Assembly: GCA_019236735.1 (NCBI GenBank)
Contig: JAFAIM010000029.1
Span: 1 to 64,000 of the forward strand
Direction: 5' to 3'
DNA: 64,000 bases
Source of the DNA: Burkholderiaceae bacterium
GTDB lineage: Bacteria; Pseudomonadota; Gammaproteobacteria; Burkholderiales; Burkholderiaceae_F
Part shown: positions 1-64,000 of the stretch, piece after piece
How positions within the stretch are numbered: position 1 is the first letter of the stretch
Layout of the letters: every line of letters starts with the position of its first letter
Translations under genes and position numbers: made by a program
The notes under the pieces: model-generated
Seen by the model: the letters and a program-made list of their open reading frames with translations, nothing else
Told to the model about the DNA's origin: nothing
Databases searched by the model: none

Positions 1-744
1 GCCGCCGCCGATGACTTCGGCATAGACACCCATGTCGCCGTGTTCGAACGCCCTGCGCAGAACGGCAGGGATGTCGACATCACGCACGGCCGTCGTCGGA
101 TTGACACTGGTCGCGGCGCAACGGGTGATACGCGATACGACGTGGAGGCGCACGCTGCCCACGGCGAGCGTGGAATCGACCCAATCGAACTCCGACCATG
201 CAGGCGCCCCATCGATATACAAGTTCGCACGAAAGCGGATCGGGTCCAGCGAGACTTGCACCACTTGCTCGAGCGCTCGGATGCTTGCCAGATTTACGAT
301 GGATAGGTACTTGTAGGTCGACGCATTCGGCCTGCGCTGCGCGTCGGCGAATGTGTGCCCGGGAGCGTCGAGCAGGTTCGGTGCGTCATCCGGTGGGGCA
401 CCCAGAAACTCGGCGAAGAAACGGTTGGCGGATTCTCGCCCGGCATCATCGGTGATCTTCGCGCTGAGAACCTGGCGACCGTTGCGCTCGATCGTCAGAT
501 TGCCGTTCCCCGGATCGAAGCGGCTCTGCAACTCAGCGAGCTTTTCGTCGCGCATCAGCATGAAAAATTTGACCTTCGGCAGCCACTCGAGGTGCTGAGG
601 GTCAAATTGCGTCGTTGCGCGCGCGATCGCAAATCTGCGGTCTCCCGGCACGCACTCGCCGGGCGAAAGGCGTACTCGACTCAGCGGCTCCGCGCTCAAC
701 CCCTTGACCGGATAGCGGCAGATCCGTGTAACGGTGACCGGCAC
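1..744 (-). CDS. MOSC domain protein, C-terminus cut by window edge
   Basis: The reverse strand encodes 248 residues and runs off the window start. The N-terminus has the beta-barrel signature RICRYPVKG (residues 6-14), and the C-terminal MOSC domain shows TRCAATSVNPTTAVRD around residue 215, with the Cys that carries sulfur or binds the cofactor in this family. MOSC proteins (YcbX/YiiM and mARC relatives) act on molybdenum-cofactor sulfur or reduce N-hydroxylated compounds. I chose GTG at 742-744 because AGGA lies eight bases upstream and the family usually starts just before this motif; an in-frame TAG further upstream rules out a much longer protein. No ATG is available, so gene finders could miss it. 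The substrate is unknown. Confidence 0.8.
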   Translation of the reverse strand, partial: MPVTVTRICRYPVKGLSAEPLSRVRLSPGECVPGDRRFAIARATTQFDPQHLEWLPKVKFFMLMRDEKLAELQSRFDPGNGNLTIERNGRQVLSAKITDDAGRESANRFFAEFLGAPPDDAPNLLDAPGHTFADAQRRPNASTYKYLSIVNLASIRALEQVVQVSLDPIRFRANLYIDGAPAWSEFDWVDSTLAVGSVRLHVVSRITRCAATSVNPTTAVRDVDIPAVLRRAFEHGDMGVYAEVIGGG

Positions 745-850
745 TTCGGAGTTCCTGTAAGCCACTAGTAGCAAGATGCCGCGATGCGGCAGATCCTTGC
801 TGTCCTGCCAAGCCTAACCGGTTCCGCAGACCCGGCAAAAGCACAGGGGA

Positions 851-882
851 TCCGGGATGCGTTTCCCCTGAAGCATCCCGGA
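851..882. repeat. Perfect 10-bp inverted repeat in a divergent intergenic region
   Basis: TCCGGGATGC (851-860) and GCATCCCGGA (873-882) form a perfect stem with a 12-base loop. The repeat lies between the divergent MOSC and thioredoxin genes, so it could be an operator, an attenuator or a remnant of a small repeat family. There is no T tract, so it is not a classical terminator. Confidence 0.55.
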
Positions 883-897
883 CCGCCTGGGCGTCTC

Positions 898-924
898 GAC
901 CGTTCGTACTCCCGAAAAACGGTC
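898..924. repeat. Perfect 7-bp inverted repeat, second in the same intergenic region
   Basis: GACCGTT (898-904) and AACGGTC (918-924) are perfect complements separated by 13 bases, about 60 bases upstream of the thioredoxin gene start. Its position fits a regulator-binding site or a leader hairpin. No known consensus is recognised. Confidence 0.4.
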
Positions 925-981
925 CTTCTCGAACTGCGCGGCGAAGTCCATCGTACCGGCAGTCCAAAATGAGGCCCGACG

Positions 982-2022
982 ATGCTCACGCGCCTGCTGA
1001 CTGCCGCTTCCCTGTTGCTGCTCGCATGTGCAACGCCGCTGGTGACGCTGGCGGACACCGGCGAGCAGATGGCAGAGGCCGCCGGTGCGGCGCTCATCGG
1101 CACCGCGGCGCCGGCGTTTCGACTGAAGACGATCGACGGCGCCACGATCGACCTAGGGGCCCTATACGGCCGCAAAGCGGTCTACCTGAAGTTCTGGGCA
1201 ACATGGTGCGTGCCGTGCCGCCAGCAGATGCCGCACTTCGAGGAGACGTACGAGAACGCCGGCAACGATCTGGCGGTGATCGCCGTCAACACTGGTTTCA
1301 ACGACTCGTTGAGCGATGTGCGCGGTTATCGCCGGGCGGTGCGCATCAAGATGCCGATCGTGATCGACGACGGGCGGCTGGCAAAGGCGTTTCATCTGCG
1401 GGTTACACCGCAGCACATCGTGATCGGTCGCGACGGCAGGGTTCTGTATGTGGGGCATTTGGTCGACGAGCGGTTGGATATCGCGCTGCACAGCGCGCGG
1501 ACCGAGGCGCCCGCGCGCGTGGCCGCAGCGGACGAAGGCCCGGCTCCCGCTGTATTGCGGAACGGCGCGTTTGTGCCGCGGACGGCTTTGAAGACCACGG
1601 ACGGCCGTTCGATCGCTCTGTCGGATCCCGACGGAATCCGGCCCACTGTGATTTGGTTCCTGTCGCCTTGGTGCGAGTCCTATCTGGCCAAGAGCCGGTC
1701 GAAGCGGGCGGCGGCGTGTCAAGCGGCTCGGGAGCAGGCTGCGCAACTGTCGAAGGACGGCCACGCGCGGTGGGTCGGCATCGCATCCGGCCTCTGGGCC
1801 ACGACCGAAGACCTCGATAGGTACCGGAAGGAAAATCAGGTCGACATCCCGTTGTCGCTGGACGAGACCGGCGCCATTTTCCGCTCGTTCGGCGTCACGG
1901 AGGTTCCGACGATGATGATCGTCGACGGCAAGGGCAGGATCGCGAAGCGGATCGACCGCATCACTCCGGATCTGCCGGACCGGCTGGGTGCGGCGGTCGC
2001 AAGGGCGGGATCACACGGTTAA
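982..2022 (+). CDS. Exported tandem thioredoxin-fold protein (TlpA-like)
   Basis: This 346-residue protein begins with a hydrophobic signal sequence; LLAC at residues 13-16 could be a lipobox, so it may be a lipoprotein. The first domain (about 38-165) is TlpA/redoxin-like, with WATWCVPC as the redox CxxC and TPQ as the cis-proline site. A second thioredoxin-like domain (about 180-340) keeps a VPT cis-proline site, but its active site reads WCESY, with one cysteine. The family typically performs periplasmic thiol-disulfide exchange, for example in cytochrome or cuproprotein maturation. The first domain is probably a reductase; the second may be structural or a one-cysteine (peroxiredoxin-like) site. 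Partner proteins are not encoded nearby. Confidence 0.82.
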   Translation: MLTRLLTAASLLLLACATPLVTLADTGEQMAEAAGAALIGTAAPAFRLKTIDGATIDLGALYGRKAVYLKFWATWCVPCRQQMPHFEETYENAGNDLAVIAVNTGFNDSLSDVRGYRRAVRIKMPIVIDDGRLAKAFHLRVTPQHIVIGRDGRVLYVGHLVDERLDIALHSARTEAPARVAAADEGPAPAVLRNGAFVPRTALKTTDGRSIALSDPDGIRPTVIWFLSPWCESYLAKSRSKRAAACQAAREQAAQLSKDGHARWVGIASGLWATTEDLDRYRKENQVDIPLSLDETGAIFRSFGVTEVPTMMIVDGKGRIAKRIDRITPDLPDRLGAAVARAGSHG

Positions 2023-2050
2023 AGGCGGCCAAAGGCGCCCCTCGTGCTCC

Positions 2051-3930
2051 TTAGATCGGCCGCGTATTCGCCTCCAGCCACTTCGCCGCCGCGCCGGTGA
2101 CGTGCAGCGCCAGGCGCGCGCGCACCATCGCGTGGTAGCGGTTCAGCCAGTCGATCTCGGTTGGATCGAGCAGGCTCCGCTCGATGCAGCGTGCATCGAT
2201 CGGGCACAGCGTCAGCGTCTCGAATTCGAGGAAGTTGCCGAATTCGGTCTTCTCCGCTGGCACCGTTAGCACCAGGTTTTCGATTCGAACACCCCAGCGG
2301 CCAGGGCGGTAGATGCCCGGCTCGTTCGAAGTGATCATCCCGGGCTCCAGCGCGGTATGCGGCTCGGCCAGCAGGTACGGAGTGATTCCATGCGGCCCCT
2401 CGTGCACGTTCAGGAAGAAGCCGACTCCGTGCCCGGTGCCGTGGCCGTACTCGGCGCCCGCGGCCCAGATCGGCGCGCGCGCCAAGCTGTCGAGCATCGG
2501 CGAGCGCGTGCCCTGCGGAAAGCGCGCGCGAGACAGCGCGATCATCCCTTTGAGCACGCGCGTGAAGTCGGCGCGCTGCTCCTCGGTCGTGCTGCCCACT
2601 GCCGTCACTCGTGTGATGTCGGTCGTTCCGGTGTGGTACTGGCCGCCGGAATCGATCAGCAGCAGGCCGTCGCCCGAGGTGCGACCGTCGCAGACCACCG
2701 CGTGCGAGGCAGCGGTCGCGCGGTAATGGGGCATCGCGCCGTTGGCATTGAAACCTGCGATCGTCGAGAAGCTGTCGGAAAAATAGTCCGTGCGGCGCGC
2801 TCGCGCCTGCGTAAGTTTCTCGTCGATCGTCAGCTCGCTTACCACCTCGCAGCGGGTAAGCGCCTGCTCGAGCCATGCGAAGAATTCGCACAGCGCAGCG
2901 CCGTCCTGTTCCATTGCGCTGCGGATCAGCGCGATCTCGCCATCGCTTTTCACCGCCTTGGCGAGAGTACTCGGATTGATCCGTTCGACGCGCCGCATCG
3001 ATGCAGGGAGCGCCTGCAGGATGCCGAACGTAACGCGCCGCGGGTCGATCAGGATCGCGCCCCCTGCCGGCAGCTGCGCCAGCTCACCGGCCAGCTGCTC
3101 GTACCCGGCGAGTCGCACGCCGTCGGCCTGCAACGTCGCCTGCAATGCTGGCGGAATCTTGCCGTCGGTCACGAACAAAGTGGCACCCTGCGGGCCGATC
3201 AACAGGTGCGCGAGGAAAACGGGGTTGTATGACACGTCCGAACCGCGCAGATTCAGCAGCCAGGCGATGTCGTCCAGCGTAGAGACGAGGTGCCAGTCTG
3301 TGCCGGCCTGGCGCATCGCATCGCGCACCCTTGCCAGCTTGGCAGCGCGCGCGATCGGCGTGAATTGCGGCAGCGACTCGAACACCGGCTTGCGCGGAAG
3401 GCCGGGCCTGCTCGTCCACACTTCGTCCAGCAGATCGAGATCCGTTCGCAGAGTTGCGCCGCAACCGGCCAGCGCTTCCTGCACCGATCGCTCAGTCGAC
3501 AGCCCGAGCGTTCGTCCGTCCACTCCAACCACATCGCCGGGACCGCAGTTGGCTCTGAGCCAATCGATGAACGCCCCCGCGGCATTGGAGCTGACTCTGA
3601 TCGGCGTGATTCCGCTTCCGGCCAACTCGGAATCCGCCTGCAGCCAGTAGCGGCTGTCGACCCATACGCCGGCGAAGCGCGAGGCGACCACGAGGGTACC
3701 GGCCGAACCGGTGAACCCCGACAGCCATGCGCGCCCTTGCCAGCGTTCCGGCAGGTACTCGCTCAAGTGCGGGTCAGAGGACGGAACGATCCACGCGGCG
3801 AGTCCGTGGTGCTGCATCGCCTGCCGCAGCGATGCGATCCTGGCGGCGGCTGGCGTGGGAGCAGCCGCGGCGCGGGCAGCGTGGGTGGAAGTGGGCGAGG
3901 TTGCGGCGATCGGGCCGCTCGGGGAAGTGG

Positions 3931-3934
<4 letters not shown>
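2051..3934 (-). CDS. Xaa-Pro aminopeptidase (M24B, long XPNPEP1-like form)
   Basis: This 627-residue cytosolic metallopeptidase should remove N-terminal residues preceding proline. Two creatinase-like N-terminal domains are followed by the catalytic pita-bread domain. Metal ligands are visible in LLIDSGGQYHTGTTDITR (two Asp, near residue 428), GHGTGHGVG (His, near 498), NEPGIY (Glu, near 540) and the following ENLV (Glu). A C-terminal extension matches the roughly 600-residue XPNPEP1-type rather than the roughly 440-residue E. coli PepP. The start ATG overlaps the glnS stop as ATGA, so the two are translationally coupled. The first 30 residues are Ala/Ser/Thr/Pro-rich and outside the conserved fold; Met40 is an alternative start. 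Confidence 0.93.
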
Positions 3935-5970
<2,036 letters not shown>

Positions 5971-6230
5971 TCTCGCAATTCTAGCCCGGTTGCTCCGAGC
6001 CTCGCCCCGACTGTCGCCCGCAACCGCTTGATTTGGCGGTGACTCCGACATCGAACACCGTCAATATTGTTGTCGGCAAAAAAGCCCAGCTCCTGGTTGG
6101 CTCCGAGATGGCGTCTTTCTTCGCGAAGAAGATCGCCGGCGCAGGTGGGCAGGCTTCGCAATCGGTCGTGGTTCGCTTTGGTGCCTCGCGCAAGGTCGGC
6201 GGAGTCACCGTTACGTCGCTCCAGGAAGCC
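5971..6230. other. Intergenic stretch with a 14-bp palindrome and an unassigned open frame
   Basis: No gene is confidently recognised here. TTCTTCGCGAAGAA (6117-6130) is a perfect palindrome. A plus-strand frame opens at TTG 6034 and runs into the antisense of the next gene; its first 65 or so residues are Val/Ala/Lys-rich without a known motif. It has no Shine-Dalgarno sequence and is probably spurious or the remnant of a small gene. Confidence 0.35.
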
Positions 6231-6863
6231 TCAGTCGATCCAGCCGTTCGCGCGCGCCCGCTTCAGGTCATCGGCGCTGTCCAGGTCGGGCAGCGTCCGC
6301 AACAGGTGGAAACTCAGGCGCAGCGATTTGGCCCGCGAAAGCGTTTCCTGGGCAACGCGCGAGCTGCCCCAGCTGATCGCTTCGAAGAGCTTGGGTTGCG
6401 GCCGCCGTAGGCCCACCAGCACGTAGCCGCCGTCTTCGGCCGGCTGCAGCACGACGTCGTGCCCTTGGAGCGCGTGCGCCGCCTGCTCCAGGTCGTCCGT
6501 CGTCTGCGCTGGACAATCCGTTCCGATCAGAATGCAGCCCGGCGCTTTGGGGTTCATCTGACGACTTGCAGATTCGAAAGCGCCCGCCATCCGCTGCCCC
6601 AGATCGTCTCCGCGCTGTTCGAACACCGGCACATCGAAACGCCGCGCGCAATGCTGAACGAAGGCCTCGAGAGGATCGCCCGCGACCCATAGCTGCACCC
6701 GCGCACCACGGCTGCCGCATGCGCGCTGAAGCGCGCGCGTGACCAGTTGGCAATGCAGTTCCGAAGCGCCCTGCGCTCCGAGTTCTGCGATCAGGCGCGT
6801 CTTGACCTGTCCCGGGTTCGGGGTGCGCGCGAAGACGAGCAGGGGCCAGGGTTGCGTCGGCAT
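6231..6863 (-). CDS. TIGR04282-type glycosyltransferase (DUF2064)
   Basis: This 210-residue protein has the family signatures FARTPNPGQVKTRL near the N-terminus, GTDCP near residue 110 and PAEDGGYVLVGL near 145. The family is related to nucleotidyl/glycosyltransferases and is annotated in databases as arsenosugar biosynthesis because of its frequent pairing with the TIGR04283 type, as seen here. The upstream TIGR04283 gene ends nine bases before this start, indicating one operon. Neither the sugar donor nor the acceptor can be read from the sequence. No arsenic methyltransferase is nearby, so the arsenic link rests on the family name only. Confidence 0.88.
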   Translation of the reverse strand: MPTQPWPLLVFARTPNPGQVKTRLIAELGAQGASELHCQLVTRALQRACGSRGARVQLWVAGDPLEAFVQHCARRFDVPVFEQRGDDLGQRMAGAFESASRQMNPKAPGCILIGTDCPAQTTDDLEQAAHALQGHDVVLQPAEDGGYVLVGLRRPQPKLFEAISWGSSRVAQETLSRAKSLRLSFHLLRTLPDLDSADDLKRARANGWID

Positions 6864-6872
6864 TGGCGTGCG

Positions 6873-7565
6873 CTAGCGCGCATCCCGATAGCGCCGCGCC
6901 AGCTGCTGCGGATCGGCGCCCAGGAAGTACGCCAGCCTGAGCCACCACATCTGCAGCACCGTTCGGGCAAGCCCCTGCTGGTCCCAGCGCCGGCCCGATG
7001 CGACCACCGGTGGGCGAAGCGCGATGGGCGCCGACAGGCGGCGCGCGCGCCGGCAAAATTCAATGTCCTCCATTAACGCGATTGGCGCGAATCCCTCCAG
7101 TGCGACAAATGCGCCTTGCTCGACGAACAGCGCCTGGTCGCCGGTGCAAATTCCCGTCACGCGCGACCGCAGGTTCATCATCCAAGCGACCAGCCGCAGA
7201 CCGGGCGAACGCCCCCGCAGCTCGACGTCGAACCGGCCCCAGCAGGAGTGCCGGTTGGACAGCGCGCGGAAGATCAGCCGGTCGGCATCGGCAGGCAGGC
7301 GCGCGTCGGCGTGCAAGAACAGCAGCACGTCGGCGCCGCACGCTTCCTCGCAGCGGGCCCCGGCGTTCATTTGCAGAGCTCGGCCGCGCGGTGCTGCGAT
7401 CACTCGCTCGCACAGGGACGCCGCCAGCCGGACGGTGGCGTCGCCGCTGCCGCCGTCGACCACGATCAGGCTCGCGCCCCGGCCGCGCAACTCGGCCAGT
7501 GAGGACAGGCAATCCTCGATCTGCGCGGCCTCGTTCAACACCGGAATGATGATCGCGAGCTTCAT
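6873..7565 (-). CDS. TIGR04283-type family 2 glycosyltransferase
   Basis: This 230-residue GT-A-fold enzyme starts with IIIPVLNEAAQIEDCL, has the donor-binding VVDGGSGD motif and a metal-binding-like FLHADARLP, and ends with a hydrophobic MWWLRLAYFLG stretch that may contact the membrane. It is the usual partner of the TIGR04282 protein encoded nine bases downstream, and the two probably work on one small glycosylated product. The name arsenosugar biosynthesis is attached to the family by association. It is divergent from the hybrid kinase gene, with about 95 bases between the two starts. Confidence 0.88.
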   Translation of the reverse strand: MKLAIIIPVLNEAAQIEDCLSSLAELRGRGASLIVVDGGSGDATVRLAASLCERVIAAPRGRALQMNAGARCEEACGADVLLFLHADARLPADADRLIFRALSNRHSCWGRFDVELRGRSPGLRLVAWMMNLRSRVTGICTGDQALFVEQGAFVALEGFAPIALMEDIEFCRRARRLSAPIALRPPVVASGRRWDQQGLARTVLQMWWLRLAYFLGADPQQLARRYRDAR

Positions 7566-7660
7566 TTCGCTTGCTTCAGGTTTCCTCAGATGGGTCCCAC
7601 ACCGATTGTGCCCGTCACTTGACCCCGGTTCGGCGGCAGAGGCACACTGGCACGAGGATC

Positions 7661-8923
7661 ATGTCCGCCATGTCCGAAGATGACGGGGAGCTTGAGGACG
7701 ACCCGGCGCAAGGCAGCGTCGACCTGGATGCGCGCGCCGAAGCAGCGTATTTCAGCATGCTGGCGCACGACCTGCGCGGGCCGTTCAGCGTGATGCTCGC
7801 CGAAGCGAACGAAATCGCACGCACGTTATCCCGCAACGGTGTCAGTTACGACCTGACCCGGATCAACGCGGCCGCCGAACTGATGAATCTTCGGATCGGC
7901 GAGGTGGGCTGGGGTCTGAAGCACGGGGTGTTCTTTCATGACGGAACTGCGCCCGTGATGGCGAGGGTGCCCGTGGAAAACATTCTGGCGCCGCTGCGGG
8001 CACTGTATCGGGAGACCGCTCAGAGCAAGGGCAAGCAGCTCACCGTTCTGCGCTCGAAGCTGTCGATGGTCACGCATACGTACCCGGTACACCGGATTCT
8101 GGAGAATCTCGTCCGCAACGCGATCGCGCACTCCGTAGGATCGAGAATCGTCGTGGGCGCGCGCAAACGCGGCGATTCGATCGTCTTCGTCGTCGCCGAT
8201 TCCGGCGTCGGGATGAATCCCCGCCACCGCCGCATCCTGGTCGGTGCGTCCGAGCAGGGTGCGCTTCCAACGCAGGTGGTCCACGATCTGAAACAGGCGT
8301 CGTACGGAATCGGGCTGTACACGATCCGGCGGCTGACGGAGGACTTGGGCGGTCGGATTCGGATTTCTTCGAACCTCGCCCGGAAGGGTTTCGTCGTCGA
8401 AGCGATCTTTCCCGCCGAGGCGCGCTACGAGAGGGTCGAGGCGCTGCGCCCGATCGGGGATTGCGGTGCGCGCAAGCCTCTGGCCGGAAAGCTCATTGCC
8501 GTGCTCGATGACGACCATCAAGCGACGCGGCTGCTGGAGGCTTCGTTTGGAGAGTTGGGGGCCGTTGTCCGTGCGCAGAACGAGCAGGGCAGATTTCTCG
8601 CGATGATCGACGAGTGGCTGTCCAGCGGCAAGCGCCCCGATCTGATCATGCTGGACTTCTTCCTCGAGTCGGGAACCGTCGTCGAGACGTGGACCACGAT
8701 GCTGGAGCGCTACGAAAATCGGCCGCCTGCGGCAATTCTGCTCACCGGAGCCCAATGGCAGCACGATATGTCCGCGCTCACCCGATTCATGCCCATCATT
8801 GCGAAACCATTTTCCGCGATTCACCTGAAGGCGATCGTCGCGGCTTTGAATGCAAATGACGATCGCCCCTTTGCTCAGCGTTTCGATGCCTGCTTGACTT
8901 CGGCGGAGATCGGCGCGGGTTGA
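7661..8923 (+). CDS. Soluble hybrid histidine kinase with C-terminal receiver
   Basis: About 420 residues with no membrane segment. A phosphoacceptor helix with MLAHDLRGPFSVM (His near residue 35) is followed by an HATPase domain with the N box ILENLVRNAIAHS, the G1 box VADSGVGMN and the G2 box YGIGLYTIRRL. The C-terminal receiver shows LDDDH, the acceptor aspartate in MLDFFL and the conserved lysine in AKPF. There is no separate sensory domain, so input probably comes through a partner protein. I chose ATG 7661 because GAGGA lies just upstream; ATG 7670 is equally possible. The REC-HTH gene 34 bases downstream is the obvious output partner. Confidence 0.88.
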   Translation: MSAMSEDDGELEDDPAQGSVDLDARAEAAYFSMLAHDLRGPFSVMLAEANEIARTLSRNGVSYDLTRINAAAELMNLRIGEVGWGLKHGVFFHDGTAPVMARVPVENILAPLRALYRETAQSKGKQLTVLRSKLSMVTHTYPVHRILENLVRNAIAHSVGSRIVVGARKRGDSIVFVVADSGVGMNPRHRRILVGASEQGALPTQVVHDLKQASYGIGLYTIRRLTEDLGGRIRISSNLARKGFVVEAIFPAEARYERVEALRPIGDCGARKPLAGKLIAVLDDDHQATRLLEASFGELGAVVRAQNEQGRFLAMIDEWLSSGKRPDLIMLDFFLESGTVVETWTTMLERYENRPPAAILLTGAQWQHDMSALTRFMPIIAKPFSAIHLKAIVAALNANDDRPFAQRFDACLTSAEIGAG

Positions 8924-8957
8924 CAGCGCCGCCCGTCCTTAGCGAGGGACCATCGCC

Positions 8958-9566
8958 ATGCTGGTGATGATCGTCGAAGACCATCCGCTGGTCCGCCGCG
9001 CGGTCGCAGGCGAGCTGCTGCTGATCCGCCCGGATTTGACTCTCATCGAGCGGGACGACCTGCGCACGACGCTCGAAGCTCTCGCCTCTGGCACCGTCCC
9101 CGATCTGATGATGCTCGACTTGATGCTTCCGGATGCCAAGGGAATGGGAGCGATCCAGGAGATCTCCGGCGTCTTTCCGGTCGATCGCATCGTCACCTTC
9201 AGCGGCGAGGAGGACCGCGAGCTATTGATTTGCGTTCACGAGCGAGGCGTAAGAGGCTTCATCCTGAAGTCGAGTCCGACCACCAGCGATCAATTCCGCG
9301 CTGTGCTCGCGGGAGAGCGTTCGTTCCCACCGCTACCGAAGCGCGACTCGGAAGCGGCGCTGAGCCTGACCGCGCTCGAGCTTGAAGTGCTGAAATTCAT
9401 GGCTTCGCCCGAGACCCCAGGCTCGTTCAAGCATGTCGCAAGGAGCCTGAAGCTCACCGAGCGCGCCACCCTTCGAACGATTCAGAGGATTCGCAAGAAA
9501 CTCGGGGCCAGCACCAAGGCCCAAGCACTGGCGCGAGCGCGCCAACTGGGGCTGATCCGCAACTGA
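8958..9566 (+). CDS. Response regulator, REC plus LuxR/GerE-type HTH
   Basis: This 202-residue regulator has a receiver domain (VMIVEDHPLV, acceptor Asp in MMLDLMLPDA near residue 53, Lys in FILKS near 103) and a C-terminal GerE-like helix-turn-helix (LTALELEVLKFM to the last residue). It is expected to bind DNA after phosphorylation by the hybrid kinase encoded immediately upstream. A 34-base gap with the same orientation supports cotranscription. The target genes are not visible, although the convergent HD-GYP gene ends only 24 bases away. Confidence 0.9.
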   Translation: MLVMIVEDHPLVRRAVAGELLLIRPDLTLIERDDLRTTLEALASGTVPDLMMLDLMLPDAKGMGAIQEISGVFPVDRIVTFSGEEDRELLICVHERGVRGFILKSSPTTSDQFRAVLAGERSFPPLPKRDSEAALSLTALELEVLKFMASPETPGSFKHVARSLKLTERATLRTIQRIRKKLGASTKAQALARARQLGLIRN

Positions 9567-9589
9567 GGCGAGCAGCTCGCGGACGTCGT

Positions 9590-11539
9590 CTAGTGGACGA
9601 CTTGCGCCGAGGCGCTCTTCTTTTCTTGCCAGATGCTGACGCTCTGCGCGAGCGACCGTCGCGCCCGCGCGAAAGCCTCATCCTTCGCACGCTGACCCAG
9701 GAAAGCATCCAGATCGCGGTGCTGTTGCTGCAACTGCCGCAACATCGGCACGAAACGGCGACACAGCTCAGGATCGAACTGAGCCTCACCGAGCAGGGCA
9801 ATCTGAGCCAGCGCCGTATCGACCGACATCGCTTCCCGGTAGCTGCGCCGATGCGTCATCGCATCGAACGCATCGGCGATTGTGACGATGCGCGCCACCA
9901 GCGGGATGGCGCGCCCCGCCAGGCGGTCGGGATAGCCTTCGCCATCCCAACGCTCGTGATGATGGCGCGCAACCTGCTCCGCTACCGTCAGCCCCGCCAG
10001 CTTGCACCGATGCAGAATCTCCGCTCCAGCCGATGCGTGCAATCGCATCACCTGCATCTCCGAGGCGCGCAACGGCCCTCGCCGGAACAGGATCGGCCCG
10101 GGCACTGTGGTTTTACCGATATCGCGCAGGCGGGCGGCGACTTCGATCGTCGTGCACGCTCGAGCGTCCAGGCCAACGGTTTCCGCCAGAAGCGACGACA
10201 ATCTGCCGACGCGGAAACAGTGCTCGCCGGATGGATCGTCCGCCGACTCGGCGATGATCGCCTCGCGCTGCAGCGGCTCAACGCTCACCTCGAGCCAACG
10301 CCGCAAAGCCTCCGGGTCGCCCCCCGCAGTTGCCAGCGCCGCAGCCGCTGTTCGCTCCTCGGCCCGGCGCGTCAGGCTGGCGGTCAGCTCGTCCGACCTG
10401 TCCACCTCCATGCCGGACGCGACCGGAAGGCCCAGCCGGTGCAAGTGCAGCTCCTGTCCCGCCAGGATCTCCATCATCCGACGCCGGCCGCCCAGACGGC
10501 TGAGCTCCTCCAACAGTTGCCTCGCCTTGTCCGACTCGCCGACGTCGTCCAACGCCACGGCGGCCGTTTCATAGATATCGTTCAGCGCGGTTACCAGAAA
10601 GTCCCAACCCTCGGCGCGAAGCTGCTCCAGGAGGGTTTCCAGCCTCGCCTTACCCGACTGGACCTTGCCGAGCGACATCTCGCAAGCGGCGACGAGCACA
10701 GTTCCACTGGCCAGACCTTCCTGCGACCCGACCGATCGAGCCATTTCCACCACGACGCGCGCCTGCCGGATCGCCTCCGCTGTTCGCCCCATGGCGAACA
10801 GCGCGCGTGCATGGTTGTTCTCGAATCTCCAGCCCTGCATCTTCACGTGCCGAGGCACTTCCTGTTCTTGGATGATCTGCTTGCTTCGCATTGCCTCGTC
10901 CAGCGCACGATTCAGCAAGGCCTCCTTAACCGGTGCGGATTCCTCTCTCAGCGCGAGTTGAGTTCGGGCATCGGCGAGATTGCCCAGCGCGAACGCACGG
11001 TTGCCCCACGCGGCGGAGTCTGTTGGAGGCGGTCTTTCCGCCAGCGCCTCCCACATCGCAATCGCCTTATGAATCTCGAAGCCCAGTGCGAACAGCGCCG
11101 CGATATTGCTCACCACCCCATCGACGGCGAGCTGCGTACCCGTCTCGATCGTCAACGCCAGTGCTTCGGCCAGCGCTTCGGAACCGGGTGAATGCTGTCC
11201 GGCCAACATCAGTGCGGTCCCCTGCATACCCAGCGCCACCCCCAGCAGAGTCCGATCGTTGGCATCTCGTGCTTTCGCGACCGCGACATCGGCTGCGCGC
11301 ACTTTGTTCCCCGCATCGCCACGGACCGATAAATAGCGCGAAATTTCGCGCAGAGCCTCTATTTGCCTGCCCGTGTCCAGTTGGGAGGGAATTTTCGCGA
11401 TCTCATCGATCAGCGAGGTCGCTCGTTCCACGCCATCGGAGATATCTGCCGGCTCTGCGCGCAACTGCGCAATGCGCTGCTCGATCGCGGACAACTCTTC
11501 GTTCGCCGCGGCCGCGGCCGAGTGTGAGTCGATTGTCAT
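9590..11539 (-). CDS. TPR-like repeat protein with degenerate HD-GYP domain
   Basis: This 649-residue protein appears soluble. Residues 1 to about 390 are helical, Ala/Glu/Arg-rich and look like TPR repeats. The C-terminal domain (about 430-630) follows the HD-GYP pattern used to hydrolyse cyclic di-GMP: MRLHASAGAEIL, RHHHERWDGEGYP and ADAFDAMT are all present. The defining HD pair, however, reads LRDIGK: the histidine is arginine (CGC at 10124-10126). Loss of this metal ligand suggests weak or no hydrolysis, possibly a nucleotide-binding or scaffold role. It converges with the two-component genes and is likely part of the same signalling neighbourhood. Confidence 0.85.
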   Translation of the reverse strand: MTIDSHSAAAAANEELSAIEQRIAQLRAEPADISDGVERATSLIDEIAKIPSQLDTGRQIEALREISRYLSVRGDAGNKVRAADVAVAKARDANDRTLLGVALGMQGTALMLAGQHSPGSEALAEALALTIETGTQLAVDGVVSNIAALFALGFEIHKAIAMWEALAERPPPTDSAAWGNRAFALGNLADARTQLALREESAPVKEALLNRALDEAMRSKQIIQEQEVPRHVKMQGWRFENNHARALFAMGRTAEAIRQARVVVEMARSVGSQEGLASGTVLVAACEMSLGKVQSGKARLETLLEQLRAEGWDFLVTALNDIYETAAVALDDVGESDKARQLLEELSRLGGRRRMMEILAGQELHLHRLGLPVASGMEVDRSDELTASLTRRAEERTAAAALATAGGDPEALRRWLEVSVEPLQREAIIAESADDPSGEHCFRVGRLSSLLAETVGLDARACTTIEVAARLRDIGKTTVPGPILFRRGPLRASEMQVMRLHASAGAEILHRCKLAGLTVAEQVARHHHERWDGEGYPDRLAGRAIPLVARIVTIADAFDAMTHRRSYREAMSVDTALAQIALLGEAQFDPELCRRFVPMLRQLQQQHRDLDAFLGQRAKDEAFARARRSLAQSVSIWQEKKSASAQVVH

Positions 11540-11628
11540 ACCGACCGGAACCGGGATTCGCCGGATCCTTTTCTACCACAAAAGCCCGCTGCAACGACGT
11601 GGTTTCGGTCGTTTCGTCCAGTCGCTCG

Positions 11629-13866
11629 TCAGGCAGAACCTACCTCATAAGCTTTGCGCTTGTCGCGAACGAGCGCGCCCAGCGCCCCGGCTACCGCACC
11701 GAACCCGCGCTCCCCACGCATCCAGCTTTGCAGGGCCTGCAGGAACTCCCATTGTCCGCGAGTCACCTGGGACCTGCGCCACTCGCCGGCCGCGTTGCGG
11801 TTGGCTTCCGCCATCGTCGGGTAGGCATGGATCGTTCCCAGCAGGCGGTTCAAACCGATGTTCTGCTTCATCGCCAGCACGAATTCGGCCAGCAGCTCGC
11901 CCGCGTGCGATCCGACGATCGTCGCGCCCAGGATGCGATCCGTTCCCGGCTTCGTGAGCACTTTCACGAAGCCTTCAGTTTCGCCATCGGCGATCGCGCG
12001 GTCCAACTCGGCAAGGGGATAGACGGTCACCTGATGGGCGAGCCCGCGCTCGCGGGCTTCCTGCTCGCTGGATCCGACTCGCGCCACTTCAGGGTCGACG
12101 AAGATTGTCCAAGGGATGACCCGGTAATCGGCGCGAAATGCGCGGAAACCGCCGAACAGCGCGTTGACCGCTGCGTACCAGGCCTGGTGGGCGGCAGTGT
12201 GGGTGAACTGGAACGGTCCGGCCACGTCGCCGCACACGGTGATGTTCGGAAATCTCGTACGCAGGAACTCATCGCTGCGGATCGTGCCGTTGCGTGCGGT
12301 TTCGATACCGAGCGTTTCCAGTCCGAGCCCCTCGGTTCGCGGTGAGCGCCCGACCGCCACCAACACCTGGTCGAATTCGATCCGCACCTCGCGCGGTTGC
12401 GCCTCGCCCTCCTTGCCGCTACGCGCCACCAGGATCTTGCGCGCACCCTCGAGCAGGAACTCGCGCGCGGTGTGACCAGTCAGCACCCGGATTCCGTCGT
12501 GCGCAAAGTGGCCGGCAACCGCTTGCGAAACCTCCGGATCCTCGCGCGCAAGGATGCGCGGCAGCATTTCGATCTGCGTGACTTGCGAGCCGAGGCGCGC
12601 GAAAGCCTGCGCCAGTTCGCAGCCGACCGGTCCGCCACCGAGCACGATCAGCCTGCGCGGCAATTCACGCAACGCCCAGACGGTATCGGACGTCAGGTAG
12701 CCGACCTGGTCGAGTCCCGGGATCGGCGGCACCGCTGGGCGAGCGCCGGAGGCGATGACGATTGCGCGCGAGGTCAGGGTCCGGGCGCCGGAACCTGCAG
12801 GACTGCCGCCGACCTCGACCGTCCAGGGTGACGCCAATTTTGCGTTGCCGCGAATGCATTCGACCCCCAGCGCGGTGTAGCGCTGTACCGAGTCGTGCGG
12901 TTCGACCGCCTGCACCACCCCGGCGACGCGCTCCATGACCCGAGCGAAATCGACCTGCGCGCTGGCACGGATTCCAAACTCGTCGGCGCGGGCGAGCTGC
13001 GATACCAGCCGCGCAGCGCGAATCAGCGCCTTGCTCGGTACGCACCCGGTGTTCAGACAATCTCCCCCCATTTTTTCGCGCTCGATCAGTGCCACGCGCG
13101 CGCGGGTGGCAGCACCGATGTAGGCGCTGACCAGGCCGGCCGAACCCGCTCCGATCACGACCAGGTTGTAGTCGAACTTGAGCGGCCGTTTCCACCCGGC
13201 GTACACGCGGTGCGCTTTCAGGGCCTCGAGCGCTCGCCGCGCCAGCAACGGGAATACGCCCAGCAGCGCAAGCGCCGCGAGCAGCCCGCGCGAGACTTGG
13301 AACTGGCCGAGCTGCGTTCCTGCGTACACGTAGACCAGCGTCGCAGGCAGCATCCCGACCTGGCTGACCCAGTAGAACGTTCGCAGCGAGATCGCGGTCA
13401 GCCCCATCGCCAGGTTGATCACAAAGAAGGGGAAGAGCGGAACCAGCCGCAGCGCGAAGAGATAAAAGGCGCCCTCGCGCCGGATTCCGTCGTCGATCGC
13501 TGCCAAGCGCTCGCTGAAACGCTGCTGAACCCAGTCCCGCAGCAGGAAGCGCGCCGCCAGCAGCGCCAGCGTGGCGCCGATGCTCGAGGCGAACGACACC
13601 AGCACGGTGCCGGTTGCTAGGCCAAACAGCGCCCCACCGGCAAGCGTCATCAACAACGCCCCCGGCAGCGACAGCGCGGCGACCGTGACATATGTGCAGA
13701 AGAACGCCGCAGCTGCGGTGACCGGGTGCGCCGCGCGCCAAACCTCGATGGCGTCCCGGTGCGCAAGGAAATCCTTCCACCGGAAAAAGCGCTGCAGATC
13801 GAGCGCGAAAAAAGCGGCCACCGCCAGTGCGATGGCTACGGCGAGCAGCAGCTTGCGGCGGCGCAT
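11629..13866 (-). CDS. VTT/TVP38-type membrane domain fused to disulfide oxidoreductase
   Basis: This 745-residue protein has two parts. Residues 1 to about 220 form a DedA/TVP38-like (VTT) membrane domain with several hydrophobic segments and the GGALFG and LRLVPLFPFFVIN signatures. Residues from about 235 form a class I pyridine nucleotide-disulfide oxidoreductase: FAD site VIGAGSAG, redox pair CLNTGCVPSK, NAD(P) site GGGPVGCELAQ, FAD site CGDVAG and a dimer-interface HAYPTMAEA. It resembles mercuric reductase or dihydrolipoamide dehydrogenase catalytic cores but is membrane-anchored and lacks an HMA domain. The substrate is unknown. I chose ATG 13866; a longer open frame to 13992 adds only non-conserved residues that overlap the divergent gene. 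Confidence 0.92.
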   Translation of the reverse strand: MRRRKLLLAVAIALAVAAFFALDLQRFFRWKDFLAHRDAIEVWRAAHPVTAAAAFFCTYVTVAALSLPGALLMTLAGGALFGLATGTVLVSFASSIGATLALLAARFLLRDWVQQRFSERLAAIDDGIRREGAFYLFALRLVPLFPFFVINLAMGLTAISLRTFYWVSQVGMLPATLVYVYAGTQLGQFQVSRGLLAALALLGVFPLLARRALEALKAHRVYAGWKRPLKFDYNLVVIGAGSAGLVSAYIGAATRARVALIEREKMGGDCLNTGCVPSKALIRAARLVSQLARADEFGIRASAQVDFARVMERVAGVVQAVEPHDSVQRYTALGVECIRGNAKLASPWTVEVGGSPAGSGARTLTSRAIVIASGARPAVPPIPGLDQVGYLTSDTVWALRELPRRLIVLGGGPVGCELAQAFARLGSQVTQIEMLPRILAREDPEVSQAVAGHFAHDGIRVLTGHTAREFLLEGARKILVARSGKEGEAQPREVRIEFDQVLVAVGRSPRTEGLGLETLGIETARNGTIRSDEFLRTRFPNITVCGDVAGPFQFTHTAAHQAWYAAVNALFGGFRAFRADYRVIPWTIFVDPEVARVGSSEQEARERGLAHQVTVYPLAELDRAIADGETEGFVKVLTKPGTDRILGATIVGSHAGELLAEFVLAMKQNIGLNRLLGTIHAYPTMAEANRNAAGEWRRSQVTRGQWEFLQALQSWMRGERGFGAVAGALGALVRDKRKAYEVGSA

Positions 13867-13962
13867 GATGGGGGCTCTCCCGGATTGCGGTACTGTCGGA
13901 CTACGAGCCTGGATCTGACACGATAGGGATAGGGGCAAAGCGCAGCGGCCACAGCTGCCACG

Positions 13963-16425
13963 ATGAACAATCTGCCTCCATCGGGATCGCACCGGTCATG
14001 GGCGGTGCAGGCAGCTGTTTGGTTGCGCAGGCGCTCCGCGGCGAGCACCGGGTTAGCGCTCGCAGCGGCATATGTGCTGACCGGCAAGCTGTCGCTGCTC
14101 CTAGCGCTGCCTCCCGGTTACGCATCGGCGATCTTTCCTCCGGCCGGAATCGCGGTTGCTGCGTCTTTCATCGGCGGCAAACGCACTTGGCCGTGGATTT
14201 TTACCGGCTCGGCTCTGCTCAATCTCGGGGTAGGGTACTCCGCCTCCCAGGGGTGGACATGGATTGGCGTAGCTGCCGCCGGAACGATCGCGCTGGCGTC
14301 GGTTTTGCAGGCAGCCGCCGGCGGCTGGTGCCTGAGGCGCTTCATCGGGTATCCGACCTTGTTCGACACGACCGGGGAGGTCGTGAAATTCCTGCTGCTT
14401 GCACCGTTGGTGTGCCTCGTAAGCGCGAGCCTCTCGGTCGGCGGCTTGACCGCCCTTGGTGTTTTCGCTGCGACCGACTCTGCGACGGACTGGTTTACCT
14501 GGTGGATCGGCGATACGCTGGGAGTGATCGTGTTGCTGCCGATCGTGCTGGTCATTGCCGGCAGTCCCCGTGCGCCATGGAGAAGCAGGGCTCTGACGGT
14601 GGCGGTTCCCATGCTGATTGCGTTCGCGCTGGTCGTTTTCGTCTTCGTCCAGGCAACGAAGTGGGAATTCGAGGACTCGCTGAGCGAATTCCGGTTTCAG
14701 TCGCAATCCCTTTCGGACCTGCTGCAGACGGAGTTCCGGGTGCAGGAGCGCCTGCTCGAACAGATCGAAGCATTCCTGTCCAACGACGCCACCCGACCGA
14801 TTTCGCGTTCGCAATTCAAGCGCTACGCCCAGGCGTTCCTGGGTAATTTCCCGATGGTGCAGGCCATCGAATGGGCACCGCGAGTTCCCGGCGCGCGCCG
14901 GCTCGAATTCGAGTCGCGGCAACGGGCGGACTTTCCCCATTTTCAGATCGGCGAGCAGGACCGAACAGGCCGTCTGCAGGCGGCGGCCGATCGGGCCGAC
15001 TATTTCCCGATCACGTACGTCGAGCCGCTCGAATCCAATCGGGAGGCAGTGGGGTTCGATCTGGAATCGCAACGCGATCGCCGTTCGACCTTGACCACGG
15101 CCTTGCACGAAGGCATACCCGTCGCCTCGCCTCCGGTGCACCTGGTGCAGGAGAAGGAGCAACAGTCGGGCATTTTGCTGATGCGGCGGGTCACCCAGGG
15201 CGGCAACGCACCAGGTGTGGTCCTGACGGTCCTGCGGGTTCGAGATTTCGTGGACCGGACCAACGCGATGGATCGATCGGCGTTCCGCATTTTGCTGCTG
15301 GATGTCGCCTCGCAGGCGCCGATCTATGGGACACCGGAGGGTCTGAATTCGGGTCCGCTTTTCGAGCGGACTTTGACCTATGGAACCAGGCTGTATCGGT
15401 TGAAGTTGCAGCCCACCGAGCAGTACTTGGCTCGCCATCGCCAGTGGAAAAGCTGGACCGTTCTCGCACTTGGGCTGTTCGGATCGGGGCTGCTTGGCGC
15501 TCTGTTGCTGCTGCTGGGCTCCGGAGTCGCCCGCCGGCGTGAGGCAGAGGAGCGCCTGGCTCTGACCCTGGTCGGCGCCGACCTGGCGATGACCGATTGG
15601 GACGTCGCGCGCGATCGGATCGTCTACGGCTCGGGCTGGACAAAACTGCTCGGCTACGCGCCGGGCGATCTTGGCTCCAAATCCACCGACCTCGCCGCGC
15701 TGGTACATCGCAGCGACGCGCCCGCTGCGCGCCACGCGCTGATACGGCATATGAAGGGCGATACGCCGACTTTCGAAGCCGAAGTGCGGATGCGCCATCG
15801 CAGTGGCCACTGGGTGTGGGTTCTCGCGCGCTGGATGGCGGTGGATCGGGACGCCGATGGCCGGGTCTTGCGGATCGCCGGAACCGGGATGGACATCACT
15901 GCGCGGAAACAGGCTGAAGAGGAAGTCGTGCGGCTTGCGAGGACGGATTCGCTGACCGGAGCGGCAAACCGGCGCACGTTCCTGGAGCAATTGGAAACGG
16001 CGTTGGCGCGGGTCAAGCGCTTTTCCGAATCCGCTTCACTGCTGATGGTGGATATCGACCACTTCAAGGCGATTAACGACACCTATCGGCACGCCGGCGG
16101 CGACGCTGTGCTCAAGCACTTCGCCGGGGTTTGTCAAAGCCGCCTGCGACGGGTCGATCTGCTGGGGCGTCTGGGCGGAGAGGAATTCGGAATTCTGTTG
16201 GTAGGCGCTGATTGCGCGAGCGCCTGCGAATTCGCGGATCAGTTGCGTCAGCGGCTTGCCGATACGCCGGCTTGCACCCCCGATGTTCAGATCGCCTTCA
16301 CGGTCAGCATCGGGGTCACGCAGATCGGTCGCACCGATTCCGGCGCCGAGACCGTCCTCGGTCGCGCGGACGTCGCGCTGTATCGAGCCAAGGAGACTGG
16401 CCGCAACCGGGTCGAGAGCATTTAG
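13963..16425 (+). CDS. MASE1-CHASE-PAS-GGDEF diguanylate cyclase
   Basis: This 820-residue membrane protein has an N-terminal MASE1 array of transmembrane helices (about 20-215, with LPPGYASAIFPPAGIAVA), a periplasmic CHASE sensor domain (about 275-440, with FVPIT-like YFPITYVEP), a second membrane anchor near 500, a PAS domain (about 540-650) and a GGDEF domain ending at the C-terminus. The active site reads GGEEF near residue 739, compatible with cyclic di-GMP synthesis. CHASE domains bind small extracellular ligands, but the ligand here cannot be told. It is divergent from the membrane-anchored reductase, with 96 bases between starts. Confidence 0.92.
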   Translation: MNNLPPSGSHRSWAVQAAVWLRRRSAASTGLALAAAYVLTGKLSLLLALPPGYASAIFPPAGIAVAASFIGGKRTWPWIFTGSALLNLGVGYSASQGWTWIGVAAAGTIALASVLQAAAGGWCLRRFIGYPTLFDTTGEVVKFLLLAPLVCLVSASLSVGGLTALGVFAATDSATDWFTWWIGDTLGVIVLLPIVLVIAGSPRAPWRSRALTVAVPMLIAFALVVFVFVQATKWEFEDSLSEFRFQSQSLSDLLQTEFRVQERLLEQIEAFLSNDATRPISRSQFKRYAQAFLGNFPMVQAIEWAPRVPGARRLEFESRQRADFPHFQIGEQDRTGRLQAAADRADYFPITYVEPLESNREAVGFDLESQRDRRSTLTTALHEGIPVASPPVHLVQEKEQQSGILLMRRVTQGGNAPGVVLTVLRVRDFVDRTNAMDRSAFRILLLDVASQAPIYGTPEGLNSGPLFERTLTYGTRLYRLKLQPTEQYLARHRQWKSWTVLALGLFGSGLLGALLLLLGSGVARRREAEERLALTLVGADLAMTDWDVARDRIVYGSGWTKLLGYAPGDLGSKSTDLAALVHRSDAPAARHALIRHMKGDTPTFEAEVRMRHRSGHWVWVLARWMAVDRDADGRVLRIAGTGMDITARKQAEEEVVRLARTDSLTGAANRRTFLEQLETALARVKRFSESASLLMVDIDHFKAINDTYRHAGGDAVLKHFAGVCQSRLRRVDLLGRLGGEEFGILLVGADCASACEFADQLRQRLADTPACTPDVQIAFTVSIGVTQIGRTDSGAETVLGRADVALYRAKETGRNRVESI

Positions 16426-16429
16426 CGCA

Positions 16430-17059
16430 TCAAGACGAAGCCGAGGAGGCCGAGGAAGCGCGATCCGCCCTGCGCTCGATCTCGCGCACCATCCCGGCGA
16501 ACTGCTCCGAAATGCTTCGGCGTAGCAGCGCGGTTCGAACGAACCCCGGCAGCGGTGTGTCCGGTTCGATCACGCCATGCCAGGTCAGTTCAGTGCTGCC
16601 GTCCGGCTGCGGCTCGATCCGGTATTCGCCTTCGAGCCGCCTGAGGTTGCCCTGCAGCAGCCGCACGTCGATGCTCCGATACGGCCGCTCGGTGGCAGCA
16701 ATCTCCACGTGGATCGGATACGAGAAGAACCACCAGCGAGCAACACCCCTTTGCTCGACGACCAGACGGTCTCCCTGACGCGACACCACTCGGCTGGAAT
16801 CGATTCCCGGGACGAAATTCGCCAGATGATCGTAGTCGGTCAGCGTCTGCCAGATCAGCTCGGCAGGTGCGTGCACGACCGCGCGCGTGGTGATCTCCAC
16901 GGCTGCATCCTGCGCCGTGGCCTGGACATTGATCTCGTCAGTCGGCGACGCGGCAGCGCAAACGCTGCCCAGCAGCAGCGGCAACGCTGGCAACAAAAGC
17001 CAGGCTGGCAGGCTCCTGCCGCGCCGGTTTCGGCGGATGGAAAGACGCACAGCGCACAT
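16430..17059 (-). CDS. Exported SRPBCC (START-like) lipid/ligand-binding protein
   Basis: The 209-residue protein starts with an Arg-rich n-region and a long hydrophobic core ending near ASP (residue 39), an apparent signal peptide. The mature part has the polyketide-cyclase/SRPBCC pattern HAPAELIWQTLTDYDHLANFVPG, and later the EYRIEPQPDGSTELTW strand pair. Such folds bind hydrophobic ligands; the ligand is unknown. The tail is a short Ser/Ala repeat. It lies downstream of the sigma/anti-sigma pair on the same strand, but 134 bases away with a tandem repeat in between, so membership in that operon is uncertain. Confidence 0.82.
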   Translation of the reverse strand: MCAVRLSIRRNRRGRSLPAWLLLPALPLLLGSVCAAASPTDEINVQATAQDAAVEITTRAVVHAPAELIWQTLTDYDHLANFVPGIDSSRVVSRQGDRLVVEQRGVARWWFFSYPIHVEIAATERPYRSIDVRLLQGNLRRLEGEYRIEPQPDGSTELTWHGVIEPDTPLPGFVRTALLRRSISEQFAGMVREIERRADRASSASSASS

Positions 17060-17137
17060 GGGCTGCGGGTAAGAGTACCGGGCACCGGCGCTGGTTCAAT
17101 CCCCGCTTCCGTCTCGCCCCCATCCCGCGTTTCATTC

Positions 17138-17163
17138 CGCCGTTTATCCCCGCCGTTTATCCC
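17138..17163. repeat. Two tandem copies of a 13-bp repeat
   Basis: CGCCGTTTATCCC occurs at 17138-17150 and again directly at 17151-17163, about 80-100 bases upstream of the SRPBCC start. Read on the gene's strand it is GGGATAAACGGCG twice. It could be a duplicated binding site or a replication slip. Confidence 0.5.
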
Positions 17164-17193
17164 CTCTATCCGCCTGATCATCCGTCCGGGTCA

Positions 17194-17379
17194 TCAGGTG
17201 CCGAGGCGGCGCACGGCTTCGGACAGCACGCGGAACTGTCGCGCGACCACTGAGCACACGTCGCAGGCGGTCAAGTGTATTCGCAGCCGCACCCTTTCCA
17301 TCAGGCCCAGCTTGCGGTCCTGCCGCTCGGACAGCAGCCTATGGACCTGCCGGCACGTCAGTTTTAGCCATCGGAACAT
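17194..17379 (-). CDS. Zinc-finger anti-sigma factor (ZAS/zf-HC2 type)
   Basis: A 61-residue protein starting MFRWLKLTCRQVHRLLSE. The C-terminal half carries HLTACDVC, the His-x3-Cys-x2-Cys zinc motif of ZAS anti-sigma factors, with an upstream Cys/His that could complete the site. There is no membrane helix, so it should be a cytosolic, possibly redox-sensitive, inhibitor of the ECF sigma factor. Its ATG overlaps the sigma stop codon as TGATG, the classical coupling for a sigma/anti-sigma pair. A longer open frame exists upstream but overlaps the sigma gene and is not needed. Confidence 0.87.
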   Translation of the reverse strand: MFRWLKLTCRQVHRLLSERQDRKLGLMERVRLRIHLTACDVCSVVARQFRVLSEAVRRLGT

Positions 17380-17951
17380 CAGGGCGCCTGCTCCTGCACG
17401 AACCAGCGTTGCTCCAGGCACTCCCGCAGACGCATTCGCGCCCGGTGCAGCATCACGAAGCAATTTGTCGACGAAATGTCCATTTCCTTACAGATGTGCT
17501 TCGTGTCGAGCTCGAGCCATTCGCGCATCATAAAGACGCGTGCGAGCGATGCCGGCAGATCTTCCACGCACATCTGCAGGATCTCGAAGAACTGGACTTG
17601 CGAGTAAGCCGCCTCCGGATCGCCCCAGTCGGCCGGTTTATCGATCCGGTGGCCGTCTTCGGCGAACAGCTCGTCGAATGTTTCGACCTGAGCCGCCTCG
17701 ACCGCAGCCTCGATCGACAGTTCGCGCCCGCCGCGCCGGAACTGGTCGATGATCTTGTGCTTCAGGATCCCGACCACCCAGGTTTTCAGCTGCGAACGCC
17801 CGCTGAAACGGTTGGCCGACTCGAGCGCCGAGACGAGCGTTTCCGACACGGCGTCCTCGGCCCAGGCATCGTTGCGCAACTGCAGGCGGGCGATCCGCAG
17901 CAGCGTCGGCCGCAGTTCCGCAACCGCGTGCTGCAGGGACGAGGCATCCAT
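17379..17951 (-). CDS. ECF RNA polymerase sigma factor
   Basis: This 190-residue sigma-70 family protein has a region 2 with AEDAVSETLVSALE, FSGRSQLKTWVVGILKHKIID (the -10 recognition helix) and a region 4 HTH near the C-terminus (VFMMREWLELDTKHICKEM, then TNCFVMLHRARMRLR). Length and order match the ECF group often labelled TIGR02943, which is usually followed by a small zinc-binding anti-sigma protein, as here. It should direct polymerase to a stress regulon, probably including its own promoter; no promoter consensus was recognised. The preceding dehydrogenase gene on the same strand ends 24 bases upstream. Confidence 0.92.
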   Translation of the reverse strand: MDASSLQHAVAELRPTLLRIARLQLRNDAWAEDAVSETLVSALESANRFSGRSQLKTWVVGILKHKIIDQFRRGGRELSIEAAVEAAQVETFDELFAEDGHRIDKPADWGDPEAAYSQVQFFEILQMCVEDLPASLARVFMMREWLELDTKHICKEMDISSTNCFVMLHRARMRLRECLEQRWFVQEQAP

Positions 17952-17975
17952 CCTCAGATCCTCAGGGCCGCCGAC

Positions 17976-18887
17976 TCAAGCCCGATGTGGCCGCAGCCGG
18001 CGGATCAGTGAAGACGTGTCCCAGCGGCCGCCGCCCATCGCCTGCAGATCGGCATAAAACTGATCGATCAGCGCCGCCACCGGTAGCGAACATCCGACGC
18101 GGCGAGCTTCTTCCAGGCAAAGCCCGAGATCCTTGCGCATCCAGTCGACCGCGAAGCCGAAATCGAACCGATCCTGCACCATCGTGCTGCCGCGGTTGTC
18201 CATCTGCCAACTCTGCGCGGCGCCCTGGCCGATCACCTTCAGAACGAGCTCCATATCGAGTCCGGAGCGGCGGCCAAACTCGATTCCCTCAGACAGACCC
18301 TGCACCAGCCCGGCGATGCATAGCTGGTTGACCATTTTCGCCAACTGACCTGCGCCGCTCTGTCCGATCCGGGTAACCGCGCGTGCGTAGGCGCGCACGA
18401 TCGGAGCGACTCGCTCGAAGGGCGGCTCATCGCCTCCGCACATCACCGTCAGCTGGCCCTTTTGCGCGCCTGCCTGGCCGCCGGATACCGGGGCGTCGAC
18501 GAAATGTAGCGACAGTGCGCGCGCCTTCGCATGCAGCTCGTGCGCAAGGTGCGCCGAGGCGGTCGTGTGGTCGACCAGCACCGCATCGGCTGCCATTCCG
18601 GCAAACGCGCCTTCCGGGCCGAGCACGACACGTCGTACATCGTCGTCGTTGCCGACGCAACAAAACACCGCGCGCGCTTCGCGCGCCGCCTGTGCCGGCG
18701 TCGCAGCGTGCCTGCCGCCGAATTCGGCGCACCAGCGGTCGGCTTTCGCCGCGGTGCGGTTGTAAACGGTCACACGATGGCCGGCGCGTGCCAGGTGTCC
18801 GGCCATCGGGTAACCCATCACGCCTAACCCGAGGAAAGCGACGTCGAGGGCTGCGGGCGAGGCGGACTGCGGCGAAGTGGCGCTCAT
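17976..18887 (-). CDS. NAD(P)-dependent beta-hydroxyacid dehydrogenase family protein
   Basis: This 303-residue enzyme belongs to the 3-hydroxyisobutyrate / tartronate semialdehyde reductase / glyoxylate-succinic semialdehyde reductase family. Visible motifs are the Rossmann loop FLGLGVMGYPMA, the substrate-binding FVDAPVSGGQAGA, the catalytic lysine in GAGQLAKMVNQ and the C-terminal WMRKDLGL. It should interconvert a small beta-hydroxyacid and its semialdehyde using NAD(H) or NADP(H). The exact substrate cannot be assigned. The gene starts right beside an array of phased octamers that may be its operator. Confidence 0.9.
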   Translation of the reverse strand: MSATSPQSASPAALDVAFLGLGVMGYPMAGHLARAGHRVTVYNRTAAKADRWCAEFGGRHAATPAQAAREARAVFCCVGNDDDVRRVVLGPEGAFAGMAADAVLVDHTTASAHLAHELHAKARALSLHFVDAPVSGGQAGAQKGQLTVMCGGDEPPFERVAPIVRAYARAVTRIGQSGAGQLAKMVNQLCIAGLVQGLSEGIEFGRRSGLDMELVLKVIGQGAAQSWQMDNRGSTMVQDRFDFGFAVDWMRKDLGLCLEEARRVGCSLPVAALIDQFYADLQAMGGGRWDTSSLIRRLRPHRA

Positions 18888-18903
18888 AAAGGTGTCTGGT
18901 GCG

Positions 18904-18943
18904 GGTCAGGTAAGGGTCAGGTGACGGTCAGGTGGGGCCAGGA
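18904..18943. promoter_or_regulatory. Helically phased octamer array GGTCAGGT
   Basis: GGTCAGGT occurs exactly at 18904, 18915 and 18926, an 11-base period, followed by a looser GGCCAGGA at 18936. The array begins 16 bases upstream of the dehydrogenase start (minus strand) and lies about 180-220 bases upstream of the subtilisin gene (plus strand). Same-face spacing of identical octamers looks like a cooperative regulator-binding site. The regulator is unknown. Confidence 0.5.
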
Positions 18944-19123
18944 GGGATCAGCCACGGCGAATCTTAAGTCTTTCGACGCAGGCTAAGCCCTAAAGATTAC
19001 TGGCGGCATGCCGTTACCCCAGGGGATGGCCCGGAATGCGCCGGTCCGCCGGACTCGCTGCCAGCTGAAGTTGGTGCGAGTCCGGGTGACGTTTACCGAT
19101 AACTCTAGAGAGAAAGCACAACG

Positions 19124-21409
19124 ATGGACCTTCTGACTCGATTCACCGTGTTGGTCGAACGCAGCCGCATCCACCGCCGGCTGATCTGCCTCGTCGCCGG
19201 CGTGCTGGCTTCGGCAGCGGCTCTGGTGGCTGCGCCGGCGCATGCCCGTGACCACGAGGTCGCGCGCGACCTGCAGGATGCGGTCGATGCTCCCACGACG
19301 CCATCCGTCGGTTGGGCGCGCGACCTCAACGGCCATCGCATGGTCCAGGTCCTGGTCGTGAGCAACTCGACAGACCCGGCGATGACCGCGCTGCGCGCAT
19401 TCATCGTCCAGTCGGGCGGCTCGGTCCAGAAGGTGCACCCTGCTACACATGCTCTGACGGTGATCGTTCCGGCCAGCGTCGTCGGCGCGCTCGCCCAGCG
19501 CAGCGATGTCGTCAGCGTCGCACCCAATCGGCCGACCCATCGGACCAACAGCACGCTCGAGATGATTGCCGGCGCGCTGACGAGCCACGTGCGTGGCAAT
19601 AGCACCAAAACGAGCTACAGCGGCGTAGACGGCAGCGGCGTCGGAATCGCAATTCTCGACTCCGGCGTGATGAAGTCGCACGACGCCTTCCTGAATAGCA
19701 GCGGCGTCACACGCGTGATGCGCAACGTCAGCATGCTGAATAGCACTGCCGCCAACTGGACGACTGGTACCAACAGCACCACCTCGCTGATGCCGGGCAG
19801 CTCGGCGCTGGCGAGCTACGAGAGCGCAATTGCGAACGACACGGTGGGCACCGCCAACAACTACACGCAGGACCCGTTCGGCCATGGCACCCACGTTGCC
19901 TCGGTGGCCGCCGGATTCTCCGTGGCCTACTCGTCGACGACTCCCGATACGACCGGGATCGCGCCGAACGCGAATATCTACGACGTTCAGGTCCTGAACG
20001 GAACCGGGACCGGCACGATCAGCGACGCGATCGAAGGGATCGAGTGGGTGATTTACCACTCGCAGGACTACAACATCCGTGTGATCAACATCAGCCTGGC
20101 GGCTGACTCGACGCAGACCTGGCAGACGGACCCATTCTGTGCCGCGGTGCGCAGCGCGACTGCAGCCGGCATCACGGTCGTCGTCGCGGCCGGCAACTTC
20201 GGCCTATCGTCGACGAACCAAGAGGTGTACGGCACGATCAGTTCGCCCGGCGACGATCCTTCGGTGATCACGGTGGGTGCCGTGAATTACCACAACTCGC
20301 TGTTGCGCAGCGCCGATACGGTCGACTTCTTCAGCTCACGCGGCCCCACACGCGGCTCATATGTCGATGGCAACGGCGTTACGCAATACGACAACCTGCT
20401 GAAACCCGACCTGGTCGCTCCCGGAAACCTGGTCGTATCGGCCGCCGCCACCAAGGCGCAAGCCAGCAATCCGGCCTGGAACTACCTGGCTGCCAATTAC
20501 TACTCGACGCTCGTGACGCCGCTGAACATTCCGGCGCTTTACCCCGAGACGCAGATGCTGCTGTCCGGAACGTCGATCTCCGCTCCGGTCGTGTCCGGCG
20601 CCGTTGCCTTGATGGTGCAGAAAAACCCCGCGCTGACGCCACCGCTGATCAAGACGATCCTGCAGTACACCGCGCAGCCGATTCCCGGCTACAACCTGCT
20701 CGAGCAGGGCGCCGGTTTGCTCAACATCGACGGCGCGATGATGTTGACCCGCTTGATTCGGAACGACCTGTCCACCGCGATCGCCGCCGGCACGATCAAC
20801 CCGGGCGACAACATGATGACGGACAGTATGCCGAGCAAGTCCTCGACGATCAACAACGCTACGTTCAATTGGTCGCGAATCGCGTTTTTCGGCGGCGACC
20901 ACATCTTCAGCGGTTCGTCGCTTTTCACGAAATATCAGCCGATCTACGATCCGCGTACGGCGTGGGCCAGCAACGTTGTGCGCTTCCGGCAGCCGATCTA
21001 CTGGTCCGGCAGCGGAATTGCCGCCAACACCTACGTGCAGAACTTCACTGACACCGCGCTCACCAATCAGACGCTGATGACTTCCGGCGTGACGAGTGCC
21101 GACACGCTGGTGGGGACGAGCGATCCGGCGGCCCAGACCGGAATGTTCGTCCCGACCGCAACGCTGTCGGGCTGGCTGGCCAGCGGCAGCGGCACCCAGC
21201 TTTCACAGGGCGATCTTCTCAGCAACGGGATCGTCATGCAGGAAGGCATACTCTTGAAAGACAGCCTGCTTCTCCAAGAGGGCATCCTCGTACAAGAAGG
21301 TATCCTGCACGTCGACGGCCTGGTCATCAACGAGGGCAACCTCACGAATGAGTCCGGCGGGTCAGTCGCCGGATACAACACCAGCGGCGCACTGCACGGC
21401 GAACCCTGA
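19124..21409 (+). CDS. Secreted subtilisin-like serine protease (S8) with C-terminal repeats
   Basis: A 761-residue exported protease. A basic n-region and hydrophobic core end near AHA (residue 41). A prodomain (about 60-140) precedes the catalytic domain, whose triad is seen in AILDSGV (Asp near 179), GHGTHVASVAAG (His near 255) and SGTSISAPVVSG (Ser near 484), with the oxyanion Asn in VVAAGNFG. Residues about 697-742 contain short units such as MQEGIL, LQEGIL and VQEGIL ending in NEGNLTNE, resembling a small beta-solenoid or secretion/anchoring tail. The sequence is rich in Ser, Thr and Asn, as expected for an extracellular protein. The GGDEF-EAL gene follows after 21 bases. Confidence 0.93.
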   Translation: MDLLTRFTVLVERSRIHRRLICLVAGVLASAAALVAAPAHARDHEVARDLQDAVDAPTTPSVGWARDLNGHRMVQVLVVSNSTDPAMTALRAFIVQSGGSVQKVHPATHALTVIVPASVVGALAQRSDVVSVAPNRPTHRTNSTLEMIAGALTSHVRGNSTKTSYSGVDGSGVGIAILDSGVMKSHDAFLNSSGVTRVMRNVSMLNSTAANWTTGTNSTTSLMPGSSALASYESAIANDTVGTANNYTQDPFGHGTHVASVAAGFSVAYSSTTPDTTGIAPNANIYDVQVLNGTGTGTISDAIEGIEWVIYHSQDYNIRVINISLAADSTQTWQTDPFCAAVRSATAAGITVVVAAGNFGLSSTNQEVYGTISSPGDDPSVITVGAVNYHNSLLRSADTVDFFSSRGPTRGSYVDGNGVTQYDNLLKPDLVAPGNLVVSAAATKAQASNPAWNYLAANYYSTLVTPLNIPALYPETQMLLSGTSISAPVVSGAVALMVQKNPALTPPLIKTILQYTAQPIPGYNLLEQGAGLLNIDGAMMLTRLIRNDLSTAIAAGTINPGDNMMTDSMPSKSSTINNATFNWSRIAFFGGDHIFSGSSLFTKYQPIYDPRTAWASNVVRFRQPIYWSGSGIAANTYVQNFTDTALTNQTLMTSGVTSADTLVGTSDPAAQTGMFVPTATLSGWLASGSGTQLSQGDLLSNGIVMQEGILLKDSLLLQEGILVQEGILHVDGLVINEGNLTNESGGSVAGYNTSGALHGEP

Positions 21410-21430
21410 TTTCCACCGGCGGGGGCGCCG

Positions 21431-23638
21431 ATGAGCATGGCTGACGCAAAGGCCATGGACACGGAGGTGTCCTGGTACTTGCGTCTGCACCGGGCACTTC
21501 TGCCCGACTACAACCGCAAGGCGGCGGCATACTGGTACACGGGAGTGCTGCTCGGCGGTGCCGTGCTGGTGTACTGCCTGCACAGCCTTGCCGCTAGACC
21601 CGAACGCACCTGGATCGAGGTGGCGCTCGGGGTGGCGATCGCGATGCTGGCGGCGCTGTTTCCGGTGCAAATTCCCCGCTCGAAAAATTCGCTGGCGGCC
21701 GGCGAGATCTTCATCTTCCTGTTGCTATTGCTGCACGGTCCGGAGGCGGCGGCGCTCGCTTCTGCGGGAGAGGCCACCTTGGGAGCCTGGCGCATCTCCA
21801 AGCGCTGGAGCAGCCGCATCGCCAGCCCGGCGATGGCCGTCCTGGCAATGTTTGCCTCCGGCTCGCTTCTGCAGGCGCTGCGTGGCGCGCTGGATTCGCT
21901 GCAGCTGACCAACGGCGGACTGCTGATCGTCGCCACGATGGTGTTCGCACTGTGCTACTTCGTGTGCAACACGCTGCTGATCACGACGGTGCACCGCCTG
22001 AAGCGCAGCGAGCCGCTGCAGCTGAAAGATCTGGTCGGCGTTTTCGGCTGGGTCGGAATCATCTACACCGGCAGCGCGGCGGTTGCGGCGCTGCTGTATC
22101 TGGCGTTCCGCGAGTCGGGGCTCGGTGTCGTTCTGGCGGTCGTTCCGATCATCGGGCTGCTGATGATGACGCTGCACTATTTCTTCCGCCAGCAGGAAGC
22201 CAACGAAGCGGTGCGGCGTACCGCATCGGAAGCCGCCGCGCGCGAAGCGGAAGCGGCTACCCGCCACATGGAGGCGCTGCAGCACATCGCTTTCCACGAC
22301 TCGTTGACGGGGCTGCCGAATCGCCACCGCTTCAACGAATGCCTGGCGGAGGCGATCGGCCGCTCGAAAGCGGATCTCGCCCGCCGCTTCGCGGTGCTGT
22401 TCATCGACTTCGACCGTTTCAAGCTGATCAACGACAGCCTGGGGCACAGCGCCGGCGACGAGTTCCTGGTGCAGGCCGCTCAGCGGATCCGGCACCACGT
22501 GCGGCCGACTGACGTCGTCGCGCGCCTCGGAGGCGATGAATTCGGCATCCTGGCCGAGAACCTCGAGCACGAAAATCTCGCCGTAACGTTGGCGGAACGG
22601 CTGATGCGAGCGATACAAAACCCGTTTGTCGTCGGCGGGACCGATGTCACGGTCACCGCCAGCATCGGCATCACGTTCGGCAGCACCGGATACAACGCAC
22701 CCGACGAGGCGCTGCGCGATGCGGACATCGCGATGTACAAGGCAAAGGAAAACGGCAAGGCGCGCTACGCGATCTTCGATATCGGCCTGCACGCCGAGAT
22801 CGCGCAGCGCTTGCGCTTGGAGGGCGACCTGCGCAATGCGATCGCCAACGGCGACCTGTCGGTCGTCTATCAGCCACTGTTCGATCTGGGCTCCGGTGGG
22901 CTGATCGGCTTCGAGGCGCTGGCGCGCTGGCACCACCCGCAATTCGGCACGATGCGGCCCGAAGTGTTCATCCCGATCGCCGAGGAATCCGGGCTGATCA
23001 TCTCGCTGACGGATCTGATGCTGCAGCGCGCGTGCCGTCAGTTGCGGGACTGGCAGCTTCGGCATCCCAGGTTCGCCGATCTGCGGATGCACGTGAACAT
23101 CTCCGCAAAAGACGTTGGACACGACGCGTTGGTTCCGCGCGTGACTCGCGTGCTGCGCCAGACGCGGCTGCAGCCGCGCCATCTGACGCTCGAGCTGACC
23201 GAGAACATCCTGATGGAGCACATCCGCAATTCGCTGCCCACGCTCGCCAAGCTGCAGGCCTTGGGGATCGGATTAAGTGTGGATGACTTCGGTACCGGCT
23301 ACTCGTCGCTCTCCCACCTGTCGGCCCTGCCGATCGATACGCTGAAGGTCGACCGCTCCTTTGTTCGCGATCTGCAATCCGGATCGAAGGAGGCGAAGGT
23401 CGTTCGCGCCATCGTTCACCTGGGCATGTCGTTGGACAAGGCGGTCGTCGCCGAAGGCATCGAGAACGCCGCCCAGCTCGCGCAACTGCGCGAGATGGGA
23501 TGCACGCGCGGACAGGGATTCCACCTGGGCTACCCGCAGGAAGCCAAAGCCGTCAGGGCCTTGCTCGCACGCATCGTCGCCGATTCGGACGAGACCGCGG
23601 TCGAAGCCACGTTCGAACACACAGCAGCGCTCCTCTGA
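21431..23638 (+). CDS. Membrane-bound GGDEF-EAL cyclic di-GMP protein
   Basis: This 735-residue protein has an N-terminal membrane region with about seven hydrophobic segments (residues 30-250), a short coiled segment, then GGDEF (RLGGDEFGIL near 366) and EAL (GFEALARW near 493; DDFGTGYSSL and AEGIE also intact) domains. Both catalytic motifs are canonical, so it could make or degrade cyclic di-GMP; in many such fusions one activity dominates and the other domain is regulatory. The membrane part does not match a MASE type I can name. Its start lies 21 bases after the protease stop, suggesting cotranscription and a link between the second messenger and secretion. Confidence 0.92.
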   Translation: MSMADAKAMDTEVSWYLRLHRALLPDYNRKAAAYWYTGVLLGGAVLVYCLHSLAARPERTWIEVALGVAIAMLAALFPVQIPRSKNSLAAGEIFIFLLLLLHGPEAAALASAGEATLGAWRISKRWSSRIASPAMAVLAMFASGSLLQALRGALDSLQLTNGGLLIVATMVFALCYFVCNTLLITTVHRLKRSEPLQLKDLVGVFGWVGIIYTGSAAVAALLYLAFRESGLGVVLAVVPIIGLLMMTLHYFFRQQEANEAVRRTASEAAAREAEAATRHMEALQHIAFHDSLTGLPNRHRFNECLAEAIGRSKADLARRFAVLFIDFDRFKLINDSLGHSAGDEFLVQAAQRIRHHVRPTDVVARLGGDEFGILAENLEHENLAVTLAERLMRAIQNPFVVGGTDVTVTASIGITFGSTGYNAPDEALRDADIAMYKAKENGKARYAIFDIGLHAEIAQRLRLEGDLRNAIANGDLSVVYQPLFDLGSGGLIGFEALARWHHPQFGTMRPEVFIPIAEESGLIISLTDLMLQRACRQLRDWQLRHPRFADLRMHVNISAKDVGHDALVPRVTRVLRQTRLQPRHLTLELTENILMEHIRNSLPTLAKLQALGIGLSVDDFGTGYSSLSHLSALPIDTLKVDRSFVRDLQSGSKEAKVVRAIVHLGMSLDKAVVAEGIENAAQLAQLREMGCTRGQGFHLGYPQEAKAVRALLARIVADSDETAVEATFEHTAALL

Positions 23639-23672
23639 TTGCGCGGGCGGCCGTTCTCCGCGGCGGGCGCCG

Positions 23673-25331
23673 TCAGTAGCCGCAGGCCTGCCCGTCGCGG
23701 CGGCTGTCGCTGGCCGCGACATAGCCGTCGACGCACGGATCTCCGAGGCGCCAGATCATCTGACCCGCGCCAAAGTCCATATACGAATCGTCGCCTGGCA
23801 CGATGCGATGGCCGCGCCGCTGCAGCTCGGCTACGACCTCGATCGGCATCCGGCTTTCGAGTTCCACCTCCACCCCGGCGTTCCACTTCCAGCGTGGCGC
23901 ATCGCACGCGGCCTGCGGTTGCTGGCGCGCGAGCAGCATCCGCGTCAACACCTGCACGTGTCCCTGCGGCTGCATGTTGCCGCCCATCACCCCGAAAGCC
24001 ATCTGCGCTGCGCCGTCGCGCGTCAGCATTGCCGGGATGATCGTGTGGAACGGGCGCTTGCCCGGCGCTACGCAGTTCGGGTGCTTCGGATCGAGGCTGA
24101 AAGCGGCGCCGCGGTTCTGCAGCGAGATGCCGAAACCCGGCACGACGACTCCCGATCCGAACCCCATGTAATTGGACTGGATCAGGCTCACCATCATCCC
24201 CGCGGCGTCGGCGGCCGCGAGGTAGATCGTTCCGCCGCGATCGAGCTTCGAAGGTGCGAAGACCTGCGCGCGCGAGCGGTCGATCAAGCGCGCGCGCTGC
24301 CGCAGCAGCTCCGGATCGAGCATTTGCGCAACCGTGACGCGCATCGCCGCCGGCTCCGCGACCTGCGCGTAGACATCCGCGAACGCGATCTTCATCGCCT
24401 CGATCGACAGATGGTGCCAGTCGGCGCTGTCGACCGCACACTCGGCCAGCTCCGTGTGCGACAGGATCCCCAGGCAGATCAGTGCAGCGACTCCCTGGCT
24501 GTTCGGGGGGATCTCATGCAGTTCGCATCCCGCGAAACTCTGGTGGATCGTGTCGACCCAGGCCGGGCGGTAGCGGTCGAGGTCGGCGAGGTCGAGCGCG
24601 CCGTTGCCCTGTGCGGCAAAAGCGGTGATCGCACGTGCGATCTCGCCTCGGTAGAAGTCCTCGCCGCCGCTTGCGGCGATCCGCTTCAGCGCCTGCGCCG
24701 CACCCGGCAGCACGAAGTGCTCACCGATCGCTGGCGGCCGCCCGCGAGGCAGGAAGTGCTGATCGAACCCGGGTGCACTGGTCATCAAAGGCGCTGCCCG
24801 CTGCCACTTCTCGTGCACGTTGGGACCGACGGTGAATCCGCGCTCGGCGTATTCGATCGCGGGAGCCAGCACCTGTTCAAAACCGAGCCGCCCGAAGCGC
24901 TTGTGCAGCTCGGCCCATCCAGCAACAGCGCCGGGTACCGTGATAGTGTCCCAGCCGCGCATCGGCCGGGCGGCCGGATCTGTTCCATAGCGCCGCCGGA
25001 AATACTCGACCGTCCACGCCGCCGGCGCGGCTCCGCTGGCATTCAAGCCGTGCAGTCGCGCTCCGTCCCAGACGATCGCAAAGGCATCCGATCCCAGTCC
25101 GTTCGAGCACGGCTCGGTCAGCGCGATCACGGCGGCGCTGCCGATCGCCGCGTCCACCGCGTTGCCGCCCTGGCGGAGCAGCGCCAGCCCGGAGCTCGCC
25201 GCGAGCGGCTGCGAGGTTGCCACGACGTTGCGAGCGAATACCGGCGTCCGCGCCATCGGGTACGGGTTGCTCCAGTCGAAACCCGTACCGGGCGAGCGCG
25301 GTTCCAGATCAGGCTTGCGGTCGGCAGGCAT
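23673..25331 (-). CDS. Gamma-glutamyltransferase family protein (YwrD-like)
   Basis: The 552-residue protein belongs to the Ntn-hydrolase gamma-glutamyltranspeptidase family, which self-cleaves before a threonine. N-terminal signatures are ATSQPLAASSGLALLRQGGNA-type residues (about 30-50) and the TVPGAVAGW segment. The likely nucleophile Thr is in DRGGTIYLA near residue 367, followed by GFGSGVVVPGFGI and QNRGAAFSL as in YwrD relatives. No signal peptide is visible, so the enzyme is probably cytosolic. It may hydrolyse gamma-glutamyl compounds; the substrate is uncertain. I chose ATG 25331; the longer open frame overlaps the acylphosphatase gene. Confidence 0.9.
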   Translation of the reverse strand: MPADRKPDLEPRSPGTGFDWSNPYPMARTPVFARNVVATSQPLAASSGLALLRQGGNAVDAAIGSAAVIALTEPCSNGLGSDAFAIVWDGARLHGLNASGAAPAAWTVEYFRRRYGTDPAARPMRGWDTITVPGAVAGWAELHKRFGRLGFEQVLAPAIEYAERGFTVGPNVHEKWQRAAPLMTSAPGFDQHFLPRGRPPAIGEHFVLPGAAQALKRIAASGGEDFYRGEIARAITAFAAQGNGALDLADLDRYRPAWVDTIHQSFAGCELHEIPPNSQGVAALICLGILSHTELAECAVDSADWHHLSIEAMKIAFADVYAQVAEPAAMRVTVAQMLDPELLRQRARLIDRSRAQVFAPSKLDRGGTIYLAAADAAGMMVSLIQSNYMGFGSGVVVPGFGISLQNRGAAFSLDPKHPNCVAPGKRPFHTIIPAMLTRDGAAQMAFGVMGGNMQPQGHVQVLTRMLLARQQPQAACDAPRWKWNAGVEVELESRMPIEVVAELQRRGHRIVPGDDSYMDFGAGQMIWRLGDPCVDGYVAASDSRRDGQACGY

Positions 25332-25351
25332 CGCGTAATCGCGCAATCGCT

Positions 25352-25660
25352 CTACGTTGTTCGAAGGCGCCGGAATCCTGCAGTCAGCGCGGCAGCTTCC
25401 TCGCCGCTGGCCGGATGGCGTTCCACCCGCTCGACCCGAGCCGCGGGCGGGCCGCGCTCGGCCCAGCGGATCAACGCCTCGACTGCGTAGGTCTCGCCCC
25501 GGATCACCGCCTCGACGCTGCCGTCGATTCGATTGCGTACCCACCCGTCCACGCCGAGCTCGATCGCCTGCATCTCGAACGCATCGCGAAAACCGACCCC
25601 CTGGACGCGACCATGGATCGTAAGGCGTACCGCCGCCGGGGCTGGGTGAGAACTGGCCAC
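25352..25660 (-). CDS. acyP: Acylphosphatase
   Basis: A 102-residue protein whose core (from about residue 12) has the diagnostic [11 protein letters not shown] with the phosphate-binding Arg, and [20 protein letters not shown] with the catalytic Asn. Acylphosphatases hydrolyse the acyl phosphate bond of carboxyl phosphates. I chose GTG 25660 because GGAG sits nine bases upstream and the length then matches the family (about 90-100 residues); the same frame stays open to 26245, but that part is antisense to DUF4442. The gamma-glutamyltransferase gene begins 20 bases downstream, so the two are probably cotranscribed. Confidence 0.9.
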
Positions 25661-25701
25661 GTCACTACACTCCGCGCTTGCGCTTCTAACGATAACCGCA
25701 C

Positions 25702-26193
25702 GTGTCCTTCGTACTGTCGCTATCGCCCCGATTGATGCGCTTGCGGCTGAACCTCTGGCCGCCGTTGGCAGGTGCCGGAATCCGGGTTCGGTCGATCGCG
25801 CCCGATTTCCGCCAATTCGTGGTCGAGATGCCGTTGCGGCGCTACAACCGAAACGTGTTCGGTTCGCATTTCGGCGGCTCACTTTTCGCGATGACCGATC
25901 CATTCTTCGTGCTGATGCTTTGCCGCAACCTCGGACCGGATTATGTCGTATGGGACCGCTCGACATCCATCGACTACATCGCGGCGGGCCGCTCGCGCGT
26001 GCGCGCGGTGATGCAGGTGCGCGACGAGGATGTTCGCTCGATCCTGAATATGACAGAGGGCGGCAGCAAGCACTTGCACCTGTTCCACGTCGACGTGGTG
26101 GACGAGGAAGATCTGCTGGTGGCACGCGTCGAGAAGCTCGTCTACGTGCGGCGCCGCAAGCCCAAGGCGCAGGCGGCGCAAGCAAGCCCATGA
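25702..26193 (+). CDS. DUF4442 hot-dog fold (thioesterase-like) protein
   Basis: This 163-residue protein matches DUF4442, a family related to PaaI-type acyl-CoA thioesterases: [19 protein letters not shown] forms the central hot-dog helix and SIDYIAAG the following strand. It starts at GTG 25702, 42 bases from the divergent acylphosphatase start. Enzymatic activity has not been shown for most members, so a thioesterase role is inference. The C-terminus is a short Lys/Ala/Gln-rich tail. The phosphodiesterase gene follows after 30 bases on the same strand. Confidence 0.85.
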
Positions 26194-26223
26194 ACACAAG
26201 GCCGGCCTCAGCGCTGAGCAGGG

Positions 26224-27027
26224 GTGGGCGTGCATAGAGCGCCATGGCCGTATCCGCGTGTGCTCGCGCACCGCGGCGGCGGCGCGTTCGCTCCGGAAAA
26301 TACCGTCGCCGCGATCCGGGTCGGATCGGAGCGCGGCTTTCGCGCAGTCGAATTCGACGCGATGCTGAGCGCCGACGGCGAGGCGGTGCTGATCCACGAT
26401 GTGACGCTGGAGCGCACTACGAACGGCACCGGTCCGGTTGCGGCGAGCTCGTGGGCGCAACTCTCGCGGCTGGACGCGGGAAGCTGGTTCTCGAAGGAAT
26501 TCGCGGGCGAGCCGATTCCGCGGCTGCTCGATGCGCTTGGTTTTTGCCGTTCCCACGCAGTGTGGAGCAACGTCGAGATCAAACCCAGCCCGGGCGACGA
26601 ACGGCGCACCGGCGCGGTGGTTGCGGACGTCGTCACGCGTGCTTTCGCCGACTTGCTGAAGGATGGCGCTCGGCCCGGCGAATTGCCGGATCCAAGCGTT
26701 CCTCTGCTTTCGTCGTTTTCGGTCGATGCGCTGGAGGCGGCGCGCGAGCAGGCGCCCGCGCTTGCCTACGGTTTGCTGGTCGAACGGATCCCGCGCGACT
26801 GGCGCACCCGGCTGGAGCGCCTCGGCTGCGTCGCGCTGCACTGCGACCACCGCCATCTGGACGCGAAGTCGGCGCTCTCGGTGCGCGAAGCCGGGTACTG
26901 GTTGTTCGTCTACACGGTCAACGATCGGCCGCGCGCGCTCGAGCTGGTGAAGTGGGGCGTCGACGCGTTTTGCACGGACCGGCTCGACCGCATCGAGCCT
27001 TCGCTGCTTGACGCACGCGGCCCATGA
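26224..27027 (+). CDS. ugpQ: Glycerophosphodiester phosphodiesterase
   Basis: A 267-residue cytosolic GDPD TIM barrel that should hydrolyse glycerophosphodiesters to glycerol 3-phosphate and an alcohol. Family residues are clear: [34 protein letters not shown] (the metal-binding Glu/Asp and catalytic His), SNVEIKP and the C-terminal [20 protein letters not shown]. There is no signal peptide, which matches UgpQ rather than periplasmic GlpQ. Two GTG starts (26224 and 26230) are possible with a G-rich ribosome-binding stretch just before them. No ugp transporter genes are nearby. Confidence 0.92.
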
Positions 27028-27061
27028 CGGCGCCACAAGCGTCGGCAACGCAGACGCTCGC

Positions 27062-27250
27062 TCAGTGCTTGGCCGTCGCCGGCGTCTCGCTGCCCAGTGT
27101 CCAGAAGGGCGGATCGCTCGCCGGGAACGTTTCCTCCAGCGCCTCGTCGATGCGCTGTTGCAGGGAATCCGCGGAGCTGCCGCCGTTCGTGTTGCGTGCC
27201 GCAACCTTTTCCTGCGCCGAGCTCGAAGTTCGAGCCGTGTCGTGTCGCAT
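27062..27250 (-). CDS. Small acidic protein with ETFPASDPP motif
   Basis: A 62-residue protein starting MRHDTARTSS, with AGGA seven bases before ATG 27250. The C-terminal half reads DEALEETFPASDPPFW, a motif I recognise from many short uncharacterised proteobacterial proteins. The first half is polar and probably disordered; there is no membrane segment. It is divergent from ccoI, with a 174-base gap that contains an Fnr-type palindrome, so it may be co-regulated with the oxidase genes. No function is known to me. Confidence 0.72.
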   Translation of the reverse strand: MRHDTARTSSSAQEKVAARNTNGGSSADSLQQRIDEALEETFPASDPPFWTLGSETPATAKH

Positions 27251-27359
27251 CTTCGCTTCCTTCAGGAGAACCGCCTCTAACGCTAGCAGCGCCAGCCCCG
27301 TGTGACCGCGAATGGAGTAGGGGCACTGCGCGTGGGCCTGGAACGCAATTGGGAATCGT

Positions 27360-27373
27360 TTGACTGCCGTCAA
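27360..27373. promoter_or_regulatory. Fnr-type box upstream of ccoI
   Basis: TTGACTGCCGTCAA is a perfect 5+4+5 palindrome, eight of ten arm bases matching the Fnr/Anr consensus TTGAT-N4-ATCAA. A -10-like TATCGT lies at 27395-27400, placing the box centre near -41, the classical activating position. It probably makes ccoI oxygen-responsive. Confidence 0.65.
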
Positions 27374-27424
27374 GGTGCGCGCCCGCGCCTCCCCTATCGT
27401 CCCACAGTGACGCAGACCTTCACC

Positions 27425-29890
27425 ATGGAGCGAACCGGCGCCGCGCCCGCAGAGGAGACCGAGAGCGGCGCACTCTCGTGTGCCCACTGCGCCGAGCCGC
27501 TGGCCGGTGCGCACGCGTTGTCTCGCCCGATCTGGCGCCCGATCGGGGGCGTCTCCAAGCCGTTTTGCTGCCTGGGGTGCGTCTTCATCGCCGAGCAGAT
27601 CGCGCTGACGCGCGCCGACTCGACCGTATTGAGCGCCGCCAGCGCCGTGAGCGATCCGGCGGCCGAGCGGGCGTCCGTTCCGCGCCAGCCAGCGCGCTGC
27701 CAGATCGAGATCCGCGGTATGGCGTGTGCGGCGTGCGCATTGCTGATCGAGGCGCGCCTGCGCGCGACGCCGGGCGTCGCTGTTGGCAACGTCGACTTCG
27801 TCGCGCGTCGCGCCACACTCGTATACGACCGCAACCGGGTTGCGCTGCACGAGCTGCAGCGCACGGTTGAACGGGCCGGCTATCGGGTGGCAGAGCGGGC
27901 GCGCCCCGAGCAGGAGCGGCGCGAGCAGCGTATCGAGCTGCTGCGCGTGGCGGTGGCTTGGCTTGCGATGATGCAGGTGATGATGCTGGCGGTGCCGGAC
28001 TACCTGGCGCGCCCCGGCGAGATCGGCGCGGCGATCGGGACGCTGCTTCATGCGGGGCAGGCGATCCTGACGGCGCCGGTACTGCTGTTTTCGGCGGCTC
28101 CGCTGTGGCGGGCTGCCTTCAGCCAGCTGCGCACGCACCAGCTCGGCATGGACGTGCCAGTTGCGCTGGGGTTGGCCGCGGCGCTCGGCGCGAGCGTCTT
28201 TTCGCTGCAGGCCGGGCGCGGCGAGGTTTACTTCGACTCCATCACGATGTTCGTCGCGTTGCTGCTGTCGGTGCGCTGGTGGCAGCAGCGCGCGCTGGCG
28301 CGCGCCTCGGCGCAGATCGATGCCGCCGCCGCGCGCGATCGCGGGCGGGTGCTGCGCCTGCGCGATTACCCGCGCTCTAGCGAGTTCGATGCGGTCGGGG
28401 CCGACAGTCTCGTGCCAGGCGACCGCGCGATCGTGCCTGCCGGCGCGCTGGTGCCGGCCGACGGACGTGTGCTGGAAGGACGCTCGGCGCTGTCACAGGC
28501 CTGGCTGACGGGAGAAGCGATCCCGGTCGATGTTGCGCCCGGCACGCGCGTCGTGGCAGGCAGCATGAATCTGAACCAGCCGCTCGTGATCGAGGTGCTC
28601 CTTTGCGGCGAAGGCACTTCGCTGGCGGCGCTGCAGCGGCTCATCGTTCAGGCGGCGAGCCAGCGCCCGCGCTCGGTCGAACTGGCGAACCAGGTTGCGG
28701 CCCACTTCGTATGGGTGCTGCTGGCAGTGAGCCTGCTGACGGCACTCGGATGGGTCATCTTCGACGCTTCGAGCGCGCTGCGCAACGCAATCGCGGTGCT
28801 GATCGTCACGTGTCCCTGCGCTCTGTCGCTGGCAGCACCGCTGGCCAGCGCGGCTGCGCAGGCGGCACTGGCGCGCCGTTCGGTCCTGCTCGCGCGGCCG
28901 GCGGCCCTGGAGGAACTTGCGCGCGCCGACATTGTTGCTTTTGACAAAACGGGTACGTTGACCGAGGCCGAACCGGTGTTGACGGCGATCGAGCCGATGC
29001 GCGATCGGGACGCGCCGGGCTGTCTCGCCGTCGCGGCGAGCCTGGAGTCGCGTTCCGTGCACCCGTTCGCGCGCGCGGTGCAGGCTGCCGCGCGCAAGGC
29101 GGGCGTGTGCCTTGCGGGCCTTCGCGATGTCACCGAGGAGCCCGGCGCCGGCGTCCAGGGTGTCATCGGCAACCGGCTGTACCGTTTCGGCAAACCGCAC
29201 TATGCGCTCGCGCTTGCAGGCTTGCCTGCGCGATCCGATCCGGCCTCGACGCCGGACTGCGAAATATCGGACGAGCGCATCGGTGCCTGCCTGGTGCTCG
29301 CCGACCAGCGCGGTGCGCTCGCGAACCTGCGCTTCGGCGAACATATCCGCACCGGTGCCTCTGACCTGATCGATCAGCTGGCGCGCTCGGGCGCGCAAGT
29401 CGCGCTCATCTCGGGCGATCGGCGCGATGCCGTCGAAGCAGTCGCGCAGCAGCTCAATGCACGCTCGCAGCTGCAACTGCATTGCGAGCACACCCCGGTT
29501 GGCAAGCAGGTACTGTTGGCGCGCTGGCAGGCCGCGGGACGACGCGTCGTGATGATCGGCGACGGCATCAACGATGCACCGGTGCTGGCGCAAGCCGATG
29601 CGTCGATCGCGCTCGCATCGGGCTCCGACCTGGCGCAGGCACGGGCAGATGTGTTGTGCCTGCGATCGGACCTGGGCGATGTCGGCTTCGTGTTCGAAAT
29701 GGCACGCCGTGCCACGCGCGCGGTACGCGTGAACCTCTCCTGGGCGATCGCCTACAACGCCGCGATGGTTCCGCTGGCAGTCGCCGGCCATCTTTCCCCG
29801 CTGATCGCTGCAGTGGGCATGGCTGCCAGCTCGGCGGTGGTGCTGGCCAACTCGTTGCGGTTGAACTCCCCGGATCGCTCGAGAGGCTGA
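27425..29890 (+). CDS. ccoI: Copper-transporting P1B ATPase for cbb3 oxidase assembly
   Basis: The roughly 821-residue protein (FixI/CcoI) supplies copper during maturation of the cbb3 oxidase. An N-terminal Cys-rich segment (CAHC, then FCCLGC) is followed by an HMA domain with GMACAACA, membrane helices, the metal-path CPC (TCPCALSLA near 462), the phosphorylation site DKTGT near 507 and the hinge GDGINDAP near 712. It is followed after three bases by ccoS and then ccoN, the standard order. The start is uncertain: ATG 27425 is listed, but in-frame GTG 27407 coincides with the inferred transcript start. The Fnr-type box 50 bases upstream suggests low-oxygen induction. Confidence 0.95.
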   Translation: MERTGAAPAEETESGALSCAHCAEPLAGAHALSRPIWRPIGGVSKPFCCLGCVFIAEQIALTRADSTVLSAASAVSDPAAERASVPRQPARCQIEIRGMACAACALLIEARLRATPGVAVGNVDFVARRATLVYDRNRVALHELQRTVERAGYRVAERARPEQERREQRIELLRVAVAWLAMMQVMMLAVPDYLARPGEIGAAIGTLLHAGQAILTAPVLLFSAAPLWRAAFSQLRTHQLGMDVPVALGLAAALGASVFSLQAGRGEVYFDSITMFVALLLSVRWWQQRALARASAQIDAAAARDRGRVLRLRDYPRSSEFDAVGADSLVPGDRAIVPAGALVPADGRVLEGRSALSQAWLTGEAIPVDVAPGTRVVAGSMNLNQPLVIEVLLCGEGTSLAALQRLIVQAASQRPRSVELANQVAAHFVWVLLAVSLLTALGWVIFDASSALRNAIAVLIVTCPCALSLAAPLASAAAQAALARRSVLLARPAALEELARADIVAFDKTGTLTEAEPVLTAIEPMRDRDAPGCLAVAASLESRSVHPFARAVQAAARKAGVCLAGLRDVTEEPGAGVQGVIGNRLYRFGKPHYALALAGLPARSDPASTPDCEISDERIGACLVLADQRGALANLRFGEHIRTGASDLIDQLARSGAQVALISGDRRDAVEAVAQQLNARSQLQLHCEHTPVGKQVLLARWQAAGRRVVMIGDGINDAPVLAQADASIALASGSDLAQARADVLCLRSDLGDVGFVFEMARRATRAVRVNLSWAIAYNAAMVPLAVAGHLSPLIAAVGMAASSAVVLANSLRLNSPDRSRG

Positions 29891-29893
29891 CCC

Positions 29894-30067
29894 ATGGAAT
29901 CCCTCTTCCTTTTGATTCCGCTGTCGATCGTTCTCGTGTTGCTGATCGGCGCGGTACTGGCCTGGGCAGTAATGACGGGGCAGTTCGACGATCTGGATGA
30001 CGAAGGGCGCCGCATCCTGGACGGAGAAGATCGCGCCGATCCGCGTCCCCCGCTTTCGCCCTCCTGA
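29894..30067 (+). CDS. ccoS: cbb3 oxidase maturation protein CcoS
   Basis: A 57-residue protein with one N-terminal transmembrane helix (LFLLIPLSIVLVLLIGAVLA) followed by GQFDDLDDEGRRIL, the CcoS hallmark, and a short proline-rich tail. CcoS is needed for cofactor insertion into cbb3 oxidase. It starts three bases after the ccoI stop and lies just before the Fnr box of ccoN. It is short enough to be missed by length-filtered gene finders. Confidence 0.93.
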   Translation: MESLFLLIPLSIVLVLLIGAVLAWAVMTGQFDDLDDEGRRILDGEDRADPRPPLSPS

Positions 30068-30071
30068 CTGC

Positions 30072-30085
30072 TTGACGCGGATCAA
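30072..30085. promoter_or_regulatory. Fnr/Anr box upstream of ccoN
   Basis: TTGACGCGGATCAA matches TTGAT-N4-ATCAA in nine of ten arm bases, 78 bases upstream of the ccoN start. A -10-like GAATAT at 30105-30110 puts the box centre near position -40. It should activate the ccoNOQP operon under low oxygen through the Fnr protein encoded at 35130-35873. Confidence 0.82.
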
Positions 30086-30162
30086 AGGCCTTCCGCGATC
30101 GGCTGAATATCATCGATTCGCGTTTCGGTGGGCGAAGCGCACGAATCGCGGGGGATTCCAGG

Positions 30163-31596
30163 GTGAGCGAGCCGCTTGCAGCATCGAAGTACAACTTCGG
30201 GGTCGTGCGCGCCTTCTCGATCATGACCATCGTGTGGGGCGTGGTCGGGATGCTGGTGGGCGTCGTGATCGCGTCGCAACTGGCGTGGCCAGATGTGCTG
30301 CCGGCCGTGCCGTGGCTCAGTTATGGGCGCCTGCGCCCGCTGCACACCAACGCGGTGATCTTCGCGTTCGGCGGCTGCGCGCTGTTCGCGACCTCGTACT
30401 ACGTGGTCCAGCGCACCTGCCAGGCGCGCCTGTTTGCGGGCCCGCTGGCCTGGTTCACGTTCTGGGGCTGGCAGGCGGTGATTGTTGCCGGTGCGATCAC
30501 GCTGCCGCTGGGCTACACCAGAGGCAAGGAATACGCAGAGCTGGAATGGCCGATCGGCATCGCGATCGCAGTCGTCTGGGTCGCCTACGCGATCGTCTAC
30601 TTCGGCACCATCGTGAAGCGGCGCGTCAGCCACATCTACGTCGCCAACTGGTTCTTCGGCTCGTACATCATCACGGTGGCGCTGCTGCACATCGTCAATA
30701 GCGCGGAGCTTCCGTGGAGCTGGATGAAGTCGTATTCGGCCTACGCGGGAGCGCAGGACGCGATGGTCCAGTGGTGGTACGGGCACAACGCGGTGGGCTT
30801 CTTCCTCACCGCCGCCTTCCTCGGAATCATGTACTACTTCGTTCCGAAGGCGGCCGAGCGACCGGTGTACTCGTACCGGCTCTCGGTGGTGCACTTCTGG
30901 GCGCTGATCTTCACCTACATGTGGGCCGGCCCGCACCACCTGCACTACACCGCGCTGCCCGACTGGACCCAGTCGCTCGGGATGATCTTCTCGCTGATCC
31001 TGCTGGCGCCGAGCTGGGGGGGAATGATCAACGGCATGATGACGCTGTCAGGCGCCTGGTACAAGCTGCGCGACGACCCGATCCTGAAATTCCTGATCGT
31101 GTCGCTGTCGTTCTACGGCATGTCGACCTTCGAGGGGCCGATGATGTCGATCAAGACGGTCAACGCGCTGTCGCACTACACCGACTGGACCATCGGCCAC
31201 GTGCATTCGGGTGCGCTCGGCTGGGTGGGGCTGGTCACGATCGGCGCGATGTATTACATGATCCCGCGCCTGTACGGCGAGACCCGGATGCACTCGGTGC
31301 GGCTGGTGACGACGCACTTCTGGATCGCCACGATCGGCATCGTGCTGTACATCTCGTCGATGTGGATCGCCGGCGTGATGCAGGGCCTGATGTGGCGCGC
31401 GATCAACGATGACGGCACGCTGACCAACACTTTTGTCGAGAGCGTGAAGGCGACGTATCCGTTCTACGTGATCCGCTTCGCCGGGGGGCTTTTGTACCTG
31501 GGCGGCATGTTGCTGATGGCCTGGAACACATTTAAGACGATCACCGGCGCGCGCGCGGTCGACGTTCCGATCCCCGCCGTGCTGGCGCATGCCTGA
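30163..31596 (+). CDS. ccoN: Cytochrome cbb3 oxidase catalytic subunit I
   Basis: This 477-residue polytopic membrane protein holds the heme b and the heme b3-CuB centre where oxygen is reduced. Conserved histidines appear in [39 protein letters not shown] and [13 protein letters not shown]. It starts at GTG 30163, preceded by AGG, and its size matches CcoN. It opens the ccoNOQP operon, with ccoO beginning 21 bases after its stop. The Fnr box 78 bases upstream indicates low-oxygen expression. Confidence 0.97.
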
Positions 31597-31617
31597 CCAT
31601 CCGAACGAGACTCGGCC

Positions 31618-32229
31618 ATGAACCACGACTTCATCGAACGCAATACCTGGCTGTTGATCGTGCTGATCGTGCTGGTGGTGGCGGTCGGCGGCCTGGTGGA
31701 AATCGTTCCGCTGTATTTCCAGCGCCAGACCACCGAGCCGGTGGCCGGAATCAAGCCGTATCCGCCGCTGCGCCTGATGGGCCGCGACATCTACATCCGG
31801 GAGGGTTGCTACAACTGCCATTCGCAGATGATCCGACCGTTGCGCGCCGAGGTGCTGCGCTACGGGCACTACTCGGTGGCGGGCGAATCCGTCTACGACC
31901 ATCCGTTCCAATGGGGCAGCAAGCGCACCGGTCCGGACCTGGCGCGCGTGGGCGGGCGCTATTCGGACGAATGGCTGCGCATCCACTTCAACAACCCGCG
32001 CGACGTCGTACCCGAGTCCAACATGCCGCGCTATCCGTGGCTGGAGCGCACCCAGCTCGACGATTCGGACATCCAGACCCGGATGCGTGTGCTGCGGTCG
32101 CTCGGTGTTCCATACACCGATGAGGAGATTGCGAAGGCGCCGGAGGCGGTTCGGGGCCATACCGAGGTCGAGGCCATGATCGCGTACCTGCAGGGCCTCG
32201 GGATCGAACTGCGCAACGTGCGCGACTAG
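31618..32229 (+). CDS. ccoO: Cytochrome cbb3 oxidase monoheme subunit II
   Basis: A 203-residue membrane-anchored cytochrome c. One N-terminal helix (residues 11-30) precedes the heme site CYNCH near residue 63, with [15 protein letters not shown] and SNMPRYPWL downstream as the likely axial methionine region. It passes electrons to the binuclear centre of CcoN. It sits 21 bases after ccoN in the operon, and about 70 bases separate it from ccoQ. Confidence 0.96.
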
Positions 32230-32298
32230 TACTGGGAATTGCAGCGCGGAGCACCAGGCAGAAACGAGCAGACCGGGCACAGAAGCGAAGGCGCGCCG

Positions 32299-32448
32299 AT
32301 GGAACTGACGACATTTCAAATCGTGTGGACGGTGCTGTCGTTCGTGGTCTTCATGGCGATCCTGTTCTGGGCCTGCAGCAAGCGGGCGCGCCCGGGATTC
32401 GATTCGGCCGAGCGACTGCCGTTCGAGGACGATGGGGCGAACTTATGA
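32299..32448 (+). CDS. ccoQ: cbb3 oxidase small subunit CcoQ
   Basis: A 49-residue protein with a single transmembrane helix (residues 8-26) followed by a Cys-Ser-Lys-Arg turn and an acidic tail (FDSAERLPFEDD) typical of CcoQ. It helps stabilise the core complex. I chose ATG 32299; its stop overlaps the ccoP start as ATGA, so the two are translationally coupled. Confidence 0.93.
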   Translation: MELTTFQIVWTVLSFVVFMAILFWACSKRARPGFDSAERLPFEDDGANL

Positions 32449-33383
32449 GCGACTTCACCAGCGGTGTGTGGGACTACTTCGTCGCGATCATCTCGATCAC
32501 CTCGATCGCCGGCTGCGCGGTGTTTCTGAAGATGCACAGCAAGGTCCGCGCGAAGCTCGACGAGCAAGGCCGTCCGCAGACCACCGATCATGTGTGGGAC
32601 GAGGATCTGCGCGAATACCAGCAGCCGATGCCGCGCTGGTGGGTCGTGCTGTTCTACCTGACGGTCGCGTTCGGGCTCACGTACCTGTTGCTGTTCCCTG
32701 GCCTGGGGACACGCTACAAGGGCGTTCTGAAGTGGACCTCGGTCGGCCAATTCCGCAGCGAAGTGGCGACGGCCGATGCGCGCTTCGGCCCGATGTTCGA
32801 CGCATTCCTGCATCGCGACCTGGTCGACGTTGCGGCCGATCCGCGCGCGCACCAGATCGGCGAGCGCATCTTCCTGAACAACTGCTCGCAGTGTCACGGT
32901 TCGGACGCGCGTGGCGGCAACGGCTTCCCGGACCTGACGCGCGAGGAGAAGATCTGGGGCGGGACGCCGGAGGCGATCGAAACCACGATCACCGGCGGGC
33001 GCGAGGCGACGATGCCGCCCCTGGCTGCAGTGGTCGGATCCGATGACGACGTGAAGGATCTTGCCAACTACGTGCGGTCGCTGTCGCATTCGACGCACGA
33101 CGCCGCGCGCGCGTCGCGCGGCCAGCCCAAGTTCGTCATCTGTGCCGCCTGCCATGGCCCCGAAGGTAAGGGCAACCAGCAGATCGGTGCGCCCAACATC
33201 ACCCTTGCCGTTCTGCGCTACGGCAGCAGCGTCGACGCGGTCGTGGACGCGATCCAGCACGGTCACCATGGCGTGATGCCGGCGTGGAAGGACGTGCTGA
33301 CGCCGGCGCAGATCCACCTGGCGGCTGCCTACGTGTATTCGTTCAGCCACCCGGCGGCAGGGGCCAAGCCGGATGCGCACTGA
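32445..33383 (+). CDS. ccoP: Cytochrome cbb3 oxidase diheme subunit III
   Basis: This 312-residue protein has two membrane segments in the N-terminal 90 residues and two cytochrome c domains with CSQCH (near 149) and CAACH (near 235). Conserved DEDLREYQQPMPRWW lies between the helices, as in CcoP. It receives electrons from soluble cytochromes and hands them to CcoO. I chose ATG 32445, which overlaps the ccoQ stop; its own end overlaps the ccoG start by 11 bases. Confidence 0.96.
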   Translation: MSDFTSGVWDYFVAIISITSIAGCAVFLKMHSKVRAKLDEQGRPQTTDHVWDEDLREYQQPMPRWWVVLFYLTVAFGLTYLLLFPGLGTRYKGVLKWTSVGQFRSEVATADARFGPMFDAFLHRDLVDVAADPRAHQIGERIFLNNCSQCHGSDARGGNGFPDLTREEKIWGGTPEAIETTITGGREATMPPLAAVVGSDDDVKDLANYVRSLSHSTHDAARASRGQPKFVICAACHGPEGKGNQQIGAPNITLAVLRYGSSVDAVVDAIQHGHHGVMPAWKDVLTPAQIHLAAAYVYSFSHPAAGAKPDAH

Positions 33384-34845
33384 CGCGCCGAGGCGGCGCG
33401 CCCACGACAGGGGCGACGGCGCCGGCGCGGGCGGCGCGCAGGCGCCGACCGAGGTCGTTATCAGCCTGTACGAGAAGCGCCCCGAGATCTATCCGCGTGC
33501 GCGGGTCGGCGCCTCCCTCGGCCGCTTCCAGCGCTGGCGCTGGATATTCGTCTGGCTCACCCAGTTCGTCTTCTATGCGGGGCCATGGTTCACCTGGAAC
33601 GGCCGCCAGGCGGTCCTGTTCCACCTGGTTCAACGCAAGTTCTACCTGTTCGGACTGGTGCTGTGGCCGCAGGACGTGATCTACCTGACCGGGCTGCTCG
33701 TGATCAGCGCGCTGTCGTTGTTCCTGTTCACCGCGGTCGCCGGCCGGCTATGGTGCGGCTACGCCTGCCCGCAGACCGTGTACACGGAAATCTTCATGTG
33801 GATCGAGCGTCGCATTGAGGGAGATCGCGCCAAGCGGATGGCGCTGGATCGCTCTGCCTGGACGGCGCGCAAGGTGGCGCTGAAGGGCGCCAAGCACGCG
33901 GCGTGGATCGCAGTCGGCTTGTGGACCGGGTTTACGTTCGTGGGATTCTTCACGCCGATCCGCGAGCTTGCTGCGGAGGCGCTCCACTTGGAGCTCGGGC
34001 CGTGGGAGACCTTCTGGATCCTGTTCTACGGTTTCGCCACCTATGGCAACGCCGGCTGGATGCGCGAGCAGGTGTGCTTGTACATGTGTCCGTACGCGCG
34101 CTTTCAGAGCGCGATGTTCGACCGCGACACCCTGATCATCACGTATGACAACGCGCGCGGTGAGCCGCGCGGGGCGATCGGACGCAGCCGCGACCGGCGC
34201 TCCCGCGGCCTTGGCGACTGCGTCGACTGCGGGTTCTGCATGCAGGTATGCCCCACGGGTATCGACATCCGCAAGGGGCTGCAGTACGAATGCATCGGCT
34301 GCGCCGCGTGCATCGACGCGTGCGACTACGTGATGCGAAAGAACGAACTGCCGGTCGGACTGATCCGCTACACCACGATGCGGGCGCTGAGCAGCAAGCA
34401 GCCGGCTCGCGATGTGCTGTCGCACGTGTTCCGCCCGCGCGTGGTCCTGTACACGGTCGTGGTGTGGGGGATCATTGCCGCGATCGGGGTATCGCTCGCC
34501 CTGCGAGTGCCATTGAAGGTCGACGTGATCCGCGATCGCCGCGCGCTGGCACGCGAGGTCGAGGGCGAGCGCATCGAGAATGTCTATCGGTTGCAGGTGA
34601 TGAACACCAGCGAGCAGCCCCATTCCTACGACGTGCGCGCTGCCGGCATGGCGGGCCTGCTGATCGCATCGTCGCCGCGCTTCGACGTGGGCCCGGAGCA
34701 GACGCAAACGGTCGTGTTGCGCCTGCAGGCGCCCGGAGCATCGGTTCCGCCGGGCGCCAACCGGATCGAGCTGCAGGTGCAGGCGGCCGACGACGCTGCA
34801 GTGGCGGTGCGGGAAAAGACGGTGTTTTTCGGGCTGCGCCGCTGA
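33373..34845 (+). CDS. ccoG: cbb3 oxidase accessory protein CcoG/RdxA
   Basis: A 490-residue polytopic ferredoxin-like protein. Membrane helices surround a Cys-rich region with WCGYACPQTV, CVDCGFCMQVCPTGID and CIGCAACIDACD, enough for two [4Fe-4S] clusters. A periplasmic Ig-like C-terminal domain follows the last helix (about 375-395). CcoG is thought to reduce copper or participate in CuB centre assembly. The start overlaps the end of ccoP. The first 25 residues are Arg/Gly-rich and not conserved, so a slightly later start is possible. Confidence 0.95.
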   Translation: MRTDAPRRRAHDRGDGAGAGGAQAPTEVVISLYEKRPEIYPRARVGASLGRFQRWRWIFVWLTQFVFYAGPWFTWNGRQAVLFHLVQRKFYLFGLVLWPQDVIYLTGLLVISALSLFLFTAVAGRLWCGYACPQTVYTEIFMWIERRIEGDRAKRMALDRSAWTARKVALKGAKHAAWIAVGLWTGFTFVGFFTPIRELAAEALHLELGPWETFWILFYGFATYGNAGWMREQVCLYMCPYARFQSAMFDRDTLIITYDNARGEPRGAIGRSRDRRSRGLGDCVDCGFCMQVCPTGIDIRKGLQYECIGCAACIDACDYVMRKNELPVGLIRYTTMRALSSKQPARDVLSHVFRPRVVLYTVVVWGIIAAIGVSLALRVPLKVDVIRDRRALAREVEGERIENVYRLQVMNTSEQPHSYDVRAAGMAGLLIASSPRFDVGPEQTQTVVLRLQAPGASVPPGANRIELQVQAADDAAVAVREKTVFFGLRR

Positions 34846-34873
34846 ATCGGGTGCGGGCCAAGGGAGGTATGCG

Positions 34874-35203
34874 ATGACTGTGGCGAGTGAGGGGGAGCGG
34901 GGGCGTGCGGTGCCGGAGCAGGGAGACGGGACGAATTCGCAGCCGCTTCCCTGGTACCGGCACCGCTGGCCGTGGATCCTGATGGCGGGGCCGTTTGCAG
35001 CCGTGGTCGGCAGCCTGCTCTCGGCCTGGCTGGCGATCGCGAATGCCGACCCGGTGATCGACGAGGACTACTACGAGCACGGACTGCAGATCAACAGCAA
35101 GCTGCAGCAGCAGGAGGCCGCGCAACGGGCTAGCGCAGTGTCTGTCCCGACACGATCGCCCGCAGTCCGTCCGAATCGGCGATCCGCAGATGTTTCTGAT
35201 TGA
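34874..35203 (+). CDS. ccoH: Short FixH/CcoH-like cbb3 assembly protein
   Basis: A 109-residue protein, shorter than the usual 150-190 residues. It has PWYRHRWPWILMAGP leading into one transmembrane helix and then DEDYYEHGLQIN, the FixH signature. FixH/CcoH stabilises the assembling oxidase. The last 25 or so residues overlap the convergent fnr gene by 74 bases and have an Arg/Pro/Ser composition unlike the family, so the original C-terminal domain appears to be missing. It follows ccoG after 28 bases. Confidence 0.85.
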   Translation: MTVASEGERGRAVPEQGDGTNSQPLPWYRHRWPWILMAGPFAAVVGSLLSAWLAIANADPVIDEDYYEHGLQINSKLQQQEAAQRASAVSVPTRSPAVRPNRRSADVSD

Positions 35204-35873
35204 CCTCGATCAGGCCGTCGTTGGCAAAGCGCGAGAGCGCCCGGCTGACAGTCTCCAGCTTCAATCCGAGGAAGCTGCCGATCTCGGCACGCGTCATCCG
35301 CAGCACGAACTCGGTGCGCGAATAGCCGCGCGCCTCGAACCGCTGCGACAGGTTCAGCAGGAACGCTGCGAGCCGCTCTTCGGCGTGCATGCTGCCCAGC
35401 AGCAGCATCACGCCATGCTCGCGCACGATTTCCCGGCTCATCACTTTGTGGAAGTGCGTCTGCAACACCGGTACCTCGCTCGCGATGTGTTCCAGCCGCT
35501 CGTACGGGATCACGCACACCTCGGTGTTTTCCAGCGCCACGGCGTCGCAGTGGTGTTTCTGCGTGCTGATGCCGTCCAGTCCGACCAGCTCCCCGGCCAT
35601 GTGGAAGCCGGTGACCTGCTCGCGGCCGTCGGTCGACGTCACGGTGCTCTTCAGGAAACCCAGACGCAGCGCATACAACGAATCGAAATCGTCCCCAGCC
35701 CGGTACAGCGCTTCGCCGCGGGGAACCTTGCGGCGAGTGGCCACCAGCTTCTCAACCGTCGCCAGATCCGACGGCGACAGTTGCATCGGCAGGCAAAGTT
35801 CGCGCAGGTTGCAGGTCGAGCAGGCTGCGCGCAGTTGAGATGCGTTCAACGGGGGCAAGACAGCTTCCGGCAC
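35130..35873 (-). CDS. fnr: Fnr-type oxygen-sensing transcription factor
   Basis: This 247-residue CRP/FNR regulator senses oxygen through a [4Fe-4S] cluster. ACSTCNLRELC supplies Cys18, Cys21 and Cys27, with the same spacing as in E. coli Fnr, and a fourth Cys lies in KHHCDAVALE near 110. A cAMP-like sensor domain and a C-terminal HTH (RAEIGSFLGLKLETVSRALSRF) follow. I chose GTG 35873 because GGAA lies eight bases upstream and the length then equals the family norm; a longer frame to 36260 runs through the divergent promoter. Its likely targets are the boxes at 27360, 30072 and 35937, the last being its own promoter. Confidence 0.95.
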   Translation of the reverse strand: MPEAVLPPLNASQLRAACSTCNLRELCLPMQLSPSDLATVEKLVATRRKVPRGEALYRAGDDFDSLYALRLGFLKSTVTSTDGREQVTGFHMAGELVGLDGISTQKHHCDAVALENTEVCVIPYERLEHIASEVPVLQTHFHKVMSREIVREHGVMLLLGSMHAEERLAAFLLNLSQRFEARGYSRTEFVLRMTRAEIGSFLGLKLETVSRALSRFANDGLIEVNQKHLRIADSDGLRAIVSGQTLR

Positions 35874-35936
35874 GAATGCGCTTCCGTTCGGACGGTCCGG
35901 AGTTTCCAGACTTTGCGGCGGACCCCGCTCCTCTTC

Positions 35937-35950
35937 TTGATGACGGTCAA
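35937..35950. promoter_or_regulatory. Fnr box between divergent fnr and hemN
   Basis: TTGATGACGGTCAA matches the Fnr consensus in nine of ten arm bases. It is 63 bases upstream of the fnr start and 98 bases upstream of hemN, so it can serve both promoters. The same box would support autoregulation of fnr and low-oxygen induction of hemN. Confidence 0.78.
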
Positions 35951-36048
35951 CTCGAGCGCTGTGGATGGAGCATAGCATCGTCGATGCATAGGGTCTGTCG
36001 AGACCTCCGGGCTCCGGGGCGGGGCTCGCGCGCGAAAGGACTTCCTTG

Positions 36049-37446
36049 ATGCAGGCACAGCGCGTCGCGTTGGTCGAGCTTCCCGACCCAGCGCTGCTGC
36101 GCCGCTTCGATAGGCTTGGCCCGCGATACACGTCGTATCCGACCGCGGACCGTTTTGTCGAGGCGTTCGACGATGTCGCGTTCGCCGGCTGGCTGCGTTC
36201 GCGCGCGGTGATGCCGGCTCGGCCTCTGTCCTTGTACGTCCACATCCCATTTTGCAACACGATCTGCTACTACTGCGCCTGCAACAAGGTGATCACGCGC
36301 GACCACCGCAAGGCGGTCGAGTACCTCGGCTGGCTCGAGCGCGAGGTGACCCTGGTCGCCGGCTATCTGGAGCCGCGCCCGGCGGTGGAGCAGTTGCACC
36401 TGGGTGGGGGCTCGCCCACGTATCTGTCCGACGAGGAGCTCGAGCGTCTGGTCGCGATGATCGGCGAGCGCTTCCGGTTGGAGCAGGGCGGTGAGTACGG
36501 TGTTGAGGTGGACCCGCGCACCGCTCCGCCCGAAAAGATTCGCGCGCTGGCTTCGCTCGGCTTCAACCGCCTGTCGGTCGGTGTGCAGGATTTCGATCCG
36601 GACGTGCAGCGCGCTGTGAACCGAATCCAGAGCTTCGAGATGACGCGCGCGACGATCGACGCCGCGCGCGAAGCCGGCTTCGAGTCGATCAACCTGGACC
36701 TGATCTATGGCCTGCCGAAGCAGAGCGGCGCATCGTTCGCCCGAACGCTTGGCCAGGTGCTCGAGATCGCGCCCGACCGCATCGCCCTGTACCACTACGC
36801 GCACCTGCCCGAGCGCTTCAAGCCACAGCGCCGCATCGAGGTGACCGAGCTGCCGTCGTCTGAGGACAAGCTCGCGATCATGATGCAGGCGATCACCCGG
36901 CTGACCGAGAGCGGTTACGAGTACGTAGGCATGGATCACTTCGCCAAGTCGAGCGATTCGCTGGCGCGCGCGCAGCGCCAAGGGCGGCTCCATCGCAACT
37001 TCCAGGGCTATAGCACGCGGCCCGATTGCGACCTGATCGGACTGGGCGTGTCGGCCATCAGCAAGGTCGGGCCGACCTATTCGCAGAACGCGCGTGCGCT
37101 CGACGAGTACTACGACCCGCTGCGCGCCGGCAGGCTTCCGACCGGGCGCGGCGTGCTTCTCGGCGCCGACGACCTGATCCGGCGTGCGGTGATCATGGCC
37201 TTGATGTGCCACTTTTCCGTTTCTAAGGAGTCGATCGAATCCGGCCACCTGGTGCGTTTCGACGAATATTTCCACCAGGAACTGGCCGAGCTCGCCCCGC
37301 TGGAACAAGAGGGGTTGGTCGAGAATTCCAGCGACTGGATCACCGTGACACCGCGCGGCAAGCTGCTGGTCCGCGCGATCGCGATGATCTTCGACCGCTA
37401 TCTGCGCGACGACCGGCGCCGGCGGCCGTATTCGAGGATCGTCTGA
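36049..37446 (+). CDS. hemN: Oxygen-independent coproporphyrinogen III dehydrogenase
   Basis: A 465-residue radical SAM enzyme that converts coproporphyrinogen III to protoporphyrinogen IX without oxygen, supplying heme for the cbb3 oxidase at low oxygen. The cluster motif is HIPFCNTICYYCACNK (C-x3-C-x2-C-x-C), preceded by GPRYTSYPTADRF and followed by LHLGGGSPTYL; NLDLIYGLP and YSTRPDCDLIGLG-type segments also match HemN. I chose ATG 36049, with AAGGA eight bases upstream; TTG 36046 is less likely. It is transcribed divergently from fnr across a shared Fnr box. Confidence 0.97.
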   Translation: MQAQRVALVELPDPALLRRFDRLGPRYTSYPTADRFVEAFDDVAFAGWLRSRAVMPARPLSLYVHIPFCNTICYYCACNKVITRDHRKAVEYLGWLEREVTLVAGYLEPRPAVEQLHLGGGSPTYLSDEELERLVAMIGERFRLEQGGEYGVEVDPRTAPPEKIRALASLGFNRLSVGVQDFDPDVQRAVNRIQSFEMTRATIDAAREAGFESINLDLIYGLPKQSGASFARTLGQVLEIAPDRIALYHYAHLPERFKPQRRIEVTELPSSEDKLAIMMQAITRLTESGYEYVGMDHFAKSSDSLARAQRQGRLHRNFQGYSTRPDCDLIGLGVSAISKVGPTYSQNARALDEYYDPLRAGRLPTGRGVLLGADDLIRRAVIMALMCHFSVSKESIESGHLVRFDEYFHQELAELAPLEQEGLVENSSDWITVTPRGKLLVRAIAMIFDRYLRDDRRRRPYSRIV

Positions 37447-37500
37447 GATGAAACACCGCGGCCGCTTTCACCGGGCCCGGTTCTTACTGGAGCCGGTGCA

Positions 37501-38232
37501 ATGACCGCGTTCGAGGCGCGCCTGGCGAGCGCGTTCCTGCTGGCGCTGCTGGGCGGGCTGCACTGCGCCGGAATGTGCGGCGGTTTTGTCGCGGCCCTGC
37601 ATGCGGCCGCACCGAAGCGCGCACCCGGCGTGCGCTTCGCGCTCGCCTACAACACCGGTCGCATCATGAGCTATTCGATGGCAGGAGCCGTGGCTGGCCT
37701 GCTCGGCGCGGGCCTGTTCGCGAGCCGGGTGCTGCCGCTGCAGGTGGCGCTGCTGTTGCTGGCGGCAGCGGTCCTGGTCGGCATCGCGTTTTCGCTGCTG
37801 GCCGGCACTGGCAAGCTACGCCGTCTCGAGCCGGTCGGCTCCGGGGTGTGGCGCCTTCTGCGGCCGCTCGCGCAGCGCACGTTTCCGCCCCGAAGCGCGG
37901 GCGGCGCACTGCTCACGGGCCTTGCCTGGGGCTGGATTCCGTGCGGCATGGTGTACGCGGCGCTGCCGCTTGCTCTGGTGGCCGGCGGTATTGTCCAGGG
38001 GGCGGCCGTGATGCTCGCTTTCGGCCTGGGAACGCTGCCCAACATGGCGGCGCTCGAAGCGGCTGCCTCACGCCTCGGCGATGCGCTCCGCGGCGGCGTA
38101 CGCGCGCGCTTGCAGCCTGCCGCCGGAGTCGTACTGCTGCTGTTCGCGCTCTCGGACCTGGCTCACGCGGCCCGCATCGCTGGCTGGCAGTCCACCGCGG
38201 TCGGCTGGCTTGCTTCCGTGTGCCACGGCTGA
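37501..38232 (+). CDS. TauE/SafE (UreH_2-like) membrane protein
   Basis: A 243-residue polytopic protein with about six hydrophobic segments, GGLHCAGMCGGF near residue 20 and WGWIPCGMVYAALPLA in the second half, the conserved Cys-containing motifs of the sulfite exporter/UreH_2 family. Members next to cbb3 genes are suspected to move metal or sulfur compounds in oxidase maturation, but this is inference from context. It follows hemN after 54 bases on the same strand and closes the microaerobic island. Confidence 0.86.
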   Translation: MTAFEARLASAFLLALLGGLHCAGMCGGFVAALHAAAPKRAPGVRFALAYNTGRIMSYSMAGAVAGLLGAGLFASRVLPLQVALLLLAAAVLVGIAFSLLAGTGKLRRLEPVGSGVWRLLRPLAQRTFPPRSAGGALLTGLAWGWIPCGMVYAALPLALVAGGIVQGAAVMLAFGLGTLPNMAALEAAASRLGDALRGGVRARLQPAAGVVLLLFALSDLAHAARIAGWQSTAVGWLASVCHG

Positions 38233-38412
38233 GCGCTCCGGGCTGCGCGGGCGTTGCTTCTCTGTCGCGCCGACCGAACGGCTCCGTCGAAGCCGGCGAC
38301 TGGGCCGGCCGCTTTCGGACCCATAGCAGACCCTGGACTCAGGAAGTTCACCGTCGAAAACCGGAGAGCGCAACGCCGGGCGCCTCCCATCTTCGGCGTG
38401 GACTGCGCGACG

Positions 38413-38667
38413 CTACTTCAATTCGTTCACTAGGGCAACGTAGCGCTTCATAGCGTCCTCGCTCGAGATGCCCCGAAGGCCGTTCCACGCGTCCCATTTC
38501 GCTTGCGCAACGAAATCCGTGATGCCGGGGCGCTCACCGCTCGCATCGCCGCTGCTGGACTGCTTGAACAGCGCATAGAGCTTGAGCAGCGTCGCGCCGT
38601 CCGGGCGCTCGGCCAGGTTCTTCGAATCGGCAACCGCACGATCGAACTGCTGCTTCAGGTCGTCCAT
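38413..38667 (-). CDS. Acyl-CoA-binding protein
   Basis: An 84-residue four-helix protein matching ACBP: YALFKQSSSGDASGERPG and AKWDAWNGLRGISSEDAM are the acyl-CoA-binding blocks, with KRYVALVNEL at the end. It should buffer or carry long-chain acyl-CoA in the cytosol. It is encoded alone, converging with the TauE-like gene across 180 bases in which I see no gene. Confidence 0.94.
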   Translation of the reverse strand: MDDLKQQFDRAVADSKNLAERPDGATLLKLYALFKQSSSGDASGERPGITDFVAQAKWDAWNGLRGISSEDAMKRYVALVNELK

Positions 38668-38839
38668 AGAGTTTCCTATCTTCTTATTGGACTCGCGCTA
38701 CTCGGGTTGCTACCATTTTTCGCCGGATCGCTGTTGATCAGCAGCGGAGATGGGAAATGATCGAGATGATCGCCTCCGGAGTGCCGAAAGGGCCACGACG
38801 AGGCCTGACGGTCTGCCCGTTAGCCGGCACCTTCCGAGG

Positions 38840-38867
38840 CGCCCTCGTTCGGATCGAGGCGAGGGCG
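38840..38867. repeat. 8-bp stem-loop upstream of alaS
   Basis: CGCCCTCG (38840-38847) pairs perfectly with CGAGGGCG (38860-38867) across a 12-base loop, 40 bases before the alaS start. It could end transcription from upstream or act as an operator. It is not followed by a T run. Confidence 0.4.
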
Positions 38868-38907
38868 TCTGCGTTTCTGGGGGACTCCGCCCAGTATCAT
38901 TGGCCAC

Positions 38908-41550
38908 ATGCGCAGCTCCGAGATCCGCGAGCGTTTCCTGAAATTCTTCGAAGCCAACGGCCACACGGTCGTTCGCGCCTCCTCGCTCGTTCCCGCCAAC
39001 GACCCGACCCTGCTGTTCACCAATTCCGGAATGGTGCAGTTCAAGGACGTGTTCACGGGGCGGGAGACCCGGCCCTACAAGCGCGCCACGACTGCGCAGA
39101 AATCGCTGCGCGCCGGCGGCAAGCACAACGACTTGGAGAACGTGGGCTACACGGCGCGGCATCACACGTTCTTCGAGATGCTGGGCAACTTCAGTTTCGG
39201 CGACTACTTCAAGCGCGAGGCAATCCGCTACGCCTGGCAACTGCTGACCCGCGAATACCGGCTGCCGCCCGACAAGCTGTGGGTGACAGTCTACATCGAT
39301 GACGACGAGGCCTACTCGATCTGGACCGGCGAGATCGGCGTGCCTGCTGAGCGCTGCATCCGGGTCGGCGACAAGCCGGATCAGCCGAAGTACATGTCGG
39401 ACAATTTCTGGCAAATGGCCGACACCGGACCTTGCGGCCCCTGCACTGAGATTTTCTACGACCATGGTCCCGGAATCGCCGGCGGCCCTCCGGGCTCGGC
39501 CGACGCCGAGGGCGACCGCTTCATCGAGATCTGGAACCTGGTGTTCATGCAATTCGACCGCGACGCCGCGGGCACCATGACGCCATTGCCACGCCCGTGC
39601 GTGGATACCGGCATGGGCTTGGAACGGCTGGCAGCGGTGCTACAGGGGGTCCATAGCAACTACGAGATCGATCTTTTCCGGGCGCTGATCGCAGCGGCAG
39701 CGCGCGCAAGCGGCACACGCGACCTGGCGGACAACTCGCTGAAAGTGATCGCCGACCACATTCGCGCGTGTGCGTTCCTGGTGGCCGACGGTGTGATCCC
39801 AGGCAACGAGGGGCGCGGCTATGTGCTGCGCCGGATCGTGCGACGGGCGCTGCGGCACGGCTACAAGCTCGGGCGTCGCAAGCCCTTTTTCTACTCGCTG
39901 GCGGCCGACCTGGTGCGCGAAATGGGCAACGCCTACCCGGAGCTGGTCGAGGGCCTACCGCGGATCGAGGCCGTTCTACTGCAGGAGGAGCAGCGCTTCG
40001 GCGAGACGCTCGAAAATGGAATGAAGATCCTGGAGGCCGCGCTCGGCCAGCTGCGCAGCGGAGATGCGCGGATGCTCGACGGTGAAACCGCTTTCGTCCT
40101 GTACGACACGCACGGCTTCCCGGTCGACCTCACTGCCGATATCGCGCGCGAACGTGGCTTCACGGTCGACATGGCGGGTTTCGAGCGCGCGATGGAGCGC
40201 CAGCGCGAGCAAGCGCGCGCTGAAGGACGGTTCCGGATGAGCGCGGCACTCGGATACGACGGCGACCGCACCCGTTTCGTCGGCTACGAGCACCTGCGCG
40301 CGCACGGGAAGGTCGTGGCTCTGTACGCGGAGGGTGTCGCGGTTGCGAGCCTGCGCGGCGGGCAAACCGGCGTGGTCGTTCTCGACACGACGCCGTTTTA
40401 CGCCGAGGGTGGCGGGCAGGTCGGAGACCGCGGCGAGCTGGCCGGTACCGGCGGGACGTTCCGCGTCGACGACACACAGAAGATCCAGTCCGACGTGTTC
40501 GGTCATCACGGCGCGGTCATGACCGGCTCGCTGCGTGTGGGCGACACGGTCGAGGCGCGAGTCAACGGCGATTTGCGCGTGCGCACGATGCTGAACCACT
40601 CGGCCACCCACCTGATGCACGCCGCGCTGCGCGCGGTATTGGGTACGCACGTCCAGCAGAAGGGCTCGCTGGTGGACGAGCAGCGCACGCGCTTCGACTT
40701 CTCGCACGACAAGGCGATGACCCCGGACGAGATCCGGCGCTTGGAGGCGATCGTGAACGGCGCGATCCGGGCCGACGCCCCGGTCAGCGCCAACGTGATG
40801 AAGTTCGACGATGCGATCCGCTCCGGCGCCCTGGCATTCTTCGGCGACAAATACGGCGACGAGGTGCGGGTGATCTCGATGGGCGAGGGTGGCGAAAACC
40901 TCTCGACCGAGCTGTGCGGGGGCACGCACGTGCAACGCACCGGCCAGATCGGGCTGTTCAAAGTGGTTGCGGAAAGCGGGATCGCCTCGGGAGTTCGGCG
41001 CATCGAGGCCGTGACCGGCGCAGGCGCGCTCGATTACGTCCAGTGGCTCGACGCGCGCATGGCGCATATCGCTGCGCTCGTTCGCAGCCCGCTCGCCGAG
41101 ACGGGCGAGCGGATCGAGCAGATCCTGGAAGAGGTGAAGGCGCATGAAAAGGAAATCGCGCGGCTGAAGAGCCGCCTGGCCGCGGGGCAGGGCGACGAGC
41201 TGGCGATGCGTGCGGTCGAGGTGAAATCCGGTGTCAAGGTGCTGGCGGCGACGCTCGACGGCGCTGACGCCCGCACGCTGCGGGAGACTCTCGACCAGTT
41301 GAAGAACAAGCTCAAGAGCGCGGCGATCGTGCTGGCGAGCGTCGAAAATGGCAAAGTCCAGATCGCAGCCGGTGTCACGCAAGACGCGGTCGGAAAGATC
41401 AAGGCCGGCGAGCTGGCAAATTTTGTCGCCTCGCAGGTTGGCGGCAAGGGTGGCGGGCGGCCCGACATGGCGATGGCCGGCGGAAACGATCCGGGGCCGC
41501 TAGCGGCAGCGCTCGAGCGTGTGCCGGCGTGGGTGGCGGATCGTTTGTGA
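38908..41550 (+). CDS. alaS: Alanyl-tRNA synthetase
   Basis: An 880-residue class II synthetase of normal length. The catalytic domain starts with the motif [13 protein letters not shown] and [21 protein letters not shown]; the editing domain has [11 protein letters not shown] near 565 and CGGTHV near 670; a C-terminal C-Ala domain ends with [12 protein letters not shown]. There is no Shine-Dalgarno sequence before ATG 38908, and a -10-like TATCAT sits at 38895-38900, so the transcript may begin at or near the start codon. The TusA-like gene begins 39 bases downstream. Confidence 0.98.
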
Positions 41551-41589
41551 TGCAGGCGATCCGCGACCCGTTCTTGGCAAGGAGCTGCG

Positions 41590-41847
41590 ATGACCTCGGA
41601 ACCCACCGGAATGATCCTGGAGGAGTACGACCGCGAGGTCGATGCGCGCGGGCTCGCGTGCCCCCTGCCAATCTTGCGCGCCAAGAAGGCGCTGGCCGAG
41701 ATGCAGAGCGGTCAGATCCTGAAGATCGTGTGTACCGACCGCGGGTCGGTTCGCGATTTCCAGGCGTTCGCCAAGCAAACCGGCAACGATCTGCTGCGCC
41801 AGGTCACGGCCGAGACGGAATATGTGCATTTCCTGCGCCGGCGCTGA
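41590..41847 (+). CDS. TusA/SirA family sulfur-carrier protein
   Basis: An 85-residue protein with the active-site motif GLACPLPILRAKKAL (CPxP near residue 25), the hallmark of the TusA/YeeD/YedF family that relays persulfide sulfur for tRNA thiolation, molybdenum cofactor or sulfur oxidation. GGA lies upstream of ATG 41590. Genes of the tus relay are absent here, so TusA itself cannot be distinguished from paralogues. It follows alaS and precedes the anchored protein on the same strand. Confidence 0.93.
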   Translation: MTSEPTGMILEEYDREVDARGLACPLPILRAKKALAEMQSGQILKIVCTDRGSVRDFQAFAKQTGNDLLRQVTAETEYVHFLRRR

Positions 41848-41884
41848 TGAATTGGGTGTTAGAGGCCACTAAGGAGCGGTCGCG

Positions 41885-42319
41885 TTGAGACGCGTTCTCT
41901 GGTCTGCTGTGCTGGTCCTGGTCTGCGTTGTCGCGGCGTACGGCTTCGTGGTCACAAGCTGGAGCTATTCCACCGGCGAGCGCGCAGGTTGGATCCAGAA
42001 GTTCAGCCGCAAGGGTTGGCTGTGCAAGACGTGGGAAGGCGAGATGGCGATGATCACGATGCCGGGCACGGTTCCGGAGAAGTTCGCCTTCACCGTCCAC
42101 GATGACCAGGTAGTGGAGCAGATCCGTCAGTCGATGGGAAAGCGCGTATCGCTGAGCTACGCGCAGAAAAAGTTCCTGCCGTCGAGCTGCTTCGGTGATA
42201 CCGAGTACTGGATCACCGAGGTGCACGTGCTGGCTGACGTGCCGCCGGTGCCCGGCGCCGTTCCGGCTATGCCGGAGCCTGGCGTCCAGCCGCAACCGGT
42301 CGCCCCCCGCAACCCGTAG
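41885..42319 (+). CDS. Membrane-anchored conserved protein, C-terminus frameshifted
   Basis: A 144-residue protein with one N-terminal helix (LWSAVLVLVCVVAAYGFVV), then a conserved periplasmic domain containing SYSTGERAGWIQKFSRKGW and GEMAMITMPG. I recognise it as a family of unknown function in betaproteobacteria, sometimes misnamed 6-phosphogluconate dehydrogenase. The tail is Pro/Gln/Val-rich and stops at TAG 42317. One extra C in the C6 run at 42303-42308 would continue the same Pro-Gln-Ala pattern for 24 residues to a TGA at 42388-42390. The gene is therefore probably truncated by a 1-base loss, or phase-variable. Confidence 0.8.
   Translation: MRRVLWSAVLVLVCVVAAYGFVVTSWSYSTGERAGWIQKFSRKGWLCKTWEGEMAMITMPGTVPEKFAFTVHDDQVVEQIRQSMGKRVSLSYAQKKFLPSSCFGDTEYWITEVHVLADVPPVPGAVPAMPEPGVQPQPVAPRNP
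42303..42308 (+). other. C6 homopolymer at a reading-frame break
   Basis: Six cytosines in the proline-rich tail of the preceding gene. A seventh would restore a continuous frame with the same composition (PPQPVAPPQVQPQP) ending at 42390. Short C runs can slip during replication, so this is a candidate contingency locus or a sequencing error. Confidence 0.5.
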
Positions 42320-42418
42320 CGCCGCCGCAAGTCCAGCCGCAACCCGCGGCACCGCCACAGTCCGGGACCTCACCGCAGCCCGCCCGCTGAGCGTCGACAG
42401 CGAACGCCAAAGCCGCCG

Positions 42419-42832
42419 CTAGTTGGCGTAGTCGTACAGGGGTTTGCCCTTGTCGACGATGTGCACCGTGAAGAGCTTCAGCGAGGTGTCGCCGACCACC
42501 TTGAACCCGGAGTGCTTGACGTCGCGCAGGTTCAGGATCGTGCTGCCGGTGGCGATCGTGCGCTCCTGCTGATCCATCCCCACCACCCGTGCGCCCTGAA
42601 TGACGTAAGCCGCCTCGACGCCGTGGTGCGAGTGCACCGCGTTGCCCTGACCCGACTTGTATTCGGCGATGGAAGCGATCACTTCCATTCCGGGAGCGCC
42701 GCTCAGGTCGGCACGTTTCTGTTCCACTCGTTGAGGCGAGTCGCTGCCCGTCTGCGCGACGAGTCCCGTCCCGAAACCCAGACCGAACAGCACGATTGCC
42801 GCGATGCCCTGGAAGACGACGTTCTTGCGCAT
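42419..42832 (-). CDS. Exported small cupin protein
   Basis: A 137-residue protein with a signal sequence (VVFQGIAAIVLFGLGFGTGL) followed by a single cupin barrel: VHSHHGVEAAYVIQGARVVG carries the His/Glu metal ligands and LRDVKHSGFKVVGD the second block. It probably binds a metal and a small molecule in the periplasm; the reaction is unknown. I chose ATG 42832 because GGGAG lies just upstream; the longer frame runs through the neighbouring promoter. It is divergent from the ABC operon, about 100 bases from its -35 box, so it could share control. Confidence 0.82.
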   Translation of the reverse strand: MRKNVVFQGIAAIVLFGLGFGTGLVAQTGSDSPQRVEQKRADLSGAPGMEVIASIAEYKSGQGNAVHSHHGVEAAYVIQGARVVGMDQQERTIATGSTILNLRDVKHSGFKVVGDTSLKLFTVHIVDKGKPLYDYAN

Positions 42833-42936
42833 GACCAACTCCCCGCAGGTGGTGAAGAGCGGCCAGTATCCGGCTCGATTGGCGTGACGGTCAACGCGGG
42901 CGCAGTGGTCTGGTAACCGCTCTTTTCGTACCCCTC

Positions 42937-42966
42937 TTGACAGGGTACCAATCGGTACCGTATTCT
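42937..42966 (+). promoter_or_regulatory. Sigma-70 promoter of the ABC/LolA-like operon
   Basis: A perfect -35 box TTGACA (42937-42942) is followed after 18 bases by TATTCT (42961-42966) as the -10, giving a predicted start near 42973. The spacer is occupied by the first operator palindrome, so a bound repressor would block polymerase directly. Confidence 0.72.
42944..42959. promoter_or_regulatory. Operator 1: GGTACC inverted pair inside the promoter spacer
   Basis: GGTACCAATCGGTACC is a 16-base element with two GGTACC half-sites 10 bases apart, lying wholly between the -35 and -10 boxes. It is the reverse complement of operator 2 except at one position. The TetR-family protein encoded at 47579 is the likely ligand. 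Confidence 0.7.
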
Positions 42967-42976
42967 GCGCTGCGTT

Positions 42977-42992
42977 GGTACCGAATGGTACC
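42977..42992. promoter_or_regulatory. Operator 2: GGTACC inverted pair just after the transcript start
   Basis: GGTACCGAATGGTACC repeats operator 1 in opposite orientation with 15 of 16 bases conserved, with centres 33 bases apart (about three helical turns). It covers the first transcribed bases, a typical repressor position, and would allow cooperative binding of two dimers on one DNA face. Confidence 0.7.
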
Positions 42993-43038
42993 GGAACTGG
43001 AACTGAAGCCCGCAACGAATCGAACGGAGGTGGTCAAG

Positions 43039-43776
43039 ATGGCAATCCAGGCAGCTTCAGAGGCGAGGGCGGTCGCCGCCGTCGCGCGATCGACAGTCGT
43101 GCGGCTGCAGCGGGTCGCCCGGACATACCGGTCCGGAGCGGTCGATGTGGCCGCGCTGAAAGGAATCAGTCTCGAAATTCCGTCCGACCGCTTCTCGGTC
43201 GTGATCGGCGCCTCCGGCAGCGGCAAGACGACGCTGCTGAACATCATCGGCGCGATCGACTCGCCCAGTGCGGGGACGGTCGAGGTGTGCGGTCAGGATC
43301 TGGCCCAGATGGGCGACGACTCCATCTCCGATTTCCGTGCCCGCAATATCGGCTTCATCTTTCAGACGTTCAGCCTGGTGCCCGTCCTTTCCGCTTATGA
43401 AAACGTCGAGTATCCATTGCTGCTGGTCGGAATGCCGGCGGCCGAACGGCGCACCCGCACACTGTCGATGCTCGAGGCGGTGGGACTCTCGGCGCACGCG
43501 CACCGTCGACCCAACGAGCTATCGGGCGGCCAGCGCCAACGGGTCGCGATCGCGCGCGCGCTCGTCAAAGGACCGCAACTGGTACTGGCCGACGAACCAA
43601 CGGCCAACTTGGATTCGGCCACCGGCGCATCGATCATCGAGTTGATGCGCCGTGTGCAAGAACAGTCGCGAACGACATTCATTTTTGCCACCCACGACGC
43701 GCAACTGATGTCGCATGCGGACGAGGTCTTCGCGATCCGCGACGGGCAACTGATCGAACACAGGAGCGGAAAATGA
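43039..43776 (+). CDS. ABC transporter ATPase (LolD/MacB class)
   Basis: A 245-residue ATPase with Walker A GASGSGKTTLL, Q-loop FQTFSLVPVL, signature LSGGQRQRVAIARAL, Walker B LVLADEPTANLD and H-loop ATHD. It belongs to the LolD/MacB/FtsE group that powers FtsX-type permeases, typically mechanotransmission machines for lipoproteins or toxins. I chose ATG 43039 because GGAGG lies 11 bases upstream. Its stop overlaps the permease start as ATGA. Expression probably depends on the operator-bearing promoter 70 bases upstream. Confidence 0.94.
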   Translation: MAIQAASEARAVAAVARSTVVRLQRVARTYRSGAVDVAALKGISLEIPSDRFSVVIGASGSGKTTLLNIIGAIDSPSAGTVEVCGQDLAQMGDDSISDFRARNIGFIFQTFSLVPVLSAYENVEYPLLLVGMPAAERRTRTLSMLEAVGLSAHAHRRPNELSGGQRQRVAIARALVKGPQLVLADEPTANLDSATGASIIELMRRVQEQSRTTFIFATHDAQLMSHADEVFAIRDGQLIEHRSGK

Positions 43777-45188
43777 AAATGCTGCTGAAAGTCGCATTCC
43801 GGAACATGCTGCGCAACCGGCGCCGCTCGATGATGACCGGCTCTGCGGTGGCAGCCGGCGCGCTGGCGATGCTGCTGTTCGGCGGTTTCGTGTCGTACAT
43901 CTTCGCCGGACTGGAGACGAACAACGTCCAGCGCATCGGCCACCTGACCGTGTTCCGCAACGGTTACTTCCTGGTCGGCGCGGGCAACCCCGCCGCGTAC
44001 GGGATCGAGCACTACCCGGACGTGATCCGGCTGATCCGGGACGACCCCAAGGTCGGGCCGATGATCCGGGTGATCACTCCCACCCAGTCACTGCTCGGAA
44101 TCGCCGGCAACTTCAGCGGCGATGTCGAAGCGACCAAGACCTTTCTCGGTGTCGGACTGATTCCGTCGGACCGCGACCGGATGCGCCAATGGGATGAATT
44201 CCGGATAGGGCAGGTGTATCCGCCCGATCCGCGTCTGTCCGACGGCGATTCGGCGCGAGGACTGGTCGGTGTCGGGATTGCTCGAATCCTCGGCCTGTGC
44301 AAGCCGCTGACGTTGTCGGACTGCCCAGCCACGCAGCTGGCGGCGTCAAGCGCTGGCTCCGCGGCTGCGGCCGCGCCACAGCATCAGGATCTGACGGATC
44401 TGGCGCTGCGCGATGCCGATCCCGCTGTGTCGAAATCGGCGGGTTTGCCGCGGATCGATCTGCTGGCCGCGACCGCCGGTGGCGCGCCCAACGTCGTGAG
44501 CATGGTGGTCGGCGGCGCAGAAGCGCAGGGCGCCAAGGAGCTCGACGACAACTTCATCGCGATGCCGCTGCCGCTCGCCCAGCAACTCGTGTACGGGCGT
44601 AGCGAGCATCGAGTGACCGGAATCGTTCTTCAGCTCAACCGCAGCGAGGATTTGAAAGCGGCACGCGCCCGGCTGACGGCACTGTTCCAGCAGAACCAGC
44701 TGGACCTGGACGTGCGCGACTTCGGCGAGCTTGCGCCGTTCTACGTCCAGGTTGTCGCGATGTTCAGCTCGATCTTCCTGTTCATTGCATTGGTGATGGC
44801 GGTGATCGTGCTGTTTGCCGTGATCAACACGATGACGATGAACGTGATGGAACGCACCAACGAGATCGGCACCGTTCGAGCGATGGGCGTCCGCCGTGGC
44901 GGAATCCGGCGTCAGTTCATCGTTGAGGGATGGCTGATCGGAGCCATCGGCGCCACGGTCGGCGCCGTGCTCGCCATCGCGATCGCCACGCTGATCAACC
45001 ATGCCGGCCTGACCTGGATTCCACCCGCCAACGCCACCGCAGTTCCGCTGCGCCTGGACGTTGTCGGTCGCCCGCTGCTGGTGGCCGGCGCCTGGATCGG
45101 ACTCGTCGCCGTGGCAACGATTGCAGCACTTCTTCCGGCCAATCGGGCCGCCCGTCTTCCGGTCGTCGATGCGCTGAGGCACGTATGA
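43773..45188 (+). CDS. FtsX-like ABC permease (LolC/E-MacB class)
   Basis: A 471-residue permease with an N-terminal helix (near 20-45), a large periplasmic domain (about 50-335) and three C-terminal helices starting at FSSIFLFIALVMAVIVLFAV, the FtsX arrangement. MERTNEIGTVRAMGVRR is the cytosolic coupling segment conserved in LolC/E and MacB. The periplasmic domain contains an Ala/Ser/Gln-rich stretch (about 195-210) that looks like a flexible linker. It is coupled to the ATPase upstream and to the LolA-like gene downstream by ATGA overlaps, so the three should form one machine. Confidence 0.93.
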   Translation: MKMLLKVAFRNMLRNRRRSMMTGSAVAAGALAMLLFGGFVSYIFAGLETNNVQRIGHLTVFRNGYFLVGAGNPAAYGIEHYPDVIRLIRDDPKVGPMIRVITPTQSLLGIAGNFSGDVEATKTFLGVGLIPSDRDRMRQWDEFRIGQVYPPDPRLSDGDSARGLVGVGIARILGLCKPLTLSDCPATQLAASSAGSAAAAAPQHQDLTDLALRDADPAVSKSAGLPRIDLLAATAGGAPNVVSMVVGGAEAQGAKELDDNFIAMPLPLAQQLVYGRSEHRVTGIVLQLNRSEDLKAARARLTALFQQNQLDLDVRDFGELAPFYVQVVAMFSSIFLFIALVMAVIVLFAVINTMTMNVMERTNEIGTVRAMGVRRGGIRRQFIVEGWLIGAIGATVGAVLAIAIATLINHAGLTWIPPANATAVPLRLDVVGRPLLVAGAWIGLVAVATIAALLPANRAARLPVVDALRHV

Positions 45189-45229
45189 ACCAAGCACATA
45201 TGAACCAAGCACCCATGAACCAGGCACAC
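45185..45229 (+). repeat. Three 15-bp tandem repeats, each with an ATG
   Basis: Units start at 45185, 45200 and 45215; each begins ATGAACCA and differs from the next by two or three bases. All three ATGs are in frame with the LolA-like gene. Expansion or loss would change N-terminal length without breaking the frame. Confidence 0.75.
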
Positions 45230-46030
45230 GTGAAGCACACGCAAAAGCTGTCGAAGCAATGGATTGGGTCGATCGCCGCCTGGTTTGCGCTTGCGCTGCC
45301 GTTTGCAACCGCAGTCCACGCGCAGACCGCACAAGAGATCGTCTCGGCCACCGATAAGGTGAGGAATCCGCGCGAGCCGTTCCGTGTAACTCTGAAGCTC
45401 ACCGAGTTCGTCGCCGGCAAAGAGCGCGATCACGACGGGCTCACAGTGTTCTCCAAAGAGGACCCGGCCACTCACCAGTTCCGCAATCTGGTCCAGTACG
45501 TCGAGCCGCCGCGCGATTCCGGCAAGCGGGTGCTACTGGATGGGCACTCGCTGTGGTTCTACGACCCGGACTCCAAGGTGAGCGTTCGGATCTCTCCGCA
45601 GCAGCGGCTGATCGGCCAGGCCGCCATCGGCGACATCCTGACGGTCAACCTCGCGACCGATTACACCGCTACCGTGGTCGGCACGGAGAAAATCGACGAT
45701 GCCGCGCACCAGGCCCGCCAATGCTGGCACCTGGAGCTGAAGGCCGCCAGCGACGTCGCCACATACAACCGCGTCGAGTACTGGGTCGAGCAGGGAAGCT
45801 CGTATCCCATCAAAGGCAAGTTCTACGCTGACAGCGGCCGTTTGCTGAAGATCGTGTACTACCGCAACTTCGCTGAGCAGCTCGGCGCGGTGCGCCCGAC
45901 CGAGGCGGTGATCCTCGACGCGGTCGACTCTTCGCTGGCGACGATCGCGACGTTTGGCGACTACTCCCACCAGGACATTCCGGAAGCCTGGTTCCAGCGC
46001 GACTACCTGCCGCATCTGCAGGTGCCGTGA
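45185..46030 (+). CDS. LolA-like periplasmic lipoprotein-sorting protein
   Basis: A 281-residue protein matching the outer membrane lipoprotein-sorting (LolA-like, PF17131-type) family: FRNLVQYVEPPRDSGKRVLL, LWFYDPDSKVSVRISPQQR and a half-barrel of beta strands. A signal peptide (about 28-47, ending AVHAQ) exports it. It probably shuttles a lipidated or hydrophobic cargo released by the ABC machine. The first 15 residues are three near-identical units beginning MNQA, each with its own ATG (45185, 45200, 45215), so the true start is uncertain. The first ATG overlaps the permease stop. Confidence 0.9.
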   Translation: MNQAHMNQAPMNQAHVKHTQKLSKQWIGSIAAWFALALPFATAVHAQTAQEIVSATDKVRNPREPFRVTLKLTEFVAGKERDHDGLTVFSKEDPATHQFRNLVQYVEPPRDSGKRVLLDGHSLWFYDPDSKVSVRISPQQRLIGQAAIGDILTVNLATDYTATVVGTEKIDDAAHQARQCWHLELKAASDVATYNRVEYWVEQGSSYPIKGKFYADSGRLLKIVYYRNFAEQLGAVRPTEAVILDAVDSSLATIATFGDYSHQDIPEAWFQRDYLPHLQVP

Positions 46031-46070
46031 CTGTTTGCCTGACTCCAACCTTGACCGTGCTGCCGTTGCC

Positions 46071-47522
46071 GTGACCTTGGCTGCTCGCGCACTCCTGCTG
46101 CTCCTGCTCGGGGTCGCTCTCGGCACGAACGCCGTTGCCGCGGACGCCCCGCAACCGCAGCGCGATGAGAACAGGGATCTGGACCTGATTCCGCAGACAG
46201 TCACTCCCGCCGCGAACTCCGAGACGTCGGTTCCCGCAACGTCGAACGCGTCGAACGCTTCGAACGCGAAGATCTATCTGGAGAACGCCTTCACGCAGTC
46301 CTGGCTGCGCGCCACAGCGGTGCCGTTGCCACCGCCGCCACCATCGCCCTGGGAGGAACGCATGCTGCTCGACGTTCGCGACCAGTGGCGTTTGGCGCCC
46401 CGTCTGAATCTGGCGTACAGCGGGCGCCTGAACGTCCGCGCCGAGGACCGGCTCGGGTTCCCGAACCACGAGAACGTCATCAACGAATTTCGCGAAGGAT
46501 ATGCGAGCTGGGAGCCGACCGACGGCGTCTTCGTCGATGCGGGGCGGATCAACCTCAGAAGCGGCGTCGCACTGGGATTGAATCCGACCGATTACTTCAG
46601 GACGCGAACGGTGGTCGAGCCGCTGTCGGTCGATCCGGTGGTGCTGCGCGAAGATCGCCTCGGCACGTTGATGTTGCGCGCGCAGCGCCTCTGGGTGCAC
46701 GGGTCGCTGACGGCTGCGTACGCGCCGGCGGTTGCCTCCAATAGCGCGATTGCCAACGACTCCGGTCTGAAGAGCTTCGATCCTGGCTTCGACCGCACCA
46801 ATTCGCAGGACCGTTTTCTGCTCAAAGGCAGCGTCGATGTCGTCGAGGGCTTCGCCCCGGAGCTGCTCGCCTATCACGAAAATGGCAGCACGCGCTGGGG
46901 CCTGAACCTGACGCAAGGCGTTGGCCAGCGTGTCGTCGCCTACGCTGAATGGTCGGGCGGTCCGCGTCCCGGCCTGGTAGAGGAGGCGTTGCGGTTCGGG
47001 CGTGCGACCGGCACGCTTCCTCCCAACGCTCCCGGTGCTCTGCAGCAGGACCCACGTCAGCATTTCCGCAGCGAGCTGGCTGCCGGCGCCTCGTATACGA
47101 CCGAGCAGCCGAAGATCACGTTCAACCTGGAGTTCAACTACAACCAGGCAGGATTTTCGGGGACAAACTGGGACGACTGGTTCCAGGCGGGCCGCAGCGC
47201 GACCGGTGCATCGAAGCTGGCGGGCCAGCTCTGGTACATCCGCGCCTACGCGAACGACCAGCAGGAGCAGCTCAGTCGCAGCGCCGCATTCCTGCGCGCC
47301 GACTGGGTCGATGCCTTCGTTCCGAAACTGGAGTTGAGCGGCTTTATCTACTCCAATTTGCTCGACGGCTCCGGCAGGCTCCAGCTGAGCGCCGACTATC
47401 AGCTTTCGGACCACTGGACGGTGGGTGCGCTCGTGCTGACGGATTTCGGCGCGAGGCGGTCCGAATTCGGCAGCCTGCCGCAGGCGGGCAGCGTACTGCT
47501 CAAACTGGTGCGTTACCTATGA
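46071..47522 (+). CDS. Putative outer-membrane beta-barrel protein of the ABC operon
   Basis: A protein of about 483 residues with a signal peptide (ARALLLLLLGVALGTNAVAA), an Asn/Ala/Ser/Pro-rich linker with a PPPPPPSP stretch, then many alternating strands with aromatic ends (for example LNLAYSGRLNV and LEFNYNQAGF), finishing in a C-terminal residue pattern LVRYL that resembles an outer-membrane barrel signature. No family is named with confidence. The start is uncertain; GTG 46071 is listed, 40 bases after the LolA-like stop, because a signal peptide follows directly. Its operon position suggests it is the outer-membrane end or cargo acceptor. Confidence 0.78.
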   Translation: MTLAARALLLLLLGVALGTNAVAADAPQPQRDENRDLDLIPQTVTPAANSETSVPATSNASNASNAKIYLENAFTQSWLRATAVPLPPPPPSPWEERMLLDVRDQWRLAPRLNLAYSGRLNVRAEDRLGFPNHENVINEFREGYASWEPTDGVFVDAGRINLRSGVALGLNPTDYFRTRTVVEPLSVDPVVLREDRLGTLMLRAQRLWVHGSLTAAYAPAVASNSAIANDSGLKSFDPGFDRTNSQDRFLLKGSVDVVEGFAPELLAYHENGSTRWGLNLTQGVGQRVVAYAEWSGGPRPGLVEEALRFGRATGTLPPNAPGALQQDPRQHFRSELAAGASYTTEQPKITFNLEFNYNQAGFSGTNWDDWFQAGRSATGASKLAGQLWYIRAYANDQQEQLSRSAAFLRADWVDAFVPKLELSGFIYSNLLDGSGRLQLSADYQLSDHWTVGALVLTDFGARRSEFGSLPQAGSVLLKLVRYL

Positions 47523-47578
47523 GCTGCGGTGGCGCTACCATTGGCTGCTGGTTCACGTGAGCAATATCGATCGGTGCA

Positions 47579-48262
47579 ATGGCGAAAGAACGCGACAAAC
47601 AGACCGAAGCGGCGCGTGGCAACGGCGCTGCAGCCGCGGATGAGACGGTGCGCGACAGGATCCTTGCGGCCGCGTTTGCCTGCTTCCGGGAGAAGGGTTT
47701 CGGCCGAGCCAGCACGCTGGATATCGCAACGCGTGCACGCGTGTCCAAGCGTGAGCTGTATTCGCTGTTCGGCAGCAAGCAGCAGATGCTCATTGCGTGC
47801 ATTTCGGAGCGCACGCAGCAGCGGATGCGCTTGCCCGCCGACTGGCCGGCACCACGCGACCGCAAAGCCCTCGAGGCGTGTCTGTACGAGTTCGGCTGTG
47901 TGATGGTGCGCGAGATCAGCGACCCGAACGTGATCGCCGTTTTCCGGATCGCGATTTCCGAGGCCGATCACTCGCCCGAAGTGGCGCGCGCGCTGAATAC
48001 CTACGGGCGCCAGCAAAGCTTTGGAGCGCTGCGCGAGATCCTCGCGGGCGCGCAGGCTTCAGGCCTGTTGGCCGGTGTCGATCTGGATCGGTTCGCCGGC
48101 TACTTCATGTCGCTGCTGATGGGCGATGTGGTGATGGGTCTCGCGCTCGGCTTGCGCAAGCGGCCTACCGCCAAGGAGATCGAGCAACGCGCGCGGGGCG
48201 CCACGCAGGCCTGTCTGGCGCTCGCCCAGGGCCCGGTGCTCAAGCTCCCGGCAACCCCTTGA
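47579..48262 (+). CDS. TetR-family transcriptional repressor
   Basis: A 227-residue TetR/AcrR protein. The N-terminal HTH covers about residues 25-70 ([40 protein letters not shown]). A C-terminal helical ligand domain follows, with [18 protein letters not shown]. It is the last gene of the ABC/LolA-like operon, 56 bases after the outer-membrane protein gene, and probably represses the promoter at 42937 through the two GGTACC operators, forming negative autoregulation. The ligand is unknown. Its stop overlaps the 3' end of valS by 23 bases, in convergent orientation. Confidence 0.92.
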
Positions 48263-51098
48263 GCTGATCGTTCAGCTTGGCCAGCGTCGATTGGTGCTCC
48301 ATCAAGCGCCGCCGCTCCTGCTCGACCACTGCGGCCGGAGCTCGCTGCACGAATGACGCGTTCCCGAGCTTGCCCTCGCTCTTACCGATCTCGCCAATGA
48401 GCCGCGCGATCTCTTTGCCGAGGCGCTCGCGCTCGGCAGCCGTGTCGACCTGCACCCTCAGCGTCAAGCGGTAGTCGCCCACGACCGCCACCGGCACAGT
48501 GCCGTCGGCGCTCGTTGATGCAGGTGCACCGGCAGGCGTTTCCGCCGTGTCGATCGCCGAAAGGCGGGCGAGCGCCATCAGATACGGCGCGAACGCTTGC
48601 GTGCGTTTGTCGTGTGGGCTGATCGCGAGGGGCACGCGAAGCGCGGGCGACAGGTTCATCTCGCCGCGTAGGTTGCGGCAAGCGTCCACGATGCGCTTGA
48701 AAAGCGCCATCTCCGCATCGGCGCTCGCATCGATCCGTTGCGGTGCTGCTTGCGGGTAGGGCTGCACCATCACCGAGGTCTGTTGCGCCTGCTGGCGTTG
48801 CAGAGCTGACACGGACACGCGCTGCCACAGCTCCTCGGTGATAAAAGGCGTGATCGGATGCAGCAGCCGCAGCGCCGCCTCCAACACCTCAAGCAGGGTG
48901 CGGCGGGTGGCGCGCTGCTGCGCGGAGGTGCCGGCCAACTGCACCTTGGCCATCTCTACGTACCAGTCGCAGTACTCGTCCCACACGAAGCGGTACAGCG
49001 CGTTGGCCACATTGTCGAGGCGATACTCGGCGAACCCCCTCTCGACTTCCACCTGCGCGCGCTGCAGCTCTCCGGCGATCCAGCGGTCGGCGAACGAAGC
49101 GTCGAGCTGGCCACCGGATGCACCGCAGTCGTGCCCCTGCGTGTTCATCAGCACGAAGCGGGTAGCGTTCCACAGCTTGTTGCAGAAGTTGCGATAGCCC
49201 TCGCAGCGCTTGAAATCGAAATTGACGCTGCGGCCGAGCGTCGCGTACGCAGCCATTGTGAAACGCAGTGCGTCCGCGCCGTATGCGGGCATCCCGTCCG
49301 GGAACTCCTTACGCAGCCGCGCCTCCACCTTGGGTGCGTCCTGCGGGCGGCGCAGGCCGGAGGTGTTCTTGCGGATCAGGTCGGGCAGCGCGATGCCGTC
49401 GAGCAGGTCCACCGGGTCGATCGTGTTGCCCTCGGACTTGCTCATCTTGCGGCCTTCGGCGTCTCGCACCATGCCGTGGATGTAGACGTCGCGGAACGGC
49501 ACCCGTCCGGTGAAGTGCCGCGTCATCACGATCATCCGCGCGACCCAGAAGAACAGGATCTCGTAGCCGGTCACCAGCACCGATGACGGCAGATACAGGT
49601 CGTACGCCAACCGCTCGTCACCGGTGGGCTCGGGCCAGCCCAGAGTGGAAAACGGCACCAGCGCCGCCGAAAACCAAGTGTCGAGCACGTCCTCGTCGCG
49701 CCGCAATTCGGCTCCGCCGGCAAGCTTCCGCGCGTCGGTTTCGGAGCGCGCAACGTACGCGCGACCCTGCGCGTCGTACCAGGCAGGGATGCGGTGACCC
49801 CACCAGAGCTGGCGCGAGATGCACCAGTCCTGGATGTTCTCCAGCCACTGGCGATACACGGTGCGCCACTGCTCGGGGAAAATGCGAACTGCTCCGCTGT
49901 CGACCGCCTCCAGCGCGATCTGCGCCAGCGACTTGCCAGCATTGGGGCCGTCCTGGCAGGGTCGGCTCATTGCCACGTACCACTGCTCCGACAGCATCGG
50001 CTCGACCACTTCGCCGGTGCGCTCGCAGCGGGGCACCACCATTCTGTGCGGCCGCTCCGACACGAGCAGCTGTGCGTCTCGCAGGTCGCGCAAGACCGCC
50101 TTGCGCGCGACATAGCGGTCCAGGCCTCGATAGGCGGCCGGAGCGTTGTCGTTGATGGTCGCCGTTGGCGTCAGGATTGTCAGCGGCGTCAGCCCGTGGC
50201 GCTGCGCCACCGCGAAGTCGTTGACGTCGTGCGCTGGCGTGATTTTCACGGCGCCGGTGCCGAACTGCGGATCGACGTACGTGTCGGCAATCACCGGGAT
50301 CGTTCGCCCGGTGAGCGGCAGCACTACCTGCGAGCCGATCTTCGCGCGGTAGCGAGGGTCATCGGGGTGAACCGCGACGGCGACGTCGCCCAGCATCGTC
50401 TCGGGGCGCGTCGTTGCCACTACGAGGCCTTCGCCGCCGTCGGCTCCGGGATAGCGGATCTGCCACAGCGTGCCGCTTTCTTCATCGCTCTCGACCTCCA
50501 GGTCCGACACTGCCGTTTGCAGTGTCGGATCCCAGTTCACCAAGCGCAGCCCCCGATAGATCAGGCCCTGGCCGTGCAGCCGCACGAACGTCTCGACGAC
50601 GACGCGCGAGCGCTGCTCGTCCATCGTGAAGTACGTTCGGTCCCAATCGCAGGAGTCGCCCAGGCGCCGCATCTGCTGCAGGATCGTGTCGCCCGACTGC
50701 TGCTTCCACTGCCAGACGCGCTCGACGAACTGCTCGCGCGTCATCTGCTTGCGTGCCTGACCTTGCTGCTCCAGCTGGCGCTCCACCACGATCTGCGTGG
50801 CGATTCCGGCATGGTCCGTTCCTGGCAGCCACAGCGTGTTGTTGCCCTTCATCCGGTGGTAACGGGTCAACGCGTCCATGATCGTGTGATTGAACGCGTG
50901 CCCCATGTGCAGGATGCCGGTCACATTCGGCGGCGGCAGCTGGATGCCGAAGGCCGGGCGACCCGGCTGTAGACCCGCTCGGAAGTAGCCGCGCTGCTCC
51001 CAAAGCGGGTACCAGCGGCGCTCGATCGCCCCCGGCTCGAAGCTCTTGGGCAGCTCCGGCTCGCCGGGCGCTTCGCGCGGGGAATCGTCGGACGGCAT
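48240..51098 (-). CDS. valS: Valyl-tRNA synthetase
   Basis: A 952-residue class I synthetase of normal length. The HIGH motif is [15 protein letters not shown], the KMSKS motif is [11 protein letters not shown] near residue 553, and the CP1 editing domain contains [20 protein letters not shown]-terminal coiled tail ([18 protein letters not shown]-type) is present. The start ATG 51098 is 27 bases after the DUF2486 stop. The pepA-holC-valS order is kept, except for the cbpA-cbpM insertion. Confidence 0.98.
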
Positions 51099-51125
51099 CT
51101 GGGCAGGACGGCCGGTGCGCTGAGG

Positions 51126-52109
51126 CTAGCGCCGCAGCGCGCGCAGCCGTGCCAGCTCCGAGCGCACCGCCGCGTCCACGATCTCGTGCAAAGAGGAGGC
51201 CACCGCCAGTCGAGTCTCGGTTGCGAGCTCGCGCACGAGCTGTTCGATGACATCGTTCATCCTGCGGCGAACGATCGCATCGATCTGCTCCGGCAGCGAG
51301 TCGGCAATCACCTGCAGGATCGAGGTGCGCAGCTCCAGTTCGATCCGCGTCCAGTGCGAGCCGGCGCTTGCAGTTTGGCCAGCTCCAACAGGGGCAGCCT
51401 CGGCAGCAGCCGGAATTGGCGAGGCGGCGGCCTGGGCTTGCGCAGGCGAGCTGCGTACCGGTGGCGGCGCCGCCGTTGGGGCAGGAGCAGGGCTGCGAAT
51501 CGGCGTCGCTGCTGAAAACGGGACCGGGCCGGCCGGGGCCGCTGCTGGCGCAACGGGCGCTGGGGTTGCACCGGAGGCCGCGCCGCGCGTTGCCACGATT
51601 TCCTGTGCCGCCGCCACGGTCGCAGACGAAGCCGGTGCCGGAGCTGAAGTTGCCGCCGTTGGGCTCGCACCGTGGACCATCGTCTTGCTCTGCGCTGCCG
51701 AAGCCGGTCCGAGCTCGAATCCCGGCGGCCAGGCGGCAGCGGGTGGTGCAGGAGCGGCCGCACGTGATGGTGCCTGCGACGGCGCCTTTGGCGGCCCCAG
51801 CAGCGAGGCGTCGAGCTTCAGCGGCACCGCGGGTGCCGATGCAGATGGCGCAGAAGTAGCCGGAGCCGGCGAAGCTTTCTGAGCGGCAGCTGGCGAAGCT
51901 TTCGGAGCCGGAGCTGGCGAAGCTTTCGGCAATCCCAGCGGCAGCGAGGTATCGAGCACCAGCGGCACCGTAGGTGCCGACGTCGTACTCACCTTTGGCT
52001 CCGATGGGATCGTTGTATCTAGCGTCAGCGGCGGCAGCGACAGGCGCTCGGTGAGCACCGGAATCGACTCGTCGTCCACCTCTTCCGGTTTCTTTGACGG
52101 CGGGCTCAT
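51126..52109 (-). CDS. DUF2486 family protein with Ala/Pro-rich middle
   Basis: A 327-residue protein. The first 40 residues contain DDESIPVLTERL, the DUF2486 mark; the middle 200 residues are a low-complexity Ala/Pro/Ser linker; the last 80 residues form an amphipathic helical segment (IELELRTSILQVIADSLPEQID). The family is found between holC and valS in Burkholderiales; the function is unknown to me. Its start overlaps the holC stop as ATGA. Confidence 0.87.
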   Translation of the reverse strand: MSPPSKKPEEVDDESIPVLTERLSLPPLTLDTTIPSEPKVSTTSAPTVPLVLDTSLPLGLPKASPAPAPKASPAAAQKASPAPATSAPSASAPAVPLKLDASLLGPPKAPSQAPSRAAAPAPPAAAWPPGFELGPASAAQSKTMVHGASPTAATSAPAPASSATVAAAQEIVATRGAASGATPAPVAPAAAPAGPVPFSAATPIRSPAPAPTAAPPPVRSSPAQAQAAASPIPAAAEAAPVGAGQTASAGSHWTRIELELRTSILQVIADSLPEQIDAIVRRRMNDVIEQLVRELATETRLAVASSLHEIVDAAVRSELARLRALRR

Positions 52110-52537
52110 GGCGTGATCTCGTGCGACCGCGGAGCGAAACCGTGCTCGCGATACGCCTTGAAGCGCGCGCGGGCGCGCGCGCGGTCTTCGTCCTCGCCCG
52201 ATACGATTTCGATGACGCGTTCGAAGCGTTCGAACCAACTCTCGAATTGCGGCGCCGTTTCGTCGTCCTGCAGCAGCAGGACATCTCGCTCGCGACCCTC
52301 GACTGGTGTCATCGACAGCCAGACCGGCGTGCGGTCGGCCAGCTCCGAATCGGCATACACGTGCGGCAGGAAGTCGAGCGCCGAAAAGGTCCACAACGCG
52401 GAGTCCAGCCGGGACAGCCGCGGCGAATCGCGGCTGAACACGAGCACCGTCCGCCCGCTGCCGAGCGCTTTGCGCACAACGCGGCAGGCGTGGATCAGCG
52501 GGTGATCGACATTGAAGTGGAAGTCGATCGCAGTCAT
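52106..52537 (-). CDS. holC: DNA polymerase III chi subunit
   Basis: A 143-residue protein matching HolC: IDFHFNVDHPLIHACRVVRKAL at the N-terminus, FSRDSPRLSRLDSALWTF and FLPHVYADSELADRTPVWL in the centre. Chi links the clamp loader to single-strand binding protein. It is the first gene of the holC-DUF2486-valS operon and is divergent from cbpA across 137 bases. In E. coli it follows pepA directly; here two chaperone genes lie between. Confidence 0.94.
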   Translation of the reverse strand: MTAIDFHFNVDHPLIHACRVVRKALGSGRTVLVFSRDSPRLSRLDSALWTFSALDFLPHVYADSELADRTPVWLSMTPVEGRERDVLLLQDDETAPQFESWFERFERVIEIVSGEDEDRARARARFKAYREHGFAPRSHEITP

Positions 52538-52674
52538 CCTCGGAGCTCGTCAAGTCGTTCCAACTCCAATTATGGTCCAGCCGCTGCGTCCCGCCCAGAT
52601 GCTGCAGGAAGGACTCGGGGAAAAGGGCTTGCGCCAAAGGGCCAGCGACATAGGCCAGGAGTACGCTTCCCGGC

Positions 52675-53625
52675 ATGGAATTCAAGGACTACTACGCAAC
52701 CTTAGCGGTGCCTCACGACGCCGACGCCGATCAGATCAAGAAGGCGTTTCGCAAGCTCGCCCGCAAATACCACCCGGACGTCAGCAAGGAACCCAACGCC
52801 GAGTTGAGAATGAAGGAGATCAACGAAGCCAACGCGGTGCTGTCGGACCCGGAAAAGCGAGCTGCCTACGATGCGCTCGGCTCCGGCCACGCGGCCGGCG
52901 AAGACTTCCGGCCGCCTCCGAACTGGGACGCCGGCTTCGAGTTCTCAAAGAGCGGCTTCTCTGATGCTGACGCCGCTCAGTTCTCCGAGTTCTTCTCGGA
53001 ACTGTTCGGCGGCATCGGCGCCGCGCGCGGCGCTGCCGATCGGCGCGGGGCAGCGGCGCGCGGCGAAGACCACCACGCCAAGGTGCTGCTCGATATCGAA
53101 GACGCGTGGCGTGGCGCCGAGCAGCGGATCAGTCTGCGGGTGCCGAAGATCGACGAGCGAGGCCGCGTGGTGCTGGAGTCGCGAACACTGGACGTGCAGA
53201 TCCCAGCCGGGGTCCGCGAAGGTCAGCTGATCCGCCTAGCCGGGCAGGGAGGCCCCGGCTTCGGGTCGGGTCCTGCGGGAGACTTGTATCTGGAAGTGCA
53301 CTTCAAGCCGCACCCGCGCTATCGGATCGACGGGCGCGACCTTGTTGTCGAGCTGCCGATCGCGCCCTGGGAGGCTGCGCTGGGGGCGGTCGTCTCGGTC
53401 GAGCGCCCTGATGGTGCGAGCCTGAAAACGCGCGTTCCCCCCGGAGCGCAGACCGCAGGACAACTGGTGCTCCGCGGCAAAGGCGTTCCGGCGGATCCGC
53501 CGGGCGATTTGATCGTCAACTTGCGCGTGGTCGTGCCCCCCGCCGACACGCCGAAGGCGAAGGAGCTGTACGAAACCATGGCACGCGAGATGAACTTCGA
53601 CCCGCGCGCCGTGGGAGGAGCCTGA
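52675..53625 (+). CDS. cbpA: DnaJ-class co-chaperone CbpA
   Basis: A 316-residue J-domain protein: DYYATLAVPHDADADQIKKAF with YHPDVS (HPD motif) in the first 70 residues, a Gly/Phe-rich-like linker (FFSELFGGIGAARGA) and two C-terminal substrate-binding domains. No zinc-finger Cys repeats, so it is CbpA rather than DnaJ. It stimulates DnaK. The modulator gene cbpM begins four bases after its stop. Confidence 0.94.
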   Translation: MEFKDYYATLAVPHDADADQIKKAFRKLARKYHPDVSKEPNAELRMKEINEANAVLSDPEKRAAYDALGSGHAAGEDFRPPPNWDAGFEFSKSGFSDADAAQFSEFFSELFGGIGAARGAADRRGAAARGEDHHAKVLLDIEDAWRGAEQRISLRVPKIDERGRVVLESRTLDVQIPAGVREGQLIRLAGQGGPGFGSGPAGDLYLEVHFKPHPRYRIDGRDLVVELPIAPWEAALGAVVSVERPDGASLKTRVPPGAQTAGQLVLRGKGVPADPPGDLIVNLRVVVPPADTPKAKELYETMAREMNFDPRAVGGA

Positions 53626-53629
53626 CTGT

Positions 53630-53923
53630 ATGCCGGATCGATCGATTCTGATGGGTGTTGTGCTCGAAGACGCGTGCTTGACGCTGGAGCAGCTGTGCAG
53701 TGCCGGCAGGGTCAGCGCCGAGTGGGTCGCAGTCCACATGCAGGAGGGGCGGCTGCACCCGCCCGGCGATCGGCCCTCGCAGTGGCGCTTCAGCAGCCGC
53801 GATGCGGTGCGCGTTCGCCGCATACGCCAGCTGGAGGTCACATTCGACGCCGACCCGGACTTGGCTGCGCTCGCCGTCGACTTGATGGAGCAGGTTGAAG
53901 AGCTGAGGGCCCGGCTTCGTTAG
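53630..53923 (+). CDS. cbpM: CbpA modulator CbpM
   Basis: A 97-residue MerR-like modulator that binds the J domain of CbpA and blocks its activity. LTLEQLCSAGRVSAEWVAVHMQEG and WRFSSRDAVRVRRIRQLE are the family blocks, ending in an amphipathic helix. It follows cbpA after four bases. Its stop codon lies next to a strong stem-loop. Confidence 0.92.
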   Translation: MPDRSILMGVVLEDACLTLEQLCSAGRVSAEWVAVHMQEGRLHPPGDRPSQWRFSSRDAVRVRRIRQLEVTFDADPDLAALAVDLMEQVEELRARLR

Positions 53924-53947
53924 CAGGCTGCTCTTCAGCAGCCTGCT
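53922..53947. terminator. 10-bp stem-loop, probably a shared terminator
   Basis: AGCAGGCTGC (53922-53931) and GCAGCCTGCT (53938-53947) form a perfect 10-bp stem with a six-base loop, between convergent cbpM and pepA. There is no clear T run on either strand, so termination strength is uncertain. Confidence 0.72.
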
Positions 53948-53957
53948 CGCGGGGCGC

Positions 53958-55448
53958 CTACGCTGCGGCGCGCGCCATCAGAAAGTGCGTCAGCAGCGGA
54001 ACCGGGCGTCCGGTCGCTCCCTTGGCACTACCGCCACGGAATGCAGTGCCAGCCACGTCCAGGTGCGCCCAACGCATTCCCTTGGTAAATCGAGCCAGGA
54101 AGCAGGCAGCAACGATCGAGCCGGCATTGCCGCGAACACCGATGTTGGCCATGTCGGCGAAATTCGACTTCAGCTGGTCCTGATAATCCTCTTCGAGCGG
54201 CATCCGCCACGCCCGGTCCGATGCGCGGCTCGCTGCCTGCAGAAGCTCGGCGGCCAGTTCGTCGTCCGGGCTGAAAAGCCCGGAGTGCACGTTGCCCAGC
54301 GACACGACAATCGCTCCGGTCAGCGTTGCGATATCGATCACCGCCGCCGGCTTGAAGCGCTGCACGTACGTGAGCGCGTCGCACAGAATCAGGCGCCCTT
54401 CGGCATCCGTGTTGAGCACTTCGATCGTCTGCCCCGACATCGACGTGACGATGTCGCCCGGCTTGCTCGCGCGCCCTGACGGCATGTTCTCGCACGCGGG
54501 GACCACTCCGACGATGTTCAGCTTCAGCTTGAGCTCGGCGGCGGCGCGCAGTGTGCCGAGCACGGAAGCTGCGCCACCCATGTCGAACTTCATCTCGTCC
54601 ATCTCGGGGGCCGGCTTGAGCGAGATTCCACCCGTGTCGAACGTGATGCCCTTTCCCACCAGCGCGATCGGGTTCGCGAAGCGGCCGCGGTTGGTGCCCT
54701 GGTACTTGGCGACGATCAGCCGCGGAGGCTGCTCCGAGCCCTTCGCGACGGACAGGAACGAGCCCATTTTGAGCGCCTCGATCTGCCCGCGCTGGAGCAC
54801 CTGCACCTGGATTCCCCAGTCCTTCTGCAGCTTGCGCGCCTGTTGCGCCAGGAAATCCGGCGTGCAGACGTTGGCCGGAAGGTTGCCGAGACGCTTGGCC
54901 AGGTCGACGCCGTTGGCGATCGCTCGCCCTTCGCTCAGACCTCGGTCGACCGAGGCGTCGCGCTGATCCAACAGCAGGTGCAGTCGTGCCATCCGCGGCG
55001 GGTTGTCGTCCTTCTTCGTCTTCAGCTCGTCGGAGCGGAAAGGCACTTCGCGGGCAGCCACCACCAGCATCGAGGCGTGCCAGCGCGGATCGCGTCCCTT
55101 CACGATCCACTCGCCGGCCGAGATCGCGAGCGAGGTCGTGCCCCGGCCCGCTCCCTTGACGGCGGTGCGCACCGCCTCGGCAAACGCGCGTTCGCCGAAC
55201 TCATCCGACTTGCCCAGCCCCACCAGCAACACACGCGCGCTGGCCACTCCGGGCAGGCCGCGCAGCAGCAGCGATGTGCCGCGCGCCCCGGTCAAGTCGC
55301 CGCTGGCGAGCGCGGTGCGCAGAGCCCCTCTGGTAATGGCGTCGATGCGGCGGGCCGATGCGGTCAGGCCTCCCCCCTCGAAAACGCCCACCGCCACGCA
55401 GTCGGCCTTGAACGTCTCGGGCAGTGCAATCTTCGTGTTACATTCCAT
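53958..55448 (-). CDS. pepA: Leucyl aminopeptidase
   Basis: A 496-residue M17 metallopeptidase of normal length. Metal ligands are in VGKGITFDTGGISLKP (Lys, Asp), MDEMKFDMGGAA (Asp) and the signature NTDAEGRLIL (Asp, Glu, catalytic Arg). It removes N-terminal amino acids in the cytosol; E. coli PepA also binds DNA. It is divergent from lptF across 84 bases, the common proteobacterial arrangement. Confidence 0.97.
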   Translation of the reverse strand: MECNTKIALPETFKADCVAVGVFEGGGLTASARRIDAITRGALRTALASGDLTGARGTSLLLRGLPGVASARVLLVGLGKSDEFGERAFAEAVRTAVKGAGRGTTSLAISAGEWIVKGRDPRWHASMLVVAAREVPFRSDELKTKKDDNPPRMARLHLLLDQRDASVDRGLSEGRAIANGVDLAKRLGNLPANVCTPDFLAQQARKLQKDWGIQVQVLQRGQIEALKMGSFLSVAKGSEQPPRLIVAKYQGTNRGRFANPIALVGKGITFDTGGISLKPAPEMDEMKFDMGGAASVLGTLRAAAELKLKLNIVGVVPACENMPSGRASKPGDIVTSMSGQTIEVLNTDAEGRLILCDALTYVQRFKPAAVIDIATLTGAIVVSLGNVHSGLFSPDDELAAELLQAASRASDRAWRMPLEEDYQDQLKSNFADMANIGVRGNAGSIVAACFLARFTKGMRWAHLDVAGTAFRGGSAKGATGRPVPLLTHFLMARAAA

Positions 55449-55532
55449 TGGCTTTGGCGTCCTGTTTGATTTCGGACTGCTTTTGGTTTCGGACTACCTG
55501 AGAGCCGCGCAGTATAGCGGCCACGCCACCCG

Positions 55533-56642
55533 ATGATCTTCCGGCGGGCGGTCGCGCGCGAGCTCGGCACGACTGCCGGGGCCGTCTTCACGGTCCTGTT
55601 CTGCATCCTGTTCTCGGTCGGCCTGGTGCGCATCCTGGGCGAGGCCGCCAACGGCGAAATCGACAGCAGCGCGGTCGTTTCATTGCTGGCGCTGTCGGCG
55701 CTGACCAACCTGCCGGTGGTATTGACTCTGACCGCGTTCGTGTCGGTATTAATGGCGATGTCGCGCGCGTTCCGCGATTCGGAAATGGTGGTGTGGTTCA
55801 CCGCCGGCAAGAGCCTGCTCGCGTGGATTGCGCCGGTCGTTCGCTTCGCCCTGCCGATCGTCGCGCTGATCGCCTTGCTCACACTGATCGTGGCCCCCTG
55901 GGCGAACCGCCAGATTGCCGAGAGCCGCTCGCGCTTCGAGCAGCGCGACGATCTGAGCAAGGTCACTCCGGGGCGTTTCGCCGAGTCCAGCTCGTCCAAC
56001 CGCGTGTTCTTCGTCGAGTCGGTCGACCTGGAGGGTGCGCATGTTCGCAACGTGTTCGTGGTGCATCGCGCGCCGGACCGCGACAGCGTGATCGCCGCCG
56101 CCACCGGCGAGGTGCAAGTGCGGCCGGACGGAACGCGCGTGCTGACGCTGCGCGATGGGCGTCGCTACGAGGGGCTGCCCGGCGCGCCGAGCTTCCGCGT
56201 GGTCGAGTTCGGCAGCTACTCGGTGCCGCTCGACCAGCCGGTGCAGACGCCGTTTTCGCCGTCCAGCGCGCGCGCGCTGCCGACGCTGGACTTGATCATG
56301 GAGCCCAGCCCGTGGCACCAGGGCGAGCTGCTGTGGCGGCTGGGGCTGCCGGTGGTGGCGCTGGTGCTGTCGCTGCTGGCGGTGCCGCTGGCATTCGTCA
56401 ATCCCCGCATCGGTCGCTCCGCCAACCTGATCGTCGCCGTGCTGATGTTCGTGCTGTACCTCGACGGAATCGAGATTGCTCAGGCCTGGGTGCAGCAGCG
56501 GCGCATCGGCTTCGTTGCGGGCGCCTGGTTCACGCACGCGGTGGCGATCGCGCTGACCGCGCTGCTGTTCGTGCGGCGCGTGTACCTGCAACGCTGGCTG
56601 CCTCGCTGGCTCGATCCGCGCAACTGGAGGGGCGCCGAGTGA
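55533..56642 (+). CDS. lptF: LPS export permease LptF
   Basis: A 369-residue permease with three N-terminal helices (for example FTVLFCILFSVGLVRIL and LLTLIVAPWANRQIA), a periplasmic beta-jellyroll (about 130-265) and three C-terminal helices. It works with LptG and the ATPase LptB to extract lipopolysaccharide from the inner membrane. Its stop overlaps the lptG start as GTGA. It is divergent from pepA. Confidence 0.96.
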   Translation: MIFRRAVARELGTTAGAVFTVLFCILFSVGLVRILGEAANGEIDSSAVVSLLALSALTNLPVVLTLTAFVSVLMAMSRAFRDSEMVVWFTAGKSLLAWIAPVVRFALPIVALIALLTLIVAPWANRQIAESRSRFEQRDDLSKVTPGRFAESSSSNRVFFVESVDLEGAHVRNVFVVHRAPDRDSVIAAATGEVQVRPDGTRVLTLRDGRRYEGLPGAPSFRVVEFGSYSVPLDQPVQTPFSPSSARALPTLDLIMEPSPWHQGELLWRLGLPVVALVLSLLAVPLAFVNPRIGRSANLIVAVLMFVLYLDGIEIAQAWVQQRRIGFVAGAWFTHAVAIALTALLFVRRVYLQRWLPRWLDPRNWRGAE

Positions 56643-57772
56643 TCACGCTGCGCCGCTACCTGTGGCGGGAGGTGGCGTCCTCCACCGGTTTCGTTCTGCT
56701 GGCGCTGGTGGCGCTGTTCGCGATGTTCGACCTGATCAAGGAGTTCGACGATGTCGGGCATGGCGGCTACAGGACCGCGTACGCGCTGGCGTTCGTTCTG
56801 CTGTTGACGCCGTCACGCACGTACGAGCTGATGCCGATCGCTGCGCTGATCGGCACGGTCTACGCGCTGTCCAAGCTGGCGGCCAATTCGGAATTCACGA
56901 TCATGCGGGTGGCCGGCCTGAGCACGCGGCGGCTCGCCTCGGCAATCGTGCAAATTGGTATCGGCTTCGTCGTGCTCACCTACGTGTTGGGCGAATCGCT
57001 GGCGCCGTCGGCCGAAGACCTCGCGCGTCGCCTGAAGCTGGAGGCGACCGGCGCGTCGCTGGCGCAGGAATTTCGCTCCGGGGTTTGGGTGCGCGACGTG
57101 GTCGCCGACGGGGGCGACGGCCAACCGCGGTTGCGCTTCGTCAACGTCAATCACGTGAACACCGACACTTCGGTGGTTCGCTGGCGCATTTACGAGTTCG
57201 ACCGCGACATGCGGCTGCGAACGATCGCGACGGCCGACAGCGGCAGCTACGTGCACGGCCAGGGCTGGAACCTGCAGGGCGTGGTCGAGACCTCGCTGCC
57301 TCCCGTAGTAGCGAGCGATACATCGCAGACGGCGGAGCACACCGAGGTGATCCGCGAGCCGCAGATGCTGTGGCGCTCGGGCCTGACACCGGAAATCTTC
57401 GGCGCGATCCTGGTGCAGCCGGAGCGAATGAGCGCGTTGAACCTGTCGCGCTACATCCGCCACTTGGACGAAAACCACCAGGTCACCAACCGCTTCGAGA
57501 TCGCCCTCTGGGGGAAGCTCTTCTACCCGCTGACGATCCTGGTGATGATGGCGCTGGCGCTACCGTTCGCGTACCTGCACGTTCGCAGCGGAACGATGAG
57601 CTTCAAGGTGTTCTCGGGAATCATGATCGGCGTGATCTTCTACGCGATGAACAAGCTGTTTTCGCACCTGGGACTGCTGGCCACTTGGCCGCCGATCGTC
57701 GTGGCTGCGTTGCCCGGGATCTTGGTGCTGGCGGTGGCGCTCACCGCGCTGTATTGGGTCGAGCGGCGCTGA
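56639..57772 (+). CDS. lptG: LPS export permease LptG
   Basis: A 377-residue partner of LptF with the same fold: helices near 15-35, 60-80 and 100-120, a periplasmic jellyroll, and C-terminal helices beginning LFYPLTILVMMALALPFAYLH. I chose GTG 56639, overlapping the lptF stop, with GGAGG upstream. Its stop is three bases from the convergent kinase gene. Confidence 0.96.
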   Translation: MITLRRYLWREVASSTGFVLLALVALFAMFDLIKEFDDVGHGGYRTAYALAFVLLLTPSRTYELMPIAALIGTVYALSKLAANSEFTIMRVAGLSTRRLASAIVQIGIGFVVLTYVLGESLAPSAEDLARRLKLEATGASLAQEFRSGVWVRDVVADGGDGQPRLRFVNVNHVNTDTSVVRWRIYEFDRDMRLRTIATADSGSYVHGQGWNLQGVVETSLPPVVASDTSQTAEHTEVIREPQMLWRSGLTPEIFGAILVQPERMSALNLSRYIRHLDENHQVTNRFEIALWGKLFYPLTILVMMALALPFAYLHVRSGTMSFKVFSGIMIGVIFYAMNKLFSHLGLLATWPPIVVAALPGILVLAVALTALYWVERR

Positions 57773-57775
57773 ACG

Positions 57776-59248
57776 TCAGCGCTTGCCCGCGTTCCGCACG
57801 TCCCGCAGGAATGTCTCGCGGTCCTCCTCGGTGGGGATTCCTTCGGCTACCAGCCGATAAAACTGGGCCTTGTCGTGAGCTTTGGCCGCTGCGCTCTTGA
57901 CAATCACTCGCGATAGCGGCCCGATCAGCGATCCGAGCAACTGCGATGCGCGCTGGATATCCTGCTCCGTCAGGGCCGTTGCCGCCGGCGCCGGTGCTGC
58001 AACGTCGACAGAGGCGGGGCCGGCTTTGCTGTCGGTCGGCGGTTTGCCGGTGCGCGGATCGACTCGTGCAGGCACCGGTTGCGGGGTCGGTGCTGTTGCG
58101 CGCCCCGGCGCCAGCAGGTCTCGCACTCCTGCCAGGAAGGCTTGGCGCTCTTCGGTCGACCCGAGCTCGCTCGCGACCGTGTCGATCAACGTCTTCAAAT
58201 TGGCGCTTTGCTTGGCAGCTCGCCGCACCATTACCCGCGCCAGCGGCCCCACCGCAACGGCAAGTTGTTTCTCCAGCCGGGCGAGCACATGCGGATCCCA
58301 CGCAAGTCCTCCTGTTGGAACGCCAACGGCCGGGGAGGGCGCGGATGCCTCGGGCTTCGGTGCGGCGACAGGGGTACTGTGGACGGCGATCAAGGTGTCG
58401 TCGGGCGTCTGTGCCTGCGCCGACTGTTGATAAGCGGCCAGGATCGCGTCGCGAAACTCCGCCGCGCTTTGGAAGCGCTGCTCCGGCATCTTTGCCATCG
58501 CGCGGCGCGCCACCGGCTCGAAATGGGCAAGACCGGGATGCTCCGGCTGCGCAGCGATCGGCGGCGGCTCCTCGTGGCAGACGCTGTACATCACTTCCTG
58601 GGTCGAACCCAGGAAGGCGGGCCTGCCAGCCAGCATCTCGTACATCACGACGCCGGCGGCGAACAGGTCGGCGCGATGATCGACCGGCGCCTTACGGTAC
58701 ATCTCGGGGGCGATGTATCCCGGAGTTCCCATCACCGACGCGACCTGGGTCAGCTCGGAATCGTCGACCCGCGCGATTCCGAAGTCAGCGATCTTCACCC
58801 GCCCGTCGCTGATCAGGATCAAATTGGCCGGCTTGATGTCGCGATGCCACACCCCGCGCTCGTGCGCATGCCCGAGCGCCTCCAGCAACTGCACCATCAC
58901 GCTGACGATTTGGTCGGCATCGAAGACGGCTTTGTTCGCGAAATAGTGCCGCAGCGTGCGGCCCTCGACGAACTCCATCGCGATATAGGCGCAATCGTTG
59001 GCCTGCCCGAATTCGTACACGCCGACGATTCCCGGGTGCGCCAGGCGTCCGGCCGCTTGCGCCTCATGGCGGAAGCGTGCGCTCATCAGATCGCCGGTGG
59101 TCTCCTGCTCCAGAAGTTGCGAGTGGATCGTCTTGATCGCAACAGGGCGACGGATGTCCGGATCGAACGCCTTGTAGACGGCGCCCATCGCGCCTTTTCC
59201 GAGGACTTCGGAGACGACGTACTTGCCGAAGCGTTCGGGCTGCTCCAC
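57776..59248 (-). CDS. Eukaryotic-like Ser/Thr protein kinase with duplicated C-terminal domain
   Basis: About 490 residues, cytosolic. The kinase domain (about 8-275) has P-loop GKGAMGAVY, VAIKTI (Lys), HRDIKPANL, DFGIAR and GTPGYIAPEM, all catalytic elements intact. After a linker, two homologous segments of about 50 residues follow (near 320-372 and 430-485): each has a GPL-RV core (AVGPLARVMVRRAA and LIGPLSRVIVKSAA), then about 20 residues later an acidic T-E-E-x-x-x-F end (GSTEERQAFL and PTEEDRETFL). There is no membrane helix or extracellular sensor, so the signal may come from the heme protein encoded just upstream. I chose GTG 59248; a TTG at 59302 would overlap the sensor gene. Confidence 0.9.
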   Translation of the reverse strand: MEQPERFGKYVVSEVLGKGAMGAVYKAFDPDIRRPVAIKTIHSQLLEQETTGDLMSARFRHEAQAAGRLAHPGIVGVYEFGQANDCAYIAMEFVEGRTLRHYFANKAVFDADQIVSVMVQLLEALGHAHERGVWHRDIKPANLILISDGRVKIADFGIARVDDSELTQVASVMGTPGYIAPEMYRKAPVDHRADLFAAGVVMYEMLAGRPAFLGSTQEVMYSVCHEEPPPIAAQPEHPGLAHFEPVARRAMAKMPEQRFQSAAEFRDAILAAYQQSAQAQTPDDTLIAVHSTPVAAPKPEASAPSPAVGVPTGGLAWDPHVLARLEKQLAVAVGPLARVMVRRAAKQSANLKTLIDTVASELGSTEERQAFLAGVRDLLAPGRATAPTPQPVPARVDPRTGKPPTDSKAGPASVDVAAPAPAATALTEQDIQRASQLLGSLIGPLSRVIVKSAAAKAHDKAQFYRLVAEGIPTEEDRETFLRDVRNAGKR

Positions 59249-59291
59249 GCAGGTTCTGCTTTCAGGTCCGTGTCGCCCGCACTCCCGCCCG

Positions 59292-60164
59292 TCACTCGCC
59301 AAGCATCTTCATCGCGCCCACGATGCTCTTGCGCATCCGGCCGAAGGCAGCCGCCAGCTCGGAGATCTCGTCGCGCGACGTGGCGGCGAACGCTGGCGCC
59401 TCTAGGTCGCCTTTGCTGACCCGGTCGGCCACCGCCGATAGTTTGGTGACCGGCTGGATGACGATTCGCCACAGCATCAGGTTCAGCAGCAAGCCGACGG
59501 CGATGAACACCCCAGCCACCGACAGCATGAAGTGCTTGAACGCCATGTTGGCGCGCGCGGTGGGAATTGCACTCGGCACGGAAATGAGCTGCGCGCCGAT
59601 CACTTCGTTGAGCTTCCATCCGAACCCGTTGGCGCTGCCGTACTGCTGGACCAGCGTCGCGGGCGCCACTTCCGCTGAGGTATGGCACACCAGGCAGTTC
59701 GGATCGACGATTCGCAGCGGCCGCGCTACGTAATACGACGGGCCGTCCGGGGTCTGCCGCTCGCCGGTGATCTCTTTGCGGTCGGCGTTGTTGCGGAACG
59801 ACTGAATGATGTCGGCCTCCCAGTCCACCGCGCGGTCGCGTGGATTGGTCGGGTTCAGCGCCGCCTCCTTGTACGAGAACTCCGGATGGCGCTTGTGCAT
59901 GTCGTTGAATACTTCGGTGGCGGCATACGCCGGGACCGTCTGCGGCAGGAACAGGAATTTCATCTGGATGTCGAGCAGCGGCCGGATCTGCGCGACCGTG
60001 TAGTTGCGCTGCGCGATGGCCGATTCGAGCAGCAGGCGCGCGTCCTGCGACACCTCTTCGCGAGCGTTTCGCTGCAACTCATCCCAGGCGACGTAGCCGA
60101 TCGACGCCAGGCCCAACGCAAAGAAGGCCAGGAAGGCCAGGTTGAACTTCGCCAGCAGCTTCAT
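59292..60164 (-). CDS. DUF3365 (Tll0287-like) heme c sensor with HAMP domain
   Basis: A 290-residue membrane protein: one N-terminal helix (about 8-28), a periplasmic Tll0287-like domain with a heme c site CLVCH near residue 156, a second helix (about 213-233) and a cytosolic HAMP segment (IQPVTKLSAVADRVSKGDLEAPAF) ending in a short helix. It has no kinase or methyl-accepting domain, so output must go through a partner; the Ser/Thr kinase encoded next is the natural candidate. The heme suggests sensing of redox state or a gas. I chose ATG 60164 with GGAGG seven to ten bases upstream. Confidence 0.9.
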   Translation of the reverse strand: MKLLAKFNLAFLAFFALGLASIGYVAWDELQRNAREEVSQDARLLLESAIAQRNYTVAQIRPLLDIQMKFLFLPQTVPAYAATEVFNDMHKRHPEFSYKEAALNPTNPRDRAVDWEADIIQSFRNNADRKEITGERQTPDGPSYYVARPLRIVDPNCLVCHTSAEVAPATLVQQYGSANGFGWKLNEVIGAQLISVPSAIPTARANMAFKHFMLSVAGVFIAVGLLLNLMLWRIVIQPVTKLSAVADRVSKGDLEAPAFAATSRDEISELAAAFGRMRKSIVGAMKMLGE

Positions 60165-60226
60165 CAGGCCTCCTCCCGGCGGTGGCGCGCTGGGAACGTC
60201 AACGCAATGAGTATGGATTAGCCACC

Positions 60227-60291
60227 AGTTTAAACAAAAGGCCGAAACCAAAGGCTGAAACCAAAGGCTGAAATCAAAGGGTTAAACAATG
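60227..60291. repeat. 13-bp tandem repeat array in a divergent promoter region
   Basis: Three clear units, GGCCGAAACCAAA (60240), GGCTGAAACCAAA (60253) and GGCTGAAATCAAA (60266), are flanked by one degenerate unit on each side (60227 and 60279). The array is A-rich compared with the surroundings and lies between the heme sensor (minus) and the MFS gene (plus). It could be a multi-site binding array or simple slippage. Confidence 0.72.
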
Positions 60292-60419
60292 GCTGCTGAA
60301 GCTCCCACCCGACAGTTAAGCCGCCGCAGTTGACCAAAGACACTACCTCGCCTGGTTCTGCTGCAGCACAGTAGGGCCTCGCTCGGCTCATCTCGTACAG
60401 GAAGCTGGGAGGCACCTGG

Positions 60420-61925
60420 ATGAACCGCTGGACCGTCGCCTTGGGCGGCATGCTGCTGATGATCTGCCTGGGCACGATCTATTCGTGGAGCCTGTTCACG
60501 CAGCCGCTGATCGCTTGCTTCGGGTGGTCCACTACCACCACCACGTTCGCCTTCTCGCTCGCAATCTTCTGCCTCGGCCCCGGCGCGCTCGTCGGCGGGC
60601 GCTTGCAAGATCGGATCGGGCCGCGCCAAGTCGCGATCACCAGCGCTGTTCTATGGGGCGGGGCCAACGTGTTGGCCGGCCTGGGAACGCCATACCTGGG
60701 CGCGGGCTGGCTGTGCTTGACGTACGGCGTGGCAGGCGGAATCGGGGTCGGTATGGGGTACGTGACGGCTGTGACGGCCGTCACCAAGTGGTTTCCGAAC
60801 CGGCGCGGGCTGGGAAGCGGGATCGCCGTGACCGGTTTCGGCCTGGGAGCAGTGATCTACAACCTGGCGGTCAAGAGTTTGCCGTCGTTCCGGGCAGCGG
60901 CAGCCGAGGCAGCGCGCTGTGCGAAGGCGGCGCACGCCGGTGGCGTCACGCGGCTGCTCGGAGCCGGCCAGATGCACGCGGTGATGAACGTGCTGACGCT
61001 CTCCGGCATCGCCTTCGTCGTGCTGGGACTGCTGGCAGCGTCGCTGCTGGCCAATCCGACCGCGCCCGCGCAGCCTACGCAGCCCACGCGGCCCGGCAAA
61101 GCGAAGGCGGCGGCTGCGCGGCACTCGTACACGACGCGCCAGATGCTTGCGACCCGGCAGTTCTATCTGCTGTGGGCGACGCTGTTCTTGAACGTCACCG
61201 CCGGCATCATCCTGATCAGCAATGCGCTGCCGATCCTGCAGGAGCTCACCGGTGCTTCGCCGGCCGCGGTCGCAGCGGCGTACGGCGGTGTGGCGCTGTT
61301 CAACACGCTCGGCCGCTTCTTCTGGGGGGCACTTTCCGACCGTATCGGCCCCACCCGCTCGTTCTGTCTGATCTTCCTCCTGCAGGCGGTCGTGTTCTTC
61401 TTGCTGGGCAGCGCGCACACGCTGGCGTGGGCGCTCGTGGCGTACGCAGTCGTTCTGCTGTGCTACGGAGGCGGCTTCGGAACGATGCCGTCGATGAACG
61501 CCGACTACTTCGGCACCCGGCACATGGGGGCCAACTACGGCGCGCTGCTGACTGCCTGGGGTGCCGCTGGCGTGGCGGGCCCACTGTTCGTGGCCGCGGC
61601 AAACGACGCGAACGGAGCATTTAGCGGCGCGCTGCCGCTGGTGTCGATCGTTCTGGCGGCGGCAACGATCCTTCCGCTGCTGACAAGGAAGCCTGCCGCG
61701 CGCATCAGGCGGTGCGCGGCGATTTTCCTGCCGAGTTTCACGCCGGGCTTCGCGCGGCTCGATGCGACGATTGCCAAGATGGCAGCCGTGATGCGGGAAC
61801 CGACAGCGAGCCGGATGCCGTTGGTATCGCCGGGGCCGTCGACGATCACCGGCTTCGGAGTTCCTGCACGGACCCAGCGCGTTGCATTGCACCCCGCAGT
61901 GCAGACTTCAGATCGGCGTTGCTAA
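60420..61925 (+). CDS. MFS transporter, oxalate/formate antiporter-like (OFA)
   Basis: A 501-residue transporter with 12 predicted helices in two halves split near residue 220. GTIYSWSLFTQPL and the motif GRLQDRIGPRQ in the first half, and GALSDRIGPTRSF in the second, are typical of the OFA branch (oxalate/formate or lactate/monocarboxylate exchange). The substrate cannot be told. The last 65 or so residues (after about 435) are beyond the usual end, with an unrelated composition, and the final 18 bases overlap the convergent DUF2182 gene. The tail is probably a read-through extension. Confidence 0.88.
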   Translation: MNRWTVALGGMLLMICLGTIYSWSLFTQPLIACFGWSTTTTTFAFSLAIFCLGPGALVGGRLQDRIGPRQVAITSAVLWGGANVLAGLGTPYLGAGWLCLTYGVAGGIGVGMGYVTAVTAVTKWFPNRRGLGSGIAVTGFGLGAVIYNLAVKSLPSFRAAAAEAARCAKAAHAGGVTRLLGAGQMHAVMNVLTLSGIAFVVLGLLAASLLANPTAPAQPTQPTRPGKAKAAAARHSYTTRQMLATRQFYLLWATLFLNVTAGIILISNALPILQELTGASPAAVAAAYGGVALFNTLGRFFWGALSDRIGPTRSFCLIFLLQAVVFFLLGSAHTLAWALVAYAVVLLCYGGGFGTMPSMNADYFGTRHMGANYGALLTAWGAAGVAGPLFVAAANDANGAFSGALPLVSIVLAAATILPLLTRKPAARIRRCAAIFLPSFTPGFARLDATIAKMAAVMREPTASRMPLVSPGPSTITGFGVPARTQRVALHPAVQTSDRRC

Positions 61926-62717
61926 GCCAATCAGGTCAAGCGCGCCGACCACGATCAGCAGCACGCCTGCGGCGCGCGCGGGCAAAGCGGGGCGCGCGGC
62001 CAAGCGCTCGCCGGTGATCGCGACCGCGATCAAGATCATTGCGGTGGGATTCATCACCCCGAGCGCTAAAAAGGCTGCCATCAGCGCGCAGCAGCAGCGC
62101 CCGCAGTCGACTCCTAGCGTAACGCCATGGCGCCACGCAGCGGCCACGCTCGCAGGCCGCACGCTGCAGCAGTTGGCCAGTGCGCGGCATCGCTCGAGCT
62201 GCCGCGCCTTCCACGGCGAGCATTGAACCCAGCCGGCGAGCACGAGGGTGAGGCCCGCGACGAAAGGCTCCGTCCTCGCGATCGGCGCCGACTGCATCTG
62301 TCCGGCGGCGATCGCTGCGCCCAACGGATAGATCGCCGCACCGATACCGGCCCAGACGGCGAAATACCCGATCGCGACGATAGTCGTCAGCGTTGCAGCG
62401 CGGATCCGATCGGCGCGCGTGCGCGCCAGGTCGTACGGTGCGTACACCGCAAGAGGCGGCACGAGCGCCGGCAGCATCATCGCAATCATCATCACGAGCC
62501 ACATGATTTCGAACGAGACGCCGGAGCCACCCCACGACTGGCCCGGCATCCTCATCCACGCCATCGACATCGTCCAGTTGCCCGGCATCGACATTCCGCC
62601 GGACATCGAGGCGCACATCAGGGCGGTGGCGCCGGCGCTCGCGGCGAGCAGCAGCGCGCACACCGCGAGCAGTCCGCGCTGCTTGCTCCAGATCAAAGAA
62701 GAGACGTTCGACGTCAT
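61908..62717 (-). CDS. DUF2182 membrane protein
   Basis: A 269-residue polytopic protein with about seven hydrophobic segments, a Met-rich N-terminal loop (CASMSGGMSMPGNWTMSM) and the family sequence FEIMWLVMMIAMMLP. A Cys-rich GVDCGRCCCALM lies near residue 205. The family is described as predicted metal-binding membrane proteins; transport or sensing of metal is unproven. The start directly abuts the DUF899 stop (TAAATG), so the two are coupled. Confidence 0.86.
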   Translation of the reverse strand: MTSNVSSLIWSKQRGLLAVCALLLAASAGATALMCASMSGGMSMPGNWTMSMAWMRMPGQSWGGSGVSFEIMWLVMMIAMMLPALVPPLAVYAPYDLARTRADRIRAATLTTIVAIGYFAVWAGIGAAIYPLGAAIAAGQMQSAPIARTEPFVAGLTLVLAGWVQCSPWKARQLERCRALANCCSVRPASVAAAWRHGVTLGVDCGRCCCALMAAFLALGVMNPTAMILIAVAITGERLAARPALPARAAGVLLIVVGALDLIGLATPI

Positions 62718-63437
62718 TTAGTAGCGGTCGTGATACCGCACCCAGGCTTGCGCAAATTCCGGATCCTCGTCCCGGCCTTTCGGCACCAGGTCGAGGAACT
62801 GATAGGTGCCGTTCACCATGTCGATTCCACGCGCGTAGCAGGAGTACGTGTGGAAGACGTTCCCGTTGTCATCGCGATAGAACACGCTGATGCCTTCCCG
62901 ATCGGGCGCCACGGGTGGTGACTTCGTGTAATTGTAGAAGACGGTTCCGCTCTTCAGCTCTGCATCGGAGAACGAAGCCTGGTGGTCGTAGTTGAAATCG
63001 GTGCCGCCCGAGGACACCCACTTGAACTTCCACCCCATCCTCTTGCGGAACGGCTCGATCTTCGCCAGCGGAGCGCGTGAGATCACGGCGAACGTGACAT
63101 CGCGGGCATTCAGGTGCACGCCGATCGCATCGTAGTGGTCGGCCCAGAATGAGCAGTGCGGGCAGCCGGCTTCGTCGCTCGGGTTGAACATGAAGTGATA
63201 GACGGCCAGCTGATGGCGCCCTTCGAACAGTTCGGCCAGCGTTTGCTTGCCTGCGGCAGTGTCGAACACGTAGCGCTTGGTGACCTGCTCCCACGGCAGC
63301 TCGCGGCGCTCACGCGCGAGGTCCTCGCGCTGGCGGGAGAAGGCTTTTTCCTTCGCAAGGAAGGCGGTGCGGGCGGCGAGCCATTCCTCGTGCGAGACGA
63401 CTCGATGGTTCGTGATCGTGCGGTCGCTGTTGCTCAT
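62718..63437 (-). CDS. DUF899 thioredoxin-like protein
   Basis: A 239-residue cytosolic protein of the DUF899 family, which has a thioredoxin-like fold. The core has GCPHCSFWADHYDA with a CPHC site, VTFAVISRAPLAKI and a C-terminal segment with VFHTYSCYARG. The reaction is unknown. It is the first gene of the DUF899-DUF2182 pair and divergent from the ArsR regulator across about 95 bases, so the ArsR may repress it. Confidence 0.88.
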   Translation of the reverse strand: MSNSDRTITNHRVVSHEEWLAARTAFLAKEKAFSRQREDLARERRELPWEQVTKRYVFDTAAGKQTLAELFEGRHQLAVYHFMFNPSDEAGCPHCSFWADHYDAIGVHLNARDVTFAVISRAPLAKIEPFRKRMGWKFKWVSSGGTDFNYDHQASFSDAELKSGTVFYNYTKSPPVAPDREGISVFYRDDNGNVFHTYSCYARGIDMVNGTYQFLDLVPKGRDEDPEFAQAWVRYHDRY

Positions 63438-63500
63438 TGGCTTCTCCGGGTCGGTGGTTTTGCCAGGTTCGGATCTCGGGTGCTGCAAGGCACTGGACAA

Positions 63501-63524
63501 ATACTCTACCATATGGTTGAATAT
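63501..63524. promoter_or_regulatory. Imperfect palindrome, probable ArsR operator
   Basis: A perfect core ACCATATGGT (63508-63517) is extended by imperfect arms starting ATACTC and ending GAATAT (10 of 12 outer/inner positions pair). It lies between the divergent DUF899 and ArsR genes, just upstream of the ArsR start, the usual place for an ArsR-family operator. Confidence 0.62.
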
Positions 63525-63530
63525 TGGCAA

Positions 63531-63920
63531 ATGATGGCAGTGAACGAACATAGCCTCGATCGCGTCTATGCGGCGATTTCCGACCCGACCCGCAGGGGAA
63601 TTCTTGCCGAGCTGCGAAAGGGCGAAGCCAACGTGTGCGCTCTGGCGGAGCGCTTCCCGATGTCGCTCAATGGAGTGTCCAAGCACCTGAAGGTTCTGGA
63701 GCGGGCGGGGTTGGTCGAGCGCACGGTGCGCGGGCGCGAGCACCGGCTGCGGCTGCGCGCCGCGCCTCTACGGCAGGCAGCCGATTGGCTGCAGCACTAC
63801 CAAGCGTTCTGGGAGGCGCGGCTGGACGCGCTGGAAGAGTTGCTGATCGCCGATCGCGGCGCAGCCGCCACCGCGGCACCGAAGCACCCCAGGGCAGTGC
63901 GCGGACGCCGCAGGCGATGA
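63531..63920 (+). CDS. ArsR-family winged-helix repressor
   Basis: A protein of about 129 residues with an ArsR-type winged helix: ISDPTRRGILAELRKGEANVCALAERF, MSLNGVSKHLKVLERAGLVER and REHRLRLRAAPL. No metal-binding Cys pair is visible, which matches the branch that usually controls SRPBCC/glyoxalase or DUF899 genes rather than arsenic resistance. Starts at 63531, 63534 or 63513 are all in frame; 63513 would place the operator core inside the gene. The C-terminus is Arg/Ala-rich. Confidence 0.88.
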   Translation: MMAVNEHSLDRVYAAISDPTRRGILAELRKGEANVCALAERFPMSLNGVSKHLKVLERAGLVERTVRGREHRLRLRAAPLRQAADWLQHYQAFWEARLDALEELLIADRGAAATAAPKHPRAVRGRRRR

Positions 63921-63968
63921 CCTCCGCACCGTTCACAATAGGGAGTACCTGGACGGGGAGGGTTGTCA

Positions 63969-64000
63969 ATGGTCAGGACCGCTGACACTGGTACGAGCGA
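63969..64000 (+). CDS. Start of a gene cut by the window end
   Basis: ATG 63969 follows a strong GGGGAGGG ribosome-binding stretch by about seven bases, and the frame is open to the window end for ten residues (MVRTADTGTS). ArsR genes of this branch are often followed by an SRPBCC gene, which would fit, but ten residues do not allow identification. Confidence 0.4.
   Translation, partial: MVRTADTGTS

Follow-up and report, generated by a model that had tools for sequence, protein, structure and literature searches.

Two adjoining genes on the reverse strand of the window (the whole 64,000-nucleotide stretch of Burkholderiaceae DNA analysed here) encode a predicted heme c membrane receptor that ends at its HAMP domain (59292-60164) and a soluble Ser/Thr kinase that ends in two small helical, STAC-like units (57776-59302). 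The receptor-kinase pair is tightly conserved, and what stays constant beside this type of output-less HAMP receptor is the helical unit. We consider it likely, with a probability of roughly 70%, that the two genes make up a split receptor, in which a heme sensor of NO or redox state would drive a Ser/Thr kinase through docking of the STAC-like units on HAMP. Within this reading we infer the physical contact, the direction of signalling, the identity of the ligand and the substrates of the kinase.

Anatomy of the receptor and the kinase

The receptor (290 aa; this and all features below lie on the minus strand) is composed of TM1, an sCache_heme domain (DUF3365/Tll0287), TM2 and HAMP. PF11845 was matched with 137.2 bits over residues 31-197 (Pfam cut-off 24.1) and HAMP with 46.8 bits over residues 231-281 (59322-59474), and hydrophobic stretches occur near residues 1-27 and 207-239 and nowhere else. 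The heme c attachment motif CLVCH (residues 157-161; 59682-59696) is invariant in all 32 aligned receptors; Cys157 and Cys160, the two cysteines of the CXXCH motif, are the only ones in the protein, which has no axial Cys. In Foldseek the sensor domain matched the Tll0287 structure 5b82, a Cache-type fold, with an E-value of 1.5e-6 and a probability of 1.00. The protein stops nine residues past HAMP, leaving this domain as its sole cytosolic part, as in receptors of the Af1503 type. The initial annotation, whose coordinates for both genes were correct, had described a DUF3365-HAMP protein with a CxxCH site and no output domain, in full agreement with these features. The end of the receptor is formed by a conserved post-HAMP tail, RMRxSLxxAMKML (residues 276-290; 59295-59339), and by eye similar tails are present in unrelated HAMP-ended receptors. 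A scan for promoters and terminators gave no signal above chance.

The kinase frame measures 508 aa when counted from TTG 59302, and in that case its opening overlaps the 3' end of the receptor gene. Judged by eye, the family pattern favours GTG 59248, about 43 bp past the receptor stop, as the likelier start. The protein kinase domain spans about residues 26-285 (58448-59227), with a Pfam match to PF00069 of 171.8 bits at residues 28-244, and its Hanks-type catalytic motifs, HRDIKPAN and DFG, are intact. No hydrophobic segment was found anywhere in the product of 57776-59302, which bears out the earlier view of this protein as a kinase lacking both a sensor and a membrane anchor.

The last third of the kinase, overlooked in the initial annotation, consists of two copies of a helical unit of ~53 residues: unit 1 at 58130-58285 (VGPLARVMVRRAA) and unit 2 at 57803-57958 (IGPLSRVIVKSAA). 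The consensus of the unit family, likewise of ~53 residues, reads LARAERLLARHIGPIARVLVRRAARRATDLEELVEALAEEIPDPAERAAFLAR, and no Pfam model gave a credible match to the unit. AlphaFold2 (81 rows) predicted both copies as confident helices, with pLDDT > 90 in most blocks, joined by a linker of low confidence; unit 2 was modelled as four helices, and in unit 1 helices 1 and 2 were merged. A GPxA motif is near-invariant in the family. GP is invariant in the unit alignments A2, A3 and A8, and the first residue of the motif is often V or I in place of L; the two window units carry VGPLARV and IGPLSRV as their versions of the STAC motif LGPx(x)A.

Elsewhere in the window, at 61908-62717 (minus strand), a PpoB2 family protein (a copper chaperone in Pfam) is encoded near an MFS transporter gene; it is unrelated to the pair.

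Conservation of the pair and its constant element

Conservation of the gene pair across genomes, which the initial annotation had proposed to check, proved to be tight. With eight receptors as queries, genome contigs yielded 80 named loci; almost all belong to Betaproteobacteria and a few to Gammaproteobacteria and Acidobacteriota. A unit-bearing gene adjoins the receptor in 79 of 79 testable loci, on the same strand in 77 of the 80 and convergently in two (L098 and L099); the one remaining locus (L055) is cut by a contig end. The order of the two genes varies, the kinase being located after the receptor, before it or convergent with it. Grouped by similarity to the kinase domain of the window, 63 partner kinases are PknB-like, all of them after the receptor, and 14 are of another type (eight after, five before and one convergent); HRD and DFG are kept in all 77. 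The window's genome harbours a second, diverged receptor-kinase pair (G000 contig C77, about 10186-12600; L003), and pairs with the same units were found on plasmids of Caballeronia, Paraburkholderia, Rhodovulum and Skermanella. When the unit profile was run on a phylum-wide draw, few matches emerged, and the three credible new ones among them (G701, G802 and G805) were receptor-kinase pairs again; a match in G849 (E 5e-4) was judged to be noise.

Some partner kinases are longer. One of them (L073, 5874-8456) has, by eye, a degenerate cyclase-like stretch between the kinase domain and the units and is possibly a fusion of two outputs; going by length and kinase type, L078, L079, L083, L090, L107 and L110 are probably similar.

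The kinase gene is the usual neighbour of the receptor, as first proposed, but the constant element is the C-terminal unit. The kinase was dropped as the constant partner, since at some loci it is replaced by unit proteins with cyclase-homology, ACT-like or DUF4388-like domains. Altogether, the outputs that carry the unit comprise two types of kinase as well as cyclase-homology, DUF4388-like, receiver-like and ACT-like domains. Cyclase-homology proteins adjoin the heme receptor at eight loci (L053, L062, L091, L112, L113, L115, L116 and L136), and PF00211 was confirmed in all four that were scanned; the matches behind the remaining types are weak (ACT-like in L135, DUF4388 in L137, receiver in L244). 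Inspected by eye, the cyclase-homology proteins seem to keep the two metal aspartates and to have replaced the usual substrate lysine, which makes their activity uncertain.

Among 369 genomes of the class, 25 encode both the receptor (scored as present at > 150 bits) and the unit, one the receptor alone, six the unit alone and 337 neither; Fisher's test gives 4.5e-32, a p value that overstates independence because the genomes are related. Four of the six unit-only genomes (G074, G102, G373 and G147) have the unit beside another HAMP-ended protein, with the HAMP end alone on the contig in G147. The locus in G350 is cut by a contig end, and the match in G249 is probably noise.

HAMP-ended receptors and their probable link to STAC

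The partnership extends beyond the heme receptor. In the window's genome, which has 14 HAMP matches, all three proteins that end at HAMP adjoin a unit gene, compared with none, within 1.5 kb flanks, of the eleven other HAMP genes, whose products run well past HAMP and by eye are mostly histidine kinases and chemoreceptors. Searched against the same genome, the unit profile matched exactly the three partner proteins. We then turned to a second set, 20 more matches of the receptor profile that cover HAMP only and were chosen before inspection: the five HAMP-ended receptors (L248, L249, L250, L251 and L260) all adjoin a unit gene, as opposed to none of the 15 with an internal HAMP (p 6.4e-5, with the genomes being related). 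The profile behind this set favours window-like HAMP tails, so that the rule covers this type of HAMP and not every HAMP-ended protein. No adjacent unit gene was found at the HAMP-ended DUF3365 receptors L177, L184 and L195 (the last cyanobacterial), and no HAMP neighbour was seen for the unit proteins L178, L238, L240, L241, L242, L243 and L247.

The other HAMP-ended receptors beside unit genes have dCache or other sensors, and therefore the heme domain is not the link. For instance, an output-less dCache-HAMP receptor in the window's genome (G000 contig C21; L176, 5076-6988) adjoins a protein that is weakly DUF4388-like and ends in a single unit. We favour contact through the HAMP end of the receptor: judging by gene content, HAMP-ended receptors appear to have the partner whatever their sensor, and those with an internal HAMP do not.

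Several architectures around these loci are worth recording. One HAMP-ended receptor (L260, 287-1408) has an N-terminal zinc-ribbon match ahead of its first membrane segment, and the unit protein next to it a weak winged-helix match. A SulP-type transporter with a STAS domain (L242, 3493-5463) bears one unit at its end, recalling the link between STAC and transporters. In the cyanobacterium Kovacikia, a DUF3365-HAMP protein (L196, 3893-5473) runs on, by eye, into an apparent cyclic-nucleotide-binding domain.

Both halves of the pair lead to one known archaeal gene pair. The top PDB match of the receptor profile is the HAMP of Af1503 (E 3.5e-11). For the unit model, the top PDB fold match is Af1502 of Archaeoglobus (5A1Q), by Foldseek as well as by VIA-align, with 2.7 A over 60 of 68 residues and a Z of 6.1 that is within the chance range for helical bundles; the Foldseek E-value of 1.1 is weak if taken singly. 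Af1502 is also the best of 177,635 PDB sequences for the unit profile A8, built from the units of other receptors' partners, though the match is weak (E 0.066), as is that of profile A3 (E 0.7). The alignment between the unit profile and Af1502 takes in KKEIGPIAKIF. Af1503 is a receptor without effector that has nothing but HAMP in the cytosol. Af1502, translationally coupled to it, is a four-helix bundle with the LGPx(x)A motif and the founding member of STAC (PMC4834066). The STAC bundle consists of two alpha-hairpins, and its motif joins helices 1 and 2.

Each match alone is weak to moderate, but chance would hardly lead both halves independently to a single known gene pair. Because both match Af1503/Af1502, we label the unit STAC-like on the strength of profiles and models, short of full STAC membership. 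The unit genes are coupled genomically to HAMP-ended receptors, a trait of stand-alone STAC. The fusion between an SLC5 transporter and two-component domains that marks multidomain STAC is absent from the window, and stand-alone STAC proteins lack it as well; among the unit proteins, one SulP-STAS fusion (L242) and one weakly receiver-like fusion (L244) were seen. SLC5-STAC kinases were sought on plasmids, and none were present among the matches listed.

Proposed mechanism and related systems

We propose that the covalent c-type heme predicted in the periplasmic Cache domain would sense NO as the most likely ligand, or perhaps redox state. The heme event would shift the Cache domain and TM2, upon which HAMP, the end of the receptor, would change state. 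The two C-terminal STAC-like units would dock the soluble kinase on the HAMP dimer and hold it at the membrane, and the state of HAMP would switch or position the docked kinase. The STAC domain of CbrA lies packed beneath the transporter and has been proposed to relay its motion (PMC13022988), which fits the relay role assigned here; CbrA or CrbS without STAC showed no obvious change in growth (PMC5715377), which counts against it.

As for the ligand, a 2026 preprint has reassigned DUF3365 to the Cache domains and describes its heme c as covalently bound (PMC12889525). Its DUF3365-HAMP protein from Pseudomonas azotoformans (WP_033902098) has the same plan as the window receptor, with two TM helices, sCache_heme, a cytoplasmic HAMP, no output and no axial Cys; it is a dimer, releases NO with a koff of 6.25e-4 per s and does not form a stable oxy complex (PMC12889525). 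The main text of the preprint does not contain the word "serine", and it describes no output partner for this protein, in which respect the window pair differs. The P. azotoformans locus gave no profile match among 148 Pseudomonadaceae genomes and two further genera, a sample in which the main Pseudomonas genus is probably under-represented; the DUF3365 matches in this search were mostly short frames without HAMP. By analogy with the P. azotoformans protein, our best guess is that NO is a better candidate ligand of the window receptor than generic redox.

The same split receptor could nevertheless respond to the redox state of its heme, or to a ligand other than NO, a serious possibility to which we give somewhat less than even odds. 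Redox is the frame in which the heme c sensors GSU0582 and GSU0935 and stand-alone DUF3365 proteins are discussed, the heme autoxidises readily and no NO-related gene is linked to the window pair; conversely, in the one protein of this plan that has been measured the kinetics of NO binding are sensor-like, and it forms no stable oxy complex. That the unit might be a small helical bundle of separate origin, similar to Af1502 by convergence and perhaps still docking on HAMP, would be in line with how common four-helix bundles are and with a Z that their chance range includes. We regard it as unlikely, given that the GPxA motif occupies the same place in the unit and in Af1502, that Af1502 leads the PDB by sequence as well, and that the genomic link to a HAMP-ended receptor is the same.

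Even with a genuine STAC-like unit, the two genes might be co-inherited and co-expressed without any contact between their products, the units serving for self-association or substrate binding and the receptor acting elsewhere or being only a substrate. A conserved neighbourhood is no proof of contact, some unit proteins were seen apart from any HAMP gene, Af1502 alone is monomeric (PMC4834066) and what STAC does has been described as unknown (PMC5715377). Nevertheless, the varying gene order and the fact that unrelated outputs with the unit have only the HAMP-ended receptor in common make this arrangement quite unlikely. It is very improbable that the kinase is a stand-alone anti-phage kinase of the PD-T4-6 type with the receptor as an incidental neighbour. 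PADLOC models of PD-T4-6 score up to 289.7 bits, but none of their matches goes beyond the generic kinase domain, models of PknB and StpK7 score comparably while staying below threshold, and the constant neighbour is a heme receptor; the PD-T4-6 identity was dropped on the first of these grounds.

PpkA-type Ser/Thr kinases regulate type VI secretion, PpkA itself being membrane-anchored, unlike the window kinase. Of five annotated proteobacterial plasmids, four have the pair in or beside type VI secretion genes. These pairs (L191, L192, L194 and L197, on Caballeronia, Paraburkholderia and Skermanella plasmids) are accompanied by tagF, tssM, tssB/C, hcp and tssH, and one of them also by a PP2C phosphatase gene. 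The heme sensor of the plasmid pairs may feed Ser/Thr phosphorylation control of type VI secretion; the window pair is not flanked by type VI secretion genes.

HAMP domains are textbook relays between fused domains. The split receptor suggests a plug-and-socket form of bacterial signalling, known until now mainly as an archaeal oddity. It seems moderately probable that STAC-like units are general readers of HAMP output and define a class of split receptors, in which HAMP-ended sensors would be served by interchangeable soluble outputs, the window pair representing the form with heme c, probable NO sensing and a Ser/Thr kinase. The pairing proposes an answer both to effector-less HAMP-ended receptors such as Af1503 and to the role of STAC, and ordinary bacterial gene pairs become test cases for the HAMP-STAC question. 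It also offers the recently described Cache proteins with c-type heme and NO binding a candidate for their missing output, and suggests a possible route from a periplasmic gas signal to Ser/Thr phosphorylation, in some species within type VI secretion clusters.

HAMP-ended receptors with a STAC neighbour were already known from archaea (PMC4834066), and bacteria were known to have STAC placed between SLC5 and either histidine kinases or GGDEF (PMC5715377). In the literature searched, which did not include the original STAC paper (J Mol Biol 2015), neither a STAC domain attached to a Ser/Thr kinase nor an output for HAMP-ended receptors came up. The closest known system is Af1503/Af1502 of Archaeoglobus fulgidus (PDB 4gn0/4cq4, 5A1Q; PMC4834066), where, as in the window, a HAMP-ended receptor without effector is followed by the gene of a small helical domain that contains a GPx(x)A motif; the coupling of the genes is translational there and nearly so in the window. 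Af1502, however, is an archaeal stand-alone protein of 68 aa without output, whereas the window has two copies of the unit as part of a Ser/Thr kinase; transport genes often lie near the archaeal pair, and the window sensor, unlike that of Af1503, is a predicted heme c Cache domain. In the STAC transceptors CbrA and CrbS, a four-helix STAC lies between a membrane signal source and a kinase (PMC13022988, PMC5715377), a position like the one proposed for the window unit. Their STAC is internal and fused to a 13-TM SLC5 transporter and histidine kinase domains, whereas the window unit sits at the C-terminus of a soluble Ser/Thr kinase and would work with a HAMP receptor encoded separately.
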